Shown: positions 1 to 64,000 of the stretch, one piece after another
Layout: the number at the start of each line of letters is the position of its first letter
How positions within the stretch are numbered: position 1 is the first letter of the stretch
NCBI RefSeq assembly: GCF_000337215.1
Contig: NZ_AOHZ01000041.1
Coordinates: 1-64,000, forward strand
Direction: 5' to 3'
Source: Natronolimnohabitans innermongolicus JCM 12255
Lineage (GTDB): Archaea > Halobacteriota > Halobacteria > Halobacteriales > Natrialbaceae
Length of the DNA stretch: 64,000 nt
Made by a program: the position numbers and the translations under genes
Notes under the pieces: generated by a model
What the model was told of the DNA's origin: nothing
Seen by the model: the letters and a program-made list of their open reading frames with translations, nothing else
Database searches by the model: none

Positions 1-40
1 CTGCCTTGCCAGCCCGCTCAGAGATGTGTATAAGAGACAG
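1..40 (+). other. Sequencing-library (Nextera) adapter at contig end
   Basis: Bases 22-40 are the 19-base Tn5 mosaic end AGATGTGTATAAGAGACAG used in tagmentation kits. Bases 3-21, GCCTTGCCAGCCCGCTCAG, match the tag joined to that mosaic end in early Nextera adapters. The two abut exactly, and haloarchaeal coding sequence begins at 41. This is untrimmed adapter rather than biology, and it marks a real contig terminus. Confidence 0.96.
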
Positions 41-484
41 GCCCACGAGGCCGCCGTAGACGCGGTCGAGGCCGACCGCCTGGGCCTGCGTGCCCAGATA
101 CGAGGTCATCACGACGCCCGTCACCGCGAGAAAGCCGAGGAAGTAGTCCTCGACGCCGGCGGCCAGCCCGGCGATGACGACGATGTCGGCGTAGCGATCG
201 AGGACGTGATCGAGGAGGTCCCCGCCGGCGGAGGCGACGTTCTGCTCGCGGGCCAGCGCGCCGTCGATGATGTCGAGCCAGCCGTTGAGAAAGACCAGCG
301 CCGCGGCCGCGACGTACCAGATCGGGTCCGCGCGACCGCCGAGCAGAAATGCGCCCGCGGCGAGTATCGCCATCCCGAACGCCAGCACGCTCACCCCGTC
401 GGGCGTCATCCCGACGCGGTCGAAGCCCTTGACGAAGGGGTCCAGAAAGCCCGAGACGTACGGTCTGAGCTTGTCCAGCGTCAC
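41..484 (-). CDS. CDP-alcohol phosphatidyltransferase family protein (3' end missing)
   Basis: Membrane enzyme that joins a CDP-activated archaeal lipid to an alcohol head group. It carries the family signature DGx2ARx8Gx3Dx3D, read here as DGALAR, then a G and two further D residues, which bind the metal and CDP. The hydrophobic segments around it fit the family's multi-span membrane topology. The GTG start at 484 overlaps the upstream kinase stop by 4 bases (GTGA). Only 148 codons remain because the contig ends in adapter; full-length members are usually near 200 residues. Archaetidylinositol-phosphate synthase is a plausible specific role, but the head group cannot be read from this fragment. 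Confidence 0.85.
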
Positions 485-1044
485 GCCAGATACCCCACGA
501 AGTCGACCTCGCCGGCGCTCGGCTCGCGTTCGCCCGTCGCGACCGCCTCGAGGGCGTCGGCCACCCGATCGGGGTCGCGGTCGGTCGTGTCGATCTCGTA
601 GATCGACTCGAGGCCGTGTGCCTCGACCGCTTCGGAGAGGATGACGTCGAGCGCCTCGCTCTCGGCGTTCTCCGTCGCCTTGGCCTCGGTCTCGCCGCGC
701 TCGAGCAGCCGCGATTCGAGAACGTCCGGCCGACACCGCAACACCGCGACGCGGTCGGCCGCGACGTGGTGTGACAGGTGGGACTCGATCACGATATCAT
801 CGCGACCCTCGAGGTGCTCGCGCAGGGCGTCGAGGTCGGCGACCTTGCTCTGGCGGTCGGCGTCGACTTCGGTGTAGAGTTCCTCCTCCTCGAGGACGCG
901 ATTGAGGTGGACGACCTCGAGGTCGGTTAGTTGATCGTCGTCAGCGTCGGCGTCGTTATCACCGTCAGAACTGAGACGCTCCTCGAGCAGTTCGGTCGCC
1001 GTCGTCTTCCCGGTTCCCGGGGTGCCGGTGACGGCGAGTCTCAC
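481..1044 (-). CDS. Adenylate kinase-like NTPase (AK6/Fap7 type)
   Basis: A 187-residue P-loop nucleotide kinase. The N terminus is VRLAVTGTPGTGKTT, so the Walker A motif lies within the first 15 residues, as in the archaeal AK6/Fap7 group that phosphorylates AMP and is linked to small-subunit ribosome maturation. A later CRPDVLESRLLERG segment resembles the LID region. An acidic insert (residues about 31-42) follows the first helix and is typical halophile padding. The GTG at 1044 is preferred because it puts Walker A at the N terminus and gives a 4-base GTGA overlap with hisC. It is translationally coupled on both sides: hisC upstream, phosphatidyltransferase downstream. Confidence 0.85.
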   Translation of the reverse strand: MRLAVTGTPGTGKTTATELLEERLSSDGDNDADADDDQLTDLEVVHLNRVLEEEELYTEVDADRQSKVADLDALREHLEGRDDIVIESHLSHHVAADRVAVLRCRPDVLESRLLERGETEAKATENAESEALDVILSEAVEAHGLESIYEIDTTDRDPDRVADALEAVATGEREPSAGEVDFVGYLA

Positions 1045-2177
1045 GCGTCGGACACCTCTGAACCCGCCGAATCGGGGTCGATCTCGAGGTCGTCGAGCAC
1101 CGCGTTGAGCGTCTCGACGGCGCGTTCGGTCTCCTCGTCGGTGCCGCAGGTAATCCGGACACAGCCGGGGAGCCCGAAACTCGAGCAGTCGCGGACGATA
1201 ACGCCCCGTTCTTGCATCTCCTCGGCGACCGCCGACGCGTCGCCGACGGCGACGAGGACGAAGTTCCCCTCGCTGTCCCAGACGTGGGCGTCGATTTCCT
1301 CGCGCATGGACGCGCGGGATTCGAGGGCCGTCTCGACGGTTCGTTCGACGTGTTCGTCGTCGTCGACGGCGGCCAGCCCGGCCCGGCAGGCGAGTTCGCT
1401 GGCCGCGAATGGGGTGTTGACGCGGGTGTAGGCGTCGGCCCACGCGTCGGGGACGACGGCGTAGCCGAGGCGGACGCCCGCAAGCCCGTAGGCCTTCGAG
1501 AACGTCCGCAGGACGGCCACGTCGTCGCGGGCGTCGAAGCCGTCCCGGCCCTCGATGAGGGCGACGGCGCTCTCGCGGTCAGCGAACTCGCCGTACGCTT
1601 CGTCGACGACGACGAGCGTCTCGTCGGCCGTCTCCGCGGCGAGGCGTTCGATCTCCGCGAGGGGCATCGTCGACCCCGTCGGGTTGTGGGGACTCGTGAC
1701 CCAGACGATCCGCTCGCCGTCGTAGCTCTCGAGGACGGTCTCGGCCGTCTGTTCGAAATCGGCGGCGCGCTCGAGGGCGTACTCGGCGACGTCGCCGTGG
1801 TGGAAGCGGGCGCTCATCCCGTAGTAGGCGAAGCCGGGCGTCGGAACGAGGACGGTATCGTCGGGCTCGAGCATCGCCCGGTGAAGGTAGTCGATCGCCC
1901 CGTCGCCGCCGTTTGCCAGCCAGACCTGGGCGTCGTCGACGCCCCAGCGGTCGGCGACCGCCGCCGTGAGGTCGGCGTGGGCGGCTTTCGGGTAGGAACT
2001 CACGCTCGAGGCGGCCTCGCGGAGGGCCACGGTGGCCGCCGGGGAGGGGCCGTGTGGATTCTCGTTCGAGGCGAGTTTGACGAGCTCCGAGGGGTCGCAT
2101 TCGAGTTCGCGGGCGACTTCCTCGATGCCTCGACCCGCCTCGTAGGCGACGTGATCGGACAGGTCGCGCGGTTGCAT
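1041..2177 (-). CDS. hisC: Histidinol-phosphate aminotransferase
   Basis: PLP-dependent fold-type I aminotransferase that converts imidazole acetol phosphate and glutamate to L-histidinol phosphate in histidine synthesis. The 378-residue protein carries the family's ASNENPHGPS motif near residue 37, SPHNPTGS in the middle, VVDEAYGEF with the cofactor-contacting Asp and Tyr, and RTFSKAYGLAGVRLGY, where the Lys forms the Schiff base. Length is normal. The ATG at 2177 lies about 25 bases after a TTAAG box, so the message is probably leaderless. Its stop overlaps the start of the kinase gene. Confidence 0.95.
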   Translation of the reverse strand: MQPRDLSDHVAYEAGRGIEEVARELECDPSELVKLASNENPHGPSPAATVALREAASSVSSYPKAAHADLTAAVADRWGVDDAQVWLANGGDGAIDYLHRAMLEPDDTVLVPTPGFAYYGMSARFHHGDVAEYALERAADFEQTAETVLESYDGERIVWVTSPHNPTGSTMPLAEIERLAAETADETLVVVDEAYGEFADRESAVALIEGRDGFDARDDVAVLRTFSKAYGLAGVRLGYAVVPDAWADAYTRVNTPFAASELACRAGLAAVDDDEHVERTVETALESRASMREEIDAHVWDSEGNFVLVAVGDASAVAEEMQERGVIVRDCSSFGLPGCVRITCGTDEETERAVETLNAVLDDLEIDPDSAGSEVSDA

Positions 2178-2202
2178 ACGCCAATCCAGATTGTGGTGGG
2201 TC

Positions 2203-2208
2203 TTAAGG
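2203..2208 (-). promoter_or_regulatory. TATA-like box for hisC
   Basis: On the minus strand the bases read CTTAAG, ending about 25 bases before the hisC ATG at 2177. That spacing is typical of archaeal TATA box to leaderless start. The short gap to the lipoprotein gene (2178-2264) holds nothing else recognisable. Confidence 0.5.
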
Positions 2209-2264
2209 ATGCTTACCTCGGGTCAGCGGACGGTCACGCTGCCGAGACTGCGCGCGCGAACGGA

Positions 2265-3017
2265 TCACGAGCCCGGAACGGCGTACTCGAACACGAGCAG
2301 TCGGTCGCCGGTAGCGACGATATCGCCGAGCGTCGACACCTCCTCGCGCAGCGCGTCGATCTCCGAATCCCGCGGATTCTCTTCGAAGACGACCGCGAGT
2401 TCGCCGCTCTCGCCGTCCGTGCTCGAGACCGCGACGCTCGCGTCGTCCGCCGGGTGGTCGACGACGGTACGGCTCTCGGCGGCGAGATCGAGCGCCTCGT
2501 AGGCCTTCCCTACGTCCTCGTTGGCGTCGACCAGCCGCTCGGCGGCGCCCTCGTAGGTGTCGGCGAGCAACGCGGCGTCCAGCGCGGGTTCGATGACGGC
2601 CGTATAGGAATCGGTTTCGTAGACCGCTGCGTCGCCGTCGCCCTCGAGGTCGGCGTCGGACTCGCCGTCGGCGACGTGCATCGCCGGCGGTTCCTGCGCG
2701 TCGTCGACGTACTGATCGGTGAACTCGACGCTCGCAAGGGCCGGCACGCTGTCGACGGTCGGACGGCCGTCGTCGGCCAACTCGCCGTCGTCGACCTGCG
2801 ATTCGTAACTCCGGAGCAAGGGACAGCAAGCGTCGGCGGGCAGCCAGCGCTCGAGTTCGTCGAATCCGAACGTAATCGAGGCGGACTCGTCCTCGGCTGC
2901 CGAGGCGGAGCCGGGGAGTTCGTCCTCGTCGTCGGGCATCTCGTTCGATCCACAGCCGGCGAGGCCGGCGACGCCGAATCCGGCGACCGCCGCCAGACAC
3001 GACCTCCGATTGGGCAT
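2265..3017 (-). CDS. Tat-exported lipoprotein of unknown function
   Basis: 250 residues. The N terminus MPNRRSCLAAVAGFG has a twin-arginine followed by a hydrophobic stretch, and the lipobox is LAGC at residues 19-22, so the mature protein should be lipid-anchored outside the membrane with Cys22 at its N terminus. The rest is acidic and soluble, with a paired cysteine (ACC) near residue 64 and no domain I recognise. An in-frame ATG further upstream at 3062 would bury the signal peptide, so 3017 is chosen. It lies between lig and hisC on the same strand, with gaps of about 100 and 90 bases, so it may be transcribed alone. Confidence 0.75.
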   Translation of the reverse strand: MPNRRSCLAAVAGFGVAGLAGCGSNEMPDDEDELPGSASAAEDESASITFGFDELERWLPADACCPLLRSYESQVDDGELADDGRPTVDSVPALASVEFTDQYVDDAQEPPAMHVADGESDADLEGDGDAAVYETDSYTAVIEPALDAALLADTYEGAAERLVDANEDVGKAYEALDLAAESRTVVDHPADDASVAVSSTDGESGELAVVFEENPRDSEIDALREEVSTLGDIVATGDRLLVFEYAVPGS

Positions 3018-3120
3018 GCCGACGAATACGGGCCGCGACCAATGAGTGTTGTGCGGGCTCACGAACGGTGCGAGCGGCGTGCCAGATCGTTGACTGTCGG
3101 TCGCCGCCGGGCCGACGACG

Positions 3121-4866
3121 CTACTGCCGATCGCGAAGCCGTTCGACGCGCTCGAGCGAGTTCGCGTCGGCCGGCTCCTTGTCGGAGCGCACCCCCTGGA
3201 ACCGCGGGAATCGAAGCGCGTAGCCCGACGAGTAGGTCGGCGACGTCTGGATCTCCTCGTACCCGACCTCGAAGACGACCGCGGGTTCGAGGTCGACTGT
3301 CTGTCCGTCCTCGGCGGCGATGTGGGGCTCGAGTAGCTCGGTCAACGCCTCGAGTTTCTCGTCGGTGATCCCCGTCGCGACCTTGCCGACGGTCTCGAGG
3401 TCGTCGCCGGCGTCGCCCGCGCGCACGGAGAGTTCGAACGTGCCAAGGAAGGTGGCGCGCCGACCCTCGCCCCACTCGGCGCCCGTCACGATGCAGTCGA
3501 GCGTCTCCACGTCGGGTTTGCGCTTTCGCCAGTGCTTACCGCGTCGACCCGGCGAGTACGTCGAGTCGGGGTCTTTGAGCATGATCCCCTCGTGGCCCGA
3601 CTCGAGCGCGTCGGCGTCGATCGCCTCGATTTCCTCGGGGTCGTCGGTGAGCCAGAGCAGCGAGAGTCCCTCGACGTCCGCCGGGTCCGGGTCCGGTTCC
3701 GAGTCCGAATCGGCCGCGAGAAGCGACTCGAGACGGTCGTGTCTGGCCGTCAGTGGCTCCGCGAGCAGGTCGTCGCCGTCGGCGTGGAGACAGTCGAAGA
3801 ACACCGGGCGGACGGTCACGTCCTCGCGGGCCTTCGCGACGTCGTGTTTCCGCCGGAAGCGCTTGAGCACCTCCTGGAAGGGCAGCGGCGAGCCGTCCGC
3901 GTCGATCGCGACGACCTCGCCGTCCAGAATGGCGGACTCCTCGAGAGTCCTCGCGGCGTACTCGACGACTTCGGGAAGCGCCGCCGTCACGTCTTCCATG
4001 TTCCGTGAGAAGACGCTGGTCTCCGACTCGCCGTCGCCGTCGACCCGGTGGTGCAGTTGGATTCGAGCCCCGTCGTATTTCCACTCGACGGCGGCTTCGT
4101 CCCACTCCTCGAGCGCCTCCGTCACCGTTCCGGCCTGGGCGAGCATCGCCTGCACGGGTCGGCCGACCTCGAGGTCCATCGCGTCGAGTCCGTCGATGCC
4201 CTCGTCGCGGGCCACTCGAGCGACCTGGCCGTAGTTGTTCGACACCTGCAGCGCGCGCTGGACGCGGTCGGTCGGCACGTCGAACGCCTCGCCGATCGCG
4301 TCGCGGACGGTTCCCTCGCCGACGCCGATGCGCATCTCCGAGAGGACCAGTCGGGCGAGGTACCGGGCCTCCTCGCTCGAGCAGCGGTTGAACAGGCCGA
4401 ACAGAAGGTCGACTTTGCGGTCCTGGCTGCCCGAGCCCTCTGTGGCGGCGAGATCGGCGAGGGTCTCGGCGACCTCGTTGACGGTGAGGTCGCCGCCGTT
4501 TCCGTTTTCCCCGCTTTCGTCGCCCCCACCACCGCCGGTGAACGCCCCCAGTCCCCGCTGGCCGCCGAAATCGTACGCCGCGGCGACCGCCCCGATCTCG
4601 CCGACCTCGGCGAGTCGCTCCTCGACGTCGTCGCCGCCGACGTTCGGTCCGGCCGCGCGGGCGATCGCCTCGTAGCACGTACTCGGGCCGATATCGAGAG
4701 TCGTCGAGTCCCAGGCCGGAAACACCCGACCCTGAACGAATCGGGCAACGACCTCGAGATCCGAGTTCGCGTCCGAAAGCAGGTCGCTGACGCGAGCGAC
4801 GATCTCGAGGTCGGCCGGCTCGGCTTCGATCGCGGCGGCGCGGTCGGCGAACGTGGCGAACTCCAT
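3121..4866 (-). CDS. lig: ATP-dependent DNA ligase
   Basis: 581 residues, the usual length for the archaeal replicative ligase that seals nicks and Okazaki fragments. The N-terminal DNA-binding domain occupies roughly residues 1-200. The adenylation domain carries the nucleotidyl motif EWKYDGARIQLH, whose Lys takes AMP. Further motifs seen are FSRNMEDVT, ILDGEVVAI, EGIMLKDP and HWRKRKPD. A C-terminal OB-fold follows. A glycine/acid-rich patch near residue 110 is a halophile-type loop. It is transcribed divergently from the GshA-like gene across a 92-base gap with a TATA box for each side. Confidence 0.95.
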   Translation of the reverse strand: MEFATFADRAAAIEAEPADLEIVARVSDLLSDANSDLEVVARFVQGRVFPAWDSTTLDIGPSTCYEAIARAAGPNVGGDDVEERLAEVGEIGAVAAAYDFGGQRGLGAFTGGGGGDESGENGNGGDLTVNEVAETLADLAATEGSGSQDRKVDLLFGLFNRCSSEEARYLARLVLSEMRIGVGEGTVRDAIGEAFDVPTDRVQRALQVSNNYGQVARVARDEGIDGLDAMDLEVGRPVQAMLAQAGTVTEALEEWDEAAVEWKYDGARIQLHHRVDGDGESETSVFSRNMEDVTAALPEVVEYAARTLEESAILDGEVVAIDADGSPLPFQEVLKRFRRKHDVAKAREDVTVRPVFFDCLHADGDDLLAEPLTARHDRLESLLAADSDSEPDPDPADVEGLSLLWLTDDPEEIEAIDADALESGHEGIMLKDPDSTYSPGRRGKHWRKRKPDVETLDCIVTGAEWGEGRRATFLGTFELSVRAGDAGDDLETVGKVATGITDEKLEALTELLEPHIAAEDGQTVDLEPAVVFEVGYEEIQTSPTYSSGYALRFPRFQGVRSDKEPADANSLERVERLRDRQ

Positions 4867-4958
4867 CGACGGGAAGTATCGTCGGGGCGGGTAAAACGGT
4901 TCTGAGACGACCGAGACGAGAGACAGAGTTTAAAGGTGGTCGTGCCGCACTCGGTGGT
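4867..4958. promoter_or_regulatory. Divergent promoter region, lig / GshA-like gene
   Basis: Rightward, TTTAAAG at 4929-4935 ends 23 bases before the ATG at 4959. Leftward, the minus strand reads GTTTTA at 4892-4897, 25 bases before the ligase ATG at 4866. Both spacings predict leaderless transcripts. No inverted repeat stands out between them. Confidence 0.6.
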
Positions 4959-6512
4959 ATGCCAGCAGAGGATCTCGTTCCGCGGGTCGCCGACGTGTTG
5001 ACGGTCGACGCCGAGGAGTTTCGCGAGCGGGCCGTCGCCGACGCCGCGGTGATCAAAGACGCCGTCGACGAGGGCGTCTTCGACAACCCGCAGGCGATCG
5101 TCGGCCTCGAGTACGAGTTCTACGCCGTAAAGAGCGACGACGGGGCCCTGCGGCGAGTCCCCCGCCGACTGCTCGAGCTCATCGGCTTCGAGAAGGAGCT
5201 CGGGCTTCACAACGCGGAGATGACGACCAGTCCGCAGCCGTTGAACGCCGACGGGCTGGTCGCCCAGGAGGCGGAGGTCAAGTCCCGCCTGCGGACGGCG
5301 CTGAACGTCACTCAGTCGGAGGGGATGCGGCTGGTCAGTGACGCGCTCTGGACGATTCCGCCGGAGGGAGAGGACGCGAGGACCTACCTCACCGACAGCG
5401 TCGAGCGGACGGTCGAGACGCCGGACGGCGGCGACCGGACCGTTCGCGTCGCGACCAACATGAGCGACTCCGCGCGCTACCACGCGATGGCGAACACGGA
5501 TCAGGCCGACTCCGCCGGGATGCGCGTCGAGGCGCCGAACGTCTCCCTGCAGGGCGATACGGTGATGCCCGAGAGCCTCATCACGTCGATCCAGCCCCAC
5601 TATCAGGTCCCCCACGCCCCCGACTTGCCGGATTACTTCAACTACGCGCTGCGCGCCGCGGGACCGTTGCTGGCGCTCGGCGTCAACTCGCCGTTCTTCC
5701 CGGCGGATCTGTACGACGAGGACGCGACGGCCGACGAGATCCTCGCCGACGCCTGGATGGAACACCGAATCAGCGTCTTCGAAACCGTCCTGAACGATCC
5801 GTCGACCGGCGAGGGGAAGGTGCGGTTCCCTCGCGATCTGACGAGCGTCGAGGAGGCTATCGACCGGATCGCGGGCGACGATACGATCGTGCCGATGTCC
5901 GTCGAACCCGGCGAGCGCTTCGACGATCAGTTCCCCCACTTCCGGCGCAAACACGGCACCTACTGGCGGTGGGTTCGCCCCGTCTTCGGCGGCCCGACGC
6001 GGTCCGCGGCCAACGCCCGCATCGAGTTCCGCCCGATTCCGGCCCAGCCGACCGTCCGCGACTCCGTCGCCTTCCTCGCCGCCTTCGCCGGCGTCCTCCA
6101 GAGCCTCACCCGGCTCGAGCACCCCGTCGTCGAACTCGACTGGGTGGTCGCCCGCGAGAACTTCTACGCGGCGATGCGCGACGGTCTCGAGGCGGATCTC
6201 ACCTGGATTACGAACGACGGAAAGGAGACGACGGACAAACTCGCACTCTACGATGACCTGCTCGACCACGCCGAGGACGGCCTCGTCAACCGCGGGCTGA
6301 CCGACGCGGAGGCCGCGAAGTACCTCTACCCGCTGCGACGGCGCGTCCGACAGGGCGTGACGCCTGCGAGTTGGAAACACCACCAGGTCGGTCGACGCCT
6401 CGAAGACGGCGACGACCTCGCAACGGCGATCGAAGGGATGCAACGCGAGTACGTCCGGCGTCAGGAGGAGACGCTGCTCGAGGGGAGCTTCGCCGACTGG
6501 ATCGGCGAGTAG
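4959..6512 (+). CDS. GshA/GCS2-superfamily ligase homologue A
   Basis: 517 residues. It resembles the carboxylate-amine ligase family that includes glutamate-cysteine ligase: GLEYEFYAV near residue 48 matches the paired-acid motif GIEEE, LGLHNAEMTTSP near 85 matches the next acidic substrate or metal strand, and TSIQPHYQVP near 208 matches the conserved Gln/His strand. It is clearly paralogous to the gene at 56874-58415: both share TYWRW, EFRP/EYRP-type and MQREYV segments over the whole length. It is longer than true GshA (362 residues at 19628-20716), so the substrate is unknown. It has its own leaderless-type promoter and no obvious operon partner. Confidence 0.7.
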   Translation: MPAEDLVPRVADVLTVDAEEFRERAVADAAVIKDAVDEGVFDNPQAIVGLEYEFYAVKSDDGALRRVPRRLLELIGFEKELGLHNAEMTTSPQPLNADGLVAQEAEVKSRLRTALNVTQSEGMRLVSDALWTIPPEGEDARTYLTDSVERTVETPDGGDRTVRVATNMSDSARYHAMANTDQADSAGMRVEAPNVSLQGDTVMPESLITSIQPHYQVPHAPDLPDYFNYALRAAGPLLALGVNSPFFPADLYDEDATADEILADAWMEHRISVFETVLNDPSTGEGKVRFPRDLTSVEEAIDRIAGDDTIVPMSVEPGERFDDQFPHFRRKHGTYWRWVRPVFGGPTRSAANARIEFRPIPAQPTVRDSVAFLAAFAGVLQSLTRLEHPVVELDWVVARENFYAAMRDGLEADLTWITNDGKETTDKLALYDDLLDHAEDGLVNRGLTDAEAAKYLYPLRRRVRQGVTPASWKHHQVGRRLEDGDDLATAIEGMQREYVRRQEETLLEGSFADWIGE

Positions 6513-6604
6513 CCGCCGCGAGCGCCGTTTGGCGACGCGTCGTTCGGTCTCGACCGACTCGAGACCGACTACAACGGGTGAGACCGAACCCAAAGCTACT
6601 TCCT

Positions 6605-6647
6605 TGACTGGCCGGTCAGTTAGGACAAGCGACTGACCGGACAGTCA
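6605..6647. promoter_or_regulatory. Paired TGAC-N6-GTCA operators, likely TetR binding sites
   Basis: Two dyads precede the TetR start at 6656: TGACTGGCCGGTCA (6605-6618) and TGACCGGACAGTCA (6634-6647; the arms extend to CTGAC/GTCAG). Centres are 29 bases apart, close to three helical turns. Position and symmetry fit autoregulation of the TetR-MATE operon. Confidence 0.7.
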
Positions 6648-6655
6648 GAGGCCAG

Positions 6656-7393
6656 ATGACCGACCAGACAGAGACGACCGACGAACTCATGGCGGCGACG
6701 TATACGGCGCTGTGCGAGCACGGTTACGCGTCGCTCCGAATGCAGGATATCGCGGACGAATCGACCAAGAGCAAGGCGACGCTGCACTATCACTACGAGA
6801 GCAAGCAGGATCTGCTCTACGCGCTGTTCGACCACCTCACCGACAGCTTCGCCGAGTTGATCGAAACGCTCGAGGGCGAGACGGCCGCCGACCGACTGCT
6901 GTCGCTCGCCGAGGCCTACCTCTCGCCCGGGGAGGAAGACGACCGCCGCCAGTTCCGGACGGCGCTCCTCGAGATCAAAGCGCAGGCGCCGTACGACGGC
7001 CGGTTTCGGGCCGAGCTGACGGCGTTCGATCGGCTGCTGTACGATCGCATCCGATCGCTCATCGAGGAGGGGCAGGCCGAGGGGACCATCCGAGCCGACG
7101 TCGATCCCGACGAATCCGCCGAGTTCGTCATCACCGTTCTCAACGGCGCGCAAGTCCGACACGTCGCCGTCGATTACGATCCCGGACGAACGTACGCAAC
7201 CCTCGAGACTCACGTCCGAGAGCAGTTGCTCGCCGAGGGAGCTGACGCGGAATTCGCCCGCGAGACGGACCGGCGTGACGAGCGCGGGACCGAACAGACA
7301 CGAGACGAAGACGATCAGATGCGAGACCGAAACGGAGCGAAAGAGCGAGCGCGAGAACGGACGCGGCGAAACGGCGAGGGCGGTCCCGAGTGA
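6656..7393 (+). CDS. TetR/AcrR family transcriptional regulator
   Basis: 245 residues. The N-terminal helix-turn-helix spans about residues 8-55 and contains YTALCEHGYASLRMQDIA and the recognition region STKSKATLHYHYESKQDLL, diagnostic of TetR. The ligand-binding half follows, with LFDHLTDSFAELIE and a long helical core. The last 55 residues are an Arg/Glu/Asp-rich tail (RDRNGAKERARERTRR), unusual for the family and probably disordered. Its stop overlaps the GTG of the MATE gene by 4 bases (GTGA), so it presumably controls that exporter, and two dyads sit just upstream. Confidence 0.9.
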   Translation: MTDQTETTDELMAATYTALCEHGYASLRMQDIADESTKSKATLHYHYESKQDLLYALFDHLTDSFAELIETLEGETAADRLLSLAEAYLSPGEEDDRRQFRTALLEIKAQAPYDGRFRAELTAFDRLLYDRIRSLIEEGQAEGTIRADVDPDESAEFVITVLNGAQVRHVAVDYDPGRTYATLETHVREQLLAEGADAEFARETDRRDERGTEQTRDEDDQMRDRNGAKERARERTRRNGEGGPE

Positions 7394-8943
7394 CGATCCG
7401 CGGCCACCTCGAGGCGATCTTCAAATCCCCCGACGAGCTCGATCTAACCTCCGGGTCGATCGCCCGGCCGCTGATCTACCTCTCGATTCCGCTGATCATC
7501 ACGAACCTGTTGCAGGTCGCGTACAACCTCGCGGACACGTTCTGGCTGGGCCAACACAGCACCACGTCGCTGGCGGCCATCAGCTTCGCGTTCCCGATGG
7601 TCTTTTTCCTCATCGCGCTCGCGCTGGGCGTCTCGGTCGCCGGTAGCGTCCTCGTCGCCCAGTATACGGGCGCCGACGACCCCGAAAAGGCCGAATACGC
7701 CGCCTCGCAGACGGTCTCGTACGCGATTCTGACGTCGGTCGTGCTGGGCGCGTTCGGCTACGTGTTCGCCGAGGACGTCATCGGCCTGCTCGGCGCCGAA
7801 GCCGACATCGAACCGCTGGTTGCCGGCTACATGGAGGTCTACTCGCTGGGGTTGGTCGCAGTCTTCGGCTTCTTCGTCTTCATCGCGCTCATGCGCGGCT
7901 ACGGCGACACCGTTACCCCGATGCTCGTGATGTTCGGCTCGGTCGTGCTCAACATTGTCCTCGATCCGTTTCTTATCTTCGGCTTCGAGAACAACCCGCT
8001 GTTCGGCTACCTCGGCATGGGCGGGCTCGAGGCCGAACTGTACGCGCTGACCGGCTACGCCGGCTCGGGGATCGAGGGTGCCGCCATCGCGACCGTCTTC
8101 TCGCGCGCGCTGGCGTTCGCCGTCGGCCTCGCCATCATGTTCCGCGGCAGCCACGGCGTCCAGATCAGTCTCGGGCAGATGAAACCCGAACTCGAGTACG
8201 GTCGGCGGCTGGTCGACATCGGCGCGCCGGCGTCGGTCGAGGGGACCGCGCGGGCGCTCTCGATCAACCTCCTGCTGGTGATCATCGCCATCTTCCCCGA
8301 GACGGTCGTCGCCGCCTTCGGGATCGGCACCCGCGTCTTCTCGGTGATCTTCCTCCCGGCGATCGCGTTCTCCCAGGGCGTCGAGACGATGACAGGTCAG
8401 AATATCGGCGCCGGAAAACACGACCGAGCGCGGCGGACGAACCACTTCGGAGCGAAGGTCATGCTCGTCACGCTCACCGGACTCGGCGCGGTGGTCTTTC
8501 TCGCCGCCGAGCCGATCGTCTCCGTCTTCACGACCGATCCCGCGGTCGTCGAGGAAGGCGCGCTGTTCCTGCGATACACCGCGCTTACGTTCGGCTTCAT
8601 GGGCGTGATGCGCTCCTACAGCGGGGGCTTTCGCGGCGCCAGCAGGACGATGATCGCCGCGGTGATCTCCGTGCTCACGCTCGGCGTGATCCGGTTCCCG
8701 CTCGCCTGGCTCGGCGCCGAACTGTTCGGCTCGAGCGGCGTCTGGATGGCCTTCGCCGCGTCGACGATCATCGGCGGCTGTATCGCCACGGTCTGGTTCA
8801 CCTGGGGCGACTGGCTCGACGATTCGTTCGTCGGGGAGGATCGACCGTCGGACCAGTCCGTCGCGACGTCCGATGGCTCCGGCACCGCCGAGAGTCCCGA
8901 CGGCGCCGAGGGCGTCAGCGATCGAACCGGCAGCGGAGACTGA
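7390..8943 (+). CDS. MATE family multidrug/cation efflux protein
   Basis: 517 residues with about 12 hydrophobic segments, split into two pseudo-repeats as in MATE antiporters. The first half has SIPLIITNLLQVAYNLADTF and WLGQHSTTSLAAISFAFP, the typical helix 1-2 region. The second has GAPASVEGTARALS and FGIGTRVFSVIFLPAIAFSQG. The cytoplasmic C terminus (residues about 480-517) is a polar, acidic, low-complexity tail. The GTG start at 7390 is fixed by overlap with the TetR stop. Expected role: Na+ or H+-driven export of organic cations or toxic metabolites, induced when the TetR partner is released. The substrate is not readable. Confidence 0.92.
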   Translation: MTIRGHLEAIFKSPDELDLTSGSIARPLIYLSIPLIITNLLQVAYNLADTFWLGQHSTTSLAAISFAFPMVFFLIALALGVSVAGSVLVAQYTGADDPEKAEYAASQTVSYAILTSVVLGAFGYVFAEDVIGLLGAEADIEPLVAGYMEVYSLGLVAVFGFFVFIALMRGYGDTVTPMLVMFGSVVLNIVLDPFLIFGFENNPLFGYLGMGGLEAELYALTGYAGSGIEGAAIATVFSRALAFAVGLAIMFRGSHGVQISLGQMKPELEYGRRLVDIGAPASVEGTARALSINLLLVIIAIFPETVVAAFGIGTRVFSVIFLPAIAFSQGVETMTGQNIGAGKHDRARRTNHFGAKVMLVTLTGLGAVVFLAAEPIVSVFTTDPAVVEEGALFLRYTALTFGFMGVMRSYSGGFRGASRTMIAAVISVLTLGVIRFPLAWLGAELFGSSGVWMAFAASTIIGGCIATVWFTWGDWLDDSFVGEDRPSDQSVATSDGSGTAESPDGAEGVSDRTGSGD

Positions 8944-9034
8944 CGCGCCCTCGTCGTTCGATGCCGACCGATCGACTCGAGTGAAAGTTATCACGGCGAA
9001 TAAGCGCGGCGGCTACAGAACCGGCCGGAAGCCA

Positions 9035-9040
9035 TTAAGT
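9035..9040 (+). promoter_or_regulatory. TATA-like box for cofD
   Basis: TTAAGT ends 23 bases before the ATG at 9064, consistent with a leaderless transcript. An in-frame GTG at 9055 lies too close to the box, which supports the 9064 start. Confidence 0.5.
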
Positions 9041-9063
9041 ACTCACGCGCGAGAGTGTCGGCT

Positions 9064-10056
9064 ATGGTAACGTTCCTCTCCGGTGGCACCGGGACGCCGA
9101 AGCTACTGGATGGTGCCGCCGCTGCGTTCTCGCCGGAGGACACCACCGTCGTCGCCAACACGGGCGACGATATCGAACTCGGCGGGCTGTTCGTCTCGCC
9201 GGACGTCGACACGCTGCTGTTTCAGGGCGGCGGGGTGCTCGATCGGGAGACGTGGTGGGGAATCGACGGCGACACGCATCGAACGAACGACGCGCTGACG
9301 GATATCGCCTCGGCCGCGGACCTTCCCGACGGTCCGCAGTACCTCCCCGACGAGCGCCAGACCGCGGGCCGCGAGCTCGCGAACTGGCGGCGGTTCTCGG
9401 GCGTCGCCGAGTTCATGACGATCGGCGACCGCGACCGGGCCGTCCACATCACGCGGACGAGCCTGCTCGACGAGGGCCACACCTTGAGCGAGGCGACCGA
9501 ACGGCTGGCCGACGCCTTCGGCCTGACGATCGATGTCCTGCCGATGAGCAACGACCCCGTCGCCAGCCTCGTCCACACCGAACGGGGGATGATGCACTTC
9601 CAGGAGTACTGGGTCGCCCACCGCGGCGAGCCGTCCGTCGAGACCGTCGAGTTTCGCGGCTCCTCGACGGCCGAACCCGCCCCGGGCGTCCTCGAGGCCC
9701 TCGAGGACACCGTCGTCGTCGGGCCGTCGAACCCCGTCACCAGCATCGGTCCGATGCTGACGCTGCCGGGGGTTCCCGACGCGCTCAGCCGATCGACGGT
9801 CGTCGCCGTCTCGCCGTTTCTCGGCGACGACGCCTTCTCCGGCCCCGCGGGCGACCTCATGGCGGCCGTCGACGCCGAGCCGAGTACCGAAGGGCTGGCG
9901 ACGGCCTACCCCTTCGCCGACGCGTTCGTGGTCGACGAGGGCGACGACGCGACGTTCGACCGCCCGACGGTCCGGACCGACATTCGGATCGACGGCCCCG
10001 AGGACGCCTCGCGGGTCGCTCGAGCGGTGAAGGACGCGATCGAGCGCGTCGACTGA
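9064..10056 (+). CDS. cofD: 2-phospho-L-lactate (LPPG:Fo) transferase
   Basis: 330 residues. It transfers the phospholactyl (or phosphoenolpyruvyl) group onto the deazaflavin Fo to give coenzyme F420-0. The N terminus [17 protein letters not shown] is the CofD nucleotide-binding signature. [17 protein letters not shown] follows, and [13 protein letters not shown] with VAVSPFL lie in the second half, as in characterised family members. Length is normal. The start at 9064 gives the canonical N terminus. It is followed 66 bases later by the dihydrouridine-synthase-like gene on the same strand. Its presence implies F420-dependent redox enzymes elsewhere in the genome. Confidence 0.93.
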
Positions 10057-10121
10057 GACGAGGCCGCAACTGACACATCGCGAACAACCACGTTCAAGCC
10101 CCTCGAGAATCACGCTCACGT

Positions 10122-10874
10122 ATGTTCACGCCGCCGCTTGCCCTCGCCAGCCTCAGCGGCGAAGCCGACGCTCAGTGGGCCCGCGCCGGCGCCGAGTTCG
10201 CCGGCGCCGCGTTCCTCGGCGGCATCGCCATCGACGACGACTCGCGAGCCGCCGCTCGCGAACTGGTCGCGCGCGACCGAAACGAGTTCCTGCCGCCCGA
10301 TCCGCTCGCCTTCGTCGACCGCCAACTCGCCGCCCTCGAGGACGAGCCGATCCAGCCCGCGGTCAACGTCCGGAGCGCAACGCCCGAACCGATCGGCGAG
10401 GTCGCCCGCGTCTGCCGCGACCGAGACGCGCTCCTCGAGATCAACGCCCACTGCCGCCAGGACGAGCTCTGTGCGGTCGGCTGCGGGGAGACGCTCCTGC
10501 GGGACCGGGAGCGACTCCGTGACTACGTCGAGCGGGCCGCCGACGCCGGCGCGACCGTCGGCGCGAAGGTGCGCGCGGAGGTGCCCGGCGTCGACCTGCC
10601 GGCGCTGGCTCGGGACGTAGCGGCCGCGGGCGCCGACTTCGTCCACATCGACGCGATGGACTCCGAGTCGGTCGTCCGCGACGTCGTCGACGCCACGGAG
10701 CTCTTCGTCATCGCCAACAACGGCGTCCGAGACGACGCGACCGTCCGCGAGTACGTCGAGTACGGCGCCGACGCGGTCAGCGTCGGTCGCCCGAGCGACA
10801 ACCCCGCCGTGCTGGCGCGCGTCCGCGAGGCCGTCGACCGACATCTCGAACGCGAGCCGACCCCGACGCAGTAA
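10122..10874 (+). CDS. tRNA-dihydrouridine synthase-like TIM-barrel protein
   Basis: 250 residues. The barrel-type sequence contains INAHCRQDELCAVGCGETLL (residues 107-126), the Cys-bearing catalytic-loop motif of the archaeal DUS-like group related to methanogenesis marker 9 and dihydroorotate dehydrogenase folds. GAKVRAEVPG and a C-terminal FVIANNGVRD...GADAVSVGRPS phosphate-binding segment are consistent with FMN binding. It is shorter than bacterial Dus proteins and lacks an obvious C-terminal tRNA-binding helical domain. The role as a tRNA uridine reductase is inferred from family only; another flavin-dependent reductase is possible. TTCAAG about 25 bases before the ATG is a candidate TATA box. 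Confidence 0.7.
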   Translation: MFTPPLALASLSGEADAQWARAGAEFAGAAFLGGIAIDDDSRAAARELVARDRNEFLPPDPLAFVDRQLAALEDEPIQPAVNVRSATPEPIGEVARVCRDRDALLEINAHCRQDELCAVGCGETLLRDRERLRDYVERAADAGATVGAKVRAEVPGVDLPALARDVAAAGADFVHIDAMDSESVVRDVVDATELFVIANNGVRDDATVREYVEYGADAVSVGRPSDNPAVLARVREAVDRHLEREPTPTQ

Positions 10875-10949
10875 GCCGGGTTCGGATAAAGCCCGAACGC
10901 GTGTAGCCGGCACGCTATCAACTACCGATACAATCACGAGCTAGAACCG

Positions 10950-11171
10950 ATGGGACGACCGGGCGAGTACGCCGGCGACGTCCGCTGGGGGTGGGAGTGT
11001 CCCCGGTGCGACGCGGATGTATCGGTCTCGAGGGACCCGCAGTCTGAAACGTTTCTGTGGGCGTGTCCGACCGAGGGCTGTCCGTCGGTCGGGTTCGGCT
11101 TCTCCTCGCGACGACGCGCGCGGATCGCGCTGCGGGAGCTTCGCGAATCGTATCAGGACATCTATCGGTAG
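10950..11171 (+). CDS. Small zinc-ribbon protein
   Basis: 73 residues. Two cysteine knuckles, CPRC (residues 17-20) and CPTEGC (39-44), are spaced as in a beta-ribbon zinc site. An Arg-rich helix (RRRARIALRELRE) follows. The acidic-basic composition and GC-rich third positions match neighbouring genes. It lies between the DUS-like gene and dinB on the same strand. Function is unknown; a small nucleic-acid or protein-binding adaptor is the usual guess for such proteins. Confidence 0.65.
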   Translation: MGRPGEYAGDVRWGWECPRCDADVSVSRDPQSETFLWACPTEGCPSVGFGFSSRRRARIALRELRESYQDIYR

Positions 11172-11252
11172 GGCCGCCGATCGTAACGATTCGCGACCGC
11201 CGTCGGACACAACGTTCACAACGATTCACTCGAACCACCCAGACGAATACGA

Positions 11253-12689
11253 ATGTCCGACGGGCCAGTGTTGCCGGGCGTCGAGACGGATGACGACGAG
11301 GAGGAGCGCATCGTCTGTCACGTCGACGCCGACTGCTTCTACGCCGCCTGCGAGCGGCTGCGCGAGCCCGAACTGCGCGGCGACCCCGTCGTCGTCGGCA
11401 TGGGCTACGAGCCCGGCGAGACCGTCGGCGCCGTTGCCACCGCCAGCTACGAGGCCCGCGAATTCGGCGTCGAGAGCGCCCAGGCGATTTCGACGGCCCT
11501 CGAGCGACTGCCCCGACGCGCGGCGCTCGACCCGGGCGCTGCGGACCACGACCCCGATCTTACCCCCGAGGAGACCGGTCACTACCGATCCGTCGACATG
11601 GACTACTACGAGTCGATCGCCGAGGAGGTCCAGTCGATCCTCCACGACTGCGCCGACGTCGTCCGCGAGGTGAGCATCGACGAGGCCTACTTGGACGTCA
11701 CCGAGCGCACCGCCTGGGAGGTCGCCGACGGCTTCGCTCGGCACGTCAAAGACCGCATCCGCCGCGAGGTCGGCGTCGTCGTCAGCGTCGGCGTCGCGCC
11801 GACGATGAGCGCGGCCAAGATCGCCAGCGACTTCGACAAACCCGACGGCCTCACCGTCGTCCGACCCGGCGAAGTCCGGGCGTTTCTGGCCCCGCTCGAG
11901 GTCGAACTCCTCCACGGCGTCGGTCCCGTGACGGCCCGCGAGTTACGGGAGCTGGGCCTCGAGACCGCCGGCGACGTCGCGGCGGCCGATCCGGAGCCGC
12001 TTGCGTCTCGTTTCGGCGAGCGCGGCCGGGAGCTGTACGACCGCGCGCGCGGCGACGACGACCGCCGCGTCGAACCGAAGGGCGACCCAAAGAGCTTCTC
12101 GCGGGAGTCGGCGTTCGCCGAACCCGTCTCCGACCCCGACCCGAAGTACGAGCAGATCGAAACGCTCGCGGCGGCCGTCGCCGACCGCGCACGGCGAGAA
12201 GGGGCCCTCTACCGAACCGTCGGCGTCAAGGCCGTCACGCCGCCGTACGACGTCAACACTCGCGAGCGTTCGCTTCCGGGGCCGGTCGACGACCCCGAAC
12301 TGGTCGACCGAATCGCCCGGGACCTCTTCGGCGAGTTCGCGGACGAGGCCGTCCGCAAGGTCGGCGTCCGCGTGGCGAACCTCGAGTTCGCGAGCGCGGA
12401 TCAGGCGAGCCTCGACGGCTGGGAGCGGTCGTCGACCGCGACGCACTCGAGCGACGGCGACGAGACCACCGCCGGCGATGCCGAGACGTCGCCGACGCTC
12501 GAGTCCGCGGATCCCGACGGCCAGGCCAGTCTCGAGGACTGGAAACGACGACGAGACGAGCCCCGAACGGATGGGGAGGGGACCGACGCGACGGCACCCG
12601 ATTCGGATGCCGAGCCGACCGATCCAACGGAGCCGGCCGAGCCGCCGACCGACGGGCAGTCGTCGCTGTTCGACTTCTCCGACGAGTAA
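11253..12689 (+). CDS. dinB: Y-family DNA polymerase IV
   Basis: 478 residues; error-prone translesion polymerase. Catalytic motifs seen are VCHVDADCFYAACE (first metal Asp and steric-gate region), ATASYEARE, and VSIDEAYLDVT (catalytic Asp-Glu). VSVGVAPTMSAAKIASDFDKPDG and a helix-hairpin-helix (LLHGVGPVTARELRELG) follow. The little-finger domain runs to about residue 375. The tail is a long acidic linker ending in QSSLFDF (469-475), a clear PCNA-interacting box, with two related QASLxxW motifs at 384 and 424. Polymerase core length is normal; the tail is longer than in bacterial DinB. Confidence 0.95.
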   Translation: MSDGPVLPGVETDDDEEERIVCHVDADCFYAACERLREPELRGDPVVVGMGYEPGETVGAVATASYEAREFGVESAQAISTALERLPRRAALDPGAADHDPDLTPEETGHYRSVDMDYYESIAEEVQSILHDCADVVREVSIDEAYLDVTERTAWEVADGFARHVKDRIRREVGVVVSVGVAPTMSAAKIASDFDKPDGLTVVRPGEVRAFLAPLEVELLHGVGPVTARELRELGLETAGDVAAADPEPLASRFGERGRELYDRARGDDDRRVEPKGDPKSFSRESAFAEPVSDPDPKYEQIETLAAAVADRARREGALYRTVGVKAVTPPYDVNTRERSLPGPVDDPELVDRIARDLFGEFADEAVRKVGVRVANLEFASADQASLDGWERSSTATHSSDGDETTAGDAETSPTLESADPDGQASLEDWKRRRDEPRTDGEGTDATAPDSDAEPTDPTEPAEPPTDGQSSLFDFSDE

Positions 12690-12834
12690 TCTCTCGTCGG
12701 CGAGACGGTGCCAGCGGCCGAAATAGTCAACTATCTCGAGTGACGACCAACACGCAATCGAGACGGAACGATCACGAATCTTATAATCCCCCGCAGACAA
12801 CGTAAGCCAGACGATACGAACACCCGACGCTCAC

Positions 12835-14208
12835 ATGACTGAGGATTTCTACGACCTTCTCGAGGTCTCTTCGGACGCCTCTCAGGACGAGATCAAGGAC
12901 GCCTACCGCGAACAGGTTCGCGTCTACCATCCCGACCACAACGACGACGACCGGGCCAGAGCACAGTTTACGGCCGTCAAGAAGGCTTACGACATCCTCG
13001 GCGATCCGGTCGAGCGACAGGCCTACGACCGCCTCGGTCACCAAGACTACGTCGCCAAACGGACCAGCGGTCTCCCCTCGCCCGACGTCTGGCGATCGAC
13101 GGCGAACTCCGCGGACGGCTCCGACGCCGGCGCCGACGCGACGTCCGAGTCGACGGCGTCGGGGACGACGTTTACGTACGACGACGAGTCGGCAACCGAC
13201 TCGAGCGGGGCGACGTCGGCAACCTCGAGTGCGGCGTCGGCCTCCGCGGCCGGTGCCGGATCGGCGGGGACCGCTTCGACGGGTTCGCGTGCGGGAGCGG
13301 GGGCCGGAACGGGATCAGGATCAGGAACCGGAACCACGTCGACTGGCAACGCCGCCTCGAGCGCGTCGGCGAGTACTGCCGGCGCTCGGACGGGATCCGA
13401 AACGGGGGCTGCCACCGCGACCGGAGCCGCCGGCACCACCGACGGCGGCACGGCCCACGGCACCGCCTCGAGTTCGGGTTCGAGTCGCGGCGCGCCCTCG
13501 CAGTCCCGCGACGGCGAGCCCGGCCGCTTCGGCGACAACGCCGTCGTCCGCTGGTGGCGCCGACAAAACTTCTCCCTGCCGCTGATCTGGCTGTCGCTGC
13601 TCGTCTACCTCGGCGGCCTCGTCCACTTCCGACTCGAAAACGAGGCGGGTCTCGAGTCGCTGCGCGCCGAACTGGCCGCCGCCGGCACCGACGCCGGCGC
13701 CGCGCTCGACGCGCTTACGGCCGAGCGCTACGGGATCGACGGCAGCCTCGAGTATCTGGCCGCCTGGGAACTGGTCGCGCCGCCGCTCGAGGCGCCGCTG
13801 TGGGACGCCGCGCTCGCCGGCGTCGTCGGCCTCACGCTGCTCGCGTTACTCGGCGCTCGAGCCTACGGGGACGGCGAGACGTGGCGGCCGGTGTCGATCG
13901 ACGAGACGATCGTCGTCGCGCTCGCCGTGACCGCGACGACCGTCCTCGTCGGCGGGCCGCTGCTCGCCGGCGCGGTGCTCCTGCCGATGCTCGTCGCCGT
14001 GATCATCCGCCACACGCGGCGGGGGCCGGGCTGGAAACCGTCCTACGTATACGTCGTCCCCGTGCTGGCGCCCCTCGCCGGGCTCGGACTCGCCGCCGCC
14101 GGCGAGGCGACGCTCGCGACGGATCTCCTCGCGTTCGTCGTCCTGCCGCTGCTCGGCGGACTGAGCCTGCCGCTGCGGGTCTCCATCCGAAAGCGGTTCG
14201 GTCGGTAG
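12835..14208 (+). CDS. Membrane-anchored J-domain (DnaJ-like) protein
   Basis: 457 residues. The first about 65 residues are a J-domain (DFYDLLEVSSDASQDEIKDA, with the HPD tripeptide in VYHPDHN) that would stimulate a DnaK ATPase. Residues about 75-225 are a low-complexity Ala/Ser/Thr/Gly region. The C-terminal half has hydrophobic segments (LPLIWLSLLVYLGGLVHF, then at least three more), so the J-domain is tethered to the membrane. It lacks the Gly/Phe and zinc-finger regions of true DnaJ. A TATA-like CTTATAATC precedes the ATG by about 50 bases. Client and location are inferred; such proteins may recruit DnaK to membrane substrates. Confidence 0.82.
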   Translation: MTEDFYDLLEVSSDASQDEIKDAYREQVRVYHPDHNDDDRARAQFTAVKKAYDILGDPVERQAYDRLGHQDYVAKRTSGLPSPDVWRSTANSADGSDAGADATSESTASGTTFTYDDESATDSSGATSATSSAASASAAGAGSAGTASTGSRAGAGAGTGSGSGTGTTSTGNAASSASASTAGARTGSETGAATATGAAGTTDGGTAHGTASSSGSSRGAPSQSRDGEPGRFGDNAVVRWWRRQNFSLPLIWLSLLVYLGGLVHFRLENEAGLESLRAELAAAGTDAGAALDALTAERYGIDGSLEYLAAWELVAPPLEAPLWDAALAGVVGLTLLALLGARAYGDGETWRPVSIDETIVVALAVTATTVLVGGPLLAGAVLLPMLVAVIIRHTRRGPGWKPSYVYVVPVLAPLAGLGLAAAGEATLATDLLAFVVLPLLGGLSLPLRVSIRKRFGR

Positions 14209-14212
14209 CCCG

Positions 14213-14872
14213 TCAGCCGACCGTCGTCGCGACGCCTTTCGTCTGTCGGTAATCGCGTCCCAGGATCGCCTCGAGTCGCGCGGCTAACGCGTCGCGTTCG
14301 GTATCAATCCACTCGCTGGGCTCCCGGATCGGGACGATCAGAAATCCTCGACCGCGAATCTCGGTGGCGTGGAGGGCGGGCATCTCGAGGTCGATCCGTC
14401 CTCGCTGCGTGGTGTACGTCTCGAGGACGCGATCGGTCGCGCGCTCGCCGACCGGCAACAGAATGTGTGCGTTGATCGCTCGGAGTTCGGCGTCGAAAAA
14501 CCGCTCGAGGTCGTCGTAGGACCGATCGGTCGGCGCCTCGCCGTCGGGCAGACAGCACATGTGAACGTAGCTGCAGTACAGGTTCTCGAGGTCGGGACGA
14601 TCCGCGGGGCCGTCGACGAAGCCGGTCTCGCGGAGGACCGACTGGAGGGCGGCGCCGGACTCCGTCTCGGTGAACGGCACGCCCGTCGTGCGGCCGCCGT
14701 GGACGCCGGGATGATCGCCGATCAGGTGAAAGTCGGCGTTGGCGTCGCCGTAGCCGAAGACGGCGGTCCGCTCGTTCGGGCCGGTCAGATCGAACGGCGG
14801 TCGGAGACCGAACGGGTTGCTCGTCCGCTCTGTAACGTTCTTCACGGGGGAGAAAAGCCCATCAAGGAGCAT
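14213..14872 (-). CDS. Uracil-DNA glycosylase superfamily protein
   Basis: 219 residues. VFGYGDANADFHLIGDHPG near residue 38 resembles the motif 1 region (GDxP) of the UDG fold. HILLPVGERATDRVL fits the central strand-helix, and the C-terminal half holds FLIVPIREPSEW, where HPS would normally stand; here it is IREPSEW. The motifs are therefore loose and activity on uracil is uncertain. Four cysteines are present, two in HMCCLPDGE, but they do not form the canonical FeS spacing I would expect from family 4 enzymes. The ATG at 14872 is preferred; longer in-frame extensions lack good coding character. Confidence 0.65.
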   Translation of the reverse strand: MLLDGLFSPVKNVTERTSNPFGLRPPFDLTGPNERTAVFGYGDANADFHLIGDHPGVHGGRTTGVPFTETESGAALQSVLRETGFVDGPADRPDLENLYCSYVHMCCLPDGEAPTDRSYDDLERFFDAELRAINAHILLPVGERATDRVLETYTTQRGRIDLEMPALHATEIRGRGFLIVPIREPSEWIDTERDALAARLEAILGRDYRQTKGVATTVG

Positions 14873-14952
14873 AACCACCACGGTTAGCGACGGGTATGCC
14901 GGTTGGGTCCTGGGTCCGCTCGATTCGGCCGAGACGCGTCGCGGATCGACGT

Positions 14953-15666
14953 CTAGGACTCCGGTTCCGTCTCGAGGCCGGCCTCCGCTCTCGGTTCGGC
15001 GACCGGCGGCGTCTCGTCGTCGACTTCGGCCGCGACGGTCGACTCGAGAAGCGAGGCCAGTCCGCGGCGCAGCCGTTGTGAGACCGCGGAATCGGAAATA
15101 CCGAGTTGCTCGCCCAGTTCGACGAGCGTCGTCCGTCGTGGCACGTCGAAATAGCCGGCGTCGTAGGCCGCCGCCAGCAACTCCCGCTGGGGTGCAGTGA
15201 GGCCGAACTGCTCTCCGCCCGTCGACGTGACCGTCTCGTGGAGCTGGACGAGTTCGATCGAGATATCCTTCTCGAGGCAGGTCGTGTAGAACCCGGAGAG
15301 ATCCTCGTAGCTCGAAAACCGCAGGCGAAAGGTCCACCGCGACGCGGAGCCGACGGCGCTGGTGACGATCACGTCACGTTCCCGAATCGACTCGAGGACG
15401 CCGTTGACGCGGCCGTTCCACGTTACCTTGACGAGCACGTGCTCGTCGGTCTCGTCGACGAGCGAGACGTCCGCGACGGCTCCATCCGCGTCCAGCGAGT
15501 CGACGAGCGAGTCGGCGACGCACGCCGGCGCCCAGAAGTACGGCACGACCGCTTCGCTCGTCGGGACCGTCGTCTCGACGGTCAGTCGTACGTCGTCGTC
15601 GTCGTCGAGCAGGGAGCCGAGCGGGAACTCGGCTGCCGGGACGGCGACTGTCGCGATGATACTCAT
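14953..15666 (-). CDS. HTH-10 (Bat-like) transcriptional regulator
   Basis: 237 residues. The C-terminal domain (about 155-212) reads GLTAPQRELLAAAYDAGYFD then LVELGEQLGISDSAVSQRLRRG, the HTH-10 motif first described in the bacterio-opsin activator of haloarchaea. The N-terminal about 150 residues are an alpha/beta sensor-like region starting MSIIATVAVPAAEFPLG, common to this haloarchaeal group. An upstream ATG at 15714 exists, but MSIIATV is the conserved start. The tail after residue 212 is acidic. It is separated from the divergent DUF457 gene by 255 bases. Target genes are not evident. Confidence 0.85.
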   Translation of the reverse strand: MSIIATVAVPAAEFPLGSLLDDDDDVRLTVETTVPTSEAVVPYFWAPACVADSLVDSLDADGAVADVSLVDETDEHVLVKVTWNGRVNGVLESIRERDVIVTSAVGSASRWTFRLRFSSYEDLSGFYTTCLEKDISIELVQLHETVTSTGGEQFGLTAPQRELLAAAYDAGYFDVPRRTTLVELGEQLGISDSAVSQRLRRGLASLLESTVAAEVDDETPPVAEPRAEAGLETEPES

Positions 15667-15921
15667 CGATCGCGTCTCCCCGTGAACCGCCGATCGAACC
15701 GGTGTCGGCGACACGGTCGTTGCAGGTACTCCGACTGGCTCGAGGGGCGCTGTGTGTCACAGTACATGGAGGGTCGTTCGATGAAACATCCACAGGAGCT
15801 TACAAGAATTGGCCGGTTTGATATCGAAGTAGTTTAAGTACCGGCCGCTGCGTTAGAAGCGAACGTGATGGGTGACGAATCCGGTAGTTTTTACCACATC
15901 AGGCCGAATTGCGGCGTCTAG

Positions 15922-16413
15922 ATGTACCAGGTCGGCCACTACGGCGCCGCGTTGCTCGCCTACGCCCCGCTCGGGACCGTCGTCGCCCTCGCCGGAAACG
16001 AGACGATGGCGCTGGTCGGTGCGCTCGTCTGCATCGCCCTCTCGACGCTCCCCGACTGCGACCAGCAGGTGCCGTTTCTCGCCCACCGCGGCCCGACGCA
16101 CTCGTTTGCCTTCGCCGTCCTCGTCGGTGGCGGACTCGCCGGAATCACCGCCGTCCTCGTCGACGCCGCCACGCCGCTGTTAGACGTCGGCTTCGTCGCG
16201 TTCGCGTTCGTCGTCGGGACGCTTTCGATCGTCTCGCACATCCTGGCCGACGCTCTCACGCCGATGGGTATCCGGCCGTTCTGGCCGCTCTCGCGGCGCC
16301 ACTACACGCTCGAGGTGACGAAAGCGGCGAATTCGATCGCCAACTACGTACTGTTCGGGATCGGCGCGACCGCCGCGGGGCTCGGCGTGGTGATCGTCGT
16401 CGTACTCGGGTGA
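15922..16413 (+). CDS. Membrane-bound metal-dependent hydrolase, DUF457/YdjM family
   Basis: 163 residues with about four membrane spans. The family motifs are LSTLPDCDQQVPFLAHRGPTHS (residues 39-60): an Asp pair followed by HRGxTHS, then SHILADALTP, whose His and Asp complete a putative metal site. Fold relatives are phospholipase C/S1-type nucleases embedded in membrane, but no member has a firm substrate. A TTTTTACC box at about 15888 is near 30 bases upstream. A second relative of this group lies at 62113-62769. Confidence 0.75.
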   Translation: MYQVGHYGAALLAYAPLGTVVALAGNETMALVGALVCIALSTLPDCDQQVPFLAHRGPTHSFAFAVLVGGGLAGITAVLVDAATPLLDVGFVAFAFVVGTLSIVSHILADALTPMGIRPFWPLSRRHYTLEVTKAANSIANYVLFGIGATAAGLGVVIVVVLG

Positions 16414-16471
16414 GCAGCGGAAGAATCGAGTAGCAGAAATCGATCGAACGCGACGCCCCTCGATCGGTCCG

Positions 16472-17350
16472 TTACCGTGCGCGCTCGCTTGCGCCGGCCG
16501 CGCGTCGAGTCAGGTACAGCGCGACGGCGAACGTCGCAAAGAGGACGCCGGCGGCGATGACGTAGAGGTAGTCGAGCGCGGGATTGAACGTCATCACGGC
16601 GCGTCGACCGAGGAAGATCACGGCCATAGCCATCACCGTCGAACCGGAGAGCAACGCGGTCAACCGACCCGAGGCGAACCGGCGGTGTCCGACCATCGGC
16701 GCGACGATGACTGCCGTGAGCAACGCGAGCGTGACGCCGTACTGGGCCATCTGTACCGACGGGCTGTAAGACGTGATGTCGCCGACCACCAGCGGGCTGA
16801 GGGCGACGTGGAACGGCAGCGAGAGCAGGCCGAGGCCGAGCGCACCGGAGACGTGCGTCGCCGTCAGTCGGGGCCCCCAGACGAGGACGGTCGCGACGAC
16901 GAACAGCGCGAAGATGAGCACGGCCGTCCAGAAGTGCAGCGACAGGATGTTCATCGTGTACTGCGTGACGGTCTCGCGGCCGAGGACGACCTGAATCGGC
17001 GTCAGAATCATCCCGGCGACGACCAGCGCGACGACGCGTCTATCGACGTCCGGAAGTCGGATCGAGGCGAGCGCGGTCCCGATGATGGCGAAGCCGGCGA
17101 ACATGGCGACGAAGCGATGGAACCACTCGTAGAAACTCGGGATATTCGCCGGGAGCAGGTTGTACGGACCGGCGTCACACTGGGGCCAGTTGGCCTCGCA
17201 GGCGAGCCCCGAACCGGTCGCCTTCGCGGCGACGCCGAGCAGGATCGTCGCTGCGACCAACACGAGCGTCGTTGCGAGCAGATGGTGGAAGCCGAATCGT
17301 TCGATCAGCGGACGAACTACCGGGCGAGAGGTCTGACTATCGGTCGACAC
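16472..17350 (-). CDS. ctaA: Heme A synthase (CtaA/COX15)
   Basis: 292 residues, eight membrane spans in two four-helix halves. It oxidises heme O to heme A for cytochrome oxidase. The first half has the extracytoplasmic cysteine pair in GLACEANWPQC, a feature of CtaA, and WFHRFVAMFAGF with a heme-ligand His. The second half has LSLHFWTAVLIFALF and further His near LPFHVAL. Two GTG starts are possible, 17350 and 17377. A TATA-like CCTAAGTA near 17386-17393 leaves sensible spacing only for 17350. It stands alone here; haloarchaeal ctaA is often near cox genes, which are not in the window. Confidence 0.88.
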   Translation of the reverse strand: MSTDSQTSRPVVRPLIERFGFHHLLATTLVLVAATILLGVAAKATGSGLACEANWPQCDAGPYNLLPANIPSFYEWFHRFVAMFAGFAIIGTALASIRLPDVDRRVVALVVAGMILTPIQVVLGRETVTQYTMNILSLHFWTAVLIFALFVVATVLVWGPRLTATHVSGALGLGLLSLPFHVALSPLVVGDITSYSPSVQMAQYGVTLALLTAVIVAPMVGHRRFASGRLTALLSGSTVMAMAVIFLGRRAVMTFNPALDYLYVIAAGVLFATFAVALYLTRRAAGASERAR

Positions 17351-17530
17351 GGGCGTTCGAGCGAGGGTTAGGACCACCCGTACTTAGGTTGCCCGAGTCG
17401 TTCTTAGCTCGCTGGAATCGGCCGCTGTAGCGCCCCGAGACCGAACATTCCGGTTCCGAATCGACACAGTCGTCCCGACCGACGCGTTCGCGTCCGCCGC
17501 ATTCAAGAGTCGGCCACGCCAGCACCCGGC

Positions 17531-18664
17531 ATGGAGAACGCGAAACGCGAGCGACTCGAGGCCGTCCTCGAGTCGAACACCCTCGACTCGGTCTGGTTCG
17601 CCCGACCGAACAGCTTCGCCTGGCTGACCGGCGGGAGCAACGTCGTCGACCGGGAGACCGACGCCGGCGTCGCCGCTGTCGGCTACGACGGCTCGACCGT
17701 CCGACTCGTGGCGGACAACATCGAAGCCGACCGCATCGTCGCCGAAGAATGTCCGGCTCTCGACGCCGACGAAATCTCGGTCGAGCAGTTTTCGTGGCAC
17801 GAATCGTCGCTCGCGGAGGCGGTCGCGGCCCGCGTCGACGATACCGAACGGGCGGCGATCGACCTCGAGCCGCCGGGATCGAATTTCGAGCGCGTGGATC
17901 CGACGCCGCTTCGCCAGCCCCTGACCGACCGCGACTGCGAGCGCTACCGCGAACTCGGCCGGCAGACGGCCGCCGCCGTCGAATCGGTCTGCCGAGAGCT
18001 GCGAGCCGACGACAGCGAACACGAGGTTGCATCCGCGCTCCGCGTGGCGCTCTCGGCGCGAAACGTCGAGGCGCCGGTCGTCCTCGTCGGCGGGGCCGAA
18101 CGCGCCCAGCGGTATCGCCACTACACGCCGACGGAGGCCGAACTCGGCGACTACGCACTCGTCTCGGTGACGGCCCAGCGCGCCGGCCTCCACGCGAGCT
18201 GTACCCGGACCGTCGCCTTCGACGCGCCGTCGTGGCTCGAGGACCGCCACGCGAGCGCGGCACGCGTCGAGGCGACGGCGCTAGCGGCGACCCAGGACGC
18301 TGTTGCAACGGGCGGAACCGCAGGCGACGTTTTCAGCGCGATTCAGGACGCCTACGCCACCGTCGGCTACGACGGCGAGTGGGAACACCACCACCAGGGC
18401 GGCGCAGCCGGGTTCGCCGGCCGGGAGTGGATCGCGACCCCCGCCCACGACGCCCCCGTAACGGCGCCGATGGCGTACGCCTGGAATCCGACGGTCGACG
18501 GCGCAAAGAGCGAAGAGACGGTGCTCGTCGGAGACGACGACGGTGATGGCGACCACCCCCTCGAGGTGCTCACCGAAACCGGACGATGGCCAACGACGAC
18601 GGCCAGCGCCGTCGGGTACGACCTCGAACTCGAGCGGCCGGCGGTGCTCGAACTCGAGGACTGA
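17531..18664 (+). CDS. M24 (Xaa-Pro dipeptidase-like) family protein, probably non-catalytic
   Basis: 377 residues with the two-domain layout of creatinase/prolidase relatives: an N-terminal domain (SVWFARPNSFAWLTGGSN) and a C-terminal pita-bread domain starting about residue 135. Of the five expected metal ligands, the first Asp is replaced by T214 (LVSVTAQ), the second by C224 (SCTRT where SDTRT is usual) and the first Glu by N319 (AWNP where xEP is usual). Only a His in HHHQGG (286-288) and E329 (KSEETVLV) remain. Hence a dinuclear metal site looks absent. It may act as a binding protein or use other chemistry. Confidence 0.78.
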   Translation: MENAKRERLEAVLESNTLDSVWFARPNSFAWLTGGSNVVDRETDAGVAAVGYDGSTVRLVADNIEADRIVAEECPALDADEISVEQFSWHESSLAEAVAARVDDTERAAIDLEPPGSNFERVDPTPLRQPLTDRDCERYRELGRQTAAAVESVCRELRADDSEHEVASALRVALSARNVEAPVVLVGGAERAQRYRHYTPTEAELGDYALVSVTAQRAGLHASCTRTVAFDAPSWLEDRHASAARVEATALAATQDAVATGGTAGDVFSAIQDAYATVGYDGEWEHHHQGGAAGFAGREWIATPAHDAPVTAPMAYAWNPTVDGAKSEETVLVGDDDGDGDHPLEVLTETGRWPTTTASAVGYDLELERPAVLELED

Positions 18665-18748
18665 GAATCGAGAGCGAGGGCGAAGGCGCGAGAAACAGGC
18701 GGAAATACGACTGGACGAGTGGCCGAACGCCGATTACCGGTCGTCGTT

Positions 18749-19453
18749 TCAGTCCGACACGTCGTCGTCCGCGTCGTCCGCGTCGTCCGCGTCGTCCGCG
18801 TCGGCGGCGTCGGTCTCGTCCGCAGCGTCAGCGTCAGCGTCCGTCTCGAGCGCCTCGAGACCCTCGACGGTGATCGTTACCGGCTCGTCGCCGGCCCCGA
18901 GAGCGGGTTCGAAGTCGTCGGGCTCGCTGCGATCGAGGACGCGATCGAGCGTGAAGATGGTGTTCAGTTCCCGCTGGACCTGGTCGACGACGCCGCCGAC
19001 GAGCTCGCTCGGTTGAATCGCGGTGTACTCGTAGGGGTTGTTCCCGGCACCTTCGCTCGCGCGTTTCTCCCGGGAGACCCGCTCTTCGTCGTGGAGTTCG
19101 GCGAGGGCCTCCCGGACCGTGCTCGGATAGAGGCCGGTTCCCTTCGCGACCTCCTCCGAGGTGCTGCCGGGATTCGCCAGCAGATAGACGTAGATCTTCG
19201 CACGCGTCTCGGTGTCGAGGATCCACGACAGCAGGTCGACGATTCGCTGGTCGACCTCCTCGATGGCCGTGGTTCGGACGCCGTCCTCGTCGGCGCTGCC
19301 CGCCGCGTCGGCGCCGACGTCGACAGCCCCCTCGGACCTCGAGTCGCGCTCCTGATCGACCGACCCGTTCGTCTCGAGTGCGTTCGGACCGTCCTCGCGA
19401 TACCGCTCGTCTCCGCCGTCCACCCGTTGCTCGTCAATATCGTCTGGGACCAT
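18749..19453 (-). CDS. Winged-helix transcriptional regulator with acidic tail
   Basis: 234 residues. A winged-helix domain at about residues 65-135 reads VDLLSWILDTETRAKIYVYL, TSEEVAKGTGLYPSTVREAL and ELHDEERVSREK, like TrmB/ArsR-type regulators. A C-terminal helix (VVDQVQRELNTIFTLDRVL) may dimerise. Both ends are intensely acidic; the last about 25 residues are DADD repeats encoded by a 9-base tandem repeat. The ATG at 19453 is preferred over 19582, whose extension is basic and unlike halophile protein. It lies immediately downstream of gshA on the same strand (175-base gap), so a link to thiol or redox control is possible but only positional. Confidence 0.8.
   Translation of the reverse strand: MVPDDIDEQRVDGGDERYREDGPNALETNGSVDQERDSRSEGAVDVGADAAGSADEDGVRTTAIEEVDQRIVDLLSWILDTETRAKIYVYLLANPGSTSEEVAKGTGLYPSTVREALAELHDEERVSREKRASEGAGNNPYEYTAIQPSELVGGVVDQVQRELNTIFTLDRVLDRSEPDDFEPALGAGDEPVTITVEGLEALETDADADAADETDAADADDADDADDADDDVSD
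18764..18804 (-). repeat. 9-base tandem repeat coding for (Asp-Asp-Ala)n
   Basis: On the plus strand GCGTCGTCC recurs about four times in a row. It lies inside the winged-helix gene and encodes the acidic C-terminal tail. Such repeats expand and contract by slippage, so tail length may vary between strains. Confidence 0.85.
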
Positions 19454-19627
19454 TATCCTCTCGTGAGACTCAAAGCTACCCACGGTCGTAAACCTTTGCG
19501 GGGGCGTGTCGCAGGGCGATCGTCGCTCATGAAAGTCGATGCACACTGATCGCCAGACAGCGTCGCAATCAGTGTGTAACACGTTTCAGGGGCTCCGATA
19601 GTGCGGCCGTCGGTCGCCTTACTCGAG

Positions 19628-20716
19628 TTACTCGGTCCCGAGCAAGAGCGACTCACAGAGGGCGTCTTCGCCGTCCTCCTCGAGCAGTCGCCGCTGGCGC
19701 TCGGCGCCGCTGTCGCGTTCGTAGACCGTCTTGATGCCGTCGATGCCGAGGCGTTCGCACTCGCGGTCGACGACCTCGCCCAGTTCGACCGTCCCTTCCA
19801 TCTCTCGGTCGATGAAGCCGGCGTCGTGGCCGTGGCGGATCGCCCGCCACTTGTTCTCGTCGAGCAGTTCGCGGCGGTGGTCGCGAGCGTAGCCCTCGGC
19901 GCCGTCCTCGTAGTCCTCGGCGAGCGCCTCGACGAGCGCGTGGGCGTACTCGACGAACGCCATCACGACGTCTGGATCGGCCTGTCCGTCGGGCGTGCGC
20001 AGTTCGACCGTTCCGTGGGCCGTATGCGGGCGGACGTCGTACCAGAGCTCGCCGCGATCCTTGATCGAGTCCGTCTCGAGCATCCGGCGCTCGAAGCGGT
20101 CGAATGCCTCGTAGTCCTCGAAGTAGGTCGGCATCCCGGTGTTCGGCAGCGCCTCGAAAATCTTCGCCCGCGCGGACTGCAAGCCGGTGTCGAAGCCGTT
20201 CCAGTACGGCGAGTTCGCGGAGAGCGCGAGCATGATCGGGACGTACCAGCGCAGTTCGTTGGCGATCCAGACCGCCTTGTCTGCGTCGTCGACGCCGACG
20301 TGGACGTGAACGCCAGCGGTCGTGTTTCGATGCTGGGGGTACTGAATCCGATCCAACTGGGAGCGATACCGGGGCTTCTCGGCGTGCTCGAGTTCGCGCC
20401 ACTTCGCCAGCGGATGCAGGCCGGCCGCGGCGATCCGATAGCCGTGTTCGGTGGCGTGGTCGACCAGCGCCCGTCGAATCTCGAGCAGGGACTCGCGGGC
20501 GTCTTCGGGGGCTTCGATCAGCGGCGTCTGCGTCTCGATGACGAACTTGAACAGTTCGTGATCCAGCCGGTCCTCGAGGATCTCGGGCGGGTCGTGTTCG
20601 TAGACGAGTTCGTCGGTGCCGCTGGTGGGACGGCCGGTCTCGTCGACGACGAAACACTCCTCTTCGATCCCCAGCGTGCCCATGCGCGTAAACGATTCCC
20701 GGGACCCGCGTTCCAT
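19628..20716 (-). CDS. gshA: Glutamate-cysteine ligase
   Basis: 362 residues. It forms gamma-glutamylcysteine, the low-molecular-weight thiol of haloarchaea, from Glu, Cys and [28 protein letters not shown] shows the family GIEEE motif at residues 16-20. [13 protein letters not shown] (conserved Glu and Thr), AGVHVHVGV (His strand) and [11 protein letters not shown] follow. Length is that of the characterised haloarchaeal enzyme group. The start at 20716 is kept because the ME.GSR..F leader is conserved in this group. Neighbours are a winged-helix regulator downstream and a lipoprotein upstream, both on the same strand. Confidence 0.9.
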
Positions 20717-20812
20717 CGTCTGCCGTTTTCGGCCGCGGTGGTAAATACCGTTTGGACTCGGCGGCGACGAATCGCCGACCGAGGGCGACGGCGACCGACT
20801 GCCACGGTTCGG

Positions 20813-21562
20813 TCACCAGGACGACGTTTCGATACGGATATCGTGGTCAGCAGCGTCGGACGCGCGTTCTCGGACAGCCCGCGAGATGTGGGGTATCGAA
20901 AACGCCCACGTCTCTCCGGCGCGAAGATCGGTGACGTTGGTCCACTCGTCACCCAACACGACGCCGTCACCGTCGTATATCTTCGCGATCACCTCGACGT
21001 ACCGCTGATCGTCGTCGCTCTCGTTTTCCACCTCGCCGCTGATCGAAATGTCGTCGCCGGTAACGGTCATCTCGCTCGTAACTAGCGTCAGTCCGTCCGC
21101 GGCCTCGTCGAGGTCGTCGCTGAAATCGCCCTCGAGTTCGTATCCGTCGACGTCTTCGGAATCCGATCCGAAATGGTAGATGCGGGCGGACCACGTCTCG
21201 CCGCCCTCGAGGGAACTCAGCCGCGCGGTGTCGTTATCGAGATAATTCCCGCTCTCGTCGTACCAGTCGGCCTGTAGCGACAGCTCTCCACTCGCTGCAC
21301 CGCCGCGGTTTTCGACCGTCGCTTCGACGTACACGTCGGTAGACCAGGTTCCCCGCTCGACGACGAGTTCGTGATCGACGATTGCGAGATCCGCCGAGTC
21401 AGACGAACCGTCTCCGCCGTTTCCGTTCTCGTTCCCGTTTTCGTTTCCGTCGTCGTCACCGTTGCGCGTGCTCCCGTCCATCTCTTCCGTCTCGGAAGCA
21501 CACCCTGCGACGAGCGCCGAGAGTGCCGTTCCGCTCCCGAGAAGGAATCGGCGTCGGTCCAT
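20813..21562 (-). CDS. Tat lipoprotein with FxLyD-like domain
   Basis: 249 residues. MDRRRFLLGSGTALSALVAGC is a textbook haloarchaeal Tat lipoprotein signal: twin-Arg plus lipobox LVAGC with Cys at 21. A Gly/Asn/Asp/Glu-rich linker (residues about 33-55) follows. The remaining beta-rich region has two similar strands, VEATVENRGGAASGELSLQA and ISGEVENESDDDQRYVEVIA, resembling FxLyD/DUF3426-type immunoglobulin-like repeats. It is predicted to be surface-anchored. A GATATAATG box lies upstream near 21575-21583. Function unknown. Confidence 0.85.
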   Translation of the reverse strand: MDRRRFLLGSGTALSALVAGCASETEEMDGSTRNGDDDGNENGNENGNGGDGSSDSADLAIVDHELVVERGTWSTDVYVEATVENRGGAASGELSLQADWYDESGNYLDNDTARLSSLEGGETWSARIYHFGSDSEDVDGYELEGDFSDDLDEAADGLTLVTSEMTVTGDDISISGEVENESDDDQRYVEVIAKIYDGDGVVLGDEWTNVTDLRAGETWAFSIPHISRAVRERASDAADHDIRIETSSW

Positions 21563-21760
21563 GACACCAACATTATATCGGGATACGATACGTGTTACGG
21601 CCCGGACGACTACTCGATCGGCTCGATGGCCGCTGAACCTCCCGCTCAGTCGTCGGCCGGGCTGGCCCCGCTCGACGCCCCGCTCAGGGGTTCGCCGAGC
21701 ATCGCACGCAGGTCGGCCTCGGGTTCGGCGATCGGCCGGAGGCCGAACTCCGCCTCGAGC

Positions 21761-22045
21761 ATGGAGACGATGGTCGCCGTCGGGGCGGCCATCCGTGGCG
21801 GCTGGATCAGGCCGCTGTGGACCGAGACGCTCGGCTGGGTGGCCGTGACGCCGTCGTTGATCGTCTTGCGCCTATTTTACTATAACCTCTCGCTCGCAGT
21901 CGGCGTCTTCGGTGGCGTGGCGCTGGCGGATGCGGTCCGGATCGCGCCGCTCTCGCTCGTGGCTGCGTTCGCCGTCGCCCTCGGCACGACGCTCGCGTTC
22001 CCGCGGATCGCGGAGTCGATCTACGCAGTCCTCCGAGACGCGTAA
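21761..22045 (+). CDS. Small hydrophobic protein, possibly a membrane protein
   Basis: 94 residues if translated from ATG 21761. Two hydrophobic stretches, GWVAVTPSLIVLRLFYYNLSLAVGVFGGVAL and IAPLSLVAAFAVALGTTLAF, could span the membrane. Coding character is mixed: an A/T-rich patch (21867-21886) interrupts the usual GC-rich third positions. The opposite strand also carries an acidic 48-codon ORF over 21646-21792. It lies between two minus-strand genes. I treat it as a possible gene only. Confidence 0.4.
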   Translation: METMVAVGAAIRGGWIRPLWTETLGWVAVTPSLIVLRLFYYNLSLAVGVFGGVALADAVRIAPLSLVAAFAVALGTTLAFPRIAESIYAVLRDA

Positions 22046-22090
22046 CGAGGAGGGCGACTCGAGTCACGCGATCGATCGAGTCGGGCCCGA

Positions 22091-23674
22091 TCAGGTCGCG
22101 ACGGTCTCGGACTCGGGTTCGACGTCCGCCTCGTCCTCTCTGAGCTTGAACTTCTGGACCTTGCCGCTCGGATTCTTGGGGAGTTCGTCGACGAAGTAGT
22201 ACTTGCGCGGGCGCTTGAAGTCCGCGAGCAGGTCGCTCTCGAGGGCGAACTCGTCTAAGTCGTCGGCGGTAACCCCGTCGGCGACGACGTAGGCGACGAC
22301 GAGGTCGCCCCACTCGTCGTCCGGTTCGCCGACGACGGCGGCCTCCTCGACGGCGTCGTGGGAGAACAGGACGTCCTCGACCTCGGCGGGATAGATGTTC
22401 TCGCCGCCGGAGACGATCATATCGTCCTTGCGGTCGACGACGTAGAGGAAGTTGTCCTCGTCGAGTCGGCCGAGGTCGCCGGTGTAGTACCAGGTCGTTC
22501 CGTCGTGTTCGCGGAGGGATTCCTCCGTCGCTTCCGGTCGGTTCCAGTACTCGCGCATCGTACACGGACTGGCGATCAGGATCTCACCGATCTCGCCCTG
22601 TTCGACCTCCTGGTCGGGCGCGGCGTCGGGTTCGACGACGCGTACCTGGTGGTTGAGCCCCGCCTGGCCGGCCGACCCCTGCTTCGAGAGCTGGTCTTCC
22701 GGACGCTGGAAGACGCCGGCCGGGCCGATCTCGGTCATGCCGTAGGCCTGGAGGTAGTCCTCGCAGAGGTGCTCGCGGCAGTTCTCGAGGACCTGTTCCG
22801 GCATCGGCGCCGCGCCGTAGAGGCCGAGTCGAAGCGAGGAGACGTCGACGTCCATCTCCGCGGCGGTCAGCGACAGGCCGTTCCAGGCCGTCGGCGCACA
22901 GAACAGGAACGTGACGCCGTGCTCTTCGATCGCCTGCAGCGCGGCCTGGGGATCGAACTCGTGGTGGATGACGTTCGTCGCGCCGCGGTGGACTCGCGGG
23001 AACAGGTTGCAGTGGAGTTCGGCGCAGTGGTACAGCGGCATGACCGACAGTCCGACGTCGTCTTTAGTGATTTCGCCCTCGGCGATACAGAGGAGGTTGT
23101 GTTCGACCATGCTCCGGTGTTCGTGGACGACGCCCTTCGGCCGGCCCGTCGTCCCGGAGGTGTAGATGAACGCGTAGACGTCGTCTTCCTCGACGCGAAC
23201 GTCGGGTCGGTCGGTCGAACCGGACTCGACCAGTTCGTAGAAGTCCGTCGCGTAGTCGGGCGCGTCGGCGTCGATGTAGACGTAGTCGTCCACCGTCTCG
23301 AGCGAGGGGCGTGCGCTCTCGATGGCCTCTCGAGTCGCCTCCTCGAAGAGTACCATCTCGGCGGCGGCGTCGTTGACGATGTACTCGATCTCCCCCGCCG
23401 GAAGCCGGAAGTTAAGCGGCGTGAACACGGCCCCGATCTTCGCGCAGGCGTAGACGGTAAGCGCCATCTCCGAGCCGTTGTGCAAGACCGTCGCGACGCG
23501 GTCGCCGGACTCGATCCCCGCCTCGAGCAGGGCGTTCGCCAGGCTGTTGACGCGGTCGTCGAACTCGGCGTAGGTCCACCGCTGGTCTTTGTGCGGATAG
23601 ATAATCGCCTCGCGGTCGGGGTGGCGTTCGACCGTCTGCTCGAGAGTGTCACTGATCGTGGGGGGTTCAGACAT
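22091..23674 (-). CDS. Acyl-CoA synthetase (AMP-forming)
   Basis: 527 residues of the ANL superfamily; activates a carboxylic acid to acyl-AMP and then acyl-CoA. Motifs seen: YTSGTTGRPKGV (P-loop-like), YGMTEIGP (A5), WYYTGDLGRLDEDNFLYVVDRKDDMI (A7/A8 hinge) and NPSGKVQKF, with the C-terminal catalytic Lys. Close to medium/long-chain fatty-acid ligases, but the acyl chain is not readable. The minus-strand TATA box AAATATAAGG (23699-23708) sits 25 bases before the ATG. The left end of the IS element lies only a few bases beyond that box, so the IS may have replaced the gene's natural upstream region. Confidence 0.93.
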   Translation of the reverse strand: MSEPPTISDTLEQTVERHPDREAIIYPHKDQRWTYAEFDDRVNSLANALLEAGIESGDRVATVLHNGSEMALTVYACAKIGAVFTPLNFRLPAGEIEYIVNDAAAEMVLFEEATREAIESARPSLETVDDYVYIDADAPDYATDFYELVESGSTDRPDVRVEEDDVYAFIYTSGTTGRPKGVVHEHRSMVEHNLLCIAEGEITKDDVGLSVMPLYHCAELHCNLFPRVHRGATNVIHHEFDPQAALQAIEEHGVTFLFCAPTAWNGLSLTAAEMDVDVSSLRLGLYGAAPMPEQVLENCREHLCEDYLQAYGMTEIGPAGVFQRPEDQLSKQGSAGQAGLNHQVRVVEPDAAPDQEVEQGEIGEILIASPCTMREYWNRPEATEESLREHDGTTWYYTGDLGRLDEDNFLYVVDRKDDMIVSGGENIYPAEVEDVLFSHDAVEEAAVVGEPDDEWGDLVVAYVVADGVTADDLDEFALESDLLADFKRPRKYYFVDELPKNPSGKVQKFKLREDEADVEPESETVAT

Positions 23675-23698
23675 AACGTGCTAGATTGCAACAAACCA

Positions 23699-23708
23699 CC
23701 TTATATTT
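23699..23708 (-). promoter_or_regulatory. TATA box of the acyl-CoA synthetase gene
   Basis: Minus-strand AAATATAAGG ends 25 bases before the ATG at 23674, as expected for a leaderless archaeal promoter. The IS element begins within a few bases upstream, truncating the space for activator sites. Confidence 0.6.
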
Positions 23709-23732
23709 GTTATGGGATGAACAGGCGCAAAA

Positions 23733-23752
23733 CCCCGCCGTTCACGGCGGGG
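23733..23752 (+). repeat. Left-end hairpin of the IS element
   Basis: A perfect 8-base stem CCCCGCCG/CGGCGGGG with loop TTCA. Subterminal hairpins of this kind are recognised by the HUH transposase on single-stranded DNA. The same TTCA loop is used at the right end. Confidence 0.8.
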
Positions 23753-23870
23753 ATACACGCCGTCACTGGATGACACCATCCACCGATGACTGCCCGGCTG
23801 GATATTCCACGCTTCAATCCAAAACTATACAATACAACGTATCATAACCAGTTATGGAGACGTTCCCCGA

Positions 23871-25187
23871 ATGCACATCCACCGCACCTATCGAGCGAAA
23901 ATCCTCAACCACTCCCAAGTGGAGCGGATGCTCGACCTGCACGGGTGGAGTGCCAGCAAACTCTGGAACGTTGCAAACTATCACTCCCGCCAAGTGTGGG
24001 ATGAAACGGGCGAGATTCCCGACGACTCGGACTTGAAACGCGAGTTGAAAGGTCACGACAACTACAAAGGACTCCACTCTCAGTCCAGTCAGCGCGTTCT
24101 GGAGGTACTCGCTGAAGCCTTCAACTCGTGGTACGGCAAACGCAAGAACGACAGTCGAGCGAATCCGCCCGGCTACCGCAAGAAAAACTACTACGACGAC
24201 AACGGCAACCGCGTCCACGAAGAACACCCTCGCAGCACGGTAACGTGGAAGCAGAAAGGCATCTGTCACGACTCGAAACACAACCACGTTCGCCTCTCGA
24301 AAGGTGCGAACCACAAAGACCACCCACGCGACTGGGACTACATCCTCGTTGAGTACGAAACTCGTCCCGAAGTCACGGTTGAAAATCTGCAACAAGTCAG
24401 AGCCGTCTACGACAAGTCAAAGGGGCGATGGGAATTACACCTCGTCTGCAAGCACGAAGTTGAGACGCCTGACGCACCCGGCACCGAAACCGCTGGCGTT
24501 GACCTCGGTATCTGTAACTTCGCCGCCGTAGCATACAGTACCGAGGAGGCCGACCTATACCCCGGCAACCGTTTGAAACAGGACGGCTACTATTTCCCGA
24601 AGGAAATCGCCAAGTGCGACGACTCGGGCGGGAAAGAAGCTACTCGTCTGCACGCGAAGTGGTCGGAGCGCCGCACCCACTTTTTCCATAGTCTCGCCAA
24701 ACACATCGTAGAGAGGTGTATCGAGCAAGGAGTAGGGCGAATCAACATCGGGAAGCTCAACGGCGTCCGTGAAGACGAGAACGGTGAGTCGAAAAACTGG
24801 GGTAAACACGGCAACCTCGACTTACACGGGTGGGCGTTCGACCGTTTCACGAAGATACTCACCTATAAGGCGAACGTTGAGGGAATCGAGGTCGTAGAAG
24901 TTTCTGAGCGCGACACGAGCAAGACGTGTTGCGTCTGCGGTAGGGCGGACAAAGGTCAGCGTGTCGAACGCGGCTTGTACGTCTGTGAGGAGTGTGACGC
25001 GGCGTTCAACGCGGACGTGAATGGAGCGGAGAACATCCGTCTCGACTTCAATCAAAGTAACTCCGAGTCTGCACCTGATTTGGGTGGAGATAGGAGTACC
25101 GGCTGGTTGGCACAGCCCGGAGTCTACCTTCATGACTTGTCCCACGGATTCTCACCGAGGGAACAAGTGGTAAACTGCAAACCGTAA
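23871..25187 (+). CDS. tnpB: TnpB RNA-guided nuclease-family protein with atypical RuvC-II
   Basis: 438 residues. The N-terminal helical region is followed by a split RuvC domain: D211 in GVDLGICNFAAV (RuvC-I) and D382 in FNADVNGAENI (RuvC-III). The four-Cys zinc knuckle is CCVC (353-356) and CEEC (372-375). The RuvC-II strand, where IEDL with catalytic Glu is usual, reads INIGKLNG, placing Gly294 at that position. Either the glutamate is supplied from elsewhere, as reported for rearranged TnpB/Fanzor groups, or cleavage is lost. Family role: omega-RNA-guided cleavage that helps retain the element. The start at 23871 (MHIHRTYRAKI) fits the family N terminus. Confidence 0.92.
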   Translation: MHIHRTYRAKILNHSQVERMLDLHGWSASKLWNVANYHSRQVWDETGEIPDDSDLKRELKGHDNYKGLHSQSSQRVLEVLAEAFNSWYGKRKNDSRANPPGYRKKNYYDDNGNRVHEEHPRSTVTWKQKGICHDSKHNHVRLSKGANHKDHPRDWDYILVEYETRPEVTVENLQQVRAVYDKSKGRWELHLVCKHEVETPDAPGTETAGVDLGICNFAAVAYSTEEADLYPGNRLKQDGYYFPKEIAKCDDSGGKEATRLHAKWSERRTHFFHSLAKHIVERCIEQGVGRINIGKLNGVREDENGESKNWGKHGNLDLHGWAFDRFTKILTYKANVEGIEVVEVSERDTSKTCCVCGRADKGQRVERGLYVCEECDAAFNADVNGAENIRLDFNQSNSESAPDLGGDRSTGWLAQPGVYLHDLSHGFSPREQVVNCKP

Positions 25188-25236
25188 TATCCCAACGCTC
25201 GGGAATCCTCGCCCTTCAGGGCGGGGAGGATGTCAA
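25100..25236 (+). ncRNA. Candidate omega-RNA (TnpB guide scaffold)
   Basis: In this family the guide RNA is produced from the 3' part of tnpB and the right end of the element, with the guide itself read from host DNA beyond 25236. The right-end hairpin (25207-25226) fits the scaffold. Bounds are inferred from family behaviour, not from a visible promoter. Confidence 0.3.
25207..25226 (+). repeat. Right-end hairpin of the IS element
   Basis: CCTCGCCC, loop TTCA, GGGCGGGG: an 8-pair stem with one G-T pair, ten bases inside the presumed right terminus GGATGTCAA. Confidence 0.8.
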
Positions 25237-25285
25237 CTGTACGTTCTCCACTTCGTGTGCTGGAAAAACCGGGCGGCGGTTACTC

Positions 25286-25921
25286 CTACAGCGGCCGAGC
25301 GACGATTCCGAGATGGTCCGCGTGGTACGTTTCGAGCGACCGCGACTCGAGTACTTCGTACTCGTCCTCGAGTTCGGCCCGGACGTCGTCGAAGACGTCC
25401 TCGGGGTCGCGCGTCACGTCCTCGCTTCGGGCCTTGACCGCCAGCAGGAGACGGCCGTCGTCGGCGAGAAACCGCGCGTTCTCGAGGGCGACGCCGGCCT
25501 GCCCTCGCGTCGCGACGTCCTGAATCAGCGCGTCGACGCCGGACTCGACGACGTGAGCGTACGTCTCCGGCTTGCGGGCGTCCTTGAGCAGCGGGAAGAG
25601 CCGCGGCCGCGAGTCGGCGGCCTCGAGCAAGTCCCTCGCGGGCCGGGCGGCGAACTCGACGGCGTAGGTCGGGCCGGCGAAGTCCGCCACGTGACTCACC
25701 GTCGTGCCGCTGGCCGCACCGAGGTAGAGGACGGTCTCGCCGCCCTCGAGTCCGGTGTCCATCCCGAGTGCGAGCATCGCGCCGAGTTTCGACCGGGCGG
25801 GGTTCCAGGCGCGCCATCCCTCGTCGGTGGGCTCGCCGTAGACCGGGTCGCCGCGGGTCGCGAGGCGCTCGGCGCCGTCGATCTCGCGGCGTTCGACGCC
25901 GTCGGGAAGGTCGTCACGCAT
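25286..25921 (-). CDS. flpA: Fibrillarin-like rRNA/tRNA 2'-O-methyltransferase
   Basis: 211 residues; the SAM-dependent subunit of the box C/D RNP that 2'-O-methylates rRNA and tRNA. VYGEPTDEGWRAWNPARSKL is the fibrillarin N-terminal signature. VLYLGAASGTTVSHVAD is the SAM-binding loop, and PLLKDARKPETY and ALIQDVATRGQA follow. Starting at ATG 25921 makes it overlap the nop5 stop by 8 bases, the classic archaeal nop5-flpA arrangement. The IS element inserted about 50 bases beyond its 3' end without disturbing it. Confidence 0.95.
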   Translation of the reverse strand: MRDDLPDGVERREIDGAERLATRGDPVYGEPTDEGWRAWNPARSKLGAMLALGMDTGLEGGETVLYLGAASGTTVSHVADFAGPTYAVEFAARPARDLLEAADSRPRLFPLLKDARKPETYAHVVESGVDALIQDVATRGQAGVALENARFLADDGRLLLAVKARSEDVTRDPEDVFDDVRAELEDEYEVLESRSLETYHADHLGIVARPL

Positions 25922-26819
25922 CGGCCTCACCCCCGTCGCCGTCGTCATCACCATCTGGGTCGGCGTCGCCGTCGGTCCGCGCCTGAATCGTCTCGATTCG
26001 CTCCTCGAGTTCCGCCTCGAGTTCCGGCTTCGGTTCGCCCGAGTAGTGGTCGACGCGGGCGGCGATGGCGAGTTTGCCCGCCAGCGCGCGGGCCGCCGAC
26101 CCCCGCTCGTCGGGGTGGGTGCCGCGGACCGCGTCGTGGGTGAAGATGATCCCGTGTTTCGGCGACGGCGCGTGCCCGCGCAGGTGAGCGAACAGCGCGT
26201 CCTCGGCGCCCAACACCTGGACCGTCCCGCTCGGTTTCTTCGCCAGCGACTCGAGGCCGCCGGCCAGCGAGAGCAGGCGGGCGGCGAGGACGGGCCCCGC
26301 GAGCGCGGCGAGGTTGGGGGCGACCGTCGGCGTCCGGCGCTCGACGTACTCGCGGAGATCGTCGGCCTCGTCCGCGAGGTCGGCGACGCGCTCGGCGAGG
26401 GAGGCGAGGCGCTCCTGTCCGGCCGGGGGTTCCTTTCGCGTCGCGAGATCGCGGGCGTACTCGACGCCGGTGGCGGCGTCCGCGTCGACGGTCCCGCCCC
26501 ACTCGGCGAGGCGTTCGGCGAGTTCGTTCGCGGTGCGCGTACAGTCGTCCATCGCTCGAACCGCGTGGACGAGTTGGCGGTCGTCGGCTGCCTCGCGTTC
26601 GGTCACCGCCACGCGGGTCGCCGCCGTCGTCGCGGCCTTCAGGGCGTCGTAGTACGCCGCTTCGTCGTCGACGACGCCCGACTCGAGGGCGATCGTGGGC
26701 CAGTCGGCGGGCGCGTTGGCCGAGCCCGACCGAACGGCCGTCGCAGCCGACTCGGGGTCGTCGAGATCGAGATCGGCGTCGGCGAACCAGCCGTCGGCCG
26801 CGCCGGAACTATCTGTCAT
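25914..26819 (-). CDS. nop5: Nop5/Nop56-58 family box C/D RNP scaffold
   Basis: 301 residues. It bridges L7Ae-bound C/D RNA and fibrillarin. The central coiled coil (about 125-165) precedes the Nop domain, seen as AALAGPVLAARLLSLAGGLESLAKKPSGTV..LGAEDALFAHLRG (residues about 175-225) with the GHAPSPKHGIIF segment. The C terminus is an acidic halophile tail instead of the Lys-rich eukaryotic one. ATG 26819 is supported by a CATATA box at 26846-26851, about 26 bases upstream, predicting a leaderless message; an upstream ATG at 26912 would precede the promoter. Shorter than eukaryotic Nop56, normal for archaea. Confidence 0.93.
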   Translation of the reverse strand: MTDSSGAADGWFADADLDLDDPESAATAVRSGSANAPADWPTIALESGVVDDEAAYYDALKAATTAATRVAVTEREAADDRQLVHAVRAMDDCTRTANELAERLAEWGGTVDADAATGVEYARDLATRKEPPAGQERLASLAERVADLADEADDLREYVERRTPTVAPNLAALAGPVLAARLLSLAGGLESLAKKPSGTVQVLGAEDALFAHLRGHAPSPKHGIIFTHDAVRGTHPDERGSAARALAGKLAIAARVDHYSGEPKPELEAELEERIETIQARTDGDADPDGDDDGDGGEADA

Positions 26820-27020
26820 ACCCGTTCGTTCGTCGCCGGACTCGTATATGCGTTCTCGAAACGATCCGCCCCGTCTGTCCCGTCTCGTTCCATCACGTCC
26901 GCATCCAGGCACCCACGAGTCCCAACCCGACCGTCATCAGTGAGCGGGAACGTCGAAACACCTTTCGTCGCCCCTCCTAAATTTCCGGTACCCAATGTCC
27001 CAGCGGAGTGAGGGGTACTA

Positions 27021-28355
27021 ATGTACGTACTGATCGTCGGCGCGGGCCAGGTCGGGAAGATGATCGCCTCGAACCTCGAGGACTCCCACGACGTCGCGGT
27101 GGTCGACCGCGACTCCGAGACCGCGGAGGACCTCACCTACGAGTACGACGTGCTCTCGGTCGAAGGTGACGGCACCGAACTCGAGACGCTCCGGGAGGCC
27201 GGCCTCGAGAAGGCCGATCTGGTCGTCGCCTCGACCGACAGCGACGAGACGAACATCGTGGTCTGCGGGACGGCAAAGACCGCGAGCGACGCGTTTACCA
27301 TCGCGCGCGTGCGACGCCGAACGCTGTTGAACACGTGGGAGGGAACGCAGGGCGCCTTCGGCGTCGACTTCATGGTCTGTACCGACCTGCTGGTCGCACA
27401 GACGATCTTCCGGATCTCCGGATTCCCGCGGGCACAGGACGTCGAGACGTTCGCCGGCGGCCTCGTCCGAATGGCCGAGTTCGAGATCGGACCGCAGAGC
27501 CCGCTGGTCGGCGAGCGCGTCGAGGACGTCGACGAGTACGACTCGATGACCTTCGCCGGCGTCTTCCGAGGCGACGAGATGATCGTCGCGCGGGGCGACA
27601 CCGTCTTCTGTGCCGACGATCGGATCGTCGTCATCGGCAGTCCGACCTCGGTCAAGGAGTTCGCGATGGCCAACGTCCCCGAGACGACCTCGAGCGCCGA
27701 GGACGTCGTCGTCGTCGGCGGCAGCGAGATTGGCTACCAGGCCGCCCGCGAGTTCGAAGCTCACGGCTTCGAGCCGAGACTCATCGAGCGCGACCACGAC
27801 CGCGCCCGCGAGCTGGCCGAGGCGCTCCCGAAGACGTTCGTCATGGAAAGCGACGCGACCGACACGGAGTTTCTGGACCGCGAGCACATCGACGAGGCCG
27901 ATATCGTGATCGCCGCCCTCGAGAGCGACGAGAAGAACCTGCTCGTCTCGCTGCTGGCCAGGCGGGTCGGCGTCGACCGAACGGTCGCGATCATCGAAAA
28001 CACGGAGTACACCGACCTCTTCGAGACGGTCGGCGTCGACGTCGCGATCAATCCGCGGGAGGAAACCGCCGAGGAGATCGTCCGCTTTACGCGGACCAAC
28101 CAGACCGAGAAGATCGCGATGCTCGAACACGACCGCGCGGAGGTGATCGAGGTCGAACTGGGGCCGGACAGCGCCCTGACCGGCCGACGGATCGCCGACT
28201 CGGCGGCCGACCTTCCCGACTGCGTCGTCATCGGCGCCATCTCGCGACGCGGCGACCTCGTGACACCGCGTGGCACGACGGTCCTCGAGGCCGGCGACCA
28301 CGTCGTCCTCTTCGTCGACGCGGCGGTGTTAGACGAGGTCTCCACGGTGCTCTGA
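27021..28355 (+). CDS. trkA: Trk potassium system regulator TrkA (two RCK units)
   Basis: 444 residues in two tandem RCK_N-RCK_C units. The first Rossmann half starts MYVLIVGAGQVGKMIASNL; the second starts at about residue 231 with VVVVGGSEIGYQAA. Acidic ends of the nucleotide strands (VVDRD, LIERDHD) suit NAD(H)/ATP binding. The protein sits on the cytoplasmic face of TrkH and gates it. It is encoded on the plus strand, converging on trkH, whose stop is only 3 bases away. A purine-rich GGAGTGAGGGG lies 10 bases before the ATG and may serve as a ribosome site. Confidence 0.94.
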   Translation: MYVLIVGAGQVGKMIASNLEDSHDVAVVDRDSETAEDLTYEYDVLSVEGDGTELETLREAGLEKADLVVASTDSDETNIVVCGTAKTASDAFTIARVRRRTLLNTWEGTQGAFGVDFMVCTDLLVAQTIFRISGFPRAQDVETFAGGLVRMAEFEIGPQSPLVGERVEDVDEYDSMTFAGVFRGDEMIVARGDTVFCADDRIVVIGSPTSVKEFAMANVPETTSSAEDVVVVGGSEIGYQAAREFEAHGFEPRLIERDHDRARELAEALPKTFVMESDATDTEFLDREHIDEADIVIAALESDEKNLLVSLLARRVGVDRTVAIIENTEYTDLFETVGVDVAINPREETAEEIVRFTRTNQTEKIAMLEHDRAEVIEVELGPDSALTGRRIADSAADLPDCVVIGAISRRGDLVTPRGTTVLEAGDHVVLFVDAAVLDEVSTVL

Positions 28356-28358
28356 CGG

Positions 28359-29906
28359 TCAGCGGTAGAGATCGAGCCGCCGGAAGATCGCGCCCAGTAG
28401 TACCGCGATCGGGATGATCTCGAGGCGCCCGATCCACATGTTGAAGATCAGCATTACCTTCGCGGCGTCGGGCATCTCCGGGGCGGTGATTCCGGCGTCG
28501 AGTCCGACGTTGCTCTGTGCGCTCATCACGTCGAAGATGACGTACTCGAGGGGATACTCGGCCGACAGCGTCCAGAGGAGGACGGCGACGCCGACGATCA
28601 GGAAGGCGATCCAGAGGACGAAGACGACCGTGGCCTCGGTGTACTCGCGTTCGGCCTGCTCCGAATCGAGCGTTCGTTTTCCGAGCCGCAGCCGTCGGAT
28701 CGCCGCGTCCGGCGAGAAGACGCTCTTGACCTGCCAGAGCGTCCCCTTGAGGAGGGTGGCGACGCGGATCAGTTTCAGCCCGCCGACGGTCGACCCGGCG
28801 GCGGCGCCGGTGAGCATTCCCAGGCAGACGAACAGCGTCGCGCCGGCGGTCCAGACCTGCTCCGTCCCGCCGCCGATCGTCGCCGTCCCGAACCCGGTGT
28901 TCGATGTCGCGGAGACGAACTGGAACAGTCCGATCCGAAACGTCTCTTCGAGGGAGTCGTACTGGCCGTTCAGCCAGAGGAGCGCGGTTAAGACGATTGC
29001 ACCGACGGCGAACCAGCCGAACACCCAGCGGGTCTGGAGGTCGGCGTAGAAGTTCCGCAGTTCGCCCTTGAGGATCAGGTAGTGGATCGGAAACGCGATG
29101 GAGCCGGCGACCATCACGGGAACGACGGCGTACTCGATCAGCGGGCTGCCGTAGTGGCCGATCGAGTCGGCGTGGATCGAGAACCCGCCGGTCGCGATGG
29201 CGGTCATCGCGTGGTTGACCGCGCCCCAGAGGGGCATCCCGACCGCGAGAAACAGCGCGATCGCGGCGATCGTGAAGCCGAGATAGAGCTTCCAGATCTC
29301 TGTAACCGTCGAGACGATACTGGGATGGATCTTCTCCGAGCGGGCCTCGCTCTCGTAGAGCGTGAGCGAGCCGCTTCCGGGTCGGGCGAGGATGGCGACG
29401 GTGAGGACGATGACGCCGACGCCGCCGATCCACTCGGTGAAGGAACGCCACCAGTGGAGCGACCGCGGCAGTTCCTCCTCGATCGCGGCCATCGTCAGCC
29501 CCGTGCTGGTGAAGCCGCTGATACTCTCGAAGATCCCGTTCAGCGGGTGGCGAAAGACGTCGACCGTGTCGGTCATCGCGGGCGTGTTCGCCCACGCGGG
29601 GAAGGGGTCGACCGCGATCGTCCACGCGATCAGCAGAAACGGCAGGCCGCCGAGGACGCCGATCGCCCCCCACGCGGAAGCTGCCGTCACCATGGCCTCG
29701 AGGCGGCCCATCTCGCCGGCGTCGCGGTACCGACGAGCGAGGGCGATCCCGATTCCGCCCATTACGAGCGCCGAGACGGCGAAGGCGGGCACCGCGTAGA
29801 ACTCGCGGTTGACGGCGGCGATCGGGATCGAGACGACCAGCATGAGCGAGACCACCTGCAGAATCCGACCGAGGTCCCGGCCGACGACCCGATACTGGAC
29901 CCTCAT
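28359..29906 (-). CDS. trkH: Trk potassium channel subunit TrkH
   Basis: 515 residues, four M1-P-M2 repeats. The four selectivity-filter loops are readable: SGFTSTGLTM, AIATGGFSIH, SATSNTGFGTA and SAQSNVGLDAG, each with the conserved Gly. GAAAGSTVGGLKLIR is the intramembrane-loop region, and a final MWIGRLEIIPI is typical. It moves K+ into the cell, essential for haloarchaeal salt-in osmoadaptation. The ATG at 29906 overlaps the single-RCK trkA stop by 4 bases (ATGA), so the two are co-translated with the usp gene upstream. Confidence 0.95.
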   Translation of the reverse strand: MRVQYRVVGRDLGRILQVVSLMLVVSIPIAAVNREFYAVPAFAVSALVMGGIGIALARRYRDAGEMGRLEAMVTAASAWGAIGVLGGLPFLLIAWTIAVDPFPAWANTPAMTDTVDVFRHPLNGIFESISGFTSTGLTMAAIEEELPRSLHWWRSFTEWIGGVGVIVLTVAILARPGSGSLTLYESEARSEKIHPSIVSTVTEIWKLYLGFTIAAIALFLAVGMPLWGAVNHAMTAIATGGFSIHADSIGHYGSPLIEYAVVPVMVAGSIAFPIHYLILKGELRNFYADLQTRWVFGWFAVGAIVLTALLWLNGQYDSLEETFRIGLFQFVSATSNTGFGTATIGGGTEQVWTAGATLFVCLGMLTGAAAGSTVGGLKLIRVATLLKGTLWQVKSVFSPDAAIRRLRLGKRTLDSEQAEREYTEATVVFVLWIAFLIVGVAVLLWTLSAEYPLEYVIFDVMSAQSNVGLDAGITAPEMPDAAKVMLIFNMWIGRLEIIPIAVLLGAIFRRLDLYR

Positions 29907-30574
29907 GCGCGATCGCCCGTAAACGCCGCGACCGCGTCCGACAGCGCCGCGTCGTCGGTAAAGACCGTCACCTGGTCTCCCGCCCTGATCGTCGTCTCCC
30001 CGCGCGGCGCCCGGATTTCCTCGCCTCGCTTGAGTGCGACGACGAGACAGCCCTCGGGTAACGCCCCGGTTTCGTTCGCCCGCTCGAGGGGCTGGTCGCT
30101 CATGGGGGCGTCCTCGGCGACGGTTAGTTCGACGAGTTCGGTCTCGTCGTCGAGGTCGACGAAGTCGCTGACGCCCGGATATCGTACCGAGTGGTAGAGA
30201 TAATCGGCGATCAGTCGCTGTGGGTTCTCGATGAGCGTGACGCCGATCTTCTCGAAGACCGGCAGGTTCTCGGTGTCGTGAACGACGCTGACGAGGTTCG
30301 GAACGTCGTGTTCTTGCGCTAGTAACATCACCATGATGTTGACCGCGTCGACGTCGGTCGTCGAGATGACGGCGTCCGCCCGGTCGATCTCGGCGTCGAC
30401 CAGCGTTCCGTTTTTCGTCGCGTCCGCGTTGAGCACGAGACAGTCGTACTCGGCGGCGACGCCGTTCGCGCGCTCCTCGTCGCGCTCGATGACGACGACG
30501 TCGTTGCCGTCGCGGACCGCGAGATCGATCAGGTTCGAGCCGATGCTCCCTGCGCCGATGATAACGATGTACAT
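29903..30574 (-). CDS. trkA: TrkA-like RCK protein (single unit)
   Basis: 223 residues: one RCK_N (MYIVIIGAGSIGSNLIDLAV, with acid at VVVIERDEE) and one RCK_C (ELTVAEDAPMSDQPLERA to the C terminus). It is the obvious partner of the TrkH it overlaps. ATG 30574 is chosen over 30664 because it starts at the Rossmann strand and leaves a 28-base gap to the usp stop. The window thus has both a double and a single TrkA, which could serve the two different TrkH subunits or form mixed rings. Confidence 0.92.
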   Translation of the reverse strand: MYIVIIGAGSIGSNLIDLAVRDGNDVVVIERDEERANGVAAEYDCLVLNADATKNGTLVDAEIDRADAVISTTDVDAVNIMVMLLAQEHDVPNLVSVVHDTENLPVFEKIGVTLIENPQRLIADYLYHSVRYPGVSDFVDLDDETELVELTVAEDAPMSDQPLERANETGALPEGCLVVALKRGEEIRAPRGETTIRAGDQVTVFTDDAALSDAVAAFTGDRA

Positions 30575-30602
30575 TGGATTCTCTCCGTTCGTGTGACTGC
30601 AA

Positions 30603-31055
30603 TCAGCGGTCGCTCGAGTCGTCGTCCGTCCCGAGCCGCGAGAAGACGACGACCGGCTGTTCACTCTCGGTGATCAGTCTGTACGAGTCGTCGCCCGACA
30701 GCAGGCGGCGGAGTCGACCGCTCGGCGCCGTGGCGAACCCGATCGCGGTAGCGTCCACCTCGGCGGCTGCCGCGAGGATTTCGTCGACGACGTCGGTGCC
30801 GTACCTGAGTTCGCGTCGAATCGGCGGCCCGTCGGCGAACCGGTCCTCGACGATCGAAAAGATCCGTTCGGCCTGCTGCTGGCGCGCCTCGAGCGGTGCC
30901 TTGTCCATGTACCCCTCGGTCTTTTCGATGACGTGGACGACGGTGAGGAGTTCGACCGAGTCGTCGACCGCCGCCTCGAGTGCATCACAGGTCGCGTTCG
31001 CGTCATCTTCGTTGGCGATCGGTACGACCGTGTGTGCCACGAAGTCGGTCGTCAT
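30603..31055 (-). CDS. Universal stress protein (UspA family)
   Basis: 150 residues with the Usp alpha/beta layout: FVAHTVVPIANEDDANATCD, LLTVVHVIEKTEG, EILAAAAEVDATAIGFA and a C-terminal phosphate-loop-like GRLRRLLSGDDSYRLI...PVVVFSR. The ATP-binding GxxGxxxGS loop is altered (SGRLRRLLSGDDS), so nucleotide binding is uncertain. First gene of a usp-trkA-trkH unit, suggesting a regulatory role in potassium transport. Its promoter region has a TATATA box flanked by two copies of TTCAGGATTCA. Confidence 0.88.
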   Translation of the reverse strand: MTTDFVAHTVVPIANEDDANATCDALEAAVDDSVELLTVVHVIEKTEGYMDKAPLEARQQQAERIFSIVEDRFADGPPIRRELRYGTDVVDEILAAAAEVDATAIGFATAPSGRLRRLLSGDDSYRLITESEQPVVVFSRLGTDDDSSDR

Positions 31056-31124
31056 GGACCCCTCCGTCCGCGTTTCGGCCGCTCGTTTCGTTGTCGATCC
31101 GACATGCGTGTGCCATCGGCCTAG

Positions 31125-31166
31125 TTCAGGATTCAGTAATATATACCCATCGATATTCAGGATTCA
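31125..31166. promoter_or_regulatory. Direct repeats flanking the usp TATA box
   Basis: TTCAGGATTCA occurs at 31125-31135 and again at 31156-31166, exactly 31 bases apart, about three helical turns. Between them lies an A/T-rich TAATATATA (31137-31145), the likely TATA box of the leftward usp operon. Same-face spacing around the box suggests binding of an oligomeric repressor; the divergent Lrp-type regulator is the obvious candidate. Confidence 0.55.
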
Positions 31167-31292
31167 ACAAGCCCACCTTAAGCAAAGTAGTCAATAGATA
31201 TTTCCCCAGCAGCTGCCGCGGTGTAGCAACGCTGAGGCGCAGTCGGCGAGCAAAGAGCAGGAGCCTTCAAGCCCGTGGACGTACGCACGGCT

Positions 31293-32036
31293 ATGAGCAT
31301 TCGGCTGGACGACGTGAACAAGCGTATCATCCACGCGCTGATGGACGACGCGCGCAACACCTCCGCACCGATGATCGCCGACGAGGTCGGCGTCTCTCCC
31401 GCGACGATCCGCAATCGAATCGACCAACTCGAGGAGGCCGGAATCATCAGCGGCTACCACGCGAACGTCGACTTCGAGGCGGCCGACGAGATGCTCACGA
31501 CCCTCTACGTGGCGACGGTTCCGATCGAGGACCGCGTGCGCCTCGCCCAGCAGGCCCGAACGATCACCGGCGTCGTCAACGTCCGCGAACTGATGGCCGG
31601 CGAGGAGAACCTCCACGTTCTCGCCGTCGGCGAAAACGCGGATGCGATCAACGACGTCGCACGAGAGCTCACGGCGCTGGGGATCGAAATCGAAGACGAA
31701 AAACTCCTCCGGACCGAGCAGTTCCAGCCCTACCACCCCTTCGGTCCGAACGAAACCCACCAGCAGTTCTCCGATTACATCAGTCTCGCCGGAGGTAACG
31801 AGGTCGTCGAACTCACCGTCGACGAGGAGGCGCCGATCGCCGGGATGACGCTGGCGGAGGCCGGTCACGAGGACCTGCTCGAGGAGGGCGTCCTCGTCGT
31901 GTCGATCGAGCGAGACGACGACGTGCTCACGCCCACCGGCGAGAGCGAGATCCGGGCCGGCGACATCCTGACGGTGCTCTCGCGAGGCGGCGTCGCGGAA
32001 TCGATCTTCGACGTTTTCGAAACCGAATCTGACTAG
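31293..32036 (+). CDS. Lrp/AsnC regulator fused to a TrkA-C (RCK_C) domain
   Basis: 247 residues. Residues about 5-55 form an Lrp-type HTH (IHALMDDARNTSAPMIADEVGVSPATIRNRIDQLEEAGIISG). A RAM-like alpha/beta domain follows (about 65-140). An RCK_C domain closes the protein (NEVVELTVDEEAPIAGMTLAEAG to the end), the ligand-binding half of TrkA. The fusion links DNA binding to a nucleotide- or ion-sensing module. ATG 31293 lies about 22 bases after TTCAAG (31266-31271), so the transcript is likely leaderless. Divergent from usp-trkA-trkH and upstream of the APC gene: well placed to control both. Confidence 0.9.
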   Translation: MSIRLDDVNKRIIHALMDDARNTSAPMIADEVGVSPATIRNRIDQLEEAGIISGYHANVDFEAADEMLTTLYVATVPIEDRVRLAQQARTITGVVNVRELMAGEENLHVLAVGENADAINDVARELTALGIEIEDEKLLRTEQFQPYHPFGPNETHQQFSDYISLAGGNEVVELTVDEEAPIAGMTLAEAGHEDLLEEGVLVVSIERDDDVLTPTGESEIRAGDILTVLSRGGVAESIFDVFETESD

Positions 32037-32053
32037 CTTCTTATTTTTGAAGC
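32036..32053 (+). terminator. Stem with T-rich loop after the Lrp-type gene
   Basis: GCTTC/GAAGC 5-base stem around TTATTTTT, starting at the stop codon. T-rich tracts of this kind end archaeal transcripts. Confidence 0.5.
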
Positions 32054-32125
32054 CGTAATTACAGCACCGATATCTACTCTTTAGTCACCACACTTATTTC
32101 GGAGCGACGAATCAGGAGCGAGTAT

Positions 32126-32224
32126 ATGGGTAACGCTACGGAATCGAAAACGGTCGCGGTCGACATCTCGGTCACGTCGATGCGGCGACAGCAGCGCCGG
32201 CGGGGTGTGATCGGGCATGGCTGA
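32126..32224 (+). CDS. Possible 32-residue leader ORF before the APC permease
   Basis: ATG at 32126 lies 26 bases after a TTATTT box (32094-32099), exactly leaderless spacing. The frame runs 32 codons and its stop (32222-32224) overlaps the permease ATG (32217). The peptide is basic near its end (MRRQQRRRG), unlike the acidic neighbours. GGGGTGTGATC before 32217 resembles the archaeal Shine-Dalgarno GGAGGTGATC. It could be a coupled leader peptide or merely 5' UTR. Confidence 0.35.
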   Translation: MGNATESKTVAVDISVTSMRRQQRRRGVIGHG

Positions 32225-34505
32225 CTCCGACCAGGAACTCGCCCGTGATCTCGGCTTCCTCGAGGCCTACACGCTCGGGTTGGGAACGATGATCGGCGCC
32301 GGTATCTTCGTGCTGCCGGGAATCGTTGCCGACAGCGCCGGACCGGCGAGTATGATATCGTTCGTGATCGGCGGGGTCGTCGCCCTGCTGGCGGCGCTAT
32401 CGCTGTCGGAACTGGCCACGGGGATGCCGAAGGCCGGCGGCAGCTACTACTACGTCAACCACGCGCTGGGCAGTTTCTTCGGGACGATCGTCGGCTGGGG
32501 AATGTGGGCCGGGTTGATGTTCGCGACCGCGTTCTACATGCTCGGCTTCGGACAGTATCTGCTCGATCAGCCTTCCGACGCACTGGCGGTCATTCTGGCC
32601 GGGCTGGTGATGGCCTCGCTGCTCGTCGCGATCAACTACCGCGGGGTCAAGGAGACGGGCTCGTTGCAGAACGTCATCGTCATCCTGCTGGTCGGCCTCA
32701 TCATCGTCTTCATCCTCGTCGGATTGCTGGCGATCAATCCGGACTTGCTCGATCCGTTCGTCCGCGAGGGCGAGGGGTGGCCGGTCGTCGCGGCCACGGC
32801 GGGGACGGTGTTCGTCACCTTCATCGGTTTCGAAGTGATCGCGACCAGCGCCGAGGAGATCGAGGATCCCGGCCGGAACCTCCCGCTGTCGATGATCGCA
32901 GCCGTCGTCACGCCGACGATCCTCTACGTGCTGGTCATGCTCGTCAGCACGGGAACGCTGCCGGTTCCGGAGCTGGCCGCCTCGGACGTTCCGGTCGCCG
33001 ACGTGGCCGCCGAGGCCGCCGGGCAGTTCGGCGCGCTCGCCCTCGGCGAGTACACCCTCGAGTTCGCGACCGTCGGCTCGATACTGATGATCGCCGGGGC
33101 GGTGCTGGCGACGATCTCGTCGGCCAACGCGTCGATCCTCTCGGCCGCGCGGGTCAACTTCGCGATGGGACGGGACAAGATCCTCACGAACTGGCTCAAC
33201 AAGATCCACGACGAGTATCGGACGCCCTACCGGGCGATCCTCGCGACCGGTGCCGTCATCCTCGCGCTCATCGCGAGCCCGCTGCCGATCGACACGCTCG
33301 CGGACGTGGCGAGTTTCATGTTCCTCATCACCTACGCGCTCGTCCACGCCGCGGTCGTCGTTTTGCGGCGGGCGGATCCCGACGAGTACGATCCGGACTT
33401 CCGGATCCCCTCGGCGCTGTACCCCGTCGTTCCGTTCGTCGGCTTTCTGGCCTGTATCGGTGTTATGCTCCAGATGGCGACGGTCGTGCAGGCGATCGGC
33501 CTCGGAATCGTTCTCGTCGGCGTTCTCTGGTACCGGTTCTACGCGAAAGAACAGGCGATCTCGACGACGCTGATCGGCGAGGCCGTCGCGCCCCAGACGC
33601 CGGAAGCCGTCGAGGGCGACGCCTACCGCGTCGTCGTCCCCGTCTCGAACCCCGAAACCGAACGACCGCTGCTGAAGTACGCCGCCGCGAGCGCCGCGGG
33701 CGAAGACGTCGCGGGCGAACTCGTCGCCGTCAACGTTATCGAAGTGCCGCCACAGACCTCGCCGGCACAGATCGAGTTCGAGGAAGAACGCGTCGATCGC
33801 CAGCGACAACTGCTCGACACCGCCCGCGACGTCGCCGAGGACCTCGACGTGTCGATCCGAACGCGAGCGATCGTCGGCCGCAGCGCCGGCGACACGCTCC
33901 TGAACGTCGTCGACGAGGAGGACGCCGACCACATCCTGCTCGGGTGGGCCGGCGAGCGCCGGCGGCGGGACGTGATCTTCGGCTCGACGATCGACCCGCT
34001 GCTCGAGCGGGCGCCGTGTGACGTAACGCTGGTCAAAGATCCCACCGAGTCGCCGGACGACATCGTCACGCTCGCCGGCACCGGACCGAACGCGTCGACC
34101 TCGGCGCGGCGGGCAGGCGAACTGCACCGAGCGTTCCCCGACAGTACACTCACGCTGTTGAACGTTCAGCCCGAACCGGACGAGGAAGCCGAGATCGATC
34201 CCGACGACGTCGGCCACGAGACGATCGAAGACGTCGCCGACGAGGCGCTACTGAGGGACGACGAATACCAGTCCCGCGTCGTCGTCGCGGACGAGATTCA
34301 GGACACGCTCGTCGGCGCGGTCGCCGAGTACGACGCCGTCGTCGTCGGCGCAACCGGTACCAGCACCGTCGCCCAGGCCCTGTACGGTTCGATCCCGCAG
34401 CGGATCGTCACCGAGAGCGACGGAACGGTTATCATGGCTCGCGGAGAGCAACGCACACCCCGGACGTTCCGACAGGCGATCATCCAGCGACTCGAGCGAT
34501 CGTAG
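32217..34505 (+). CDS. APC-family amino acid/cation permease with C-terminal Usp domains
   Basis: 762 residues. Residues about 10-450 form a 12-span APC transporter: LGLGTMIGAGIFVLPGIVAD in helix 1, GMPKAGGSYYYVNHALG, GFEVIATSAEEIEDPGRNLP and SSANASILSAARVNFAMGRD. The rest is cytoplasmic with two Usp-like domains (about 475-610, from YRVVVPVSNPETERPLLK; and about 615-745, ending VVVGATGTSTVAQALYGSIPQRIV). The tandem domains probably bind nucleotide and regulate transport. The substrate is likely an amino acid but not readable. A paralogue lies convergently at 34923-37274. Confidence 0.9.
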   Translation: MADSDQELARDLGFLEAYTLGLGTMIGAGIFVLPGIVADSAGPASMISFVIGGVVALLAALSLSELATGMPKAGGSYYYVNHALGSFFGTIVGWGMWAGLMFATAFYMLGFGQYLLDQPSDALAVILAGLVMASLLVAINYRGVKETGSLQNVIVILLVGLIIVFILVGLLAINPDLLDPFVREGEGWPVVAATAGTVFVTFIGFEVIATSAEEIEDPGRNLPLSMIAAVVTPTILYVLVMLVSTGTLPVPELAASDVPVADVAAEAAGQFGALALGEYTLEFATVGSILMIAGAVLATISSANASILSAARVNFAMGRDKILTNWLNKIHDEYRTPYRAILATGAVILALIASPLPIDTLADVASFMFLITYALVHAAVVVLRRADPDEYDPDFRIPSALYPVVPFVGFLACIGVMLQMATVVQAIGLGIVLVGVLWYRFYAKEQAISTTLIGEAVAPQTPEAVEGDAYRVVVPVSNPETERPLLKYAAASAAGEDVAGELVAVNVIEVPPQTSPAQIEFEEERVDRQRQLLDTARDVAEDLDVSIRTRAIVGRSAGDTLLNVVDEEDADHILLGWAGERRRRDVIFGSTIDPLLERAPCDVTLVKDPTESPDDIVTLAGTGPNASTSARRAGELHRAFPDSTLTLLNVQPEPDEEAEIDPDDVGHETIEDVADEALLRDDEYQSRVVVADEIQDTLVGAVAEYDAVVVGATGTSTVAQALYGSIPQRIVTESDGTVIMARGEQRTPRTFRQAIIQRLERS

Positions 34506-34922
34506 TCGGGGATCCCGGGGGGCGCCTCGATCACGAGTCCAAACTGGGCCTGAACGTACCCCGACGGATCCGATTCCCGAATTCGGTTTCGTCGTCCGTT
34601 CTCAGTCGGGCTCCGCCGCTGCTCCGTCAGCGACGAGCGTCGACCCGAGTAGCGAGCGCCGGGACCCGACCCTCCCGTGAAGTCAGAGCATCGCCGTGGC
34701 GATCGAGAGACGCGCCGAGCGATCTCGACTCGAATTGGTGCTATCGAATCGATCGCAAGGTGGCTCCAAGGAGAGATATCGGCCGTTCAAACGGGCGCCA
34801 ACAGGAGAAAGTGAGCGGAACAGGTCGGATCGCTGCCGATCGATGCTCGGAACCGAGGGAACACTGGACGGCTGCGGAAAACGGACAGAAACGTACCGCA
34901 TCACCACCCAGCGACCGGGCGA
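34506..34922. other. 417-base gap without a supported gene
   Basis: Lies between the stop codons of two convergent APC-Usp genes. Short overlapping frames exist on both strands, but their predicted peptides are basic and Arg/Ser-rich with no recognisable motif. No tRNA, hairpin series or tandem repeat was seen. Confidence 0.5.
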
Positions 34923-37274
34923 TTAATCTCCGCCGAAGCCGCCGAAGAGTCGACTCCACAGCGATCGGTCGGTCGGCCGCTCGGCCATAACGACCGAACA
35001 GTCGACCTCGTTGACGACGTCGTAGGCGAGCGAGCCGGTCAGCAGCCGCGAGAGCAGGCCGCGTTCGGTCGCACCGATGACGATCAGCGAGTGATCGCGA
35101 GCGGCCGTCGCGATGGCGTCCTCGACGTCGGCGGACGTGTCGACGCGGATCGCAGCGTCCTCGAGGCCGTGGTCGTCAGCCCACTCGCTGAGGAACGCCT
35201 CACCGGCCGCCTGCTCGCCCTCGTCGACGACGTGCAACAGCGTGATCTCGGAGCCGACCTCGTCGCGCAGGTAGCATGCCAGTTCGGCGCTGAGATCGGA
35301 GTCCGGACCGCCCGCGGTCGGGACGAGGACGCGTTCGGGCTCGAGGCCGCGGTCGTTCAGGACGAGGAAGTCACACGGTAGGTCGTGGGTGAGTTCATCG
35401 AGCGGCCGTTCGGCGCGGCCGGCGCTCCAGGCGCGGTCGCCGCCCCACCCCATGACGACCGTGTCGGCTTGCTCGCGGCGAGCCGTGTCGAAGACCTCCT
35501 CGAACGAGCGGTGAGAGACGACGGTCTGGACCTCGACGGGGACGTCGAGGGTCGTGGTGCTCTCTTGAACTTGCGTCATCAGCGCCCGTGATTCCTCGTC
35601 GATCCGCTGGATGTGCTCGGAACCCTCTTGCAGGGGCGTCTGATCCGGCACCTCGACGATGTGGACGGCCTTGACGACGCCGTCGTTGGCCTTCGCGACC
35701 ACGCTGGCAAGCGAGAGAAGCTGCGACTCCGTCCGCGGATTCGAGACGGGAACAACGACGGTATAGTCCTCGTTTCCGGCCGGCTTGGCGACGTTTGCGG
35801 CCGAAACCGCGGCGTCCGGCATCTCCTCGGATCGCGAAAGGATGTAGTCGCTCAGGATCCCTTCCCGGTCGGTCTTGGTTCGCGCGTACACGAAGTACCA
35901 GACGACCGCGAAGACGACGAACACCATGCTGATCGCGGTCGCGAGCGGGTCCATGAAGTAGATCAGCGCGAGCGAGAGGACGAAGCCGGCGATCGGCAGG
36001 AACGGGTAAAACGGCACCTCGAAGTCGGGATCGTACTCCGGCGGATTGGTCTCGCGGAAGACGATCAGCGAGGCGTTGATCAGCGCGTAGACGACCAGGT
36101 GGAGCACGCTCGCCGCACTCGAGAGGATCTCGACGGTCTCGCCGAGCGCGACGATGAAGATGATGATCATAGCACCGGTGACGGCGATCGATCGGTACGG
36201 CGTCGCGAACCGGGGGTGGATCTCGTTGAGCGAGTCGGAGACGATCTTGTCACGACCCATCGCGAAGTTGATCCGGGCCGAGGCGAGGATCGACGCGTTC
36301 GCCGACGACGCGGTCGCGAGCAGCGCTGCGATCGTGATCGACGTCACGCCGACGCCGAGCAGCGAGAACTCGAGAACCGGAAGCTGGTAGTCAAAGACGA
36401 TCTCGGCGGCGTAGGACATCGGCGCGTTCTCGACCGTGTCGAGGAAGAACTCCTCGTGGGGGATCAGGCCCATCAGGATGCCGACGAGGATCGTGTAGAT
36501 GACCATCACGATCCCGACGCTGCCGATGATCGCGATCGGGAGGTTCCGGCCGGGATTCTTGAGTTCCTCGCCGATCGTCGCGATCTTCGCGTAGCCGAGG
36601 TAGGAGACGAACACGAGCGCCGCGCCGGGGAGGATCGCGCCGACGCCTTCGGGCGCGTAGCTACCGTCTGCGGCGACGGTTCCCCAGTCGAACGAGAAGA
36701 AGCCGACGACGGCGAAGATCGTCAGCAGGCCGAGCAAAACAGTGACGATCGCGGTCTGGATGCCGCCGGTCTCCTTCGCGCCGATGTAGTTGACGCCGAC
36801 GAACACGGCGCCGGCGATGACAGCGCCGATCTGGATGTCGGTGAGAACGATCGGACCGAGCGCGATGGTCGGCAGTAAGGCGACCTCACCGAGCCCCGGA
36901 ACCGGAACGACGACTCCGTCGAGGAGATCGGCGAGGTAGCCGCCGAAACCGATGCTGTAGAACGCCGAGGCGAACGCGAGCCCGATCCAGTCGCCCATTC
37001 CGGAGATCGATCCGAACAGCGGTCCGAGCGCGCGGTTGATGTAGTAGTACGCGCCGCCGGCTTTCGGCATCGCCGTCCCGAGTTCGCTCACCGAGAAGGC
37101 GTTGATCATCGCGATCATTCCGCCGATGATAAACGAGAGGACGACCGCCGGACCCGCCTCCTGTGCGGCGATTCCGGGGAGGACGAAGATCCCCGCGCCG
37201 ATCATCGTCCCGATACCGATCGCGAGCGCGGAGATGAGCCCGAGGTCCTTGGCCAACTCCTCGTCGCCGCTCAT
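34923..37274 (-). CDS. APC-family permease with C-terminal Usp domains (paralogue)
   Basis: 783 residues, same plan as the gene at 32217: helix 1 is IGIGTMIGAGIFVLPGIAAQ, then AMPKAGGAYYYINRALG, YLGYAKIATIGEELKNPGRN and SSANASILASARINFAMGRD. Two cytoplasmic Usp-like domains follow (about 497-640 and 650-770); the second ends in SLIVIGATERGLLSRLLTGS, a good GxxGx-type phosphate loop. A TATA-like CTCTATACAC lies about 40 bases before the ATG at 37274. The pair probably arose by duplication; divergence is high, so different substrates are likely. Confidence 0.9.
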   Translation of the reverse strand: MSGDEELAKDLGLISALAIGIGTMIGAGIFVLPGIAAQEAGPAVVLSFIIGGMIAMINAFSVSELGTAMPKAGGAYYYINRALGPLFGSISGMGDWIGLAFASAFYSIGFGGYLADLLDGVVVPVPGLGEVALLPTIALGPIVLTDIQIGAVIAGAVFVGVNYIGAKETGGIQTAIVTVLLGLLTIFAVVGFFSFDWGTVAADGSYAPEGVGAILPGAALVFVSYLGYAKIATIGEELKNPGRNLPIAIIGSVGIVMVIYTILVGILMGLIPHEEFFLDTVENAPMSYAAEIVFDYQLPVLEFSLLGVGVTSITIAALLATASSANASILASARINFAMGRDKIVSDSLNEIHPRFATPYRSIAVTGAMIIIFIVALGETVEILSSAASVLHLVVYALINASLIVFRETNPPEYDPDFEVPFYPFLPIAGFVLSLALIYFMDPLATAISMVFVVFAVVWYFVYARTKTDREGILSDYILSRSEEMPDAAVSAANVAKPAGNEDYTVVVPVSNPRTESQLLSLASVVAKANDGVVKAVHIVEVPDQTPLQEGSEHIQRIDEESRALMTQVQESTTTLDVPVEVQTVVSHRSFEEVFDTARREQADTVVMGWGGDRAWSAGRAERPLDELTHDLPCDFLVLNDRGLEPERVLVPTAGGPDSDLSAELACYLRDEVGSEITLLHVVDEGEQAAGEAFLSEWADDHGLEDAAIRVDTSADVEDAIATAARDHSLIVIGATERGLLSRLLTGSLAYDVVNEVDCSVVMAERPTDRSLWSRLFGGFGGD

Positions 37275-37556
37275 CGTGGTCCCCTCCGTTTCGAGCGTTC
37301 GTCAGGGACCACCAGTGTATAGAGTAACATAATTGGATCCAGAGCGTGCTACACTCTCGGTATCGTGACCGATGGAATCTCGAACCTTAAGAGGTTCGTC
37401 TTCCGTTTTCGATCGGTGCCGATTGTATCGAAACCGGAATATTTCCGGTGTTTGTTCCCGGATCCTGATCGGTGGCAACTATTGACGTGTGCGCTCGAGG
37501 TCGGTGGGGGAGACGGGAGAACGGTATCGGAAGCGACGGAGACCGCGGCCGAGCGA

Positions 37557-37766
37557 TCACTTCGCCGCCCGCTCGAGGATCTGCGTCACAGCCCAGACGA
37601 CCCATAAAAAGATGAGAACGATGAACGCGCCCATTTCGATCCGAACAATCGTGCCGCGCCAGATCGTGAGTACGATCGCGACGACCGCAATCGAGACGGC
37701 GGTCACCGTGAAGACGTCGAAAAACGAAGTCGGCTGACGGATGTTAGGCAGTCGACCAATTCCCAT
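37557..37766 (-). CDS. Small two-span membrane protein
   Basis: 69 residues with two hydrophobic helices, VFTVTAVSIAVVAIVLTIW and MGAFIVLIFLWVVWAVTQIL, and a short polar N terminus. The minus-strand CTATATGG box near 37787-37794 is about 25 bases before the ATG, a leaderless layout. No family recognised. It is divergent from the second trkH and might be an accessory subunit, but only position supports that. Confidence 0.65.
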   Translation of the reverse strand: MGIGRLPNIRQPTSFFDVFTVTAVSIAVVAIVLTIWRGTIVRIEMGAFIVLIFLWVVWAVTQILERAAK

Positions 37767-37894
37767 CGAAAACGCGTACGGGTCGGATCCATATAGTTAC
37801 TCGCCCGACAGACAAAACACGTCGACGGCCCGTCGCACATCGCCAACTCGACCGCGATCGAAAGACGGCGATACTGAGGAATCGAAAAAACGTA

Positions 37895-37900
37895 CTTATA
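37895..37900 (+). promoter_or_regulatory. TATA box upstream of the second trkH
   Basis: TTATAA at 37896-37901 region, within GTACTTATAATGG. Predicted start of transcription near 37925 leaves a leader of about 75 bases that contains a short ORF (ATG 37940) whose stop overlaps the trkH GTG. Confidence 0.5.
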
Positions 37901-38001
37901 ATGGATAACGGTAATAGGGAAGGCCTATTCGGTGGGATTATGTATCGGCAAACAGTCGATGGTCCCGTGCTTTCCGACCAGTCGAAGTCGGGCGTGAAAG
38001 C

Positions 38002-39540
38002 GTGAGCCTCCGCGTCGATTGGCGGGCGAGCGTCTCGCTCACGGGCACCGTCCTCAAGTATATCGCGCTGGCGCTGTTGGTCCCGCTGGCGGTCGCGATC
38101 GTCTACCGGGAGGACATCCTCGTCTTCGTCGCGGCGATCGCGATCACCGTCGCTATCGGGGAGGCCTTCGAGCGACTCGAGCCCGATCCGGACCTGCGGC
38201 CGCGGGAAGCGATGCTGCTCGTCGCGCTCGCCTGGTTTGCGGTTGCGCTCGTCGGGGCGATTCCGTATCTTCTTGCAGGCTACGGGACCGAATCGGCGCT
38301 CAGGCTGCCGATAAACGCCGTATTCGAGTCGATGTCCGGATTCACGACGACCGGCGCCACCGTGATGGCAGAGATTTCCGTCGAGCACCACTCTCACGCG
38401 ATCATGATGTGGCGCCAGCTCACTCAATGGCTCGGGGGGATGGGGATCATCGTCCTGATGATCGCAATTCTACCGGAGCTGGCGGTCAACGGCGCCCAGT
38501 TGGTTCGCCTCGAGGCGCCGGGTCCGGAACTGCAGAAGCTCACGCCGAAGATCGCCGAGACGGCGCGCATCCTCTGGATCGTCTACTTCGGCTTCACGAT
38601 CGTCCTCGTCGGGCTGTTCTACGGACTTCACCTCGTCGGGCTGGCGCCGAACATGTCCTTCTACAACGCGGTCGCACACGCATTTACGACGCTACCGACC
38701 GGCGGATTTTCTCCCGAAGCGAACAGCGTTGCGGCCTTCGGTGCAGTCGTCCAGTGGGTGTTCATTCCGTTCATGATCGTCGCCGGAACCAACTTCGCGC
38801 TGTTCTGGTACGTCTTTCACGACAAACCGACGCGATTTCTGCAGAACACGGAGTTCCGAACGTACGCTGGTGCGATTGCCGTACTCAGCGGACTACTCGG
38901 CGTCTTACTGTACGGTGGCGCCGCTCCTGCTCTCGGCGCTCTCGGCGGAACGACCGAGGGCGTCGGCGAAAACGCGCTCCGCCACGCCCTGTTCCAGATC
39001 GTCTCCCTGTTGAACTCGACCGGGTACGCGACCAGCGACTTCGAACAGTGGGATTCGACCGCCAAGGTCGTCCTGCTGGTAGCCATGTTCATCGGCGGGA
39101 GCGCCGGGTCGACCGGCGGCGGCATCAAGATCATCCGCTGGCTGGTCGTCTTGAAGGTCGCCAGACGGGAACTGACGACCGCCGCACACCCCTCGGCAGT
39201 GCAGCCAATTCGCCTCGGCGGCGCCGTCATCGACGAAGACGTCGTCCGCGGCGTGCTCGGATTCACGCTCCTGTTCTTGCTCGCGTTCGTCGTCGCGACC
39301 GTCTTCATCGCGCTCGACGCGGCCCGGGTCGGCCTCGAACTTTCCGTCCTCGAGGCGATCAGCGCGAGCATCGCGACCATCGGCAATATCGGTCCGGGCT
39401 TTGGCATGGTTGGTCCGTTCGGTGGCTACGGAGACTTTCCGACGTCCTCGAAGCTCGTCATGATCTTTCTCATGTGGATCGGCCGCCTCGAGATCATTCC
39501 GGTGCTCGTCCTGTTTACGGGGGCGTTCTGGAAGCGGTGA
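38002..39540 (+). CDS. trkH: Trk potassium channel subunit TrkH (second copy)
   Basis: 512 residues. Filter loops are SGFTTTGATV, TLPTGGFSPEAN, SLLNSTGYATS and ATIGNIGPGFG. GGSAGSTGGGIKIIRW is the intramembrane loop and FLMWIGRLEIIPVLVLF ends the protein. Only moderately similar to the TrkH at 28359, so not a recent duplicate; it could have a different ion preference or affinity. The GTG at 38002 overlaps the stop of a 21-34-codon upstream frame (GTGA). No TrkA is adjacent, so it probably shares a TrkA encoded nearby. Confidence 0.93.
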   Translation: MSLRVDWRASVSLTGTVLKYIALALLVPLAVAIVYREDILVFVAAIAITVAIGEAFERLEPDPDLRPREAMLLVALAWFAVALVGAIPYLLAGYGTESALRLPINAVFESMSGFTTTGATVMAEISVEHHSHAIMMWRQLTQWLGGMGIIVLMIAILPELAVNGAQLVRLEAPGPELQKLTPKIAETARILWIVYFGFTIVLVGLFYGLHLVGLAPNMSFYNAVAHAFTTLPTGGFSPEANSVAAFGAVVQWVFIPFMIVAGTNFALFWYVFHDKPTRFLQNTEFRTYAGAIAVLSGLLGVLLYGGAAPALGALGGTTEGVGENALRHALFQIVSLLNSTGYATSDFEQWDSTAKVVLLVAMFIGGSAGSTGGGIKIIRWLVVLKVARRELTTAAHPSAVQPIRLGGAVIDEDVVRGVLGFTLLFLLAFVVATVFIALDAARVGLELSVLEAISASIATIGNIGPGFGMVGPFGGYGDFPTSSKLVMIFLMWIGRLEIIPVLVLFTGAFWKR

Positions 39541-39648
39541 TTCGACCGCCGCTTCGGTGACGAGCCGAGTTGAATCGCGCACCTCGGGTCTGGCACAGAC
39601 AGGGCCTCGATTTACCCGTTCGTTGGGCGAGAGATCCACGTGAGACAT

Positions 39649-40830
39649 ATGGACGGAACGATGGAGGCGCTCACCTGGCACGGCGAACAGGACGTCCGCG
39701 TCGACGAGGTTCCCAAACCCGAGGTCGTCAACCCGAGCGACGCGGTGATCGAGATTACAGCGACGGCGATCTGCGGCTCCGATCTCCACCTCTACAACGG
39801 CTACATGCCCGGGATGCGGGAAGGCGACGTGCTGGGTCACGAACCGATGGGCGAGGTCGTCGAGGTCGGCGACGAGGTCGAGACGCTCGAGGTCGGCGAC
39901 CGCGTCGTCGTCCCCTTTACGATCGGCTGTGGCTCCTGCTGGTTCTGCGGCGAGGATATGTACTCGCTGTGCGACAACTCGAACCCGAACGCCGAGGTGG
40001 CCCGCAAGGCGATGGGCCACTCGCCGGCGGGCCTGCTCGGGTTCTCGCACCTGCTCGGCGGCTACGCGGGCGGGCAGGCGGAGTACCTGCGGGTGCCCTA
40101 CGCCGACGTTGGCCCCGTGAAAATCGAGTCGGACCTCCCCGACGAGCAGGTGCTGTTTCTCTCCGATATCTTCCCCACGGGCTACATGGCCGCCGAAAAC
40201 GCCGAGATTGAGCCCGAGGATACGGTCGCCGTCTGGGGCTGTGGCCCGGTCGGCCAGTTCGCCATCCAGAGCGCCTGGATGCTCGGCGCGAATCGCGTGA
40301 TCGCCATCGACAGGATTCAGGAGCGCCTGGATATGGCCAGTTCGCACGGCGACGCGGAGACCATCAACTTCGAACACGAGGACGTCTACGACCGGCTGAT
40401 GGAGATGACCGGCGACCGCGGTCCCGATCGGTGTATCGACGCCGTCGGCACGGAGGCCCACGGGACGGGTCTCAAGGGCGTCACCGAGAAGGTCAAACAG
40501 GAGATGCACCTGCAGGACGACCGCGTCCACGTCCTCCGCCAGGCGATCAAGTGCTGTCGGAAAGGCGGCACGATCTCCGTTCCGGGCGTCTACCTCCGCG
40601 AGGGCGACAACGTGCCGCTCGGGCCGATGATGAACAAGGCGCTGACGATCAAGACCGGCCAGACCCACGTCCAGCGCTACCTCGATCCGTTACTCGAGAA
40701 GATCGAGGACGGCGAGATCGATCCCTCGTTCGTCATCTCACACGAGGAGCCGCTGACGTCGGGGCCGGAGCTCTACGACACGTTCAACCGAAAAGACGAC
40801 GAGTGTATCAAGGTGATGCTGACGCCCTGA
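39649..40830 (+). CDS. Zinc-dependent alcohol dehydrogenase (formaldehyde dehydrogenase-like)
   Basis: 393 residues, medium-chain dehydrogenase family. Catalytic zinc ligands are in [10 protein letters not shown] (Cys) and VLGHEPMGE (His-Glu). The structural zinc lobe is [15 protein letters not shown]. The cofactor fold is [22 protein letters not shown], ending in an acid (VIAID), which favours NAD. An extra helical insert ([20 protein letters not shown]) is typical of the glutathione-independent formaldehyde-dehydrogenase/threonine-dehydrogenase-like subgroup. Starts at 39640 (GTG), 39649 and 39661 are possible; 39649 is a compromise. True substrate unknown. Confidence 0.88.
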
Positions 40831-40862
40831 CGGACGGACCGAAACGAACCGTTCGGCGGCGA

Positions 40863-41954
40863 TCAGATCCCGAACGTCGCCCGGAGCATGTCTCGAGTCC
40901 CGGGGCCGAGTCCGACGGCGACGACGGTGATCAGCATCAGGATCGCAAAGCGCGGGTTCTCGTCGAAGATTTCCTCGTTGAAGATCCAGACGACGAAGAC
41001 GGCGGCGGCGAGTTTGACGAACAGGAACGGCCAGGCCGCGCCCATGGTGTCGACGATCGCCGCGTTGACGGGGTGTTTCGGCGCGAGGTTACTCGCGTGG
41101 CCGAAAAACGTCGCGTAGTCGAGACCGATGACGTTCGCGACGCCGTCAACCGCGTGGGCCCAGATAACGACCGCGCCCATGAACCCGGTGCCCGCGTTGA
41201 TCTCGGGAGCGAAGCGCTTGATCGCTTCCCACGTGAGCCACGTCGCGACCGTCGCCCCGACGAGCGTCGTCAACAGGAGCCACGGGTAGAAGGTCGCGTA
41301 CTCCTGGGTCGCCGTGTAGCCGAGGAACGCGAGCGTGACCGCGAGCAATCCAGTTCCGATTCCCGCCAACGGGTACTCGTAGCCCGAAACGTAGTCGTTT
41401 CGGTCGAGCCAGACCGAGACGATAACGGCGATCGCCGCCAGTGCGGCGACGAGGAAGTAGATCAGCGGACTAATCAAGAATCCGGACCACGGGAGTTCGA
41501 TCGCGAGCTCGCCCGTGTCGCGGTAGGCGGCGACGTTCGCGTCCTCGACGGTCCGCAGCGCACCCCCGAACAGCATGAACGGAAACAGCGCGTAAAAGCC
41601 CGCGCGGTAGCGCTGAATGTCGAGACGCCGGATCAAAAAGAGCAGCCCGATGGCTCCCAGGATCAGCGTCGGAATGTAGCCCGCGTAGGAGACGAACGTG
41701 TAGCCGGGTTCAGCGAACGGTCCGTCGTCGGGTCCGGCCTCGCTGATGTGGACCTGTTCCCCGTCGGCCCAGGCGATTCCGCTGCTCCAGCCGTGGGCGT
41801 CTGCAACGACCGGCCCCCAGTAGTACTGCCAGATGATGTCGACGTAGACCCGCTGGGGGAACAACAGGGCGGCGGCCGTCACGCCGACGGCCAGAAGAAC
41901 GACGGTCGCGGCCCAGATACGGACGGCCCCGTACCGCTCGATATACTCGTCCAT
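40863..41954 (-). CDS. DUF63 family membrane protein
   Basis: 363 residues, about eight hydrophobic helices. The sequence matches the archaeal DUF63 pattern: [38 protein letters not shown]-like segment ([21 protein letters not shown]) and [20 protein letters not shown]. Conserved His and Asp in the last motif suggest an enzyme or metal site, but the family has no known function. ATG 41954 gives a short cytoplasmic N terminus before helix 1. Next gene on the same strand is the inositol-phosphatase homologue, 111 bases upstream. Confidence 0.85.
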
Positions 41955-42065
41955 ACCCGATATCCGGAACGGCGGCCGCTTAACGCTTTCCGATTTTCTG
42001 CAAGCGCTGATAGTCGAGTATCGAAGGGTGTCGGCCCGCTCGAGTCGCCCCCGTCTCCGCCGTCG

Positions 42066-42908
42066 TCACTCGAGTGCGGCGTCGATCTCCCGCGTCGCCG
42101 CCAGCACGTCCGCGTGAAGCGCGCCGTTCGAGGCGACCAGCCCCTCGCTGTCGTGGCGCCAGCGCTCGCCCTCGAGATCCGTCACGGTGCCGCCGGCCGC
42201 ACGCACCATCGCGACGCCGGCGACCGTGTCCCACGGGTTCGCACGCAGGTTCGTCATCGTCCCCTCGAGGGCGCCCGCGGCGACCATCGCGAGCTCGAGT
42301 TGCGCACAGCCGAAGCGACGCATGTCGCCGAAGCGTTCGACGACGGCCCGACTCGCGGTCGCGTACTGATCGCGCTCGTCGTGGTCCCACCAGTAGGTCG
42401 GACAGACGGTGCCGGCCTCGGGATCGTCGACCTCGCTGACCGAGAGGGGCTCGCCGTTGCGAAACGCCCCCGTCGGGCCGACGCGGTAGGCGTCTCCCAG
42501 CGCCGGACAGACCGTCGCGGCCCCGATCGGCTCCCCGTCGCGGACCGCGGCGACGGCCGTTCCGAACGCTCGGATACCGTTGACGTAGTTGTTCGTCCCG
42601 TCGATCGGATCGACGATCCAGGCCGAGCCCGACTCGGGGACCGCCTTCAGCGCGTCCGCCTCCTCGCCGACGATCGGTTCGTCGGGGAAAGCCGCCTCGA
42701 TCTCCTCGATCACCCGCCGCTGAGCGGCGCGGTCGATCTGCGTGACGACGTCCGTCTTGCCGTCCTTGTACTCGACCTCGAGATCGGTTCGGAAGGACGC
42801 CGCCGCCACGTCGGCGCCCGCACGGGCCGCGCTGGCGGCGACGCTCGCTCGTCGGGCGTCCGCGTCCGGTTCCGTCTCTGCATCCGCATCCGCGTCAGGG
42901 TCGGTCAT
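42066..42908 (-). CDS. Inositol monophosphatase family protein
   Basis: 280 residues. Metal-binding motifs are IVGEEAD (Glu), WIVDPIDGTNNYVNG (the DPIDGTxNY signature) and NPWDTVAGVAMVRAAGG (WDxxAG). It should hydrolyse a sugar or inositol phosphate with Mg2+; archaeal members often also act on fructose-1,6-bisphosphate, so the substrate is open. ATG 42908 is chosen because the longer start at 42983 adds a non-halophilic extension. An acidic N-terminal stretch (DADADAETEPDADA) precedes the first helix. Confidence 0.9.
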   Translation of the reverse strand: MTDPDADADAETEPDADARRASVAASAARAGADVAAASFRTDLEVEYKDGKTDVVTQIDRAAQRRVIEEIEAAFPDEPIVGEEADALKAVPESGSAWIVDPIDGTNNYVNGIRAFGTAVAAVRDGEPIGAATVCPALGDAYRVGPTGAFRNGEPLSVSEVDDPEAGTVCPTYWWDHDERDQYATASRAVVERFGDMRRFGCAQLELAMVAAGALEGTMTNLRANPWDTVAGVAMVRAAGGTVTDLEGERWRHDSEGLVASNGALHADVLAATREIDAALE

Positions 42909-43254
42909 GGGTGGAATCGGTCCGACACGGTGAAAAGCGGTTGCACTTCCAGCCGTCGAGTTCGTCTGCACTTCGCCGCTCACTCGAGCCCGTCGGGTCG
43001 CTGGTCCGGACGCTGATCCCGCTCATCGAAGAGCCGATATCGGCCGTATTGGGCCGCCTTCGACGAATGTTACACCCGCGAGGGAGGGGGACTGCCGTGT
43101 CTTCGCTGGCGGTGGTGTCGGTCGGGTAAACTGATGCCGAACGCGGGACGTGACGGATCCTACCGGGACAACCGGGTAGGAAACAAAGTCTCTTCCCCGT
43201 CGTCAGGAGTCACCGGTTCGGGAACGTGTTTTACCAGCCCTATTGAAGGTCGCG

Positions 43255-43415
43255 ATGTCGAACCTATAAAGAAGACAGTAACGCGACGACGGTATCTCGG
43301 CGTCGCTGGTGGAGCCATCGCCGTCGGTCTCGCGGGATGTGCCGACGACGGCGACGGCGATGACGGTCTCGACGATATGGACGACGGTACCGACGACGGC
43401 CTCGAAGACGAGTAA
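43255..43415 (+). pseudogene. Remnant or frameshifted Tat lipoprotein
   Basis: An excellent signal, TRRRYLGVAGGAIAVGLAGC, is followed only by acidic residues and a stop 27 codons after the Cys, with no mature domain. No ATG or GTG precedes it in frame nearby: where ATG is expected the codon is ATA (43266-43268). An ATG at 43255 (MSNL-) is one base out of frame and 20 bases after a TTTTACC box (43229-43235). A single missing base would restore MSN-IKKTVTRRRYL. An in-frame ATG at 43134 would give a 52-residue extension, unlikely for Tat. T6 at 43445-43450 may end the transcript. Confidence 0.45.
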
Positions 43416-43591
43416 CGACACCGTCGGGCGGCTGTCGACTGCGATTTTTTCGGAACACGACTCGAGAGCGACAGCGTCATCGCTGACTCGAGCGGGGCGC
43501 CAGTACTCGACACCGCCTCTCTCGAGTGGTCAGGGACGAGAGACTGATCGTTCCGCTATCGATCGGGTGATTTCCGCAGAAGTTTTGCGAG

Positions 43592-43612
43592 GGCAAGACG
43601 CTCCGTCTTGCC
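43592..43612. repeat. Perfect hairpin 3' of tRNA-Leu
   Basis: GGCAAGACG and CGTCTTGCC form a 9-base stem with a 3-base loop, 14 bases beyond the tRNA 3' end. Eight bases of the tRNA end (TGCGAGGG) also recur at 43586-43593. It may aid transcript end formation or be a trace of an insertion. Confidence 0.6.
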
Positions 43613-43626
43613 GCACTTTGTGACAG

Positions 43627-43709
43627 TGCGAGGGGAGGGAATCGAACCCACGAACCCCTACGGGAGCGGATCTTGAGTCCGCCGCCGTTGACCGCTTGGC
43701 TACCCTCGC
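43627..43709 (-). tRNA. tRNA-Leu (anticodon CAA)
   Basis: 83 nucleotides without encoded CCA. The acceptor stem GCGAGGG/CCCTCGC pairs fully. The anticodon arm is GCGGA, loop CTCAAGA, TCCGC, so the anticodon is CAA, reading UUG. A long variable arm (about GCTCCCGTAGGGGT) marks a class II tRNA, as expected for leucine. The T loop is GGTTCGATTCC. The D arm contains AGCCAAGCGGTCAACGGC. No intron is seen at 37/38. Confidence 0.95.
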
Positions 43710-43836
43710 ACGCAACAGCAACTTTCGCCCTCACGAGGTTAAATCGTCCGATTCGGGTTCGCGACTCGAGGCGGCGGCCGAACGCGACGGCGCCGGTCTG
43801 GAAACGCTTAGGGCCCTCCGTGCGGTAGCGAGAGCC

Positions 43837-44064
43837 GTGAGCGAGAATCGCGTCGTTCAGGGGCGGATGGTCACGGCAACGAAACTCGCGGAGCTCATCG
43901 AGGACGACTCCGTCATGGAAGTCGACTCGATCGAAGAAGCCGACAGAGCGTGTCCCGACTGCGGCGGCGACGTCCTCGAGGTGACGTACATGCCGTCGGT
44001 CACCGAACTGGTCACGGGCTGGAAGTGCCAGGACTGCGACTGGAAGGAGGCGGACCGGGACTGA
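43837..44064 (+). CDS. DUF5795 family zinc-binding protein
   Basis: 75 residues from GTG 43837: SENRVVQGRMVTATKLAELIEDD, then CPDCGGDVLEVTYMP and a second knuckle CQDCDW. The four Cys make a zinc ribbon. The compact sequence is highly conserved among haloarchaea in my recollection, yet has no assigned function. An in-frame ATG at 43696 lies in the tRNA gene and is rejected. Convergent with the DedA gene. Confidence 0.8.
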   Translation: MSENRVVQGRMVTATKLAELIEDDSVMEVDSIEEADRACPDCGGDVLEVTYMPSVTELVTGWKCQDCDWKEADRD

Positions 44065-44070
44065 GTCGCG

Positions 44071-44076
44071 AAAAAA
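44071..44076 (-). terminator. T6 tract ending the DedA transcript
   Basis: Read on the minus strand, TTTTTT starts 18 bases after the DedA stop (44095). Oligo-T is the usual archaeal termination signal. It lies in the 30-base gap of a convergent pair. Confidence 0.45.
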
Positions 44077-44094
44077 TACGATCTACTTCTTGTC

Positions 44095-44607
44095 CTAGAC
44101 TCCCGAGAGGAGTTCGACGGATTCGAAAACCAGCCAGACGATGAGCACATAGTTCAGCAGCGTCGATCCGAAGGCGTAGAACGCGGCCCGTTCGAGCGGG
44201 TATCTGGCGATCCCGGCAGGAATCATGACGAAGCTGCCGAGGTAGGGAACCAGGTTCGTCACGACGATCCCGGCGCCGCTATACTGGCGGAACAGTCGGT
44301 TCGTTTTCGACAGTTGCGCGTCGGTGATCGAGACTCTGGGAATCGAGCGGATCGCGTCCGTGCCGTGACGCGAGGCCAGCTGGTAGATCAGCAACTGCCC
44401 GAAGACGTAGCCGATCGAGGCGACGACGATACTGAGCCAGATCGTCTCTCGAGAGGGCGACGTCGCGACGAGATAGCCCGGCAGGAAAAGCGACGTCGGG
44501 AGTGGCTTGCCGATGATCGCGCCCTTGAGCGCGAACAACACGAACAGCGCGGGCAGGTCGAACGTGACCAGGATCGAGAACCCGCCTTCGACGATCGACT
44601 CGATCAC
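44095..44607 (-). CDS. DedA/SNARE-associated-type membrane protein
   Basis: 170 residues with four to five hydrophobic segments: LPALFVLFALKGAIIGKPLPTSLFLPGYL, then SIVVASIGYVFGQLLIYQLASRHG, and GIVVTNLVPYLGSFVMIPAGIARY with GSTLLNYVLIVWLVF. The last segments resemble the DedA signature (G...P..R...pxxAG). DedA relatives act as proton-dependent lipid scramblases or flippases; for this short archaeal form that is inference. The next 296 bases upstream contain no gene. Confidence 0.75.
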   Translation of the reverse strand: MIESIVEGGFSILVTFDLPALFVLFALKGAIIGKPLPTSLFLPGYLVATSPSRETIWLSIVVASIGYVFGQLLIYQLASRHGTDAIRSIPRVSITDAQLSKTNRLFRQYSGAGIVVTNLVPYLGSFVMIPAGIARYPLERAAFYAFGSTLLNYVLIVWLVFESVELLSGV

Positions 44608-44903
44608 GGCGTCCGTTGTCCCTCCTGCGGGCGGACTCGAGCGTCGGTCAGTGGTATTCGATCACGCATGTGTGACGGTTCCGCGTCGGTGTGTCGACTG
44701 CACGGCGGTGGCTGTCGACGGTGGTATGCGATTCAGCGTAAAACGTGTGTGGGTTGTGCCGAGCGGTAATCGTCGCTTACGCCGAGGTGTTTCGACGGTT
44801 CCAGCGACAGCAATTGCGCGGCGAGATGGAGGGAGACGGCAGTCAGCAACCGATCGACGAATGACGAGATGGTTAAATGATGGGTATTTGCCACGTGAGA
44901 CGG
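44608..44903. other. 296-base gap without a supported gene
   Basis: Between the DedA start and the UbiA stop, both on the minus strand. Frames across it are shadows or short. The DedA promoter must lie in the first 60 bases; no clear TATA box is seen. TTAAATGATGGG near 44873 is A/T-rich and may end the UbiA transcript. Confidence 0.4.
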
Positions 44904-45776
44904 TCACCAGACCAACAGCTCGAGGGCGACGACGACCGCCGCGAGGAAGACGTGTTCGCCGTCGATGACGAAGCCGTAGTACAGGGGGCCGTACTCGGGC
45001 CTGGCGAACGGGATGTAGCACGCGACGTAGGCGTTCATCGCGAGCAGCGAACAGAACGCGAGCGGGAGGTCGGTCCCGAGGACGACGGCGACGACGGCGA
45101 CGGCGATCGCGACGTTCGCGGCCTGTGCGTAGCGTCTGGTCGCGGCGACGCCGAGCGTGTTCGGGACGGTTGCGATCCCTTCCTGGCGGTCGCCTTCGAT
45201 GTCTTTGACGTCGAAGACCACGGCCGCGACGGTGATCATCGCGGTGACGTAGCCCGTGATCGTCAGGATCTCGAGCGTCCAGAGCTGGTCGTAGTAGTAG
45301 CCGACGCCGAGGGGAATCGCGCCCCACGCGAGACCGACGAAGCCGTTCTTGAGGAGAAAGAGCTGCTTGATCCCGCCGACGGAGTAGAGAACGGCCACGA
45401 CGAGCGGCAACAGGAGGTAGATCGCACCCGGGAGCCCCTGCGTGATCGCGATCGCGATCGCCCCCACGTAGAGTCCGACGCCGAGCGCCAGCAGGTACCG
45501 GCCGTAGCGCTTCGTAAACGACGCCCGGTCAGGTACGTTCGCCTCGTCCTCCTCGAGGTCGGTAAACCGGTTGACGGTGTAGACGAACAGCGTCGCCGCG
45601 AAGACGATAAACAGCGGCAGCGCCTCGAGCGGGAGATCGGCGAGGACGACCGTCGTGAGGACGACGCTCATCGTCGAAAGCGAGATGAAGAGATTGCTGT
45701 GGACCAGCAAGCGAAGGAACCGCTCGAGCGACGCGTACCACGAGTCGCCGTCTCCGATCGCCGTAGGGGTGGTCAC
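44904..45776 (-). CDS. UbiA-family prenyltransferase
   Basis: 290 residues, about nine membrane helices. Both Asp-rich motifs that bind Mg-prenyl diphosphate are present: NRFTDLEED (NxxxDxxxD) and DVKDIEGD (DxxxD). GIKQLFLLKNGFVGLAWGAIPLG lies between. Haloarchaea use such enzymes for menaquinone, digeranylgeranylglyceryl phosphate and the bacterioruberin pathway; without neighbours from those pathways the acceptor is undetermined. GTG 45776 (VTTPTAIGDGDSW) is preferred; an ATG at 45830 is possible. Confidence 0.85.
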   Translation of the reverse strand: MTTPTAIGDGDSWYASLERFLRLLVHSNLFISLSTMSVVLTTVVLADLPLEALPLFIVFAATLFVYTVNRFTDLEEDEANVPDRASFTKRYGRYLLALGVGLYVGAIAIAITQGLPGAIYLLLPLVVAVLYSVGGIKQLFLLKNGFVGLAWGAIPLGVGYYYDQLWTLEILTITGYVTAMITVAAVVFDVKDIEGDRQEGIATVPNTLGVAATRRYAQAANVAIAVAVVAVVLGTDLPLAFCSLLAMNAYVACYIPFARPEYGPLYYGFVIDGEHVFLAAVVVALELLVW

Positions 45777-45830
45777 GTCAGGCAGACCTCCGGCCCGGAA
45801 CGAGCGCGAGGCGGTACTGACGCGTATCAC

Positions 45831-46163
45831 ACGAACTGAACAACTGGTGATCCCCCTTGCGTGCGTAGCGCTAGCGGGCCGTCGAAGTCAAGCGCTTCGG
45901 TCGTCGAGTACCGGCAACAACGTCCGAAACGTCCGTTCCGCCCCGATCGAGAAATCACGCAAACCTGGAATACTGACAGCGAATGCCACCCGAGTCCGAA
46001 CGCGTGATCGGATTCTCCCCGTCGATAGGAGGTATTTCGTAAAATAGCGGCCCATGAGGAAACGTTATGGTTACGGAATCGCGGTGGGGTTGATACCCGT
46101 CGATAGATTCGGGTCGCGAGTGGAAACTAACAGGATTTAAGCAAGGGCGGAACGCCCGTTCGA
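45831..46163. promoter_or_regulatory. Divergent region upstream of UbiA gene and sucCD
   Basis: About 330 bases without a gene. TTTAAG at 46136-46141, preceded by an AACAGG element, is about 29 bases before the sucC ATG and is its likely TATA box. Short A/T-rich stretches occur near 46030-46070. No dyad of note. Confidence 0.5.
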
Positions 46164-46169
46164 ATGGCC

Positions 46170-47318
46170 ATGAAACTACACGAGTATCAGGCGAAGCAGG
46201 TCTTCGCCGACGCCGGCGTTCCGACGCCGGCCTCGGAACTCGCCTCCGACGTCGACGGCGCGGTCGCCGCGGCGGAGGAGATCGGGTATCCAGTCGCGAT
46301 CAAGGCACAGGTACAGGTCGGCGGCCGAGGGAAAGCCGGCGGCATCAAACTCGTCGACGACGAAGACGAGGCTCGCGAGGCGGCCGACGAGATTCTGGGG
46401 ATGGATCTCAAGGGCTACCACGTCGACCGCGTGCTCGTCGAGGAGGCCGTCGACTTCTCCGACGAACTCTACGTCGGGATCACGATGGACCGCGGCGAGG
46501 GCAAGCCTGTCGCGATGGTCTCGACGAAAGGCGGCGTCAACATCGAGGAGGTCGCCGAGGAGGACCCCGACGCGATCGCCCGCGAACACATCGACCCCGC
46601 CTTCGGCATGCACCCCTATCAGGCTCGCAAGGCCGTCTACGACGCCGGCGTCGATCAGTCCGTCGCGCGCGACGTCTCGAGCGTTCTCACCACGCTCTAC
46701 CAGCTCTGGGACGACCGCGACGGCTCCGACGCAGAGATCAACCCGCTGATGGTCACCAGCGACGACGAGGTCATCGCGGCCGACGCCGTGATGAACATCG
46801 ACGAGGACGCCCTGTTCCGCCAGCCCGAGTTAGCGGAAATGGAAGAGGAAGCGGCCGGCGGCGACGAACTCGAGCAGAAGGCAGACGAGTACGACTTCGA
46901 CTACGTCCGCCTCGAGGGGAACACGGGGATCATCGGCAACGGCGCCGGTCTCGTGATGACGACGCTCGACCTCGTCGACCACTACGGCGGCGAGCCCGCG
47001 AACTTCCTCGACGTCGGTGGCGGCGCGAAGGCCGACCGAATCGCGAACGCGCTCGATATGGTCTTCTCCGACGACAACGTCGATTCGGTCGTCTTCAACA
47101 TCTTCGGCGGGATCACCCGCGGCGACGAGGTCGCCAAGGGGATCAACGAAGCGCTCGAGCAGTTCGACGAGATTCCGAAGCCGGTCGTCGTCCGCCTCGC
47201 GGGGACGAACTGGGAGGAAGGTATGGAGATTCTAAACGAGGACCTCGTGACGGTCGAGCAGACCCTCGAGGACGCGGTCCAGCGTGCAGTCGAGTACGCT
47301 GAGGAGGTGAACGAATAA
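46170..47318 (+). CDS. sucC: Succinyl-CoA synthetase (ADP-forming), beta subunit
   Basis: 382 residues, TCA-cycle enzyme making ATP or GTP from succinyl-CoA. The ATP-grasp domain starts [35 protein letters not shown] binds nucleotide, and [12 protein letters not shown] supplies Glu/Asn metal ligands. The C-terminal flavodoxin-like domain has [22 protein letters not shown] and [19 protein letters not shown] 46170 gives the standard MKLHEYQ start; the ATG two codons earlier is possible. Its TAA overlaps the sucD ATG by one base. Confidence 0.96.
47303..47310 (+). promoter_or_regulatory. Strong Shine-Dalgarno site for sucD
   Basis: GGAGGTGA matches the anti-Shine-Dalgarno complement over eight bases, seven bases before the sucD ATG at 47318. 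It lies inside the sucC coding end. Internal operon genes with such sites contrast with the leaderless first genes in this window. Confidence 0.75.
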
Positions 47319-48190
47319 TGAGCGTTCTAGTCGACGACGACACGCGCGTCGTGGTACAGGGCATCACGGGCGGGGAAGGTAAGTTCCACGCCCAGCAGAT
47401 GATGGAGTACGGCACCAACGTGGTCGCCGGCGCCGTCCCCGGCAAGGGCGGCCAGGAGGTCGAGGGCGTTCCCGTCTACGACACGGTCCACGAGGCCGTC
47501 GAGGAAGAGAACGCCGACACGTCGGTCATCTTCGTCCCGCCGGCCTTTGCCGGCGACGCCATCTTCGAATCGCTCGACTCCGATCTCGACCTCGCGGTCG
47601 CGATCACGGAGGGGATCCCGACCCAGGACATGGCGCGGGTCAACAAGCGCCTCTCCGAGACCGACACGCGACTCATCGGTCCGAACTGTCCGGGTCTCAT
47701 CACGCCCGGCGAGGCCAAACTCGGCATTCTCCCCGGCAACATCTTCTCCGAGGGGAACGTCGGCCTCGTCTCGCGCTCGGGTACCCTGACCTACCAGGTC
47801 GTCGACAACCTGACCAACCGCGGCATCGGTCAGACCACCGCGATCGGTATCGGCGGCGATCCGATCATCGGCACCGACTTCGTCGACGCCCTCGAGCTGT
47901 TCGAGAACGACGACGACACCGACGCCATCGTCATGTGCGGTGAGATCGGCGGCGAGGACGAGGAGGAGGCCGCCGCGTTCATCGACGAGCACGTCGACAC
48001 GCCCGTCGCTGGCTTCATCGCCGGCCGTACCGCCCCGCCGGGCAAGCGCATGGGCCACGCCGGTGCGATCGTCTCCGGCTCCGGCACCGGGACCGCAGAG
48101 AGCAAGATCAACGCCCTCAACGACGCGGGTGTCCCCGTCGGCGACACGCCCGAAGAGGTCGCCGACCACATCGAAGAGTTCCTCGGCTAA
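47318..48190 (+). CDS. sucD: Succinyl-CoA synthetase (ADP-forming), alpha subunit
   Basis: 290 residues. The CoA-binding Rossmann fold starts [41 protein letters not shown] and [15 protein letters not shown] follow. The phosphohistidine loop is [19 protein letters not shown], where the His carries the phosphate. It ends at the expected length. It forms the heterodimer with SucC and is translationally coupled to it. TTTTT at 48209-48213, 19 bases past the stop, is a likely terminator. Confidence 0.96.
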
Positions 48191-48208
48191 GTCACGACTC
48201 GGAACTCG

Positions 48209-48213
48209 TTTTT
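48209..48213 (+). terminator. T5 tract after sucCD
   Basis: TTTTT within CTCGTTTTTGCGG, 19 bases after the sucD stop; a minimal archaeal terminator. Confidence 0.4.
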
Positions 48214-48351
48214 GCGGTTCTCGGCGCAAAATGCGGCGTCCGCGCCGCGTTCGTTCGCGTTGTCCCGATAGCGTGCGGTCGGGCCTGGCCGCGTTCGTCG
48301 GCAGCAGTCGCCGGCAGTAATTCGATGGCGCGTCGCCGACCAGTCTGTGAT

Positions 48352-48510
48352 ATGTCGGTGCACATCGTCTGTGACGACTGCGGAGCCAGCCACACGATCC
48401 CCGATCGTCCCGACGCCGACGGAGGTGGGACTGGCTGTCCCGAGTGTGGCGGCCGCTCGTTTACCGTCCGGCGAAACGGCCTCGCGTGGCACCCCGAGCG
48501 CGAGCGGTGA
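48352..48510 (+). CDS. Small zinc-ribbon protein
   Basis: 52 residues: MSVHIVCDDCGASHTIPD with CDDC at residues 7-10, and CPECGGRSFTVRR with CPEC at 29-32. This is a two-knuckle zinc ribbon like those in rubredoxin-type or transcription-factor-like small proteins. ATG 48352 begins at the conserved-looking MSVHIVC; an upstream in-frame ATG at 48325 is less likely. No partner gene is evident. Confidence 0.6.
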   Translation: MSVHIVCDDCGASHTIPDRPDADGGGTGCPECGGRSFTVRRNGLAWHPERER

Positions 48511-48629
48511 CGGCCTCGAGACGCGGTAGTGAGGGGAAGTACACCCCGAGACGCAGCGGTACGGAGAGCGCCGATCTCGAGAAATAACGGAAAACGTCGA
48601 TGAACAGGGCCAAAATCGGCCGACGGCGC

Positions 48630-49463
48630 TCAGAACAGGCCGCCGAGCTTCGATCGAAGCCAACCGAGCAGACCGGACGAGGAGTCGTCTTCGACCGTCG
48701 CCGGTACGTCCGAGCCCTCCACGGGTGCCAGTGAGGTTTCGTCGGTGTCCTCGGATGGGTCCGCAGTGTCGTCGGCGGTGTCGTCAGCCGAGGCCTCGGT
48801 GTCCTCGTCGGCGCCAGTGTCGCTCGAGTCGGGCGTCCCGAAGTCGTCGCCGAAGAGTTCGGTTGGCGATTCCGCCGCCTCCGATTCGGCGTTCGACGGT
48901 CGGTCGGTCGCGTCCGCCGCCTCCGACTCGGCGTCCGCCTCGAGGGCGGCACTGGCGTCGGTGGCAGCGTCCGTCTCGTGATCAGTATCGTCAGCTTCGC
49001 CATCCTCAGGGTCCGATTCGAGCGTATCGGACGCTGTTTCGTCGACCGTGCCATCGTCGGTATCGATCCAGAGGAACTCCTGGTCCTGCGTTCGGTCGGT
49101 CAACAGGAGGTTCTCGAGGGCCCCTTCGTCGACGAGGGTATCGTCGACCGGATCGGACGCGGGCTCGTCAGCACTGGCGATGATGTCCTCGGGCGTCTCG
49201 TCGGCGAGGACGTCGTCGACGGCGTCGACGTCGTCGGTGTCGGCAACCGTCTCCTGGAGCTGTCCGAAGACCGCCGCGGCGGTCTGATCTTCGACCGCGT
49301 CGCTCGCCGAATCGGCCGGTTCGGTCGGGTCCGCCGCGTTCCCATCCCGCTGTGTCGACCCCTGCTCGGCCGCCTCTTCGGCCAGTTCCCCGAAGAGTTC
49401 GTCGACCCCACCGACGTCCGGGCCACCGTCGCCCGAATTTGCGTTCAGCGTGCTATCAGTCAT
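48630..49463 (-). CDS. Highly acidic haloarchaeal protein with amphipathic C terminus
   Basis: 277 residues, dominated by Asp, Glu, Ala, Ser and Thr. Ordered islands are few: DELFGELAEEAAEQ near residue 20, ALENLLLTDRTQDQEFLWIDTDD in the middle, TELFGDDFG later, and the C terminus SSGLLGWLRSKLGGLF, an amphipathic or membrane-touching helix. The short ELFG motif occurs twice. No domain recognised. ATG 49463 is supported by A/T-rich promoter sequence upstream (TTTAAAG, minus strand, near 49497-49503); the longer frame to 49760 crosses that promoter. Divergent from bioB. Confidence 0.7.
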   Translation of the reverse strand: MTDSTLNANSGDGGPDVGGVDELFGELAEEAAEQGSTQRDGNAADPTEPADSASDAVEDQTAAAVFGQLQETVADTDDVDAVDDVLADETPEDIIASADEPASDPVDDTLVDEGALENLLLTDRTQDQEFLWIDTDDGTVDETASDTLESDPEDGEADDTDHETDAATDASAALEADAESEAADATDRPSNAESEAAESPTELFGDDFGTPDSSDTGADEDTEASADDTADDTADPSEDTDETSLAPVEGSDVPATVEDDSSSGLLGWLRSKLGGLF

Positions 49464-49792
49464 GAACTTGTTCTCTGAACATACATTATCGCATGACTTT
49501 AAATTTTGGAATTTTTTCACGCGGAAGGGGCCGGGCCAATACCACATGAGTGTGACGGCCATCGTCGGTGAATTCATCGCTTCGAATCGATGAATGTACG
49601 ATTCCGAGGCGGTGGAGCAGACGAGTCGGAAAAACACGAAATTATCGGCTATCGACGACGGCGCTCGAGCGGTAATTCGTTCCTTCTCGACGGTAAATTG
49701 GCTGCTGATAGCCGTACCGGGGCGACGACCGATCGTCGCAAAAGACGTGACCATCCACAACCATTATATTCTCGTAAACTGCTGCTAGAATC
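49464..49792. other. 329-base divergent region before bioB
   Basis: Holds the promoter of the acidic-protein gene on the left (A/T-rich, 49480-49515) and the bioB promoter/operator on the right. The 200 bases between (49530-49750) show no gene: frames there lack coding bias. Confidence 0.5.
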
Positions 49793-49805
49793 GTGGTTTA
49801 CGAGA
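49763..49805 (+). promoter_or_regulatory. bioB promoter with BirA-type operator spanning the start codon
   Basis: TATA box ATTATAT (49763-49769) lies 23 bases before the GTG start (49793), predicting a leaderless mRNA. A perfect dyad, TCTCGTAAAC (49770-49779) and GTTTACGAGA (49796-49805), follows at once. Its core, GTAAAC...GTTTAC with a 14-base gap between 9-base arms, matches the BirA operator pattern TTGTAAACC-N14-15-GGTTTACAA. The right arm lies within codons 2-5 of bioB. Confidence 0.8.
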
Positions 49806-50905
49806 CGAACAACGAGACGGTCGACGACGCGCTCGAGCGGGTGCTCGCCGGCGAGCGACTCGATCGAACCGACGGGCTCGCGCTGATGGCGCAGCCAGTC
49901 GAGGCGCTGGCGGACGCCGGTGCGGTCGTTCGCGATCGCTTCGGCGACGGCACGGTCGACGCCTGCTCGATCGTCAACGCGAAGGCGGGCAACTGCGCCG
50001 AGGACTGTGGCTTCTGTGCCCAGTCGGTCCACTTCGATACCGGCATCGACACCTACGGCTTCCTCGGCCCCGAGAAGGTCCTCGAGGCCGCAAAGCGAGC
50101 CGAACGAGACGGCGCCCAGCGCTTTGGCATCGTCGTCGCCGAGAAGGGCGTCTCGAAGGACCGTCGTCCGGAGGAGTGGAACGAGGTGATCGAGGCGATC
50201 CGCCTCGTCCGCGAGGAGTGCGACCTCGAGGTCGACGCCTCGCTCGGCATTCTGACCGAGGAGGAGGCCGCGATCCTCGCCGACGAGGGGATCAACCACT
50301 ACAATCACAACATCGAAACCTCCCCGCGATACTTCCCCGAGATCGTCAACACCCACAGCTTCGAGGACCGCGTGAAGACCCTCGAAGTGGCCAAGGAGGC
50401 CGGGATGGATCTCTGTGCCGGCGTCATCCTCGGGATGGGCGAGACGCCGACCGACCGGGTCGACGCCGCCATCGCGCTGCAGGACATCGGCATCTCCTCG
50501 CTCCCGGTGAACGTCTTGAACCCCGTCGAGGGAACGCCGCTGTACGACCGGGGCGCCGACATCACGACCGAGGAGATCGTCAAGACGGTCGCCGTCTACA
50601 AACTGCTCCACCCCGAGTCGCGAGTGCGACTCACCGGCGGCCGCGAGGCGAATCTGGAACCTGACGAACAGCACCTGCCCCTCGAGGCCGGCGCGGACGG
50701 CATTCTCACCGGCGACTACCTCACGACGGAGGGCCAGTCGCCCGGCGAGGACATCGAGATCATCGAGCGCGCGGGCCTCGAGCCGAATCGGGAGACAAAC
50801 GAGTTCGATCCCGAGCAGGTCAAGACTCGACACGACGCGTCGACGGAGTCCGCGACCGACGCGGAGACGGCGGCGAGCACTGGTGCGGAACCGAGCGACG
50901 ACTGA
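49793..50905 (+). CDS. bioB: Biotin synthase
   Basis: 370 residues, radical-SAM enzyme inserting sulfur into dethiobiotin. The FeS motif is CAEDCGFC (C68, C72, C75). The early block is DACSIVNAKAGNCAED. YNHNIETSPRYFPEIVNTHSFEDR, GMGETPTDRVD and NVLNPVEGTPL are conserved BioB segments, and GGRE with the Arg ligand of the auxiliary cluster is seen at LTGGREANL. The C-terminal 45 residues are an acidic extension. GTG at 49793 fits the promoter. First gene of bioB-bioU-bioF-bioD. Confidence 0.95.
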   Translation: MVYETNNETVDDALERVLAGERLDRTDGLALMAQPVEALADAGAVVRDRFGDGTVDACSIVNAKAGNCAEDCGFCAQSVHFDTGIDTYGFLGPEKVLEAAKRAERDGAQRFGIVVAEKGVSKDRRPEEWNEVIEAIRLVREECDLEVDASLGILTEEEAAILADEGINHYNHNIETSPRYFPEIVNTHSFEDRVKTLEVAKEAGMDLCAGVILGMGETPTDRVDAAIALQDIGISSLPVNVLNPVEGTPLYDRGADITTEEIVKTVAVYKLLHPESRVRLTGGREANLEPDEQHLPLEAGADGILTGDYLTTEGQSPGEDIEIIERAGLEPNRETNEFDPEQVKTRHDASTESATDAETAASTGAEPSDD

Positions 50906-50944
50906 CACGCAGCGATTCAGCGGAACGCGACTACATCGACAACA

Positions 50945-52024
50945 ATGGACGAAATCACGTTTGCGGTACTCGGAACCGGCGGTATCGGCCGACGAGCACT
51001 CGAGGTCAGCCAGCACAAAGACCACCTGACGCCGGTCGCGGCCTGCGATCGTCACGGCACCGCGATCGATTTCGACGGGTTCGACGTCGACGAACTGCTC
51101 GCGGCGACCGAGGGCAACATCGACAGCGAGCCGCGAGACGACGGGGTCGCAACCGACGGCGGCACGGGCGCCACGCCAGCCGACGGCGAGGGTGGCGTCA
51201 AGCAACACGGTGAGGATAGGGGCGTCGTGGCCTCCGAACAGGCCCGATCCAGCGCGGATCCGATCCAGGATATCATCGACCACGGTGACGGCATCGACGC
51301 CGTCTTGCTCGCGCTCCCGAACTACGAGCACGATTTCATCCCGCGGACCGCAGACCGGTTCGTCGAGGGCGGCTACTCGGGCGTCATGATCGACGTGCTC
51401 AAACGCTCGCGCGTGATCGACATGTTGGACGACCGAAGCGACGCGTTCGAGGACGCCGGCATCACGTTCGTCTGCGGCGCCGGCGCGACGCCCGGCCTCC
51501 TGACCGGCGCGGCCGCTCTCGCCGCCCAGTCGTTCGTCGAGGTGGAGTCCGTCGACATCTGGTGGGGCGTCGGCCTCAAGTCGGGCTACGAGGACAACCG
51601 CGGCACCGTCCGCGAAGACATCGCCCACCTCCCTGAGTACGACATCGAGACGGCCCGCGACCTCTCCGAGGCGGAGATCGAAGCGATAATCGACGACCAC
51701 GACGGCGTCATCGAGTTCGAAGACATGGAACACGCCGACGACGTCCTCCTCGAGCGTGCGGGGATCTGTGCCGCCGAAGACGTCTCTGTCGGCGGCATCT
51801 TAGACGTCCACAGCGACGAGAAACCGACGACCACGACGGTCAGCGTGACGGGACGGACGTTCGACGGCGAGACGGCGACGAACACGTTCCAGTTGGGCGA
51901 CGAAACGAGCATGGAAGCCAACGTCAACGGACCGGCGCTCGGCTACCTGCGCGCCGGCGTCCGCCGGAACCGCGCCGGCGAGTACGGCGTCGTCGGCCCC
52001 GCGGAACTGATGCCGGGGTTCTGA
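50945..52024 (+). CDS. bioU: BioU-like NAD-dependent protein, probable DAPA synthase
   Basis: 359 residues. The Rossmann fold starts ITFAVLGTGGIGRRALE (GxGxxG, residues 10-15). ALPNYEHDFIPRTADRFVEGGYSG and VMIDVLKRSRVIDML follow, then a saccharopine/homoserine-dehydrogenase-like second domain (FVCGAGATPGLLTGAAALAAQ, VDIWWGVGLKSGYEDNRG). Lys153 in VLKR falls, after discounting a low-complexity acidic/polar insert of about 30 residues (62-103), near the Lys124 that cyanobacterial BioU sacrifices as amino donor to make 7,8-diaminononanoate. It sits where bioA would be expected, between bioB and bioF. Assignment rests on context plus fold, not on a database match. Confidence 0.75.
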   Translation: MDEITFAVLGTGGIGRRALEVSQHKDHLTPVAACDRHGTAIDFDGFDVDELLAATEGNIDSEPRDDGVATDGGTGATPADGEGGVKQHGEDRGVVASEQARSSADPIQDIIDHGDGIDAVLLALPNYEHDFIPRTADRFVEGGYSGVMIDVLKRSRVIDMLDDRSDAFEDAGITFVCGAGATPGLLTGAAALAAQSFVEVESVDIWWGVGLKSGYEDNRGTVREDIAHLPEYDIETARDLSEAEIEAIIDDHDGVIEFEDMEHADDVLLERAGICAAEDVSVGGILDVHSDEKPTTTTVSVTGRTFDGETATNTFQLGDETSMEANVNGPALGYLRAGVRRNRAGEYGVVGPAELMPGF

Positions 52025-52144
52025 GTCACAGCCGTGAGCCGTCTCCGCCCCTCGTTCGTCTCCGATCGAGCCGAGCGGCCGCCATCGAGACCCATCGTCG
52101 AGGCCGGTCCGCCGAATCAGAATCGTGAGAGTGAAACCACGTCG

Positions 52145-53371
52145 ATGACTCCGTACAGTCGAATGGACGATCGCGGGTTCGACCTCGAGGGTCGGCTACA
52201 CGACCTCGAGGATGCCGATCTGAAACGGACGCTGTCGCCCGTCGACCGGGTCGCCGAGCGAGGCTACTTCGCGGAGCCCTCGGGCGGCGAACTGCCGGTT
52301 CTCGACTCGACGGAAGCGCTGGTGTTCGCCTCGAACAACTACCTGGGGCTGACGAACGACCAGCGGATCGAGGACGCCGCCAGACAGGCCGCCGCGACGG
52401 TCGGAACGGGCGCGGGTGCGAGTCGACTCGTCACCGGTGACACGATGGTCCACCAGGACCTAGAGCGCCAGCTCGCCGAGACGAAAGGTACCGAACGCGC
52501 CCTCGCGTTCTCGTCGGGCTACGCCGCGAACGTCGGCACGATCACGGCGCTCGATCCCGACGTGATCTTCTCCGACGAGTACAACCACGCGAGCATCATC
52601 GACGGCTGTCGACTGACCGACGCCGAGACGATCGTTTACGACCACTGCGACGCGACGAGCTTGCGGACGAAACTCGAGCGTCGAGCCGCGTTCGACGACG
52701 CGAACGAGGAGTCGTGGCTGATCGTCACCGACTCCGTCTTCAGCATGGACGGAACCGTCGCCCCGATGGCGGACATCTGCGACGCCGCGGAGGCGTTCGG
52801 CGCCTGGGTGATGGCCGACGAGGCCCACGCGACCGGCCTCTACGCCGACGGCGGCGGCGTCGTGCAGGCCGAGGGACTCGGCGACCGCGTCGATATCCAG
52901 ATGGGAACGCTCTCGAAGGCGCTCGCGAGCCAGGGCGGCTACGTCGCCGGCAGCTCGGATCTGATCGAGTGCCTGCTGAACGACGCCCGGCCGTTCGTCT
53001 TCTCGACTGGTCTCGCGCCGCCGGCCGCCGCCGCCGCGAGCGAGGCGCTCCACGTCGCCCGCCACACCGACGTCCGCGAACGGCTCTGGGAGAACGTCGC
53101 TCACCTCCGTGACGGCCTCGAGTCGATGGGCTTTACGGTTCTCGGCGACTCGCAGATCCTTCCCGTCCTCGTCGGCGACCGCGAGGACGCGCTGGCACTC
53201 GCCGACGAACTGCAGGACCGCGGCGTCATCGCGCCCGCGATCCGGCCCCCGACGGTTCCCGAACGCACGAGTCGCATCCGGATCGTCCCGATCGCCTCCC
53301 ACGAACAGGGAGACATCGTGAAGTGTCTCGAGGCGTTCCGGGGCGCCGGCGAGGAGATCGGATTGCTATGA
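52145..53371 (+). CDS. bioF: 8-amino-7-oxononanoate synthase
   Basis: 408 residues, PLP enzyme condensing pimeloyl-thioester with alanine. FASNNYLGLTNDQRI, GTGAGASRLVTGDTMVHQDLE, FSDEYNHASIIDGCRL, DSVFSMDGTVAPMADI, MADEAHATGLYADGG and the Lys-bearing TLSKALASQGGYVAG are the canonical blocks. Starts at 52034 (GTG), 52145 and 52163 are in frame; the conserved part begins near RGFDLEGRL, so 52145 or 52163 is likely. Overlaps bioD by 4 bases (ATGA). Confidence 0.93.
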   Translation: MTPYSRMDDRGFDLEGRLHDLEDADLKRTLSPVDRVAERGYFAEPSGGELPVLDSTEALVFASNNYLGLTNDQRIEDAARQAAATVGTGAGASRLVTGDTMVHQDLERQLAETKGTERALAFSSGYAANVGTITALDPDVIFSDEYNHASIIDGCRLTDAETIVYDHCDATSLRTKLERRAAFDDANEESWLIVTDSVFSMDGTVAPMADICDAAEAFGAWVMADEAHATGLYADGGGVVQAEGLGDRVDIQMGTLSKALASQGGYVAGSSDLIECLLNDARPFVFSTGLAPPAAAAASEALHVARHTDVRERLWENVAHLRDGLESMGFTVLGDSQILPVLVGDREDALALADELQDRGVIAPAIRPPTVPERTSRIRIVPIASHEQGDIVKCLEAFRGAGEEIGLL

Positions 53372-54099
53372 CCGGCGTCGAGACCGAGTCCGAGCAGGAC
53401 CTCTCCGGGGCGACGCTGGAACGGCCGATCGCGGTCGTCGGCACCGACACCGACGTCGGCAAGACCGTCGTTACGGCGGGGATCACGCGCGGGCTGCGAC
53501 GGGCCGGTGCCGACGCGCGGGCGATCAAGCCCGCACAGACCGGCCACCCGCCGGACGACGACGCCAGCTTCGTCGCCGACGCCTGCGGCGACGCCGACGC
53601 GGCGACCTGTCCGCGATACCTCGAGCCCGCACTCGCCCCGCGCGTCGCGGCCGAGGAGGCGGGAGCGCAACTCGCCTACGACGACGTGCTGACGGCCTGC
53701 GAGGAGGCTATCGCCGAGACGCCGGTGCCGATCGTCGAGGGAATCGGCGGCCTTCGCGTCCCGCTGGCCGGCGACCGCGAGGTGATCGACCTCGTCGCCG
53801 ACCTCGAGGCGACCGCCGTCGTCGTCACGCGCTCGGGACTGGGGACGCTCAACCACAGCGCACTCTCGGTCGACGCCCTCGAGCACCGCGGCGTCGACGT
53901 CGCGGGCGTCGTCTGCAACGAGTACGCGGGCGCGACGGTCGCCGAGCGGACGAACCCCGACGAACTCGAGCGGATGACCGGTCACGTCGTGGAGACGATC
54001 CCGCCGCTTTCGGGCGAGTCGCCGGCGGCGATGGCTGCGGGCGTCGTCGACGCGCTTCCGACGAGGTTTTTCGAAACGCTCGTCGACGACGACCGATAG
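53368..54099 (+). CDS. bioD: Dethiobiotin synthetase
   Basis: 243 residues; closes the ureido ring of dethiobiotin using CO2 and ATP. The P-loop is VVGTDTDVGKTVVTAG. AIKPAQTGHPPDD and IVEGIGGLRVPLAGDREV follow, with the conserved Thr/Glu/Gly residues for DAPA binding, and VVTRSGLGTLNHSALS closes the core. Start at 53368 lies on the bioF stop (ATGA). Its substrate DAPA must come from BioU, as no bioA is present here. Confidence 0.94.
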   Translation: MTGVETESEQDLSGATLERPIAVVGTDTDVGKTVVTAGITRGLRRAGADARAIKPAQTGHPPDDDASFVADACGDADAATCPRYLEPALAPRVAAEEAGAQLAYDDVLTACEEAIAETPVPIVEGIGGLRVPLAGDREVIDLVADLEATAVVVTRSGLGTLNHSALSVDALEHRGVDVAGVVCNEYAGATVAERTNPDELERMTGHVVETIPPLSGESPAAMAAGVVDALPTRFFETLVDDDR

Positions 54100-54215
54100 C
54101 GGCGCTGTTTCTGTCGACGATTCCCCGACGGCCGGCCCGACCGTCGCTCGGCGTCGTCACTGAGTTGGTCAATCTACGGCGACAGAACCCTCGTCCCGAT
54201 CCCGACCCGTCGCGC

Positions 54216-54434
54216 TCAGTCGGCGGACGGCATCGGCCGCGCCTCGTCCGGCCCCTGCGACTCGCCGCTGACCGACGTTTCGACGTCCTCGCGCGACTCG
54301 AGGAGCGTCGTGACGAGCTCCGACTTCCGGTGCGTGACCTCGAGGTGGACCCGAAGGTCGGTTCGGTCGGCGAACGTCTCGGTACAGCAGGGACAGGCGT
54401 GTCGGTCGTTCACGTGTCGGTCACCGGTAATCAC
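54216..54434 (-). CDS. Single C2H2 zinc-finger protein
   Basis: 72 residues. HACPCCTETFADRTDLRVH..H fits C-x2-C-x12-H-x4-H, a classical C2H2 finger at residues 14-36. An acidic C-terminal tail follows. Single C2H2 fingers occur in haloarchaea and may bind DNA or protein. ATG at 54434. Stands alone between bioD and rfcL. Confidence 0.65.
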   Translation of the reverse strand: MITGDRHVNDRHACPCCTETFADRTDLRVHLEVTHRKSELVTTLLESREDVETSVSGESQGPDEARPMPSAD

Positions 54435-54523
54435 TGTCGACGGTCAGCGACGTAATAGTGTCGAACGGACAATAGTTTGATTGGTCTGGCAGCGAGACCG
54501 TTCCGGTAGACCGGGTCGCCAGC

Positions 54524-56047
54524 CTAGAGAAAGTCGCTCAGGCCCGACTGGTCGTCGTCCGATTCGGCGTCGTCGGGATCGGCGCTCGAGTCGGCCGGTT
54601 CGGATTCCGAATCCGTCGCCTCGTCACCGCCGCCGGCGGTTGCGAGCGTCTCCTGGCCGTCGGCGTCGGCACTCGAGTCGGCCGATCCAGTGGCTGCATC
54701 GGCGTCGTCGGTGTCAGTCCCGCCGCTCGAGTCGTCGGCCTCGAAGAAGGCCGAGCCGGAGTGTTCGACGACCGCCTCGGCGCGGCGCTCTTCGGCGTCT
54801 TCGACGATCGACTGGACCTTATTCGTGTCCTTTCCGCTGCCGGTGACGAAGGAGACCTCGTTTTCGTCGAGGTCGTAGACGGCGGCCATGCGGACGGTCA
54901 GATCGCGGTTTGTGCAGTGGTGGGTCATCGCCGAGAGGAACGGCAGGATCTCGCGGCGAGCGGTGCCGACGCTCGTCCCCTCGCGTTCGGCGATCCGTTC
55001 GGCGATGGCGTCTCGGGTCTTTCGGGTTCCCTTGGTTCGGCCGAGTTTCGACCAGTAGCTCGGCGGGCCGTAGCGGGTCCACCCGCCTTTCGGTTCGCGT
55101 CTCGAGGACGCGACGCCGGCGGTCATGTTGTCGGTCGCGTACCGCCAGTAGGAGTAGTTCTGCGTGGCGCGGACGCGGCCGAGCCAGCGGTCGGCGTTCG
55201 CGAGGAACTCGTAGGCGTCGGCCAGTTCGGCGCCACGGTAATCCTTCGGGACGTTGTCCTCGATCCAGTTTAACATCTCGTCGGGGTTCTCGTCGACGTC
55301 GTAGGACGCCCGCAGCGCACCTTCGGCGTCTTCCTCCTTGATGACCGTATCGAGGAAGTCGAAGATCCCCTCCGTCGTGTCTCGCTGGCTCGTGACCACG
55401 TCGTCGACGGTCAGCCGGTCTGTGTCCTCCGCGACCGCCTGCAGGTCGTTGACCGCCGAGCGCAGGTCGCCGCTCGTGTCCGCGGCGATCTTCTCTAAGG
55501 CGTCCTCCTCGAACTCGATCCCTTCGCGCCGGCAGATATCCCGGAGGACGGGCACGATCGAGCGCTTCGAGACGTCGCGAAACTCGATCGTCTCACAGGC
55601 GTTGCGCAGCGACTGGCTCATGTCGTAGAACTCGTTTGCGACGAGCACGATCGGCTGGTTGGCGTCTTTGACGACGCGCGTGACCTCGGCCGAACCGCCG
55701 TAGTCGGCGTTGCCGTGGAAGTTGTCCGCCTCGTCGAGGATCACCAGTCGACGGCCCGCCTCGCCGCCGGTGAGCGTCCCGCTTTTTGCGGCCTCGCCGG
55801 CGACGCGTTCGATCACGTCGGCCCCGCGGCTGTCGCTGGCGTTGAGTTCCATCACGGGCCACCCCATGTCGCTGGCCAGCGCGTGGGCCGCGGAGGTCTT
55901 TCCCACGCCCGGACTCCCGTGGACGATCACCGCGTCCCGATGGTCGTCCCACGTCTTGGCCCACTGCTCGAGGTTGTCCCGGGCCTTGTTGTTTCCGCGT
56001 ACCTCCGAGAGCGTCGTCGGACGGTACGTCTCGGTCCAGTCACTCAT
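54524..56047 (-). CDS. rfcL: Replication factor C large subunit
   Basis: 507 residues, AAA+ ATPase of the clamp loader. WTETYRPTTLSEVRGN is the N-terminal RFC box, VIVHGSPGVGKTSAAHAL Walker A, LVILDEADNF Walker B, and TSGDLRSAVNDLQA sensor 2. The C-terminal about 90 residues are acidic, low complexity, and end QSGLSDFL, a degenerate PCNA-interacting box with Gln, Leu and Phe in register. Partner RfcS is not in the window. It loads PCNA, the same clamp used by DinB in this window. Confidence 0.95.
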   Translation of the reverse strand: MSDWTETYRPTTLSEVRGNNKARDNLEQWAKTWDDHRDAVIVHGSPGVGKTSAAHALASDMGWPVMELNASDSRGADVIERVAGEAAKSGTLTGGEAGRRLVILDEADNFHGNADYGGSAEVTRVVKDANQPIVLVANEFYDMSQSLRNACETIEFRDVSKRSIVPVLRDICRREGIEFEEDALEKIAADTSGDLRSAVNDLQAVAEDTDRLTVDDVVTSQRDTTEGIFDFLDTVIKEEDAEGALRASYDVDENPDEMLNWIEDNVPKDYRGAELADAYEFLANADRWLGRVRATQNYSYWRYATDNMTAGVASSRREPKGGWTRYGPPSYWSKLGRTKGTRKTRDAIAERIAEREGTSVGTARREILPFLSAMTHHCTNRDLTVRMAAVYDLDENEVSFVTGSGKDTNKVQSIVEDAEERRAEAVVEHSGSAFFEADDSSGGTDTDDADAATGSADSSADADGQETLATAGGGDEATDSESEPADSSADPDDAESDDDQSGLSDFL

Positions 56048-56089
56048 TGCGAGATGGTTGGTGCGAGTCGCGTTTAGTGGTTGCGGACG

Positions 56090-56464
56090 CTACTCTTCGG
56101 TGACCGTCTTCAGGTCGAGACGAGGCGTAACGTCCTCGTACGTGTCATCGCTCGAGACGATGGTAGCACCATTCGATTCGACGAGGTGAAGCGCGTCGAA
56201 CGGTGTGAACCCGTAGTCTTCCACGTACGTCGCCGCCGTAACGACAGCCTCCGCGTCACCGCGTACCTCGACGAGGGTGGCGGCGTTCGAGACGACGCGT
56301 TCGGTATCACGTTCCTCGCGATAGGCGACCAGTAGGAGTTCGATAAGCGTGAACTGTGACGTCCACAACTCGTCTCGGTGTTCTCTGTATACCGACTCGG
56401 CGGCCTCTCCGAGCCAGTCGTCGTCGTTAATCAGTGCGAGGAGAAAATCAGTTTCCGCATACAT
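56090..56464 (-). CDS. vapC: VapC-type PIN-domain toxin
   Basis: 124 residues. Acidic active-site residues are visible: D5 in YAETDFLLAL, E41 in FTLIELLL, D90 in GFTPFDALHLVES, and D107/108 in IVSSDDTYE. PIN toxins cut RNA, in known cases often tRNA or rRNA. Its ATG directly follows the antitoxin TAG with no gap, so translation is coupled. The PIN fold with a FDALH motif is closest to VapC/FitB-like toxins of archaea. Confidence 0.82.
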   Translation of the reverse strand: MYAETDFLLALINDDDWLGEAAESVYREHRDELWTSQFTLIELLLVAYREERDTERVVSNAATLVEVRGDAEAVVTAATYVEDYGFTPFDALHLVESNGATIVSSDDTYEDVTPRLDLKTVTEE

Positions 56465-56722
56465 CTATCGTCCGGCCTCGTCGAGCGCCGCAGTACGCGC
56501 TTCTTCACGGAGTTCGTTGGCCGACTTCTCGACATCCGCGAACTCGTCCCTGAGTGCCTCGAGCGGAGCGTCGGCGACCGGAACCAGTTTGATCCCGTCG
56601 GGAAGCTGAACGACGTGATATCGATCGCCGTATCGCTCTCGGACGTCCGCTGGAAGCGCGAGACGACCGGTTTCGTTCACCTCGACCGCCGTCGTACTGT
56701 CCTGTTTCCGGAACGAAACCAC
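56465..56722 (-). CDS. vapB: AbrB-type (VapB) antitoxin
   Basis: 85 residues. The N-terminal SpoVT/AbrB swapped-hairpin barrel reads VEVNETGRLALPADVRERYG, then YHVVQLPDGIKLVPV. The C-terminal helical part (LEALRDEFADVEKSANELREEARTAALDEAG) would wrap the toxin. GTG at 56722 is the only plausible start. The pair probably autoregulates through the AbrB domain. Confidence 0.8.
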   Translation of the reverse strand: MVSFRKQDSTTAVEVNETGRLALPADVRERYGDRYHVVQLPDGIKLVPVADAPLEALRDEFADVEKSANELREEARTAALDEAGR

Positions 56723-56873
56723 GTGTGTTACCCCGGATCGATCCGTTCCGATATCGTATCGACGATCGAGAGCGAGGCCGTCCGAGTCCGGCGAGCGTTC
56801 GCGCGAACACGATGGTCTCCGGATCTAACCATCACACCCCTCCTTGAAGCGACTGGCTCGAGTACGGTACCTG

Positions 56874-58415
56874 ATGGCGACTCCGATCGACCTCGTCGAT
56901 CGATCACTGGGCGATGAGACGCGCCGCGAGTTCGCGCAACGGGTCGACGAGCAGGCCCTGCAGATAACCGATGCCCTCCGGGCGGGCCGATTCGAGAGCC
57001 CCGGGTTCGCCCTCGGTCTCGAGCTCGAGGCCTACGCCGTCGACGAGGAGGGGCGGCTCGCTCGAGTCCCGGATCGGGTCTTCGACGAGGACTGCGAGCG
57101 GGAGCTGGGACTGCACAACCTCGAGTTCAACACGGCGCCGACGGCGTTCGACGAGGCGGGGATCGAGGCGCAGGCGTCACAGCTCGGACGACGATACCGG
57201 CGCGCACGGGAAGCCGCCGCGGACACGGGCCTCGAGATCGTCCTCGACGGGATGTGGACGACGCCGCCGCCCGAGGGAACGCAGTCGTATCTCGGGACGA
57301 CCGCCGAGCGCGAGGGCGCGACGCTCGCGGAGAACATGACGCCGTCACCGCGGTACTACGCGATCGACAATCACGTACTGAGCCGGACGGACGGCGAGAT
57401 TTCGCTCTCGGTGCCGGGCGTCGACCGCTCGTTTCCGACGCTGCTGTTCGAGTCGCTCACGAGTTCGATCCAGCCCCACCTGCAACTCCCCGACGTCGAT
57501 GCCTTTCCCCGCTACTATAATCTCGCCGTGCGGACGCTCGGGCCGGTGCTCGCGCTGGCGACGAACTCGCCGTTCCTGCCGCCGGACCTGTACGATCTCG
57601 AGGAAAGTGAGTTCGACGACCCCCTGGAACTCCTCGAGGCCACGCCCCACGAACTCCGGATCCCGGTCTTCGAGCAGTCGATCAACCGGGCGTGGGAGAA
57701 GGTCCGCGTCCCGCGGGACCTCGCGGACGCGACCGACGCCGTCGACCGCCTCGTCGCCGACCCGACGTGTGCGCCGTTTCTCCGCGAGTGGGTCGTCGGA
57801 GACGAGGACGGGAACGGACGCGACGCGTTCCCGGGACGGTTCTGGGAACTCGACCACAAGCGCGGCACCTACTGGCGGTGGCTCCGCACCGTCATCGGCG
57901 GCCAGCCCGTCGGAACGGGCGACCGCTGGTCGGTCCGCCTCGAGTATCGGCCGCTCCCGACCCAGCCGACGGTCGACGAGAGCGTCGGCTTCCAGTGTCT
58001 GGTCGCGGGCCTCCTCCGCGGGCTCGTCGTCACCGATCATCCGCTGGCCGACCTCGAGCGCGACGCCGCCGAACGGAGCTTCTACGCCGTCGTGGAGAAC
58101 GGTCTCGAGGCGGACCTCGCGTGGCTCACCGTCGACGGCGAGCGGACGAGCGATCCAACGGCGATCTACGACGAACTGTTCGAACTCGCCCGACGCGGGC
58201 TCCGCGAGCAGGGCGTCGGCGACGAGACGATCGACGAGTATCTCGCGCCGCTCGAGGCTCGCCGACGCGAGGGAACGACGCCAAGTCGCTGGAAACGACG
58301 GCGCGTTCGCGAGCACCTCGAGGTCGGGATGGAGTTCGCGGACGCCGTTCGAGAGATGCAACGAGAGTACGTCGGGCGGTCGGGACGCGGCGAGCCCCTC
58401 ACGCGATGGTCTTGA
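56874..58415 (+). CDS. GshA/GCS2-superfamily ligase homologue B
   Basis: 513 residues, paralogue of the protein at 4959-6512. GFALGLELEAYAVDEEG carries the paired acids, LGLHNLEFNTAPTAFDE the second acidic strand, and SSIQPHLQLPD the Gln/His strand. Shared blocks include YYNLAVRTLGPVLALATNSPF, RGTYWRW and MQREYV. Identity looks moderate, so duplication is old. A TTG at 56844 is rejected for ATG 56874 (MATPIDLVDRS). Next to VapBC but not coupled to it. The ligase reaction and substrates are unknown. Confidence 0.68.
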   Translation: MATPIDLVDRSLGDETRREFAQRVDEQALQITDALRAGRFESPGFALGLELEAYAVDEEGRLARVPDRVFDEDCERELGLHNLEFNTAPTAFDEAGIEAQASQLGRRYRRAREAAADTGLEIVLDGMWTTPPPEGTQSYLGTTAEREGATLAENMTPSPRYYAIDNHVLSRTDGEISLSVPGVDRSFPTLLFESLTSSIQPHLQLPDVDAFPRYYNLAVRTLGPVLALATNSPFLPPDLYDLEESEFDDPLELLEATPHELRIPVFEQSINRAWEKVRVPRDLADATDAVDRLVADPTCAPFLREWVVGDEDGNGRDAFPGRFWELDHKRGTYWRWLRTVIGGQPVGTGDRWSVRLEYRPLPTQPTVDESVGFQCLVAGLLRGLVVTDHPLADLERDAAERSFYAVVENGLEADLAWLTVDGERTSDPTAIYDELFELARRGLREQGVGDETIDEYLAPLEARRREGTTPSRWKRRRVREHLEVGMEFADAVREMQREYVGRSGRGEPLTRWS

Positions 58416-58682
58416 CTCGCAGTCGTCCGCTGGGCCCGTCCGCGCCAAACGGTCGAAGTCCCGATAATTCGTGCGAAGCGGTGCGGACGTGCCGGACGTG
58501 CAGCCGGTTCGCCGATCTTCGGAGAGAGGTGACGCTCGTCGTTGCGTGTCTCTCTACGGGCGGTGAGAGTCGATATTGTCAATCATACGCAATCAGGGAC
58601 AGGTCAGATAGGATTTGATGAAAGTAATCGGATGTAACAGTTTGTAAACACTTTGATATGGGACGACTGCGATGGGACGGGT

Positions 58683-60053
58683 ATGGAACGTCGAACGTTC
58701 ATTACAACGGCGGGAACCGGAATCGGCATCGGCGTCGGGGTCGCGGGCTGTCTCGACGACGGTTCCGGTGACGGCGCGGGTCCGGGCGAGGGCGACGACG
58801 GCGAGACCGTGGACCTCGAGGACGGCGACGAGGGAGACGCCGACGCATCCGATACTGAGACCGAGACCGACGCTGACGGCGATACCGATGGCAACGGTGA
58901 GGCCGACAGCGACGGGACCGACGACGCCGACGGCGACGACGGTGACGATGAACGCGACGCCGACGACGATAGCGAGACGACGCCCGCGACGTTCGAGGTC
59001 GCCTCGCTGTCGACGACCTCCCCGGTCGACGGCGGCGACACCCTCGAGGTGTCGGCGACGATCGAGAACGTCGGCGACGAGACGGGGACGACCGACGTCG
59101 TGCTGGTCGTCGGCCACGAACCCCAGACCGAGGATAGTCAGGATCTCACGCTCGAGGCGGGCGAGTCGGCGGATATCACCCTCGAGTTTCGGACCGGCGA
59201 GCCGGCTTCGGGAAGCGAGTCGTTCCCCGTCACCGTCGAGACGGGCGCGGACGAGGCGAGCGAGACGGTTACCGTCGGAGCGGACGACAACGGCGACGAG
59301 AACGGCGACACCGAGACCGGCGTCTCGTTCGACTCCTGTAGCCGCGCGACCGTTTCCGGACCCTTCGACGACGGAGACGTCGCCTACGCGAGCACGGGAT
59401 TCTACGACTCCGCAGGCTACGGAAATACCCTGATCGAAGACGGCGTCACGATCGGCGAGGACGTCGACGCGCCGCTCGACGGACCCATCGTCTTCGAGAT
59501 CGGCGACGACGGCGGCGTCTCAGAGAGCGGCGACGAGGTCGTCGTCACGATCCCGGATTACGGCGACTACGGCACGGTCATCACCGGACTGACGACCGAC
59601 GAGGACGATTACGTGATGGCCGGCGTTACACACGAAAATCCCCACGCCGACGACTGCCTCGCGGAACTCGAGGCGGAGTGGGAGGCCGACGAGGGAAATG
59701 AAAACGGCGGCGAGGACGAAGCGGGAAATGACGACGGCGGCAGCGAGCCCACTCCGGCGACGTTCGAGGTGGCCTCGCTGTCGACGACCTCCCCGGTCGG
59801 CGGCGGCGACACCCTCGAGGTGTCGGCGACGATCGAGAACGTCGGCGACGAGACGGGAACGACCGACATCGAACTGATCATCGGCCACAGTCCACAGACC
59901 GAAGACAGCCAGGACCTCACCCTCGAGGCGGGTGAAACGGCGACGATCACGCTCGAGTTCCGGGCTGGCGACCCGGCAGGTGGGAGAGAGTCGTTCCCCG
60001 CTCGAGTCGATACCGGAGCCGATTCGGCGTCCGAAACGGTCACGGTCGAGTAG
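58683..60053 (+). CDS. Tat lipoprotein with two CARDB-like repeats
   Basis: 456 residues. MERRTFITTAGTGIGIGVGVAGC gives twin-Arg and lipobox with Cys23. A very acidic linker runs to about residue 100. Two CARDB-type adhesion/immunoglobulin-like domains follow (PATFEVASLSTTSPV...): residues about 102-190 and 359-447, separated by a distinct beta domain with SCSRATVSGPFDDGDVAYA and FEIGDDGGVS. The second ends the protein. Likely surface-anchored; CARDB units often bind partners or carbohydrate. The first 37 codons of the two repeats are almost identical in DNA. ATG 58683 chosen over 58653. Confidence 0.82.
   Translation: MERRTFITTAGTGIGIGVGVAGCLDDGSGDGAGPGEGDDGETVDLEDGDEGDADASDTETETDADGDTDGNGEADSDGTDDADGDDGDDERDADDDSETTPATFEVASLSTTSPVDGGDTLEVSATIENVGDETGTTDVVLVVGHEPQTEDSQDLTLEAGESADITLEFRTGEPASGSESFPVTVETGADEASETVTVGADDNGDENGDTETGVSFDSCSRATVSGPFDDGDVAYASTGFYDSAGYGNTLIEDGVTIGEDVDAPLDGPIVFEIGDDGGVSESGDEVVVTIPDYGDYGTVITGLTTDEDDYVMAGVTHENPHADDCLAELEAEWEADEGNENGGEDEAGNDDGGSEPTPATFEVASLSTTSPVGGGDTLEVSATIENVGDETGTTDIELIIGHSPQTEDSQDLTLEAGETATITLEFRAGDPAGGRESFPARVDTGADSASETVTVE
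58986..59096 (+). repeat. Near-identical internal repeat, copy 1
   Basis: 111 bases, 108 identical by eye to 59757-59867, encoding the start of the first CARDB-like domain. Beyond this block the two domains diverge at DNA level. Confidence 0.9.
59757..59867 (+). repeat. Near-identical internal repeat, copy 2
   Basis: Partner of 58986-59096, in the same reading frame and 771 bases downstream, at the start of the second CARDB-like domain. Confidence 0.9.
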
Positions 60054-60135
60054 CGATCTCACGCCACGCTTTTCTCGGGTAGCTTCGACCGTGAGCGAAC
60101 GGCGCGACTAACTGCCTCGAGACCGAATCGAGCCC

Positions 60136-60888
60136 ATGCACGTCGCGATCGTCACCGTCGGTGACGAGTTACTGGCCGGATCGACGACGAACACGAACGC
60201 CTCGTGGCTGGCGTCACGGATCACCGAGCGCGGAAGCAGCGTCGAACGCGTTCTGACGATCCCCGACGACCGCGCGTTGATCGCCGATACCGTCTCGGAG
60301 TGGCACGAAACGTTCGACGCCGTCATCGTCACGGGCGGCATCGGCGGCACGCCCGACGACGTGAGCGTCGAGGGCGTCGCCGACGGCCTGGACCGCGACC
60401 TGATCGTCCACGAGGGAATTCGCGAGGGACTGCTCGAGAAGGCCGCCGCGTTTCGCGACGAGAACCCCGAACTGCTCGACGAGTACGACCTCGAGATCGA
60501 CCTCGACGCGACGGCGGCGATTCCGGCGGGGGCGACGCCGATCGTCACCGACGAGAGCTGGGCGCCGGGCTGCGTCGCGGAGAACGTCTACGTCTTCGCC
60601 GGAATCCCCGACGAAATGCGGGCGATGTTCGACCGCGTCGCCGACGAGTTCCGCGGGGACGCCGTCACGCGAACGATCTACACCCCCGCTCCGGAGGGAT
60701 CGCTCCACACCGCCCTCGAGGGCGTCACCGACGCGTTCGACGTCAGCGTCGGGAGCTACCCGCGGAGCGAACGCCGACCTGGTCGAATTCGTGTCCGCGG
60801 AACGGACGTGGACGCCGTCGCCGACGCGATCGCGTGGCTCGAGGAGCGAGTCGAGACGACCGAACCGCCGGAGACGAGTCAACGCTAG
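60136..60888 (+). CDS. MoaB/CinA-type molybdopterin-binding domain protein
   Basis: 250 residues. HVAIVTVGDELLAGSTTNTNASWLASRI and AVIVTGGIGGTPDDVSVEGVAD are the MoCF-biosynthesis fold motifs (GDEL and TGG-x-GxTPDD). The C-terminal part (EGSLHTALEGVTDAF and SYPRSERRPGRIRVRG) matches the archaeal COG1058 group near CinA. It lacks the PncC-like amidase domain, so nicotinamide-nucleotide deamidation is not supported. Function is not established in archaea. Its stop overlaps the end of the convergent DUF7521 gene by 4 bases. Confidence 0.82.
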   Translation: MHVAIVTVGDELLAGSTTNTNASWLASRITERGSSVERVLTIPDDRALIADTVSEWHETFDAVIVTGGIGGTPDDVSVEGVADGLDRDLIVHEGIREGLLEKAAAFRDENPELLDEYDLEIDLDATAAIPAGATPIVTDESWAPGCVAENVYVFAGIPDEMRAMFDRVADEFRGDAVTRTIYTPAPEGSLHTALEGVTDAFDVSVGSYPRSERRPGRIRVRGTDVDAVADAIAWLEERVETTEPPETSQR

Positions 60889-61157
60889 CGATACAGGGAG
60901 AGATAGAGCATCCCGAAGCCGACGATGAACGGAATCGTCTCGACGACGTAAAACACCGTCAACGGCTCGGAGAGCTGCGACGTGATCGTTGTGAAGCCGA
61001 CGCCCATGCTCAGGAAGGCGAAGCCGATGAACGCGGACTCGAGGCGCTTCGACGGCCGCTGACGGTAGGATTGGAAGCTGATGAGCGTCAGGCCGAGCGA
61101 GAGGGCGAAGACGGCCATCTGCATCACCATGAGCAGAATGTCGACGAGTTCGGTCAC
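60885..61157 (-). CDS. DUF7521-like small membrane protein
   Basis: 90 residues from GTG 61157: TELVDILLMVMQMAVFALSLGLTLISF, then FIGFAFLSMGVGFTTI, and VFYVVETIPFIVGFGMLYLSLY give three membrane spans with a short basic loop YRQRPSKR. The longer frame to 61244 is Arg/Ser-rich and improbable. It follows the winged-helix gene on the same strand by about 113 bases; this pairing is common in haloarchaea in my recollection, suggesting a membrane partner that regulates the transcription factor. Confidence 0.7.
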   Translation of the reverse strand: MTELVDILLMVMQMAVFALSLGLTLISFQSYRQRPSKRLESAFIGFAFLSMGVGFTTITSQLSEPLTVFYVVETIPFIVGFGMLYLSLYR

Positions 61158-61270
61158 GGACGACACCTCCGACGAACGCAAACGAGTGGCTGACGGCTCT
61201 CGTCGGCGCGTCGACGCTCGGAACGGGCTCCCGTCGATCTGCACTCGAGATCCGGACTCATGTTCCCGCG

Positions 61271-61621
61271 TTACCTCGCACCCAGTTCGTCCCAGAGCTG
61301 CGTGAATCGGTCGGGAAGATTCTCTTCGCGGAAGATTCGAACGTCGTACTCGTCGTCCTCGAGGGAGATGACGGTGCTGTTGAAGTTACACGTGTACTCC
61401 TTGTAGTGGTTCCCGTCGTCGGCGACCAGCGTCCGCGTCTTGATGAGGTCGTTCCCTTCGAGCACCTCGAGGCGGCGATAGATAGTCGGTTGAGAGAGAT
61501 CGAGTCGCTCCGCGAGCTCCTTTGCCGATCCTGGCTCGCGGCTGATCGACGCGAGGACGGTACGGGCGTGTTCGTCCCCGATCGTGTTGAGAATCTCCTC
61601 GATGGAGGATTCGTCGTCCAT
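61271..61621 (-). CDS. ArsR-type winged-helix regulator
   Basis: 116 residues. IEEILNTIGDEHARTVLASISREPGSAKELAERLDLSQPTIYRRLEVLEGNDLIKTR is an ArsR-like winged helix with recognition helix SQPTIYRRLEVL. A wing-like DDGNHYKEYTCNFNST and a C-terminal helix RFTQLWDELGAR follow. No metal-site Cys pair is present. Paired with the DUF7521 gene; the ligand is unknown. A/T-rich sequence upstream (61640-61690) holds its promoter. Confidence 0.85.
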   Translation of the reverse strand: MDDESSIEEILNTIGDEHARTVLASISREPGSAKELAERLDLSQPTIYRRLEVLEGNDLIKTRTLVADDGNHYKEYTCNFNSTVISLEDDEYDVRIFREENLPDRFTQLWDELGAR

Positions 61622-61867
61622 ACACGATTCAATTGGAAGGTCATCGCTAAAGGTTTTCCGTGTACTGGTGAAATAGTTTTTAATTGATACATAGCGAACA
61701 CGAATTCGTCGCCGAGATGGACGGTTGTACCGAGCACGCGGGAACGGACCCGGATACGCACCGGTGCTCGCGGGTGACTTCAGTTTCTGAAAATACCTAT
61801 TTATACGTCTTCTCGAACGACGAAGCCAGTGATGGCGATATATCAGTGGTGGATGTAATGGAGACGT

Positions 61868-62068
61868 ATGGCAACGACTAATGGCGTATCAAACGGGATG
61901 ACCGAACAGTGTGACGTCTGTGATACCGAGACGCTCCACGAGGTGTCGATTCAGCTCGTTACCGAGGGTGGCGACGAAGATACCGCGCAGTTTTCCCGCG
62001 AACCGTACCGCGTTCGAGAGTGCATCCGCTGCGGTCATCGCGACAGCAAGCGAATGAACAACGCGTGA
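61868..62068 (+). CDS. Small zinc beta-ribbon protein (DUF7835-like)
   Basis: 66 residues. TEQCDVCDTETLHEVSIQLV and VRECIRCGHRDSKRM give two CxxC knuckles separated by 34 residues, a common haloarchaeal zinc ribbon. GGAG lies four bases before the ATG and TATTTATA at 61798-61805 is the probable TATA box, implying a leader of about 40 bases. A 65-codon frame from TTG 61684 ending at 61881 overlaps its start and is not annotated. Confidence 0.68.
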   Translation: MATTNGVSNGMTEQCDVCDTETLHEVSIQLVTEGGDEDTAQFSREPYRVRECIRCGHRDSKRMNNA

Positions 62069-62112
62069 ACGAGGCGACAGCGGTCCGACGGATTGGTTTT
62101 GATTGCTAATTC

Positions 62113-62769
62113 TCACTCGTCGTCGGCTCGCTCGGTCTCGAGAAGTCGGTACGCGACGGTACCCAGGCTGGCGACGACGAGAACGAGTTGTTCGCCCGTT
62201 TCGGCCACCGGGAACGTCCGCTCGGCGCCCGACGACGACTCTCCTGGGGTCGGGTTGAACCCGGTCGAGTAGTACGTCTCCTCCGTCGAGCCGCGCACCG
62301 TCGACTCGTCGAGCGTCCCGCTGGCGGCGTCGAACTCGACGAACGTCTGGACGATTCCGCGCTCGGTCGAAAGGACCAGCTTTCCGGAGAGGTCGTAAAA
62401 CTGGTCGTGTAGCGGCCAGAGGATGTTCACGCCGCTGTAGAAGGCGTCCAGCAGGATGTGGGCGAACAGAACCGTGACCAGCGTCACCCAGGCGACGCGA
62501 TAGCCGTACGGTCCCCAGCGCTCGAGGACGAACGACGTCTCGCGGCGTGTGACGTCCCAGTAGAGGATGACGGCAGGGATGAGAACGATCCAGATGTTGT
62601 GAAACAGCGCCCGATGGGCACCGGGGAAAACGAGGCCGACCAGCGTATCGAGGTCGATGCTCGCGGACGCAACCATCACGATGGCGATCGCCCGACCGTC
62701 GAACCGCTCACCCAGTAGCGCCGTCCCGAGTAGTCCGGCGAAGGCGACGTGTACGAGAACAGATGGCAT
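62113..62769 (-). CDS. Membrane-bound metal-dependent hydrolase-like protein (DUF457 group)
   Basis: 218 residues. MPSVLVHVAFAGLLGTALLG with His7, SIDLDTLVGLVFPGAHRALFHNIW (Asp pair, then HRxxFHN) and AHILLDAFYSGVN reproduce the layout of the YdjM/DUF457 metal site. A non-homologous soluble insert (about 130-185, FVEFDAASGTLDESTVRGST) and a last transmembrane helix follow. ATG 62769 chosen over 62811 because the His-bearing first helix should be N-terminal. Confidence 0.75.
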   Translation of the reverse strand: MPSVLVHVAFAGLLGTALLGERFDGRAIAIVMVASASIDLDTLVGLVFPGAHRALFHNIWIVLIPAVILYWDVTRRETSFVLERWGPYGYRVAWVTLVTVLFAHILLDAFYSGVNILWPLHDQFYDLSGKLVLSTERGIVQTFVEFDAASGTLDESTVRGSTEETYYSTGFNPTPGESSSGAERTFPVAETGEQLVLVVASLGTVAYRLLETERADDE

Positions 62770-62811
62770 GATTGGGGGTGACACAGTACCGGTATTCAGT
62801 AATCGCGTCAT

Positions 62812-63207
62812 TTGTCTGGCACGGCCAGCGTACCGACGGGCTACAGTTCACGTACCGTCTCCTTTCACACCCGATGGCTCGTCGAAGCTATCACGAACTC
62901 GAGATAGCGTTTCCGGGCCCGATCGACCGACTCGTGTTGTCCGTTACGATTCTGTCTCGAGAGCTAAATCGAAACCCGGTGCCTGGACGTCCATTGCTGC
63001 GGTCTGTGGCGTTTTCGCTCGAGGGGAGTTCGTTACCACTGGTAAGTTCTTTCCACACTCATACAATATGTTATGGGGAATAGTGTGGAATAATTCTCTC
63101 ATAAGTTATGAGAATCTACCGTAGCAAATACGGATTAGAGATCGATCCAGTATCACCCAGGTATGAGAAACGCTTATATGCCTATTTCCCATACTATAGA
63201 ATAGATT
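62812..63207. other. 396-base A/T-rich gap with promoter signals
   Basis: The first 220 bases show nothing firm. From 63040 to 63207 the sequence is strikingly A/T-rich for this genome. It contains a perfect 17-base palindrome at 63097-63113 and a TATA box CTTATATG (63172-63179) about 29 bases before the ATG at 63208. Confidence 0.6.
63097..63113. promoter_or_regulatory. 17-base perfect palindrome, operator-like
   Basis: TCTCATAAGTTATGAGA: eight-base arms about a central G. It lies about 60 bases upstream of the TATA box of the small membrane gene at 63208, where an activator would bind. Confidence 0.5.
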
Positions 63208-63423
63208 ATGACTGGATATTACGACATTGTTCTCGGCCTCATCCCAGTCGCACTGCTCGGAATCACCGCTGCGCTTTCGGTCGTCGGACTGTCGTTGACG
63301 GCTGCGATTCCCGTCGGCGCGTTCGTCGCGATGGCGATTATCGGCCACGCGATGTTCGTCAACGCGCCCGCAGACTCCGCGGAGGAACCCCGTTCCTCGA
63401 GTCCGCCGATGAACGCCGACTAA
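63208..63423 (+). CDS. Small membrane protein
   Basis: 71 residues with two hydrophobic helices, IVLGLIPVALLGITAALSVV and AAIPVGAFVAMAIIGHAMFV, and a polar, Ser/Pro/Glu tail. The compact MTGYYDIVLGLIP start looks like a conserved haloarchaeal small protein family, with no known role. Leader of a few bases after the TATA box at 63172. Confidence 0.7.
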   Translation: MTGYYDIVLGLIPVALLGITAALSVVGLSLTAAIPVGAFVAMAIIGHAMFVNAPADSAEEPRSSSPPMNAD

Positions 63424-63499
63424 CTCCAGTCACACACCTCTCTCCGTCTCGTCTGCCGCCTCCCTGCGTTTTATCCCCGCTCGCGTTTCTGCTCTCTCT

Positions 63500-64000
63500 A
63501 TGACTGCCACGCTGTTTTGCTCGAGTGACGACGTCTCGGACCTCGCATCGCCCGCAGACTACGTCGACGCCGTCCGCGACGGCTACCGCCAGCGCGGCGA
63601 GGGCGCCCCCGCCCAGCCGCGCTCGAAGTTCTTCCGCGCCGACCCCGAGGGGATGCTCACGACCTACGCCGCCGTCCTCCCCGACACCGGCGCGATGGGC
63701 GGCTACATGTACAGCGCCGGCTTCGGTGCCGGCGACGCGTGGTTCATGACCCCGCTATTCGACGCCGACAGCGGCGCGCCCCTCGCCCTGCTCGATGGCG
63801 CGAGCATGAACCCGCACAAGACCGGCGCCGCCGGCGCCGTCGCCGTCGACGAACTCGCCCGCGAGGACAGCGACACGCTCGCGATCATCGGCAGCGGCGC
63901 GCAGGCTCGCGGCCAACTCCGCGCGACGGCGACCGTCCGCGAGTTCGCCGAGGTTCGGGTCTATTCGCCGACGCCCGAGAGCCGCGAGTCGTTCGCCGCC
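63500..64000 (+). CDS. Ornithine cyclodeaminase/mu-crystallin family protein (3' end outside window)
   Basis: 167 codons from ATG 63500, running off the window. TATLFCSSDDVSDLASPADYVDAV is the N terminus. LDGASMNPHKTGAAGAVAVD and LAIIGSGAQARGQLRA (the NAD-binding GxGxQA) are family hallmarks. Full members have about 320-340 residues. They include ornithine cyclodeaminase, alanine dehydrogenase and ketimine reductase, so the reaction is not fixed. The usual Arg and Lys substrate residues can only partly be checked here. Confidence 0.85.
   Translation, partial: MTATLFCSSDDVSDLASPADYVDAVRDGYRQRGEGAPAQPRSKFFRADPEGMLTTYAAVLPDTGAMGGYMYSAGFGAGDAWFMTPLFDADSGAPLALLDGASMNPHKTGAAGAVAVDELAREDSDTLAIIGSGAQARGQLRATATVREFAEVRVYSPTPESRESFAA

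Follow-up and report, generated by a model that had tools for sequence, protein, structure and literature searches.

A predicted BirA operator straddles the start codon of bioB in Natronolimnohabitans innermongolicus and other haloarchaea

The bioB locus and its promoter region

The window analyzed here is a stretch of 64,000 nucleotides from Natronolimnohabitans innermongolicus JCM 12255 (contig NZ_AOHZ01000041.1, positions 1 to 64,000 of the forward strand). It contains the biotin genes bioB, bioU, bioF and bioD on the plus strand, which presumably form one operon. The following features were assigned to the locus.

49755..49760, +, BRE-like element CCACAA, corresponding to CCnnAA at −19 to −14 from the G of the left arm in the alignment of 150 distinct bioB starts
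49763..49769, +, TATA box ATTATAT, with the core TTAT at 49764-49767, 29 to 26 nt before the GTG
49770-49779, +, left 10-bp arm TCTCGTAAAC of the dyad, a perfect complement of the right arm
49770..49772, +, outer dyad bases TCT, weakly conserved (0.17, 0.16 and 0.60 bits at −4, −3 and −2)
49773..49779, +, left operator half-site CGTAAAC, upstream and non-coding, kept as CGTnAAC at a fixed spacing
49780..49795, +, operator spacer of 16 nt, whose final 3 nt are the GTG start codon of bioB
49792..49793, +, putative transcription start at a pyrimidine-purine step, leaderless, with TATA at −29 to −26
49796-49805, +, right 10-bp arm GTTTACGAGA, ending at the first base of bioB codon 5
49796..49802, +, right operator half-site GTTTACG, made up of codons 2 and 3 plus the initial base of codon 4 (Val-Tyr-Glu)
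49803..49805, +, outer dyad bases AGA within codons 4-5, conserved, though coding too
49793..50905, +, bioB (biotin synthase), GTG start, TIGR00433 with 340.6 bits against a cut-off of 225
50945..52024, +, bioU ((S)-8-amino-7-oxononanoate synthase-like), NF047886 with an E-value of 2.7e-99 and 332 bits, short of the curated cut-off (600)
52034..53371, +, bioF (8-amino-7-oxononanoate synthase-like), TIGR00858 with an E-value of 1.1e-120 and 402.7 bits against a cut-off of 426
53371..54099, +, bioD (dethiobiotin synthase), TIGR00347 with 109.1 bits against a cut-off of 83.3

The true start of bioF may lie further downstream than 52034. The operon carries bioU and lacks bioA, and the encoded BioU has an Asp/Gly-rich insertion at about residues 60-100.

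The element CCACAA upstream of the TATA box is taken by us to be a BRE. The TATA core TTAT is well conserved among 150 distinct bioB starts (T 93%, T 99%, A 87%, T 84%); in promoters anchored on the operator it occupies −10 to −7, which places it at −29 to −26 relative to the start codon. In leaderless haloarchaeal genes the TATA box precedes the start codon by about 26-29 nt, and the transcript starts at a purine that follows a pyrimidine. At bioB the TATA box was found at this distance and the purine of the GTG follows a pyrimidine, as a pyrimidine directly precedes the start codon in all 150 distinct bioB starts. The codon at 49775-49777 in the bioB frame is TAA, and the first start codon in this frame thereafter is that at 49793. 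By the geometry of its promoter the bioB transcript is most likely leaderless, beginning at the first base of the GTG, so that the right half-site itself would constitute codons 2 to 4.

Sequence and uniqueness of the dyad

The region 49770-49805 carries TCTCGTAAAC-N16-GTTTACGAGA, in which the arms are 100% complementary over 10 bp and 16 nt apart. The GTG at 49793-49795 lies between the arms and abuts the right one. The initial annotation, which placed the start codon between the arms of a perfect 10-base dyad ending in codon 5, is thus confirmed by the coordinates and the complementarity. It had also let the dyad begin at the TATA box; the two do adjoin, but the TTAT core is located just upstream of the dyad and not inside it.

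The full 10+10 pattern was matched once in the window and in none of 100 shuffled versions of it. A pattern search of the whole genome of 4.59 Mb for the core GTAAAC-N14..18-GTTTAC likewise returned a single exact match, and the same pattern read backwards returned none. Base composition predicts 0.04 N16 core matches per genome, and a chance dyad was rejected on these counts.

Conservation of the site at haloarchaeal bioB starts

A gene above the bioB family cut-off was identified in 177 of 391 genomes, a subset of which was read for start sites. The first sample comprised 191 starts (30 loci, 80 further stretches, the best 80 of 124 named genomes, and the window), and a second sample added 20, giving 211 in total. 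The motif GTnAAC-N13-nTG-GTTnAC, with N16 between the six-base cores, was present in 180 of the 191 starts and in 19 of the further 20. Hence 199 of 211 starts have GTnAAC-N13-RTG-GTTnAC, and the other 12 are near variants: all of them retain RTG-GTTnAC, with either an altered left arm (for example GACAAC in Halovenus and GTTAAT in one Natrinema lineage) or a spacer of N15. The latter was found at three starts, in genomes G382, G286 and G216 (the last also sampled as L263). Conservation of the dyad among related haloarchaea had been set as a check on the first proposal, and both position and spacing are kept across the class.

The 180 conforming starts collapse to 150 distinct 80-mers. The left arm among these is GTCAAC in 104, GTTAAC in 24 and GTAAAC in 22, and the right arm is GTTTAC in 144, GTTAAC in 3, GTTGAC in 2 and GTTCAC in 1; the third base of the half-site is therefore free. 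The start codon is GTG in 137 and ATG in 13. Since the left arm is GTCAAC in most relatives, the site is not fully symmetric.

The perfect 10-bp dyad was accordingly rejected as the form of the operator, conservation being limited to CGTnAAC and GTTnACG. The perfect arms are partly a local accident, because only C-GT-n-AAC and GTT-n-AC-G are strongly conserved among the 150 distinct starts. Of the original description the site itself stands, whereas its conserved form is CGTnAAC-N16-GTTnACG, usually with GTCAAC in the left arm.

The longer pattern GTnAAC-N13-RTG-GTTnACG, which also catches sites at bioY, was found in 204 of the 391 genomes, compared to 4 matches for the reversed control (judged by eye). 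Two genomes have two copies of bioB, each with its own start-codon operator (G230, C6 and C11; G287, C2 and C4). At one locus (L173, genome G096) bioB appears to be degraded, with weaker, fragmented matches and a tblastn value of 7.6e-9 beside the dyad, and the start-codon operator is intact.

The site upstream of bioY and at other loci

For the biotin transporter gene bioY, 91 genes were collected by the family model and unselected for the site (30 loci, 60 stretches and one gene from the N. innermongolicus genome). The site was found upstream of all 91: 84 have N16 spacing with at most one mismatch, a condition reached by 0.9% of shuffled sequences, and 7, of which six belong to one genus, have exact N15 sites. 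The bioY site of N. innermongolicus itself, GGAAACC-N14-GGTTTACGA, contains one mismatch (GGAAAC).

The distance from the 5′ end of the operator to the start codon is usually 42-43 nt at bioY, compared to 19 nt at bioB. The T-rich and then A-rich positions −31 to −26 of the bioY start fall inside the operator spacer. The predicted operator of bioY is thus placed about 23 nt further upstream than that of bioB, and the apparent TATA box lies within its spacer. These distances indicate two operator registers on what appears to be the same TATA-to-start ruler.

A further set consisted of 30 first-listed dyad loci, one per genome, chosen without regard to function. With N16 spacing, 13 of 14 dyads were located at bioB (8) or bioY (5) and one elsewhere, compared to 0 of 16 dyads with other spacings. 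Dyads with N14, N15 or N17 were thus not supported as a class of BirA sites, although some exact N15 exceptions exist. Two N16 dyads (L006 and L158) were found at neither bioB nor bioY.

At six loci (L011, L014, L015, L017, L018 and L024, near 1501) GTAAAC-N14/N15-GTTTAC was observed, and a small ribbon-helix-helix gene (MERVTLRIPKQQIEEVE...), which we take to resemble cdrS, follows about 220 nt further downstream. None of these dyads is a biotin site, and a different regulator may use them as operators. Two more loci (L004 and L005, near 1501) have N15 GTAAAC/GTTTAC dyads before another small gene that looks like ribbon-helix-helix.

The BirA protein and genomes without its HTH domain

The genome of N. 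innermongolicus encodes one BirA above the TIGR00121 cut-off. The domains HTH_11 (PF08279), BPL (PF03099) and BPL_C (PF02237) were all detected above their cut-offs, the HTH being N-terminal, and this combination of an HTH, a catalytic and a C-terminal BPL domain is that of a Group II biotin protein ligase. The alignment begins at residue 8 with E. coli BirA and at residue 16 with S. aureus BirA (PDB matches). The initial annotation had named an N-terminal HTH on BirA as a second check, and the single BirA of the genome carries one.

The model of the BirA HTH (TIGR00122) matches 384 of the 391 genomes, in all cases below its own cut-off of 70 bits, so that these are matches to the model and not individually established BirA proteins. 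A weak match or none was seen by eye in 20 genomes, all of which are without bioB; no BirA match was obtained in 15 of the 20, and bioY is present in 6. Because 15 of the 20 also lack any BirA match, the comparison was moved from bioB to bioY in the remaining five genomes, which have a BirA without HTH and retain bioY. The operator was found at bioY in none of the five (at least 3 mismatches at N16) and in every one of the 91 genomes with an HTH match; the Fisher value of 1.6e-8 overstates the independence of the data, because the five genomes represent two genera of one family.

The 15 genomes without a BirA match belong to genera g27, g28, g47 and g54, together with genome G317. The lack of matches suggests a loss of biotin use in several lineages.

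Alternatively, the site could serve the biotin genes but be bound by a separate, dedicated HTH repressor and not by BirA. HTH regulators are numerous in haloarchaeal genomes, and the HTH of the N. innermongolicus BirA also weakly matches HTH_20, HTH_24 and HTH_5. Against this, the bioY site is absent exactly where BirA has no HTH, and half-site and spacing match the BirA consensus as given in an excerpt of PMC545781. A separate repressor is therefore considered improbable.

Coding constraint on the first bioB codons

Codon usage was analyzed in 103 distinct full-length bioB genes, in which the start was located by RTG-GTTnAC and no sequence was lost. Anchoring on the motif could have hidden exceptions, but RTG-GTT is present at each of the 211 bioB starts (199 matched by the pattern and 12 judged by eye). 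Codon 2 (Val2) is GTT in 103 of 103 genes, compared to a share of 6% for GTT among the 2978 Val codons elsewhere in the same genes. Among the 89 columns that are conserved for an amino acid with four-fold degenerate codons, codon 2 is the only one without synonymous change; the next-lowest column is a Val with GTC as the preferred codon and an entropy of 0.22. Codon 3 is TAC in 97 genes, GAC in 4, AAC in 1 and CAC in 1. It varies (Tyr/Asp/Asn/His) at its first base alone, which is the free base of the half-site. Codon 5 is ACG in 35, ACT in 25, ACC in 18 and ACA in 17, and codons 5 and 6 use all or most of their synonyms. The earlier proposal that the bioB coding sequence is constrained by operator identity is well supported by the usage of Val2.

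The right arm might instead be kept merely through a conserved protein start (Met-Val-Tyr-Glu-Thr) and promoter, with the dyad as a by-product. Residues 2-5 are indeed conserved, as are the BRE and the TATA box. However, the left arm is non-coding and yet conserved at a fixed spacing, the same site is non-coding upstream of bioY, the rare GTT is invariant at codon 2 whereas codons 5 and 6 run through all or most of their synonyms, and codon 3 exchanges its amino acid as nAC only, which makes this explanation very improbable. Equally remote is a role of the inverted repeat in RNA, where a hairpin at the mRNA 5′ end would affect translation or stability: its arms pair without mismatch in the window, but they do not fully pair in most relatives because GTCAAC faces GTTTAC, the left arm would be untranscribed with a start at the GTG, and the whole bioY operator lies upstream of the putative start.

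Proposed mechanism and implications

The region 49770-49805 is thus predicted to be a BirA operator controlling bioB-bioU-bioF-bioD, with a probability of roughly 93%. The conservation across the class, the HTH-bearing BirA and the codon constraint all support the BirA-type operator over the bioB start that had been proposed from the window. In haloarchaea one short DNA stretch would then double as control site and protein code.

BirA would act as a biotin protein ligase that doubles as the biotin repressor. When biotin is plentiful, BirA with bound biotinyl-AMP would dimerize, with biotin as co-repressor, and the two half-sites, CGTnAAC and GTTnACG (six-base cores 16 nt apart), would each be occupied by one N-terminal HTH of the dimer. 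A dimer bound at bioB would lie immediately past the TATA box, on top of both the start codon and the transcription start, and RNA polymerase would thereby be blocked. The transporter gene bioY would be under the same operator with its TATA box inside the spacer. What the sequences show is the site with its conservation, its clustering at bioB and bioY, its dependence on a BirA with an HTH, and the constraint on the codons; binding, biotin as co-repressor, the transcription start and the mode of repression are inferred from them. Since the TATA box of bioB lies outside the operator core, the occlusion of TBP/TFB at this promoter, which had also been put forward, would depend on an expected wider footprint.

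A tentative extension, which we consider somewhat doubtful, is that throughout the haloarchaea a single repressor works from operators in two fixed registers, on leaderless promoters with a common TATA-to-start ruler of ~29 nt. The bioY operator would exclude TBP, whereas the bioB operator could leave TBP/TFB bound and block the polymerase. If so, a poised, quickly induced synthesis operon would exist beside a tightly shut transporter, and the price of the bioB register would be a permanent constraint at the DNA level on the first bioB codons.

Leaderless genes have no 5′ untranslated region to hold a downstream operator. For the predicted BirA operator this means that half of a bacterial-type site would have been placed within the coding sequence and retained throughout an entire archaeal class. 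With bioB and bioY as two contrasting positions for the operator of one protein, genetics could cleanly test how a repressor common to both domains of life acts on the archaeal basal transcription machinery. The site also makes a class-wide prediction of biotin regulation possible, and it contains a warning for codon recoding, since regulation should be lost if Val2 is recoded synonymously.

Comparison with known BirA systems

BirA operators in archaea are not in themselves a novelty, since BirA regulation there was predicted in 2002; the title of the study by Rodionov et al. (doi 10.1101/gr.314502) reportedly states that the BirA signal is conserved in Eubacteria and Archaea. No report of a BirA operator straddling a start codon was found in the open-licence literature searched. 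This operator goes unmentioned in the excerpts of PMC3403918 and PMC6138646, which deal with biotin genes in haloarchaea or archaea. In an excerpt of PMC10779274 bioB is described as less strongly expressed in a Haloferax mediterranei Lsm mutant, which may be an additional level of control.

S. aureus and E. coli BirA are bifunctional ligase/repressor proteins (excerpt of PMC6391492). The BirA of N. innermongolicus has the same domain order and aligns with both through the HTH and ligase domains.

The consensus TTGTAAACC-N14/15-GGTTTACAA is given for BirA operators in the excerpt of PMC545781, where it is credited to Rodionov 2002. The window site TCGTAAACT-N14-GGTTTACGA agrees with it at 15 of 18 positions and in spacing, and the fit of the GTAAAC/GTTTAC core to the BirA consensus claimed at the outset is borne out to this extent. 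The second base is C in the window site and T in the consensus. The third half-site base is free at the haloarchaeal bioB sites as it is in delta-proteobacterial sites, which include GTcAAC and GTTgAC (Table 1 of that paper), and the D. vulgaris bioB site is tabulated there at +6 from the start codon (PMC545781).

The haloarchaeal site therefore shares with bacterial BirA operators the half-site, the N14 spacing and the placement at biotin synthesis genes. It differs in being combined with an archaeal promoter (BRE/TATA) and in spanning the start codon of a gene that is probably leaderless, with its right half in the coding sequence. The parts are known, and the arrangement at the start codon appears to be a new variant.

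Follow-up and report, generated by a model that had tools for sequence, protein, structure and literature searches.

An archaeal BioU very probably replaces BioA in the biotin operon of a haloarchaeon

Which protein makes 7,8-diaminononanoate in haloarchaea that encode the rest of the late biotin pathway? In a survey based on KEGG (31 Halobacteria), bioF was recorded in 18 genomes, bioD in 14, bioB in 19, and bioA and bioW in none (PMC6138646). Natronomonas pharaonis has been reported to be a biotin prototroph, and Natrialba magadii is a biotin auxotroph that has no biosynthesis genes and carries BioYMN (PMC3403918). Here we analyse a biotin operon in a 64,000-nucleotide stretch of the Natronolimnohabitans innermongolicus genome (hereafter, the window). 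We conclude that the second gene of this operon very probably encodes an archaeal BioU that replaces BioA, filling the class-wide gap left by the 2018 survey, in which haloarchaea had bioF, bioD and bioB but no bioA. Our literature search found no biochemistry or genetics on this haloarchaeal protein. It also found no mention of BioU in haloarchaea in open-access text, a search that did not reach the primary BioU paper.

Four-gene biotin operon

The haloarchaeal operon occupies positions 49793-54099 of the window and comprises four genes, bioB-bioU-bioF-bioD, all on the forward strand:

49793..50905, + strand: bioB, biotin synthase, GTG start (TIGR00433 in NCBIfam, 340.6 bits, cut-off 225)
50945..52024, + strand: bioU, 359 amino acids, relative of Synechocystis BioU (Slr0355) by phmmer, Foldseek and VIA-align
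52034..53371, + strand: bioF, 8-amino-7-oxononanoate synthase, open reading frame (best family TIGR00858, E = 1e-120, 402.7 bits, slightly below the cut-off of 426)
53323..54099, + strand: bioD, dethiobiotin synthase, open reading frame (TIGR00347, 108.8 bits, cut-off 83.3)

The real starts of bioF and bioD are probably downstream of the starts of these open reading frames, at around 52145 or 52163 for bioF and at an ATG around 53368 for bioD, which overlaps the bioF stop. This gene order had been proposed in an initial annotation of the DNA; all four genes are present at the positions given there, and we found no BioA-type gene within the operon.

The second gene belongs to the BioU family

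A phmmer search of the sequences of solved structures matched the second-gene protein to Slr0355 (Synechocystis BioU, 6ir4) with an E value of 5.2e-83 and 39% identity across the full fold. In hmmscan against NCBIfam, it was the only one of the four operon proteins to match the BioU model NF047886 (E = 2.7e-99); the score of 332.2 bits is below the curated equivalog cut-off of 600 bits, which none of the 391 haloarchaeal genomes searched reaches. The model appears to be tuned to closer kin of the Synechocystis protein, and its cut-off is an annotation threshold rather than a biochemical feature. Such a high cut-off would account for the gene not being named BioU by public pipelines. RefSeq labels the homologues in Haladaptatus and Haloferax larsenii ‘transcriptional regulator’ and the same gene in Natronococcus occultus ‘hypothetical protein’.

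The first of these labels implies that the protein is a regulator rather than an enzyme. We consider this extremely improbable: no DNA-binding domain was found (the protein matched no Pfam domain), the entire model matches BioU, and the role of regulator probably falls to a distinct BirA protein, which carries an HTH_11 domain. The second gene instead represents a new, archaeal branch of the known BioU enzyme family.

The predicted structure agrees with this assignment. An AlphaFold2 model built from 43 homologues has a mean pLDDT of 82.8, and the five BioU entries take Foldseek ranks 1-5. Superposition with VIA-align on all five BioU crystal structures gave Z scores of 39.8-40.5 at 2.4-2.6 Å over 319-320 residues; the next-best fold, an amine dehydrogenase, reached a Z score of 18.4. 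Three features of the coding sequence are considered below:

51119..51253, + strand: codons of residues 59-103, a polar insert of variable length (from pLDDT and homologue lengths)
51401..51403, + strand: codon of Lys153, which corresponds to the sacrificial Lys124 (from alignment to Slr0355)
51731..51733, + strand: codon of His263, counterpart of His233 (from alignment to Slr0355 and the 6k38 entry title)

The polar insert, first noted as residues 62-103, is real: residues 59-88 (pLDDT <50) are the sole long disordered stretch in the model, and between residues 58 and 104 the homologues carry a variable 0-89 residues.

The counterpart of the sacrificial lysine is invariant

The phmmer alignment pairs Lys153 with the lysine in the ‘LKR’ motif of Slr0355. 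The aligned position holds Ala in the 6itd and 6k37 chains, the entry titles of which name K124A. The initial annotation had equated Lys153 with Lys124 of Synechocystis BioU; its numbering was correct, and the superposition (Z of around 40) places the one residue on the other. By counting along the alignment, His263 is opposite His233, the residue mutated in PDB 6k38 (H233A conjugate).

We collected 119 distinct homologues of full or near-full length; apart from those of one or two genomes that belong to a different archaeal family within the phylum, all are haloarchaeal. Lysine occupies the Lys153 position in all 117 that cover the site, and histidine the His263 position in 119 of 119. Residues 178-184 (GAGATPG), 223-225 (RED), H228 and 261-263 (MEH) are also invariant. 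The lysine is also kept in the complete one from outside the haloarchaea (G665, the gene of which appears in both L153 and L163). A non-lysine variant at position 153, considered as the mark of a catalytic, non-suicide form, occurs in 0 of the 117 homologues, none of which has Ala, Ser or Gly. The suicide mechanism demands an invariant lysine, yet this invariance is no proof of single turnover.

No recognised bioA is present and bioU accompanies bioD

The draft assembly has 121 contigs and is 99.8% complete. Searched for bioA across the whole genome (TIGR00508), it yielded best scores of 230.7 and 221 bits against a curated cut-off of 405, that is, no bona fide bioA. With the same search, bioA exceeded the cut-off in six control genomes and in 0 of 391 haloarchaeal genomes.

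Searches of these 391 genomes for bioU (counted at E < 1e-30) and for bioD gave two sets, which a script then compared. We identified bioU in 150 genomes and bioD in 151, including all 150 with bioU. In the lone genome with bioD and no bioU (G227), two contigs end in a truncated bioF beside bioD. We rejected this genome as a natural BioA user: given that its bioFD copies run off the contigs, the missing bioU is attributable to an assembly break.

These distributions bear on the idea that an aminotransferase encoded elsewhere in the genome is the true diaminononanoate synthase, with the BioU-like gene serving another role in the operon. Seven class III aminotransferases are present, among them the two with the best bioA scores, and one of the seven could in principle be promiscuous. 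However, all seven score below the bioA cut-off and better against other families (acetylornithine/LysJ, diaminobutyrate/GABA type, PRK05769-like and HemL, with one in an uncharacterised subfamily), and across the class it is bioU rather than an aminotransferase that goes with bioD. We therefore judge an aminotransferase to be a very improbable source of this activity.

Genes located between bioU and bioF were also considered as BioA and rejected. In three genomes of one genus, the intervening gene is a PRK05769-like class III aminotransferase on the opposite strand (L177 3961-5277, L180 3938-5254 and L176 about 4613-6012) that scores weakly against bioA (160 bits); in other genomes it is unrelated.

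Taken together, the BioU identity, the placement of Lys153 on Lys124, the absence of a recognised bioA and the co-occurrence of bioU with bioD indicate that the gene most likely makes diaminononanoate in the stead of BioA. The initial proposal that a BioU-like protein fills this step is thus supported.

Proposed reaction and turnover

According to two reports, Synechocystis BioU forms a conjugate through Lys124, takes up CO2 and turns over once (PMC12915131, PMC7133116). We carry the substrate, cofactor use and CO2 uptake over from that enzyme to the haloarchaeal protein, and propose the following route. BioF would supply 8-amino-7-oxononanoate, the ketone of which would condense with the Lys153 amino group of BioU. 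The resulting imine would be reduced by NAD(P)H, and the conjugate would take up CO2 and be reoxidised by NAD(P)+. The carbamate of 7,8-diaminononanoate would then be released, leaving Lys153 as an aldehyde (allysine) and the enzyme spent, so that each BioU molecule would be used once. BioD and BioB would complete dethiobiotin and biotin.

The chemistry of haloarchaeal BioU is probably single-turnover. A sacrificial enzyme is costly, and a BioU relative could instead make diaminononanoate over many turnovers, either by restoration of the Lys153 amino group or with a free amine as donor; the aminotransferase encoded between bioU and bioF in one genus could be imagined to act with BioU. However, that gene is on the opposite strand and is confined to three of the genomes examined, the Lys153 position is lysine in all 117 homologues that cover it, and no repair enzyme is known. 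Many turnovers therefore seem unlikely, and we retain the sacrificial reaction as the working model.

Gene order and copy number among haloarchaea

The full bioB-bioU-bioF-bioD order is found in 54 of 61 named haloarchaeal loci. Some genomes have split operons in which bioB-bioU is apart from bioF-bioD (for example, G057, loci L164 and L165). Pairs of bioB and bioU without bioF-bioD occur at L027, L029 and L164-L167, with split operons in Halostagnicola and others, and Halorientalis salina (L048, L178) has an additional bioB-bioU copy that lacks bioF and bioD. BioB consumes part of itself and BioU probably does too, so dosage may matter. In Haloterrigena sp. H1 (L036, L037), the whole bioB-bioU-bioF-bioD operon is present twice, on two contigs. 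In one genome (G265; L123, L126 and L128), bioU is broken by frame changes and bioB, bioF and bioD are present; this bioU is either a pseudogene or the product of a sequencing error.

The neighbouring genes common to the named loci (replication factor C, succinyl-CoA synthetase and a RuBisCO-like protein) include no further pathway gene. At L023 (268-1530) and 14 further named loci, from about 15 haloarchaeal genomes, the gene for the RuBisCO-like protein (a guess from sequence) lies upstream of the operon. For Haloferax mediterranei, a published report gives HFX_5076, HFX_5077 and HFX_5079 as bioD, bioF and bioB (PMC10779274), from which HFX_5078 would be the place of bioU.

Predicted control by BirA

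Two elements were annotated at the start of the operon:

49764..49769, + strand: TATA-like box (ttatat), lying roughly 24-29 bases upstream of the bioB start codon
49772..49803, no strand assigned: predicted BirA-type palindromic operator TCGTAAAC-N16-GTTTACGA (from genome matches and arm pairing in relatives)

The position of the box, the role of which we infer, suggests a leaderless transcript. Most of the 56 upstream regions examined in relatives have an A/T-rich TATA-like element in a similar position.

The palindrome lies between the TATA-like box and the bioB start, with its right arm overlapping the first bioB codons. It is the sole exact match in the 4.59 Mb genome; of two copies with one mismatch, one is directly before bioY (G000 C79:28647-28678). 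With one exception, the outer arm positions are complementary in 39-56 of the 56 relatives. Because the right arm is also coding sequence, conservation there would by itself be weak evidence, and the argument is carried by the left arm and the bioY copy.

Operators of BirA follow a palindromic consensus close to TTGTAAACC-N14-GGTTTACAA. Consistent with a candidate operator of this type, a palindrome precedes both bioB and bioY, and the genome encodes a biotin protein ligase that has HTH_11 as its N-terminal domain. On these sequence features, the palindromes and BirA likely constitute a biotin regulon in haloarchaea that resembles the known BirA regulon. BirA would repress the biotin operon and the biotin transporter when biotin is plentiful, and a biotin-repressed promoter would allow induction at biotin shortage.

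Source of the pimeloyl group

Of the 391 haloarchaeal genomes, 3 were found to encode bioW (6-carboxyhexanoate-CoA ligase). In one of these (G021), the gene lies within a bioB-bioW-bioU-bioF-bioD cluster, an arrangement shared by the related archaeon G665. In both of the following loci, bioW lies between bioB and bioU:

L174 2889-3659: bioW
L163 4692-5465: bioW

Further bioW loci are L185 and L186. In the other haloarchaea, no recognised pimeloyl-CoA source was found beside the late pathway in a search for bioW only, which leaves BioC/BioH-like proteins, BioI and BioZ as other possible routes. We offer as a tentative picture, in which we place somewhat less than even confidence, that haloarchaea as a class combine a single-turnover BioU with bacterial-type BirA control and are mostly fed pimeloyl-CoA from an as yet unrecognised source.

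Discussion

The reading of this operon would extend cyanobacterial suicide chemistry into the archaea, and it corrects the public misannotation of the gene as a transcriptional regulator. A further gap in the pathway thereby comes to light, the origin of the pimeloyl group. Haloferax and other genetically tractable haloarchaea are hosts in which to ask why cells use a one-shot enzyme.

BioA and BioK, the PLP-dependent diaminononanoate aminotransferases (TIGR00508), act at the same proposed pathway step but are unrelated to BioU in fold and chemistry, and none scores above the cut-off in this genome or in the 391 haloarchaeal genomes. Amine, diaminopimelate and lysine dehydrogenases (for example, 6iau, 1dap and 3abi) are distant structural kin that share an NAD(P)-binding Rossmann domain (Z of around 17-18); they match much more weakly than BioU does, with 10-18% identity. 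Synechocystis BioU (Slr0355; PDB 6ir4, 6itd, 6k36, 6k37 and 6k38) is alike in fold (Z of around 40), in the lysine that is sacrificed (K124, here K153) and the other residue mutated in the crystal structures (H233, here H263), and in its place in the pathway, with bioF, bioD and bioB present and bioA absent. The present protein differs in that it is archaeal, is 39% identical, scores under the cut-off of the curated NCBIfam model, contains a polar insert (residues 59-103) that is partly disordered, and is encoded within an operon with bioB, bioF and bioD.
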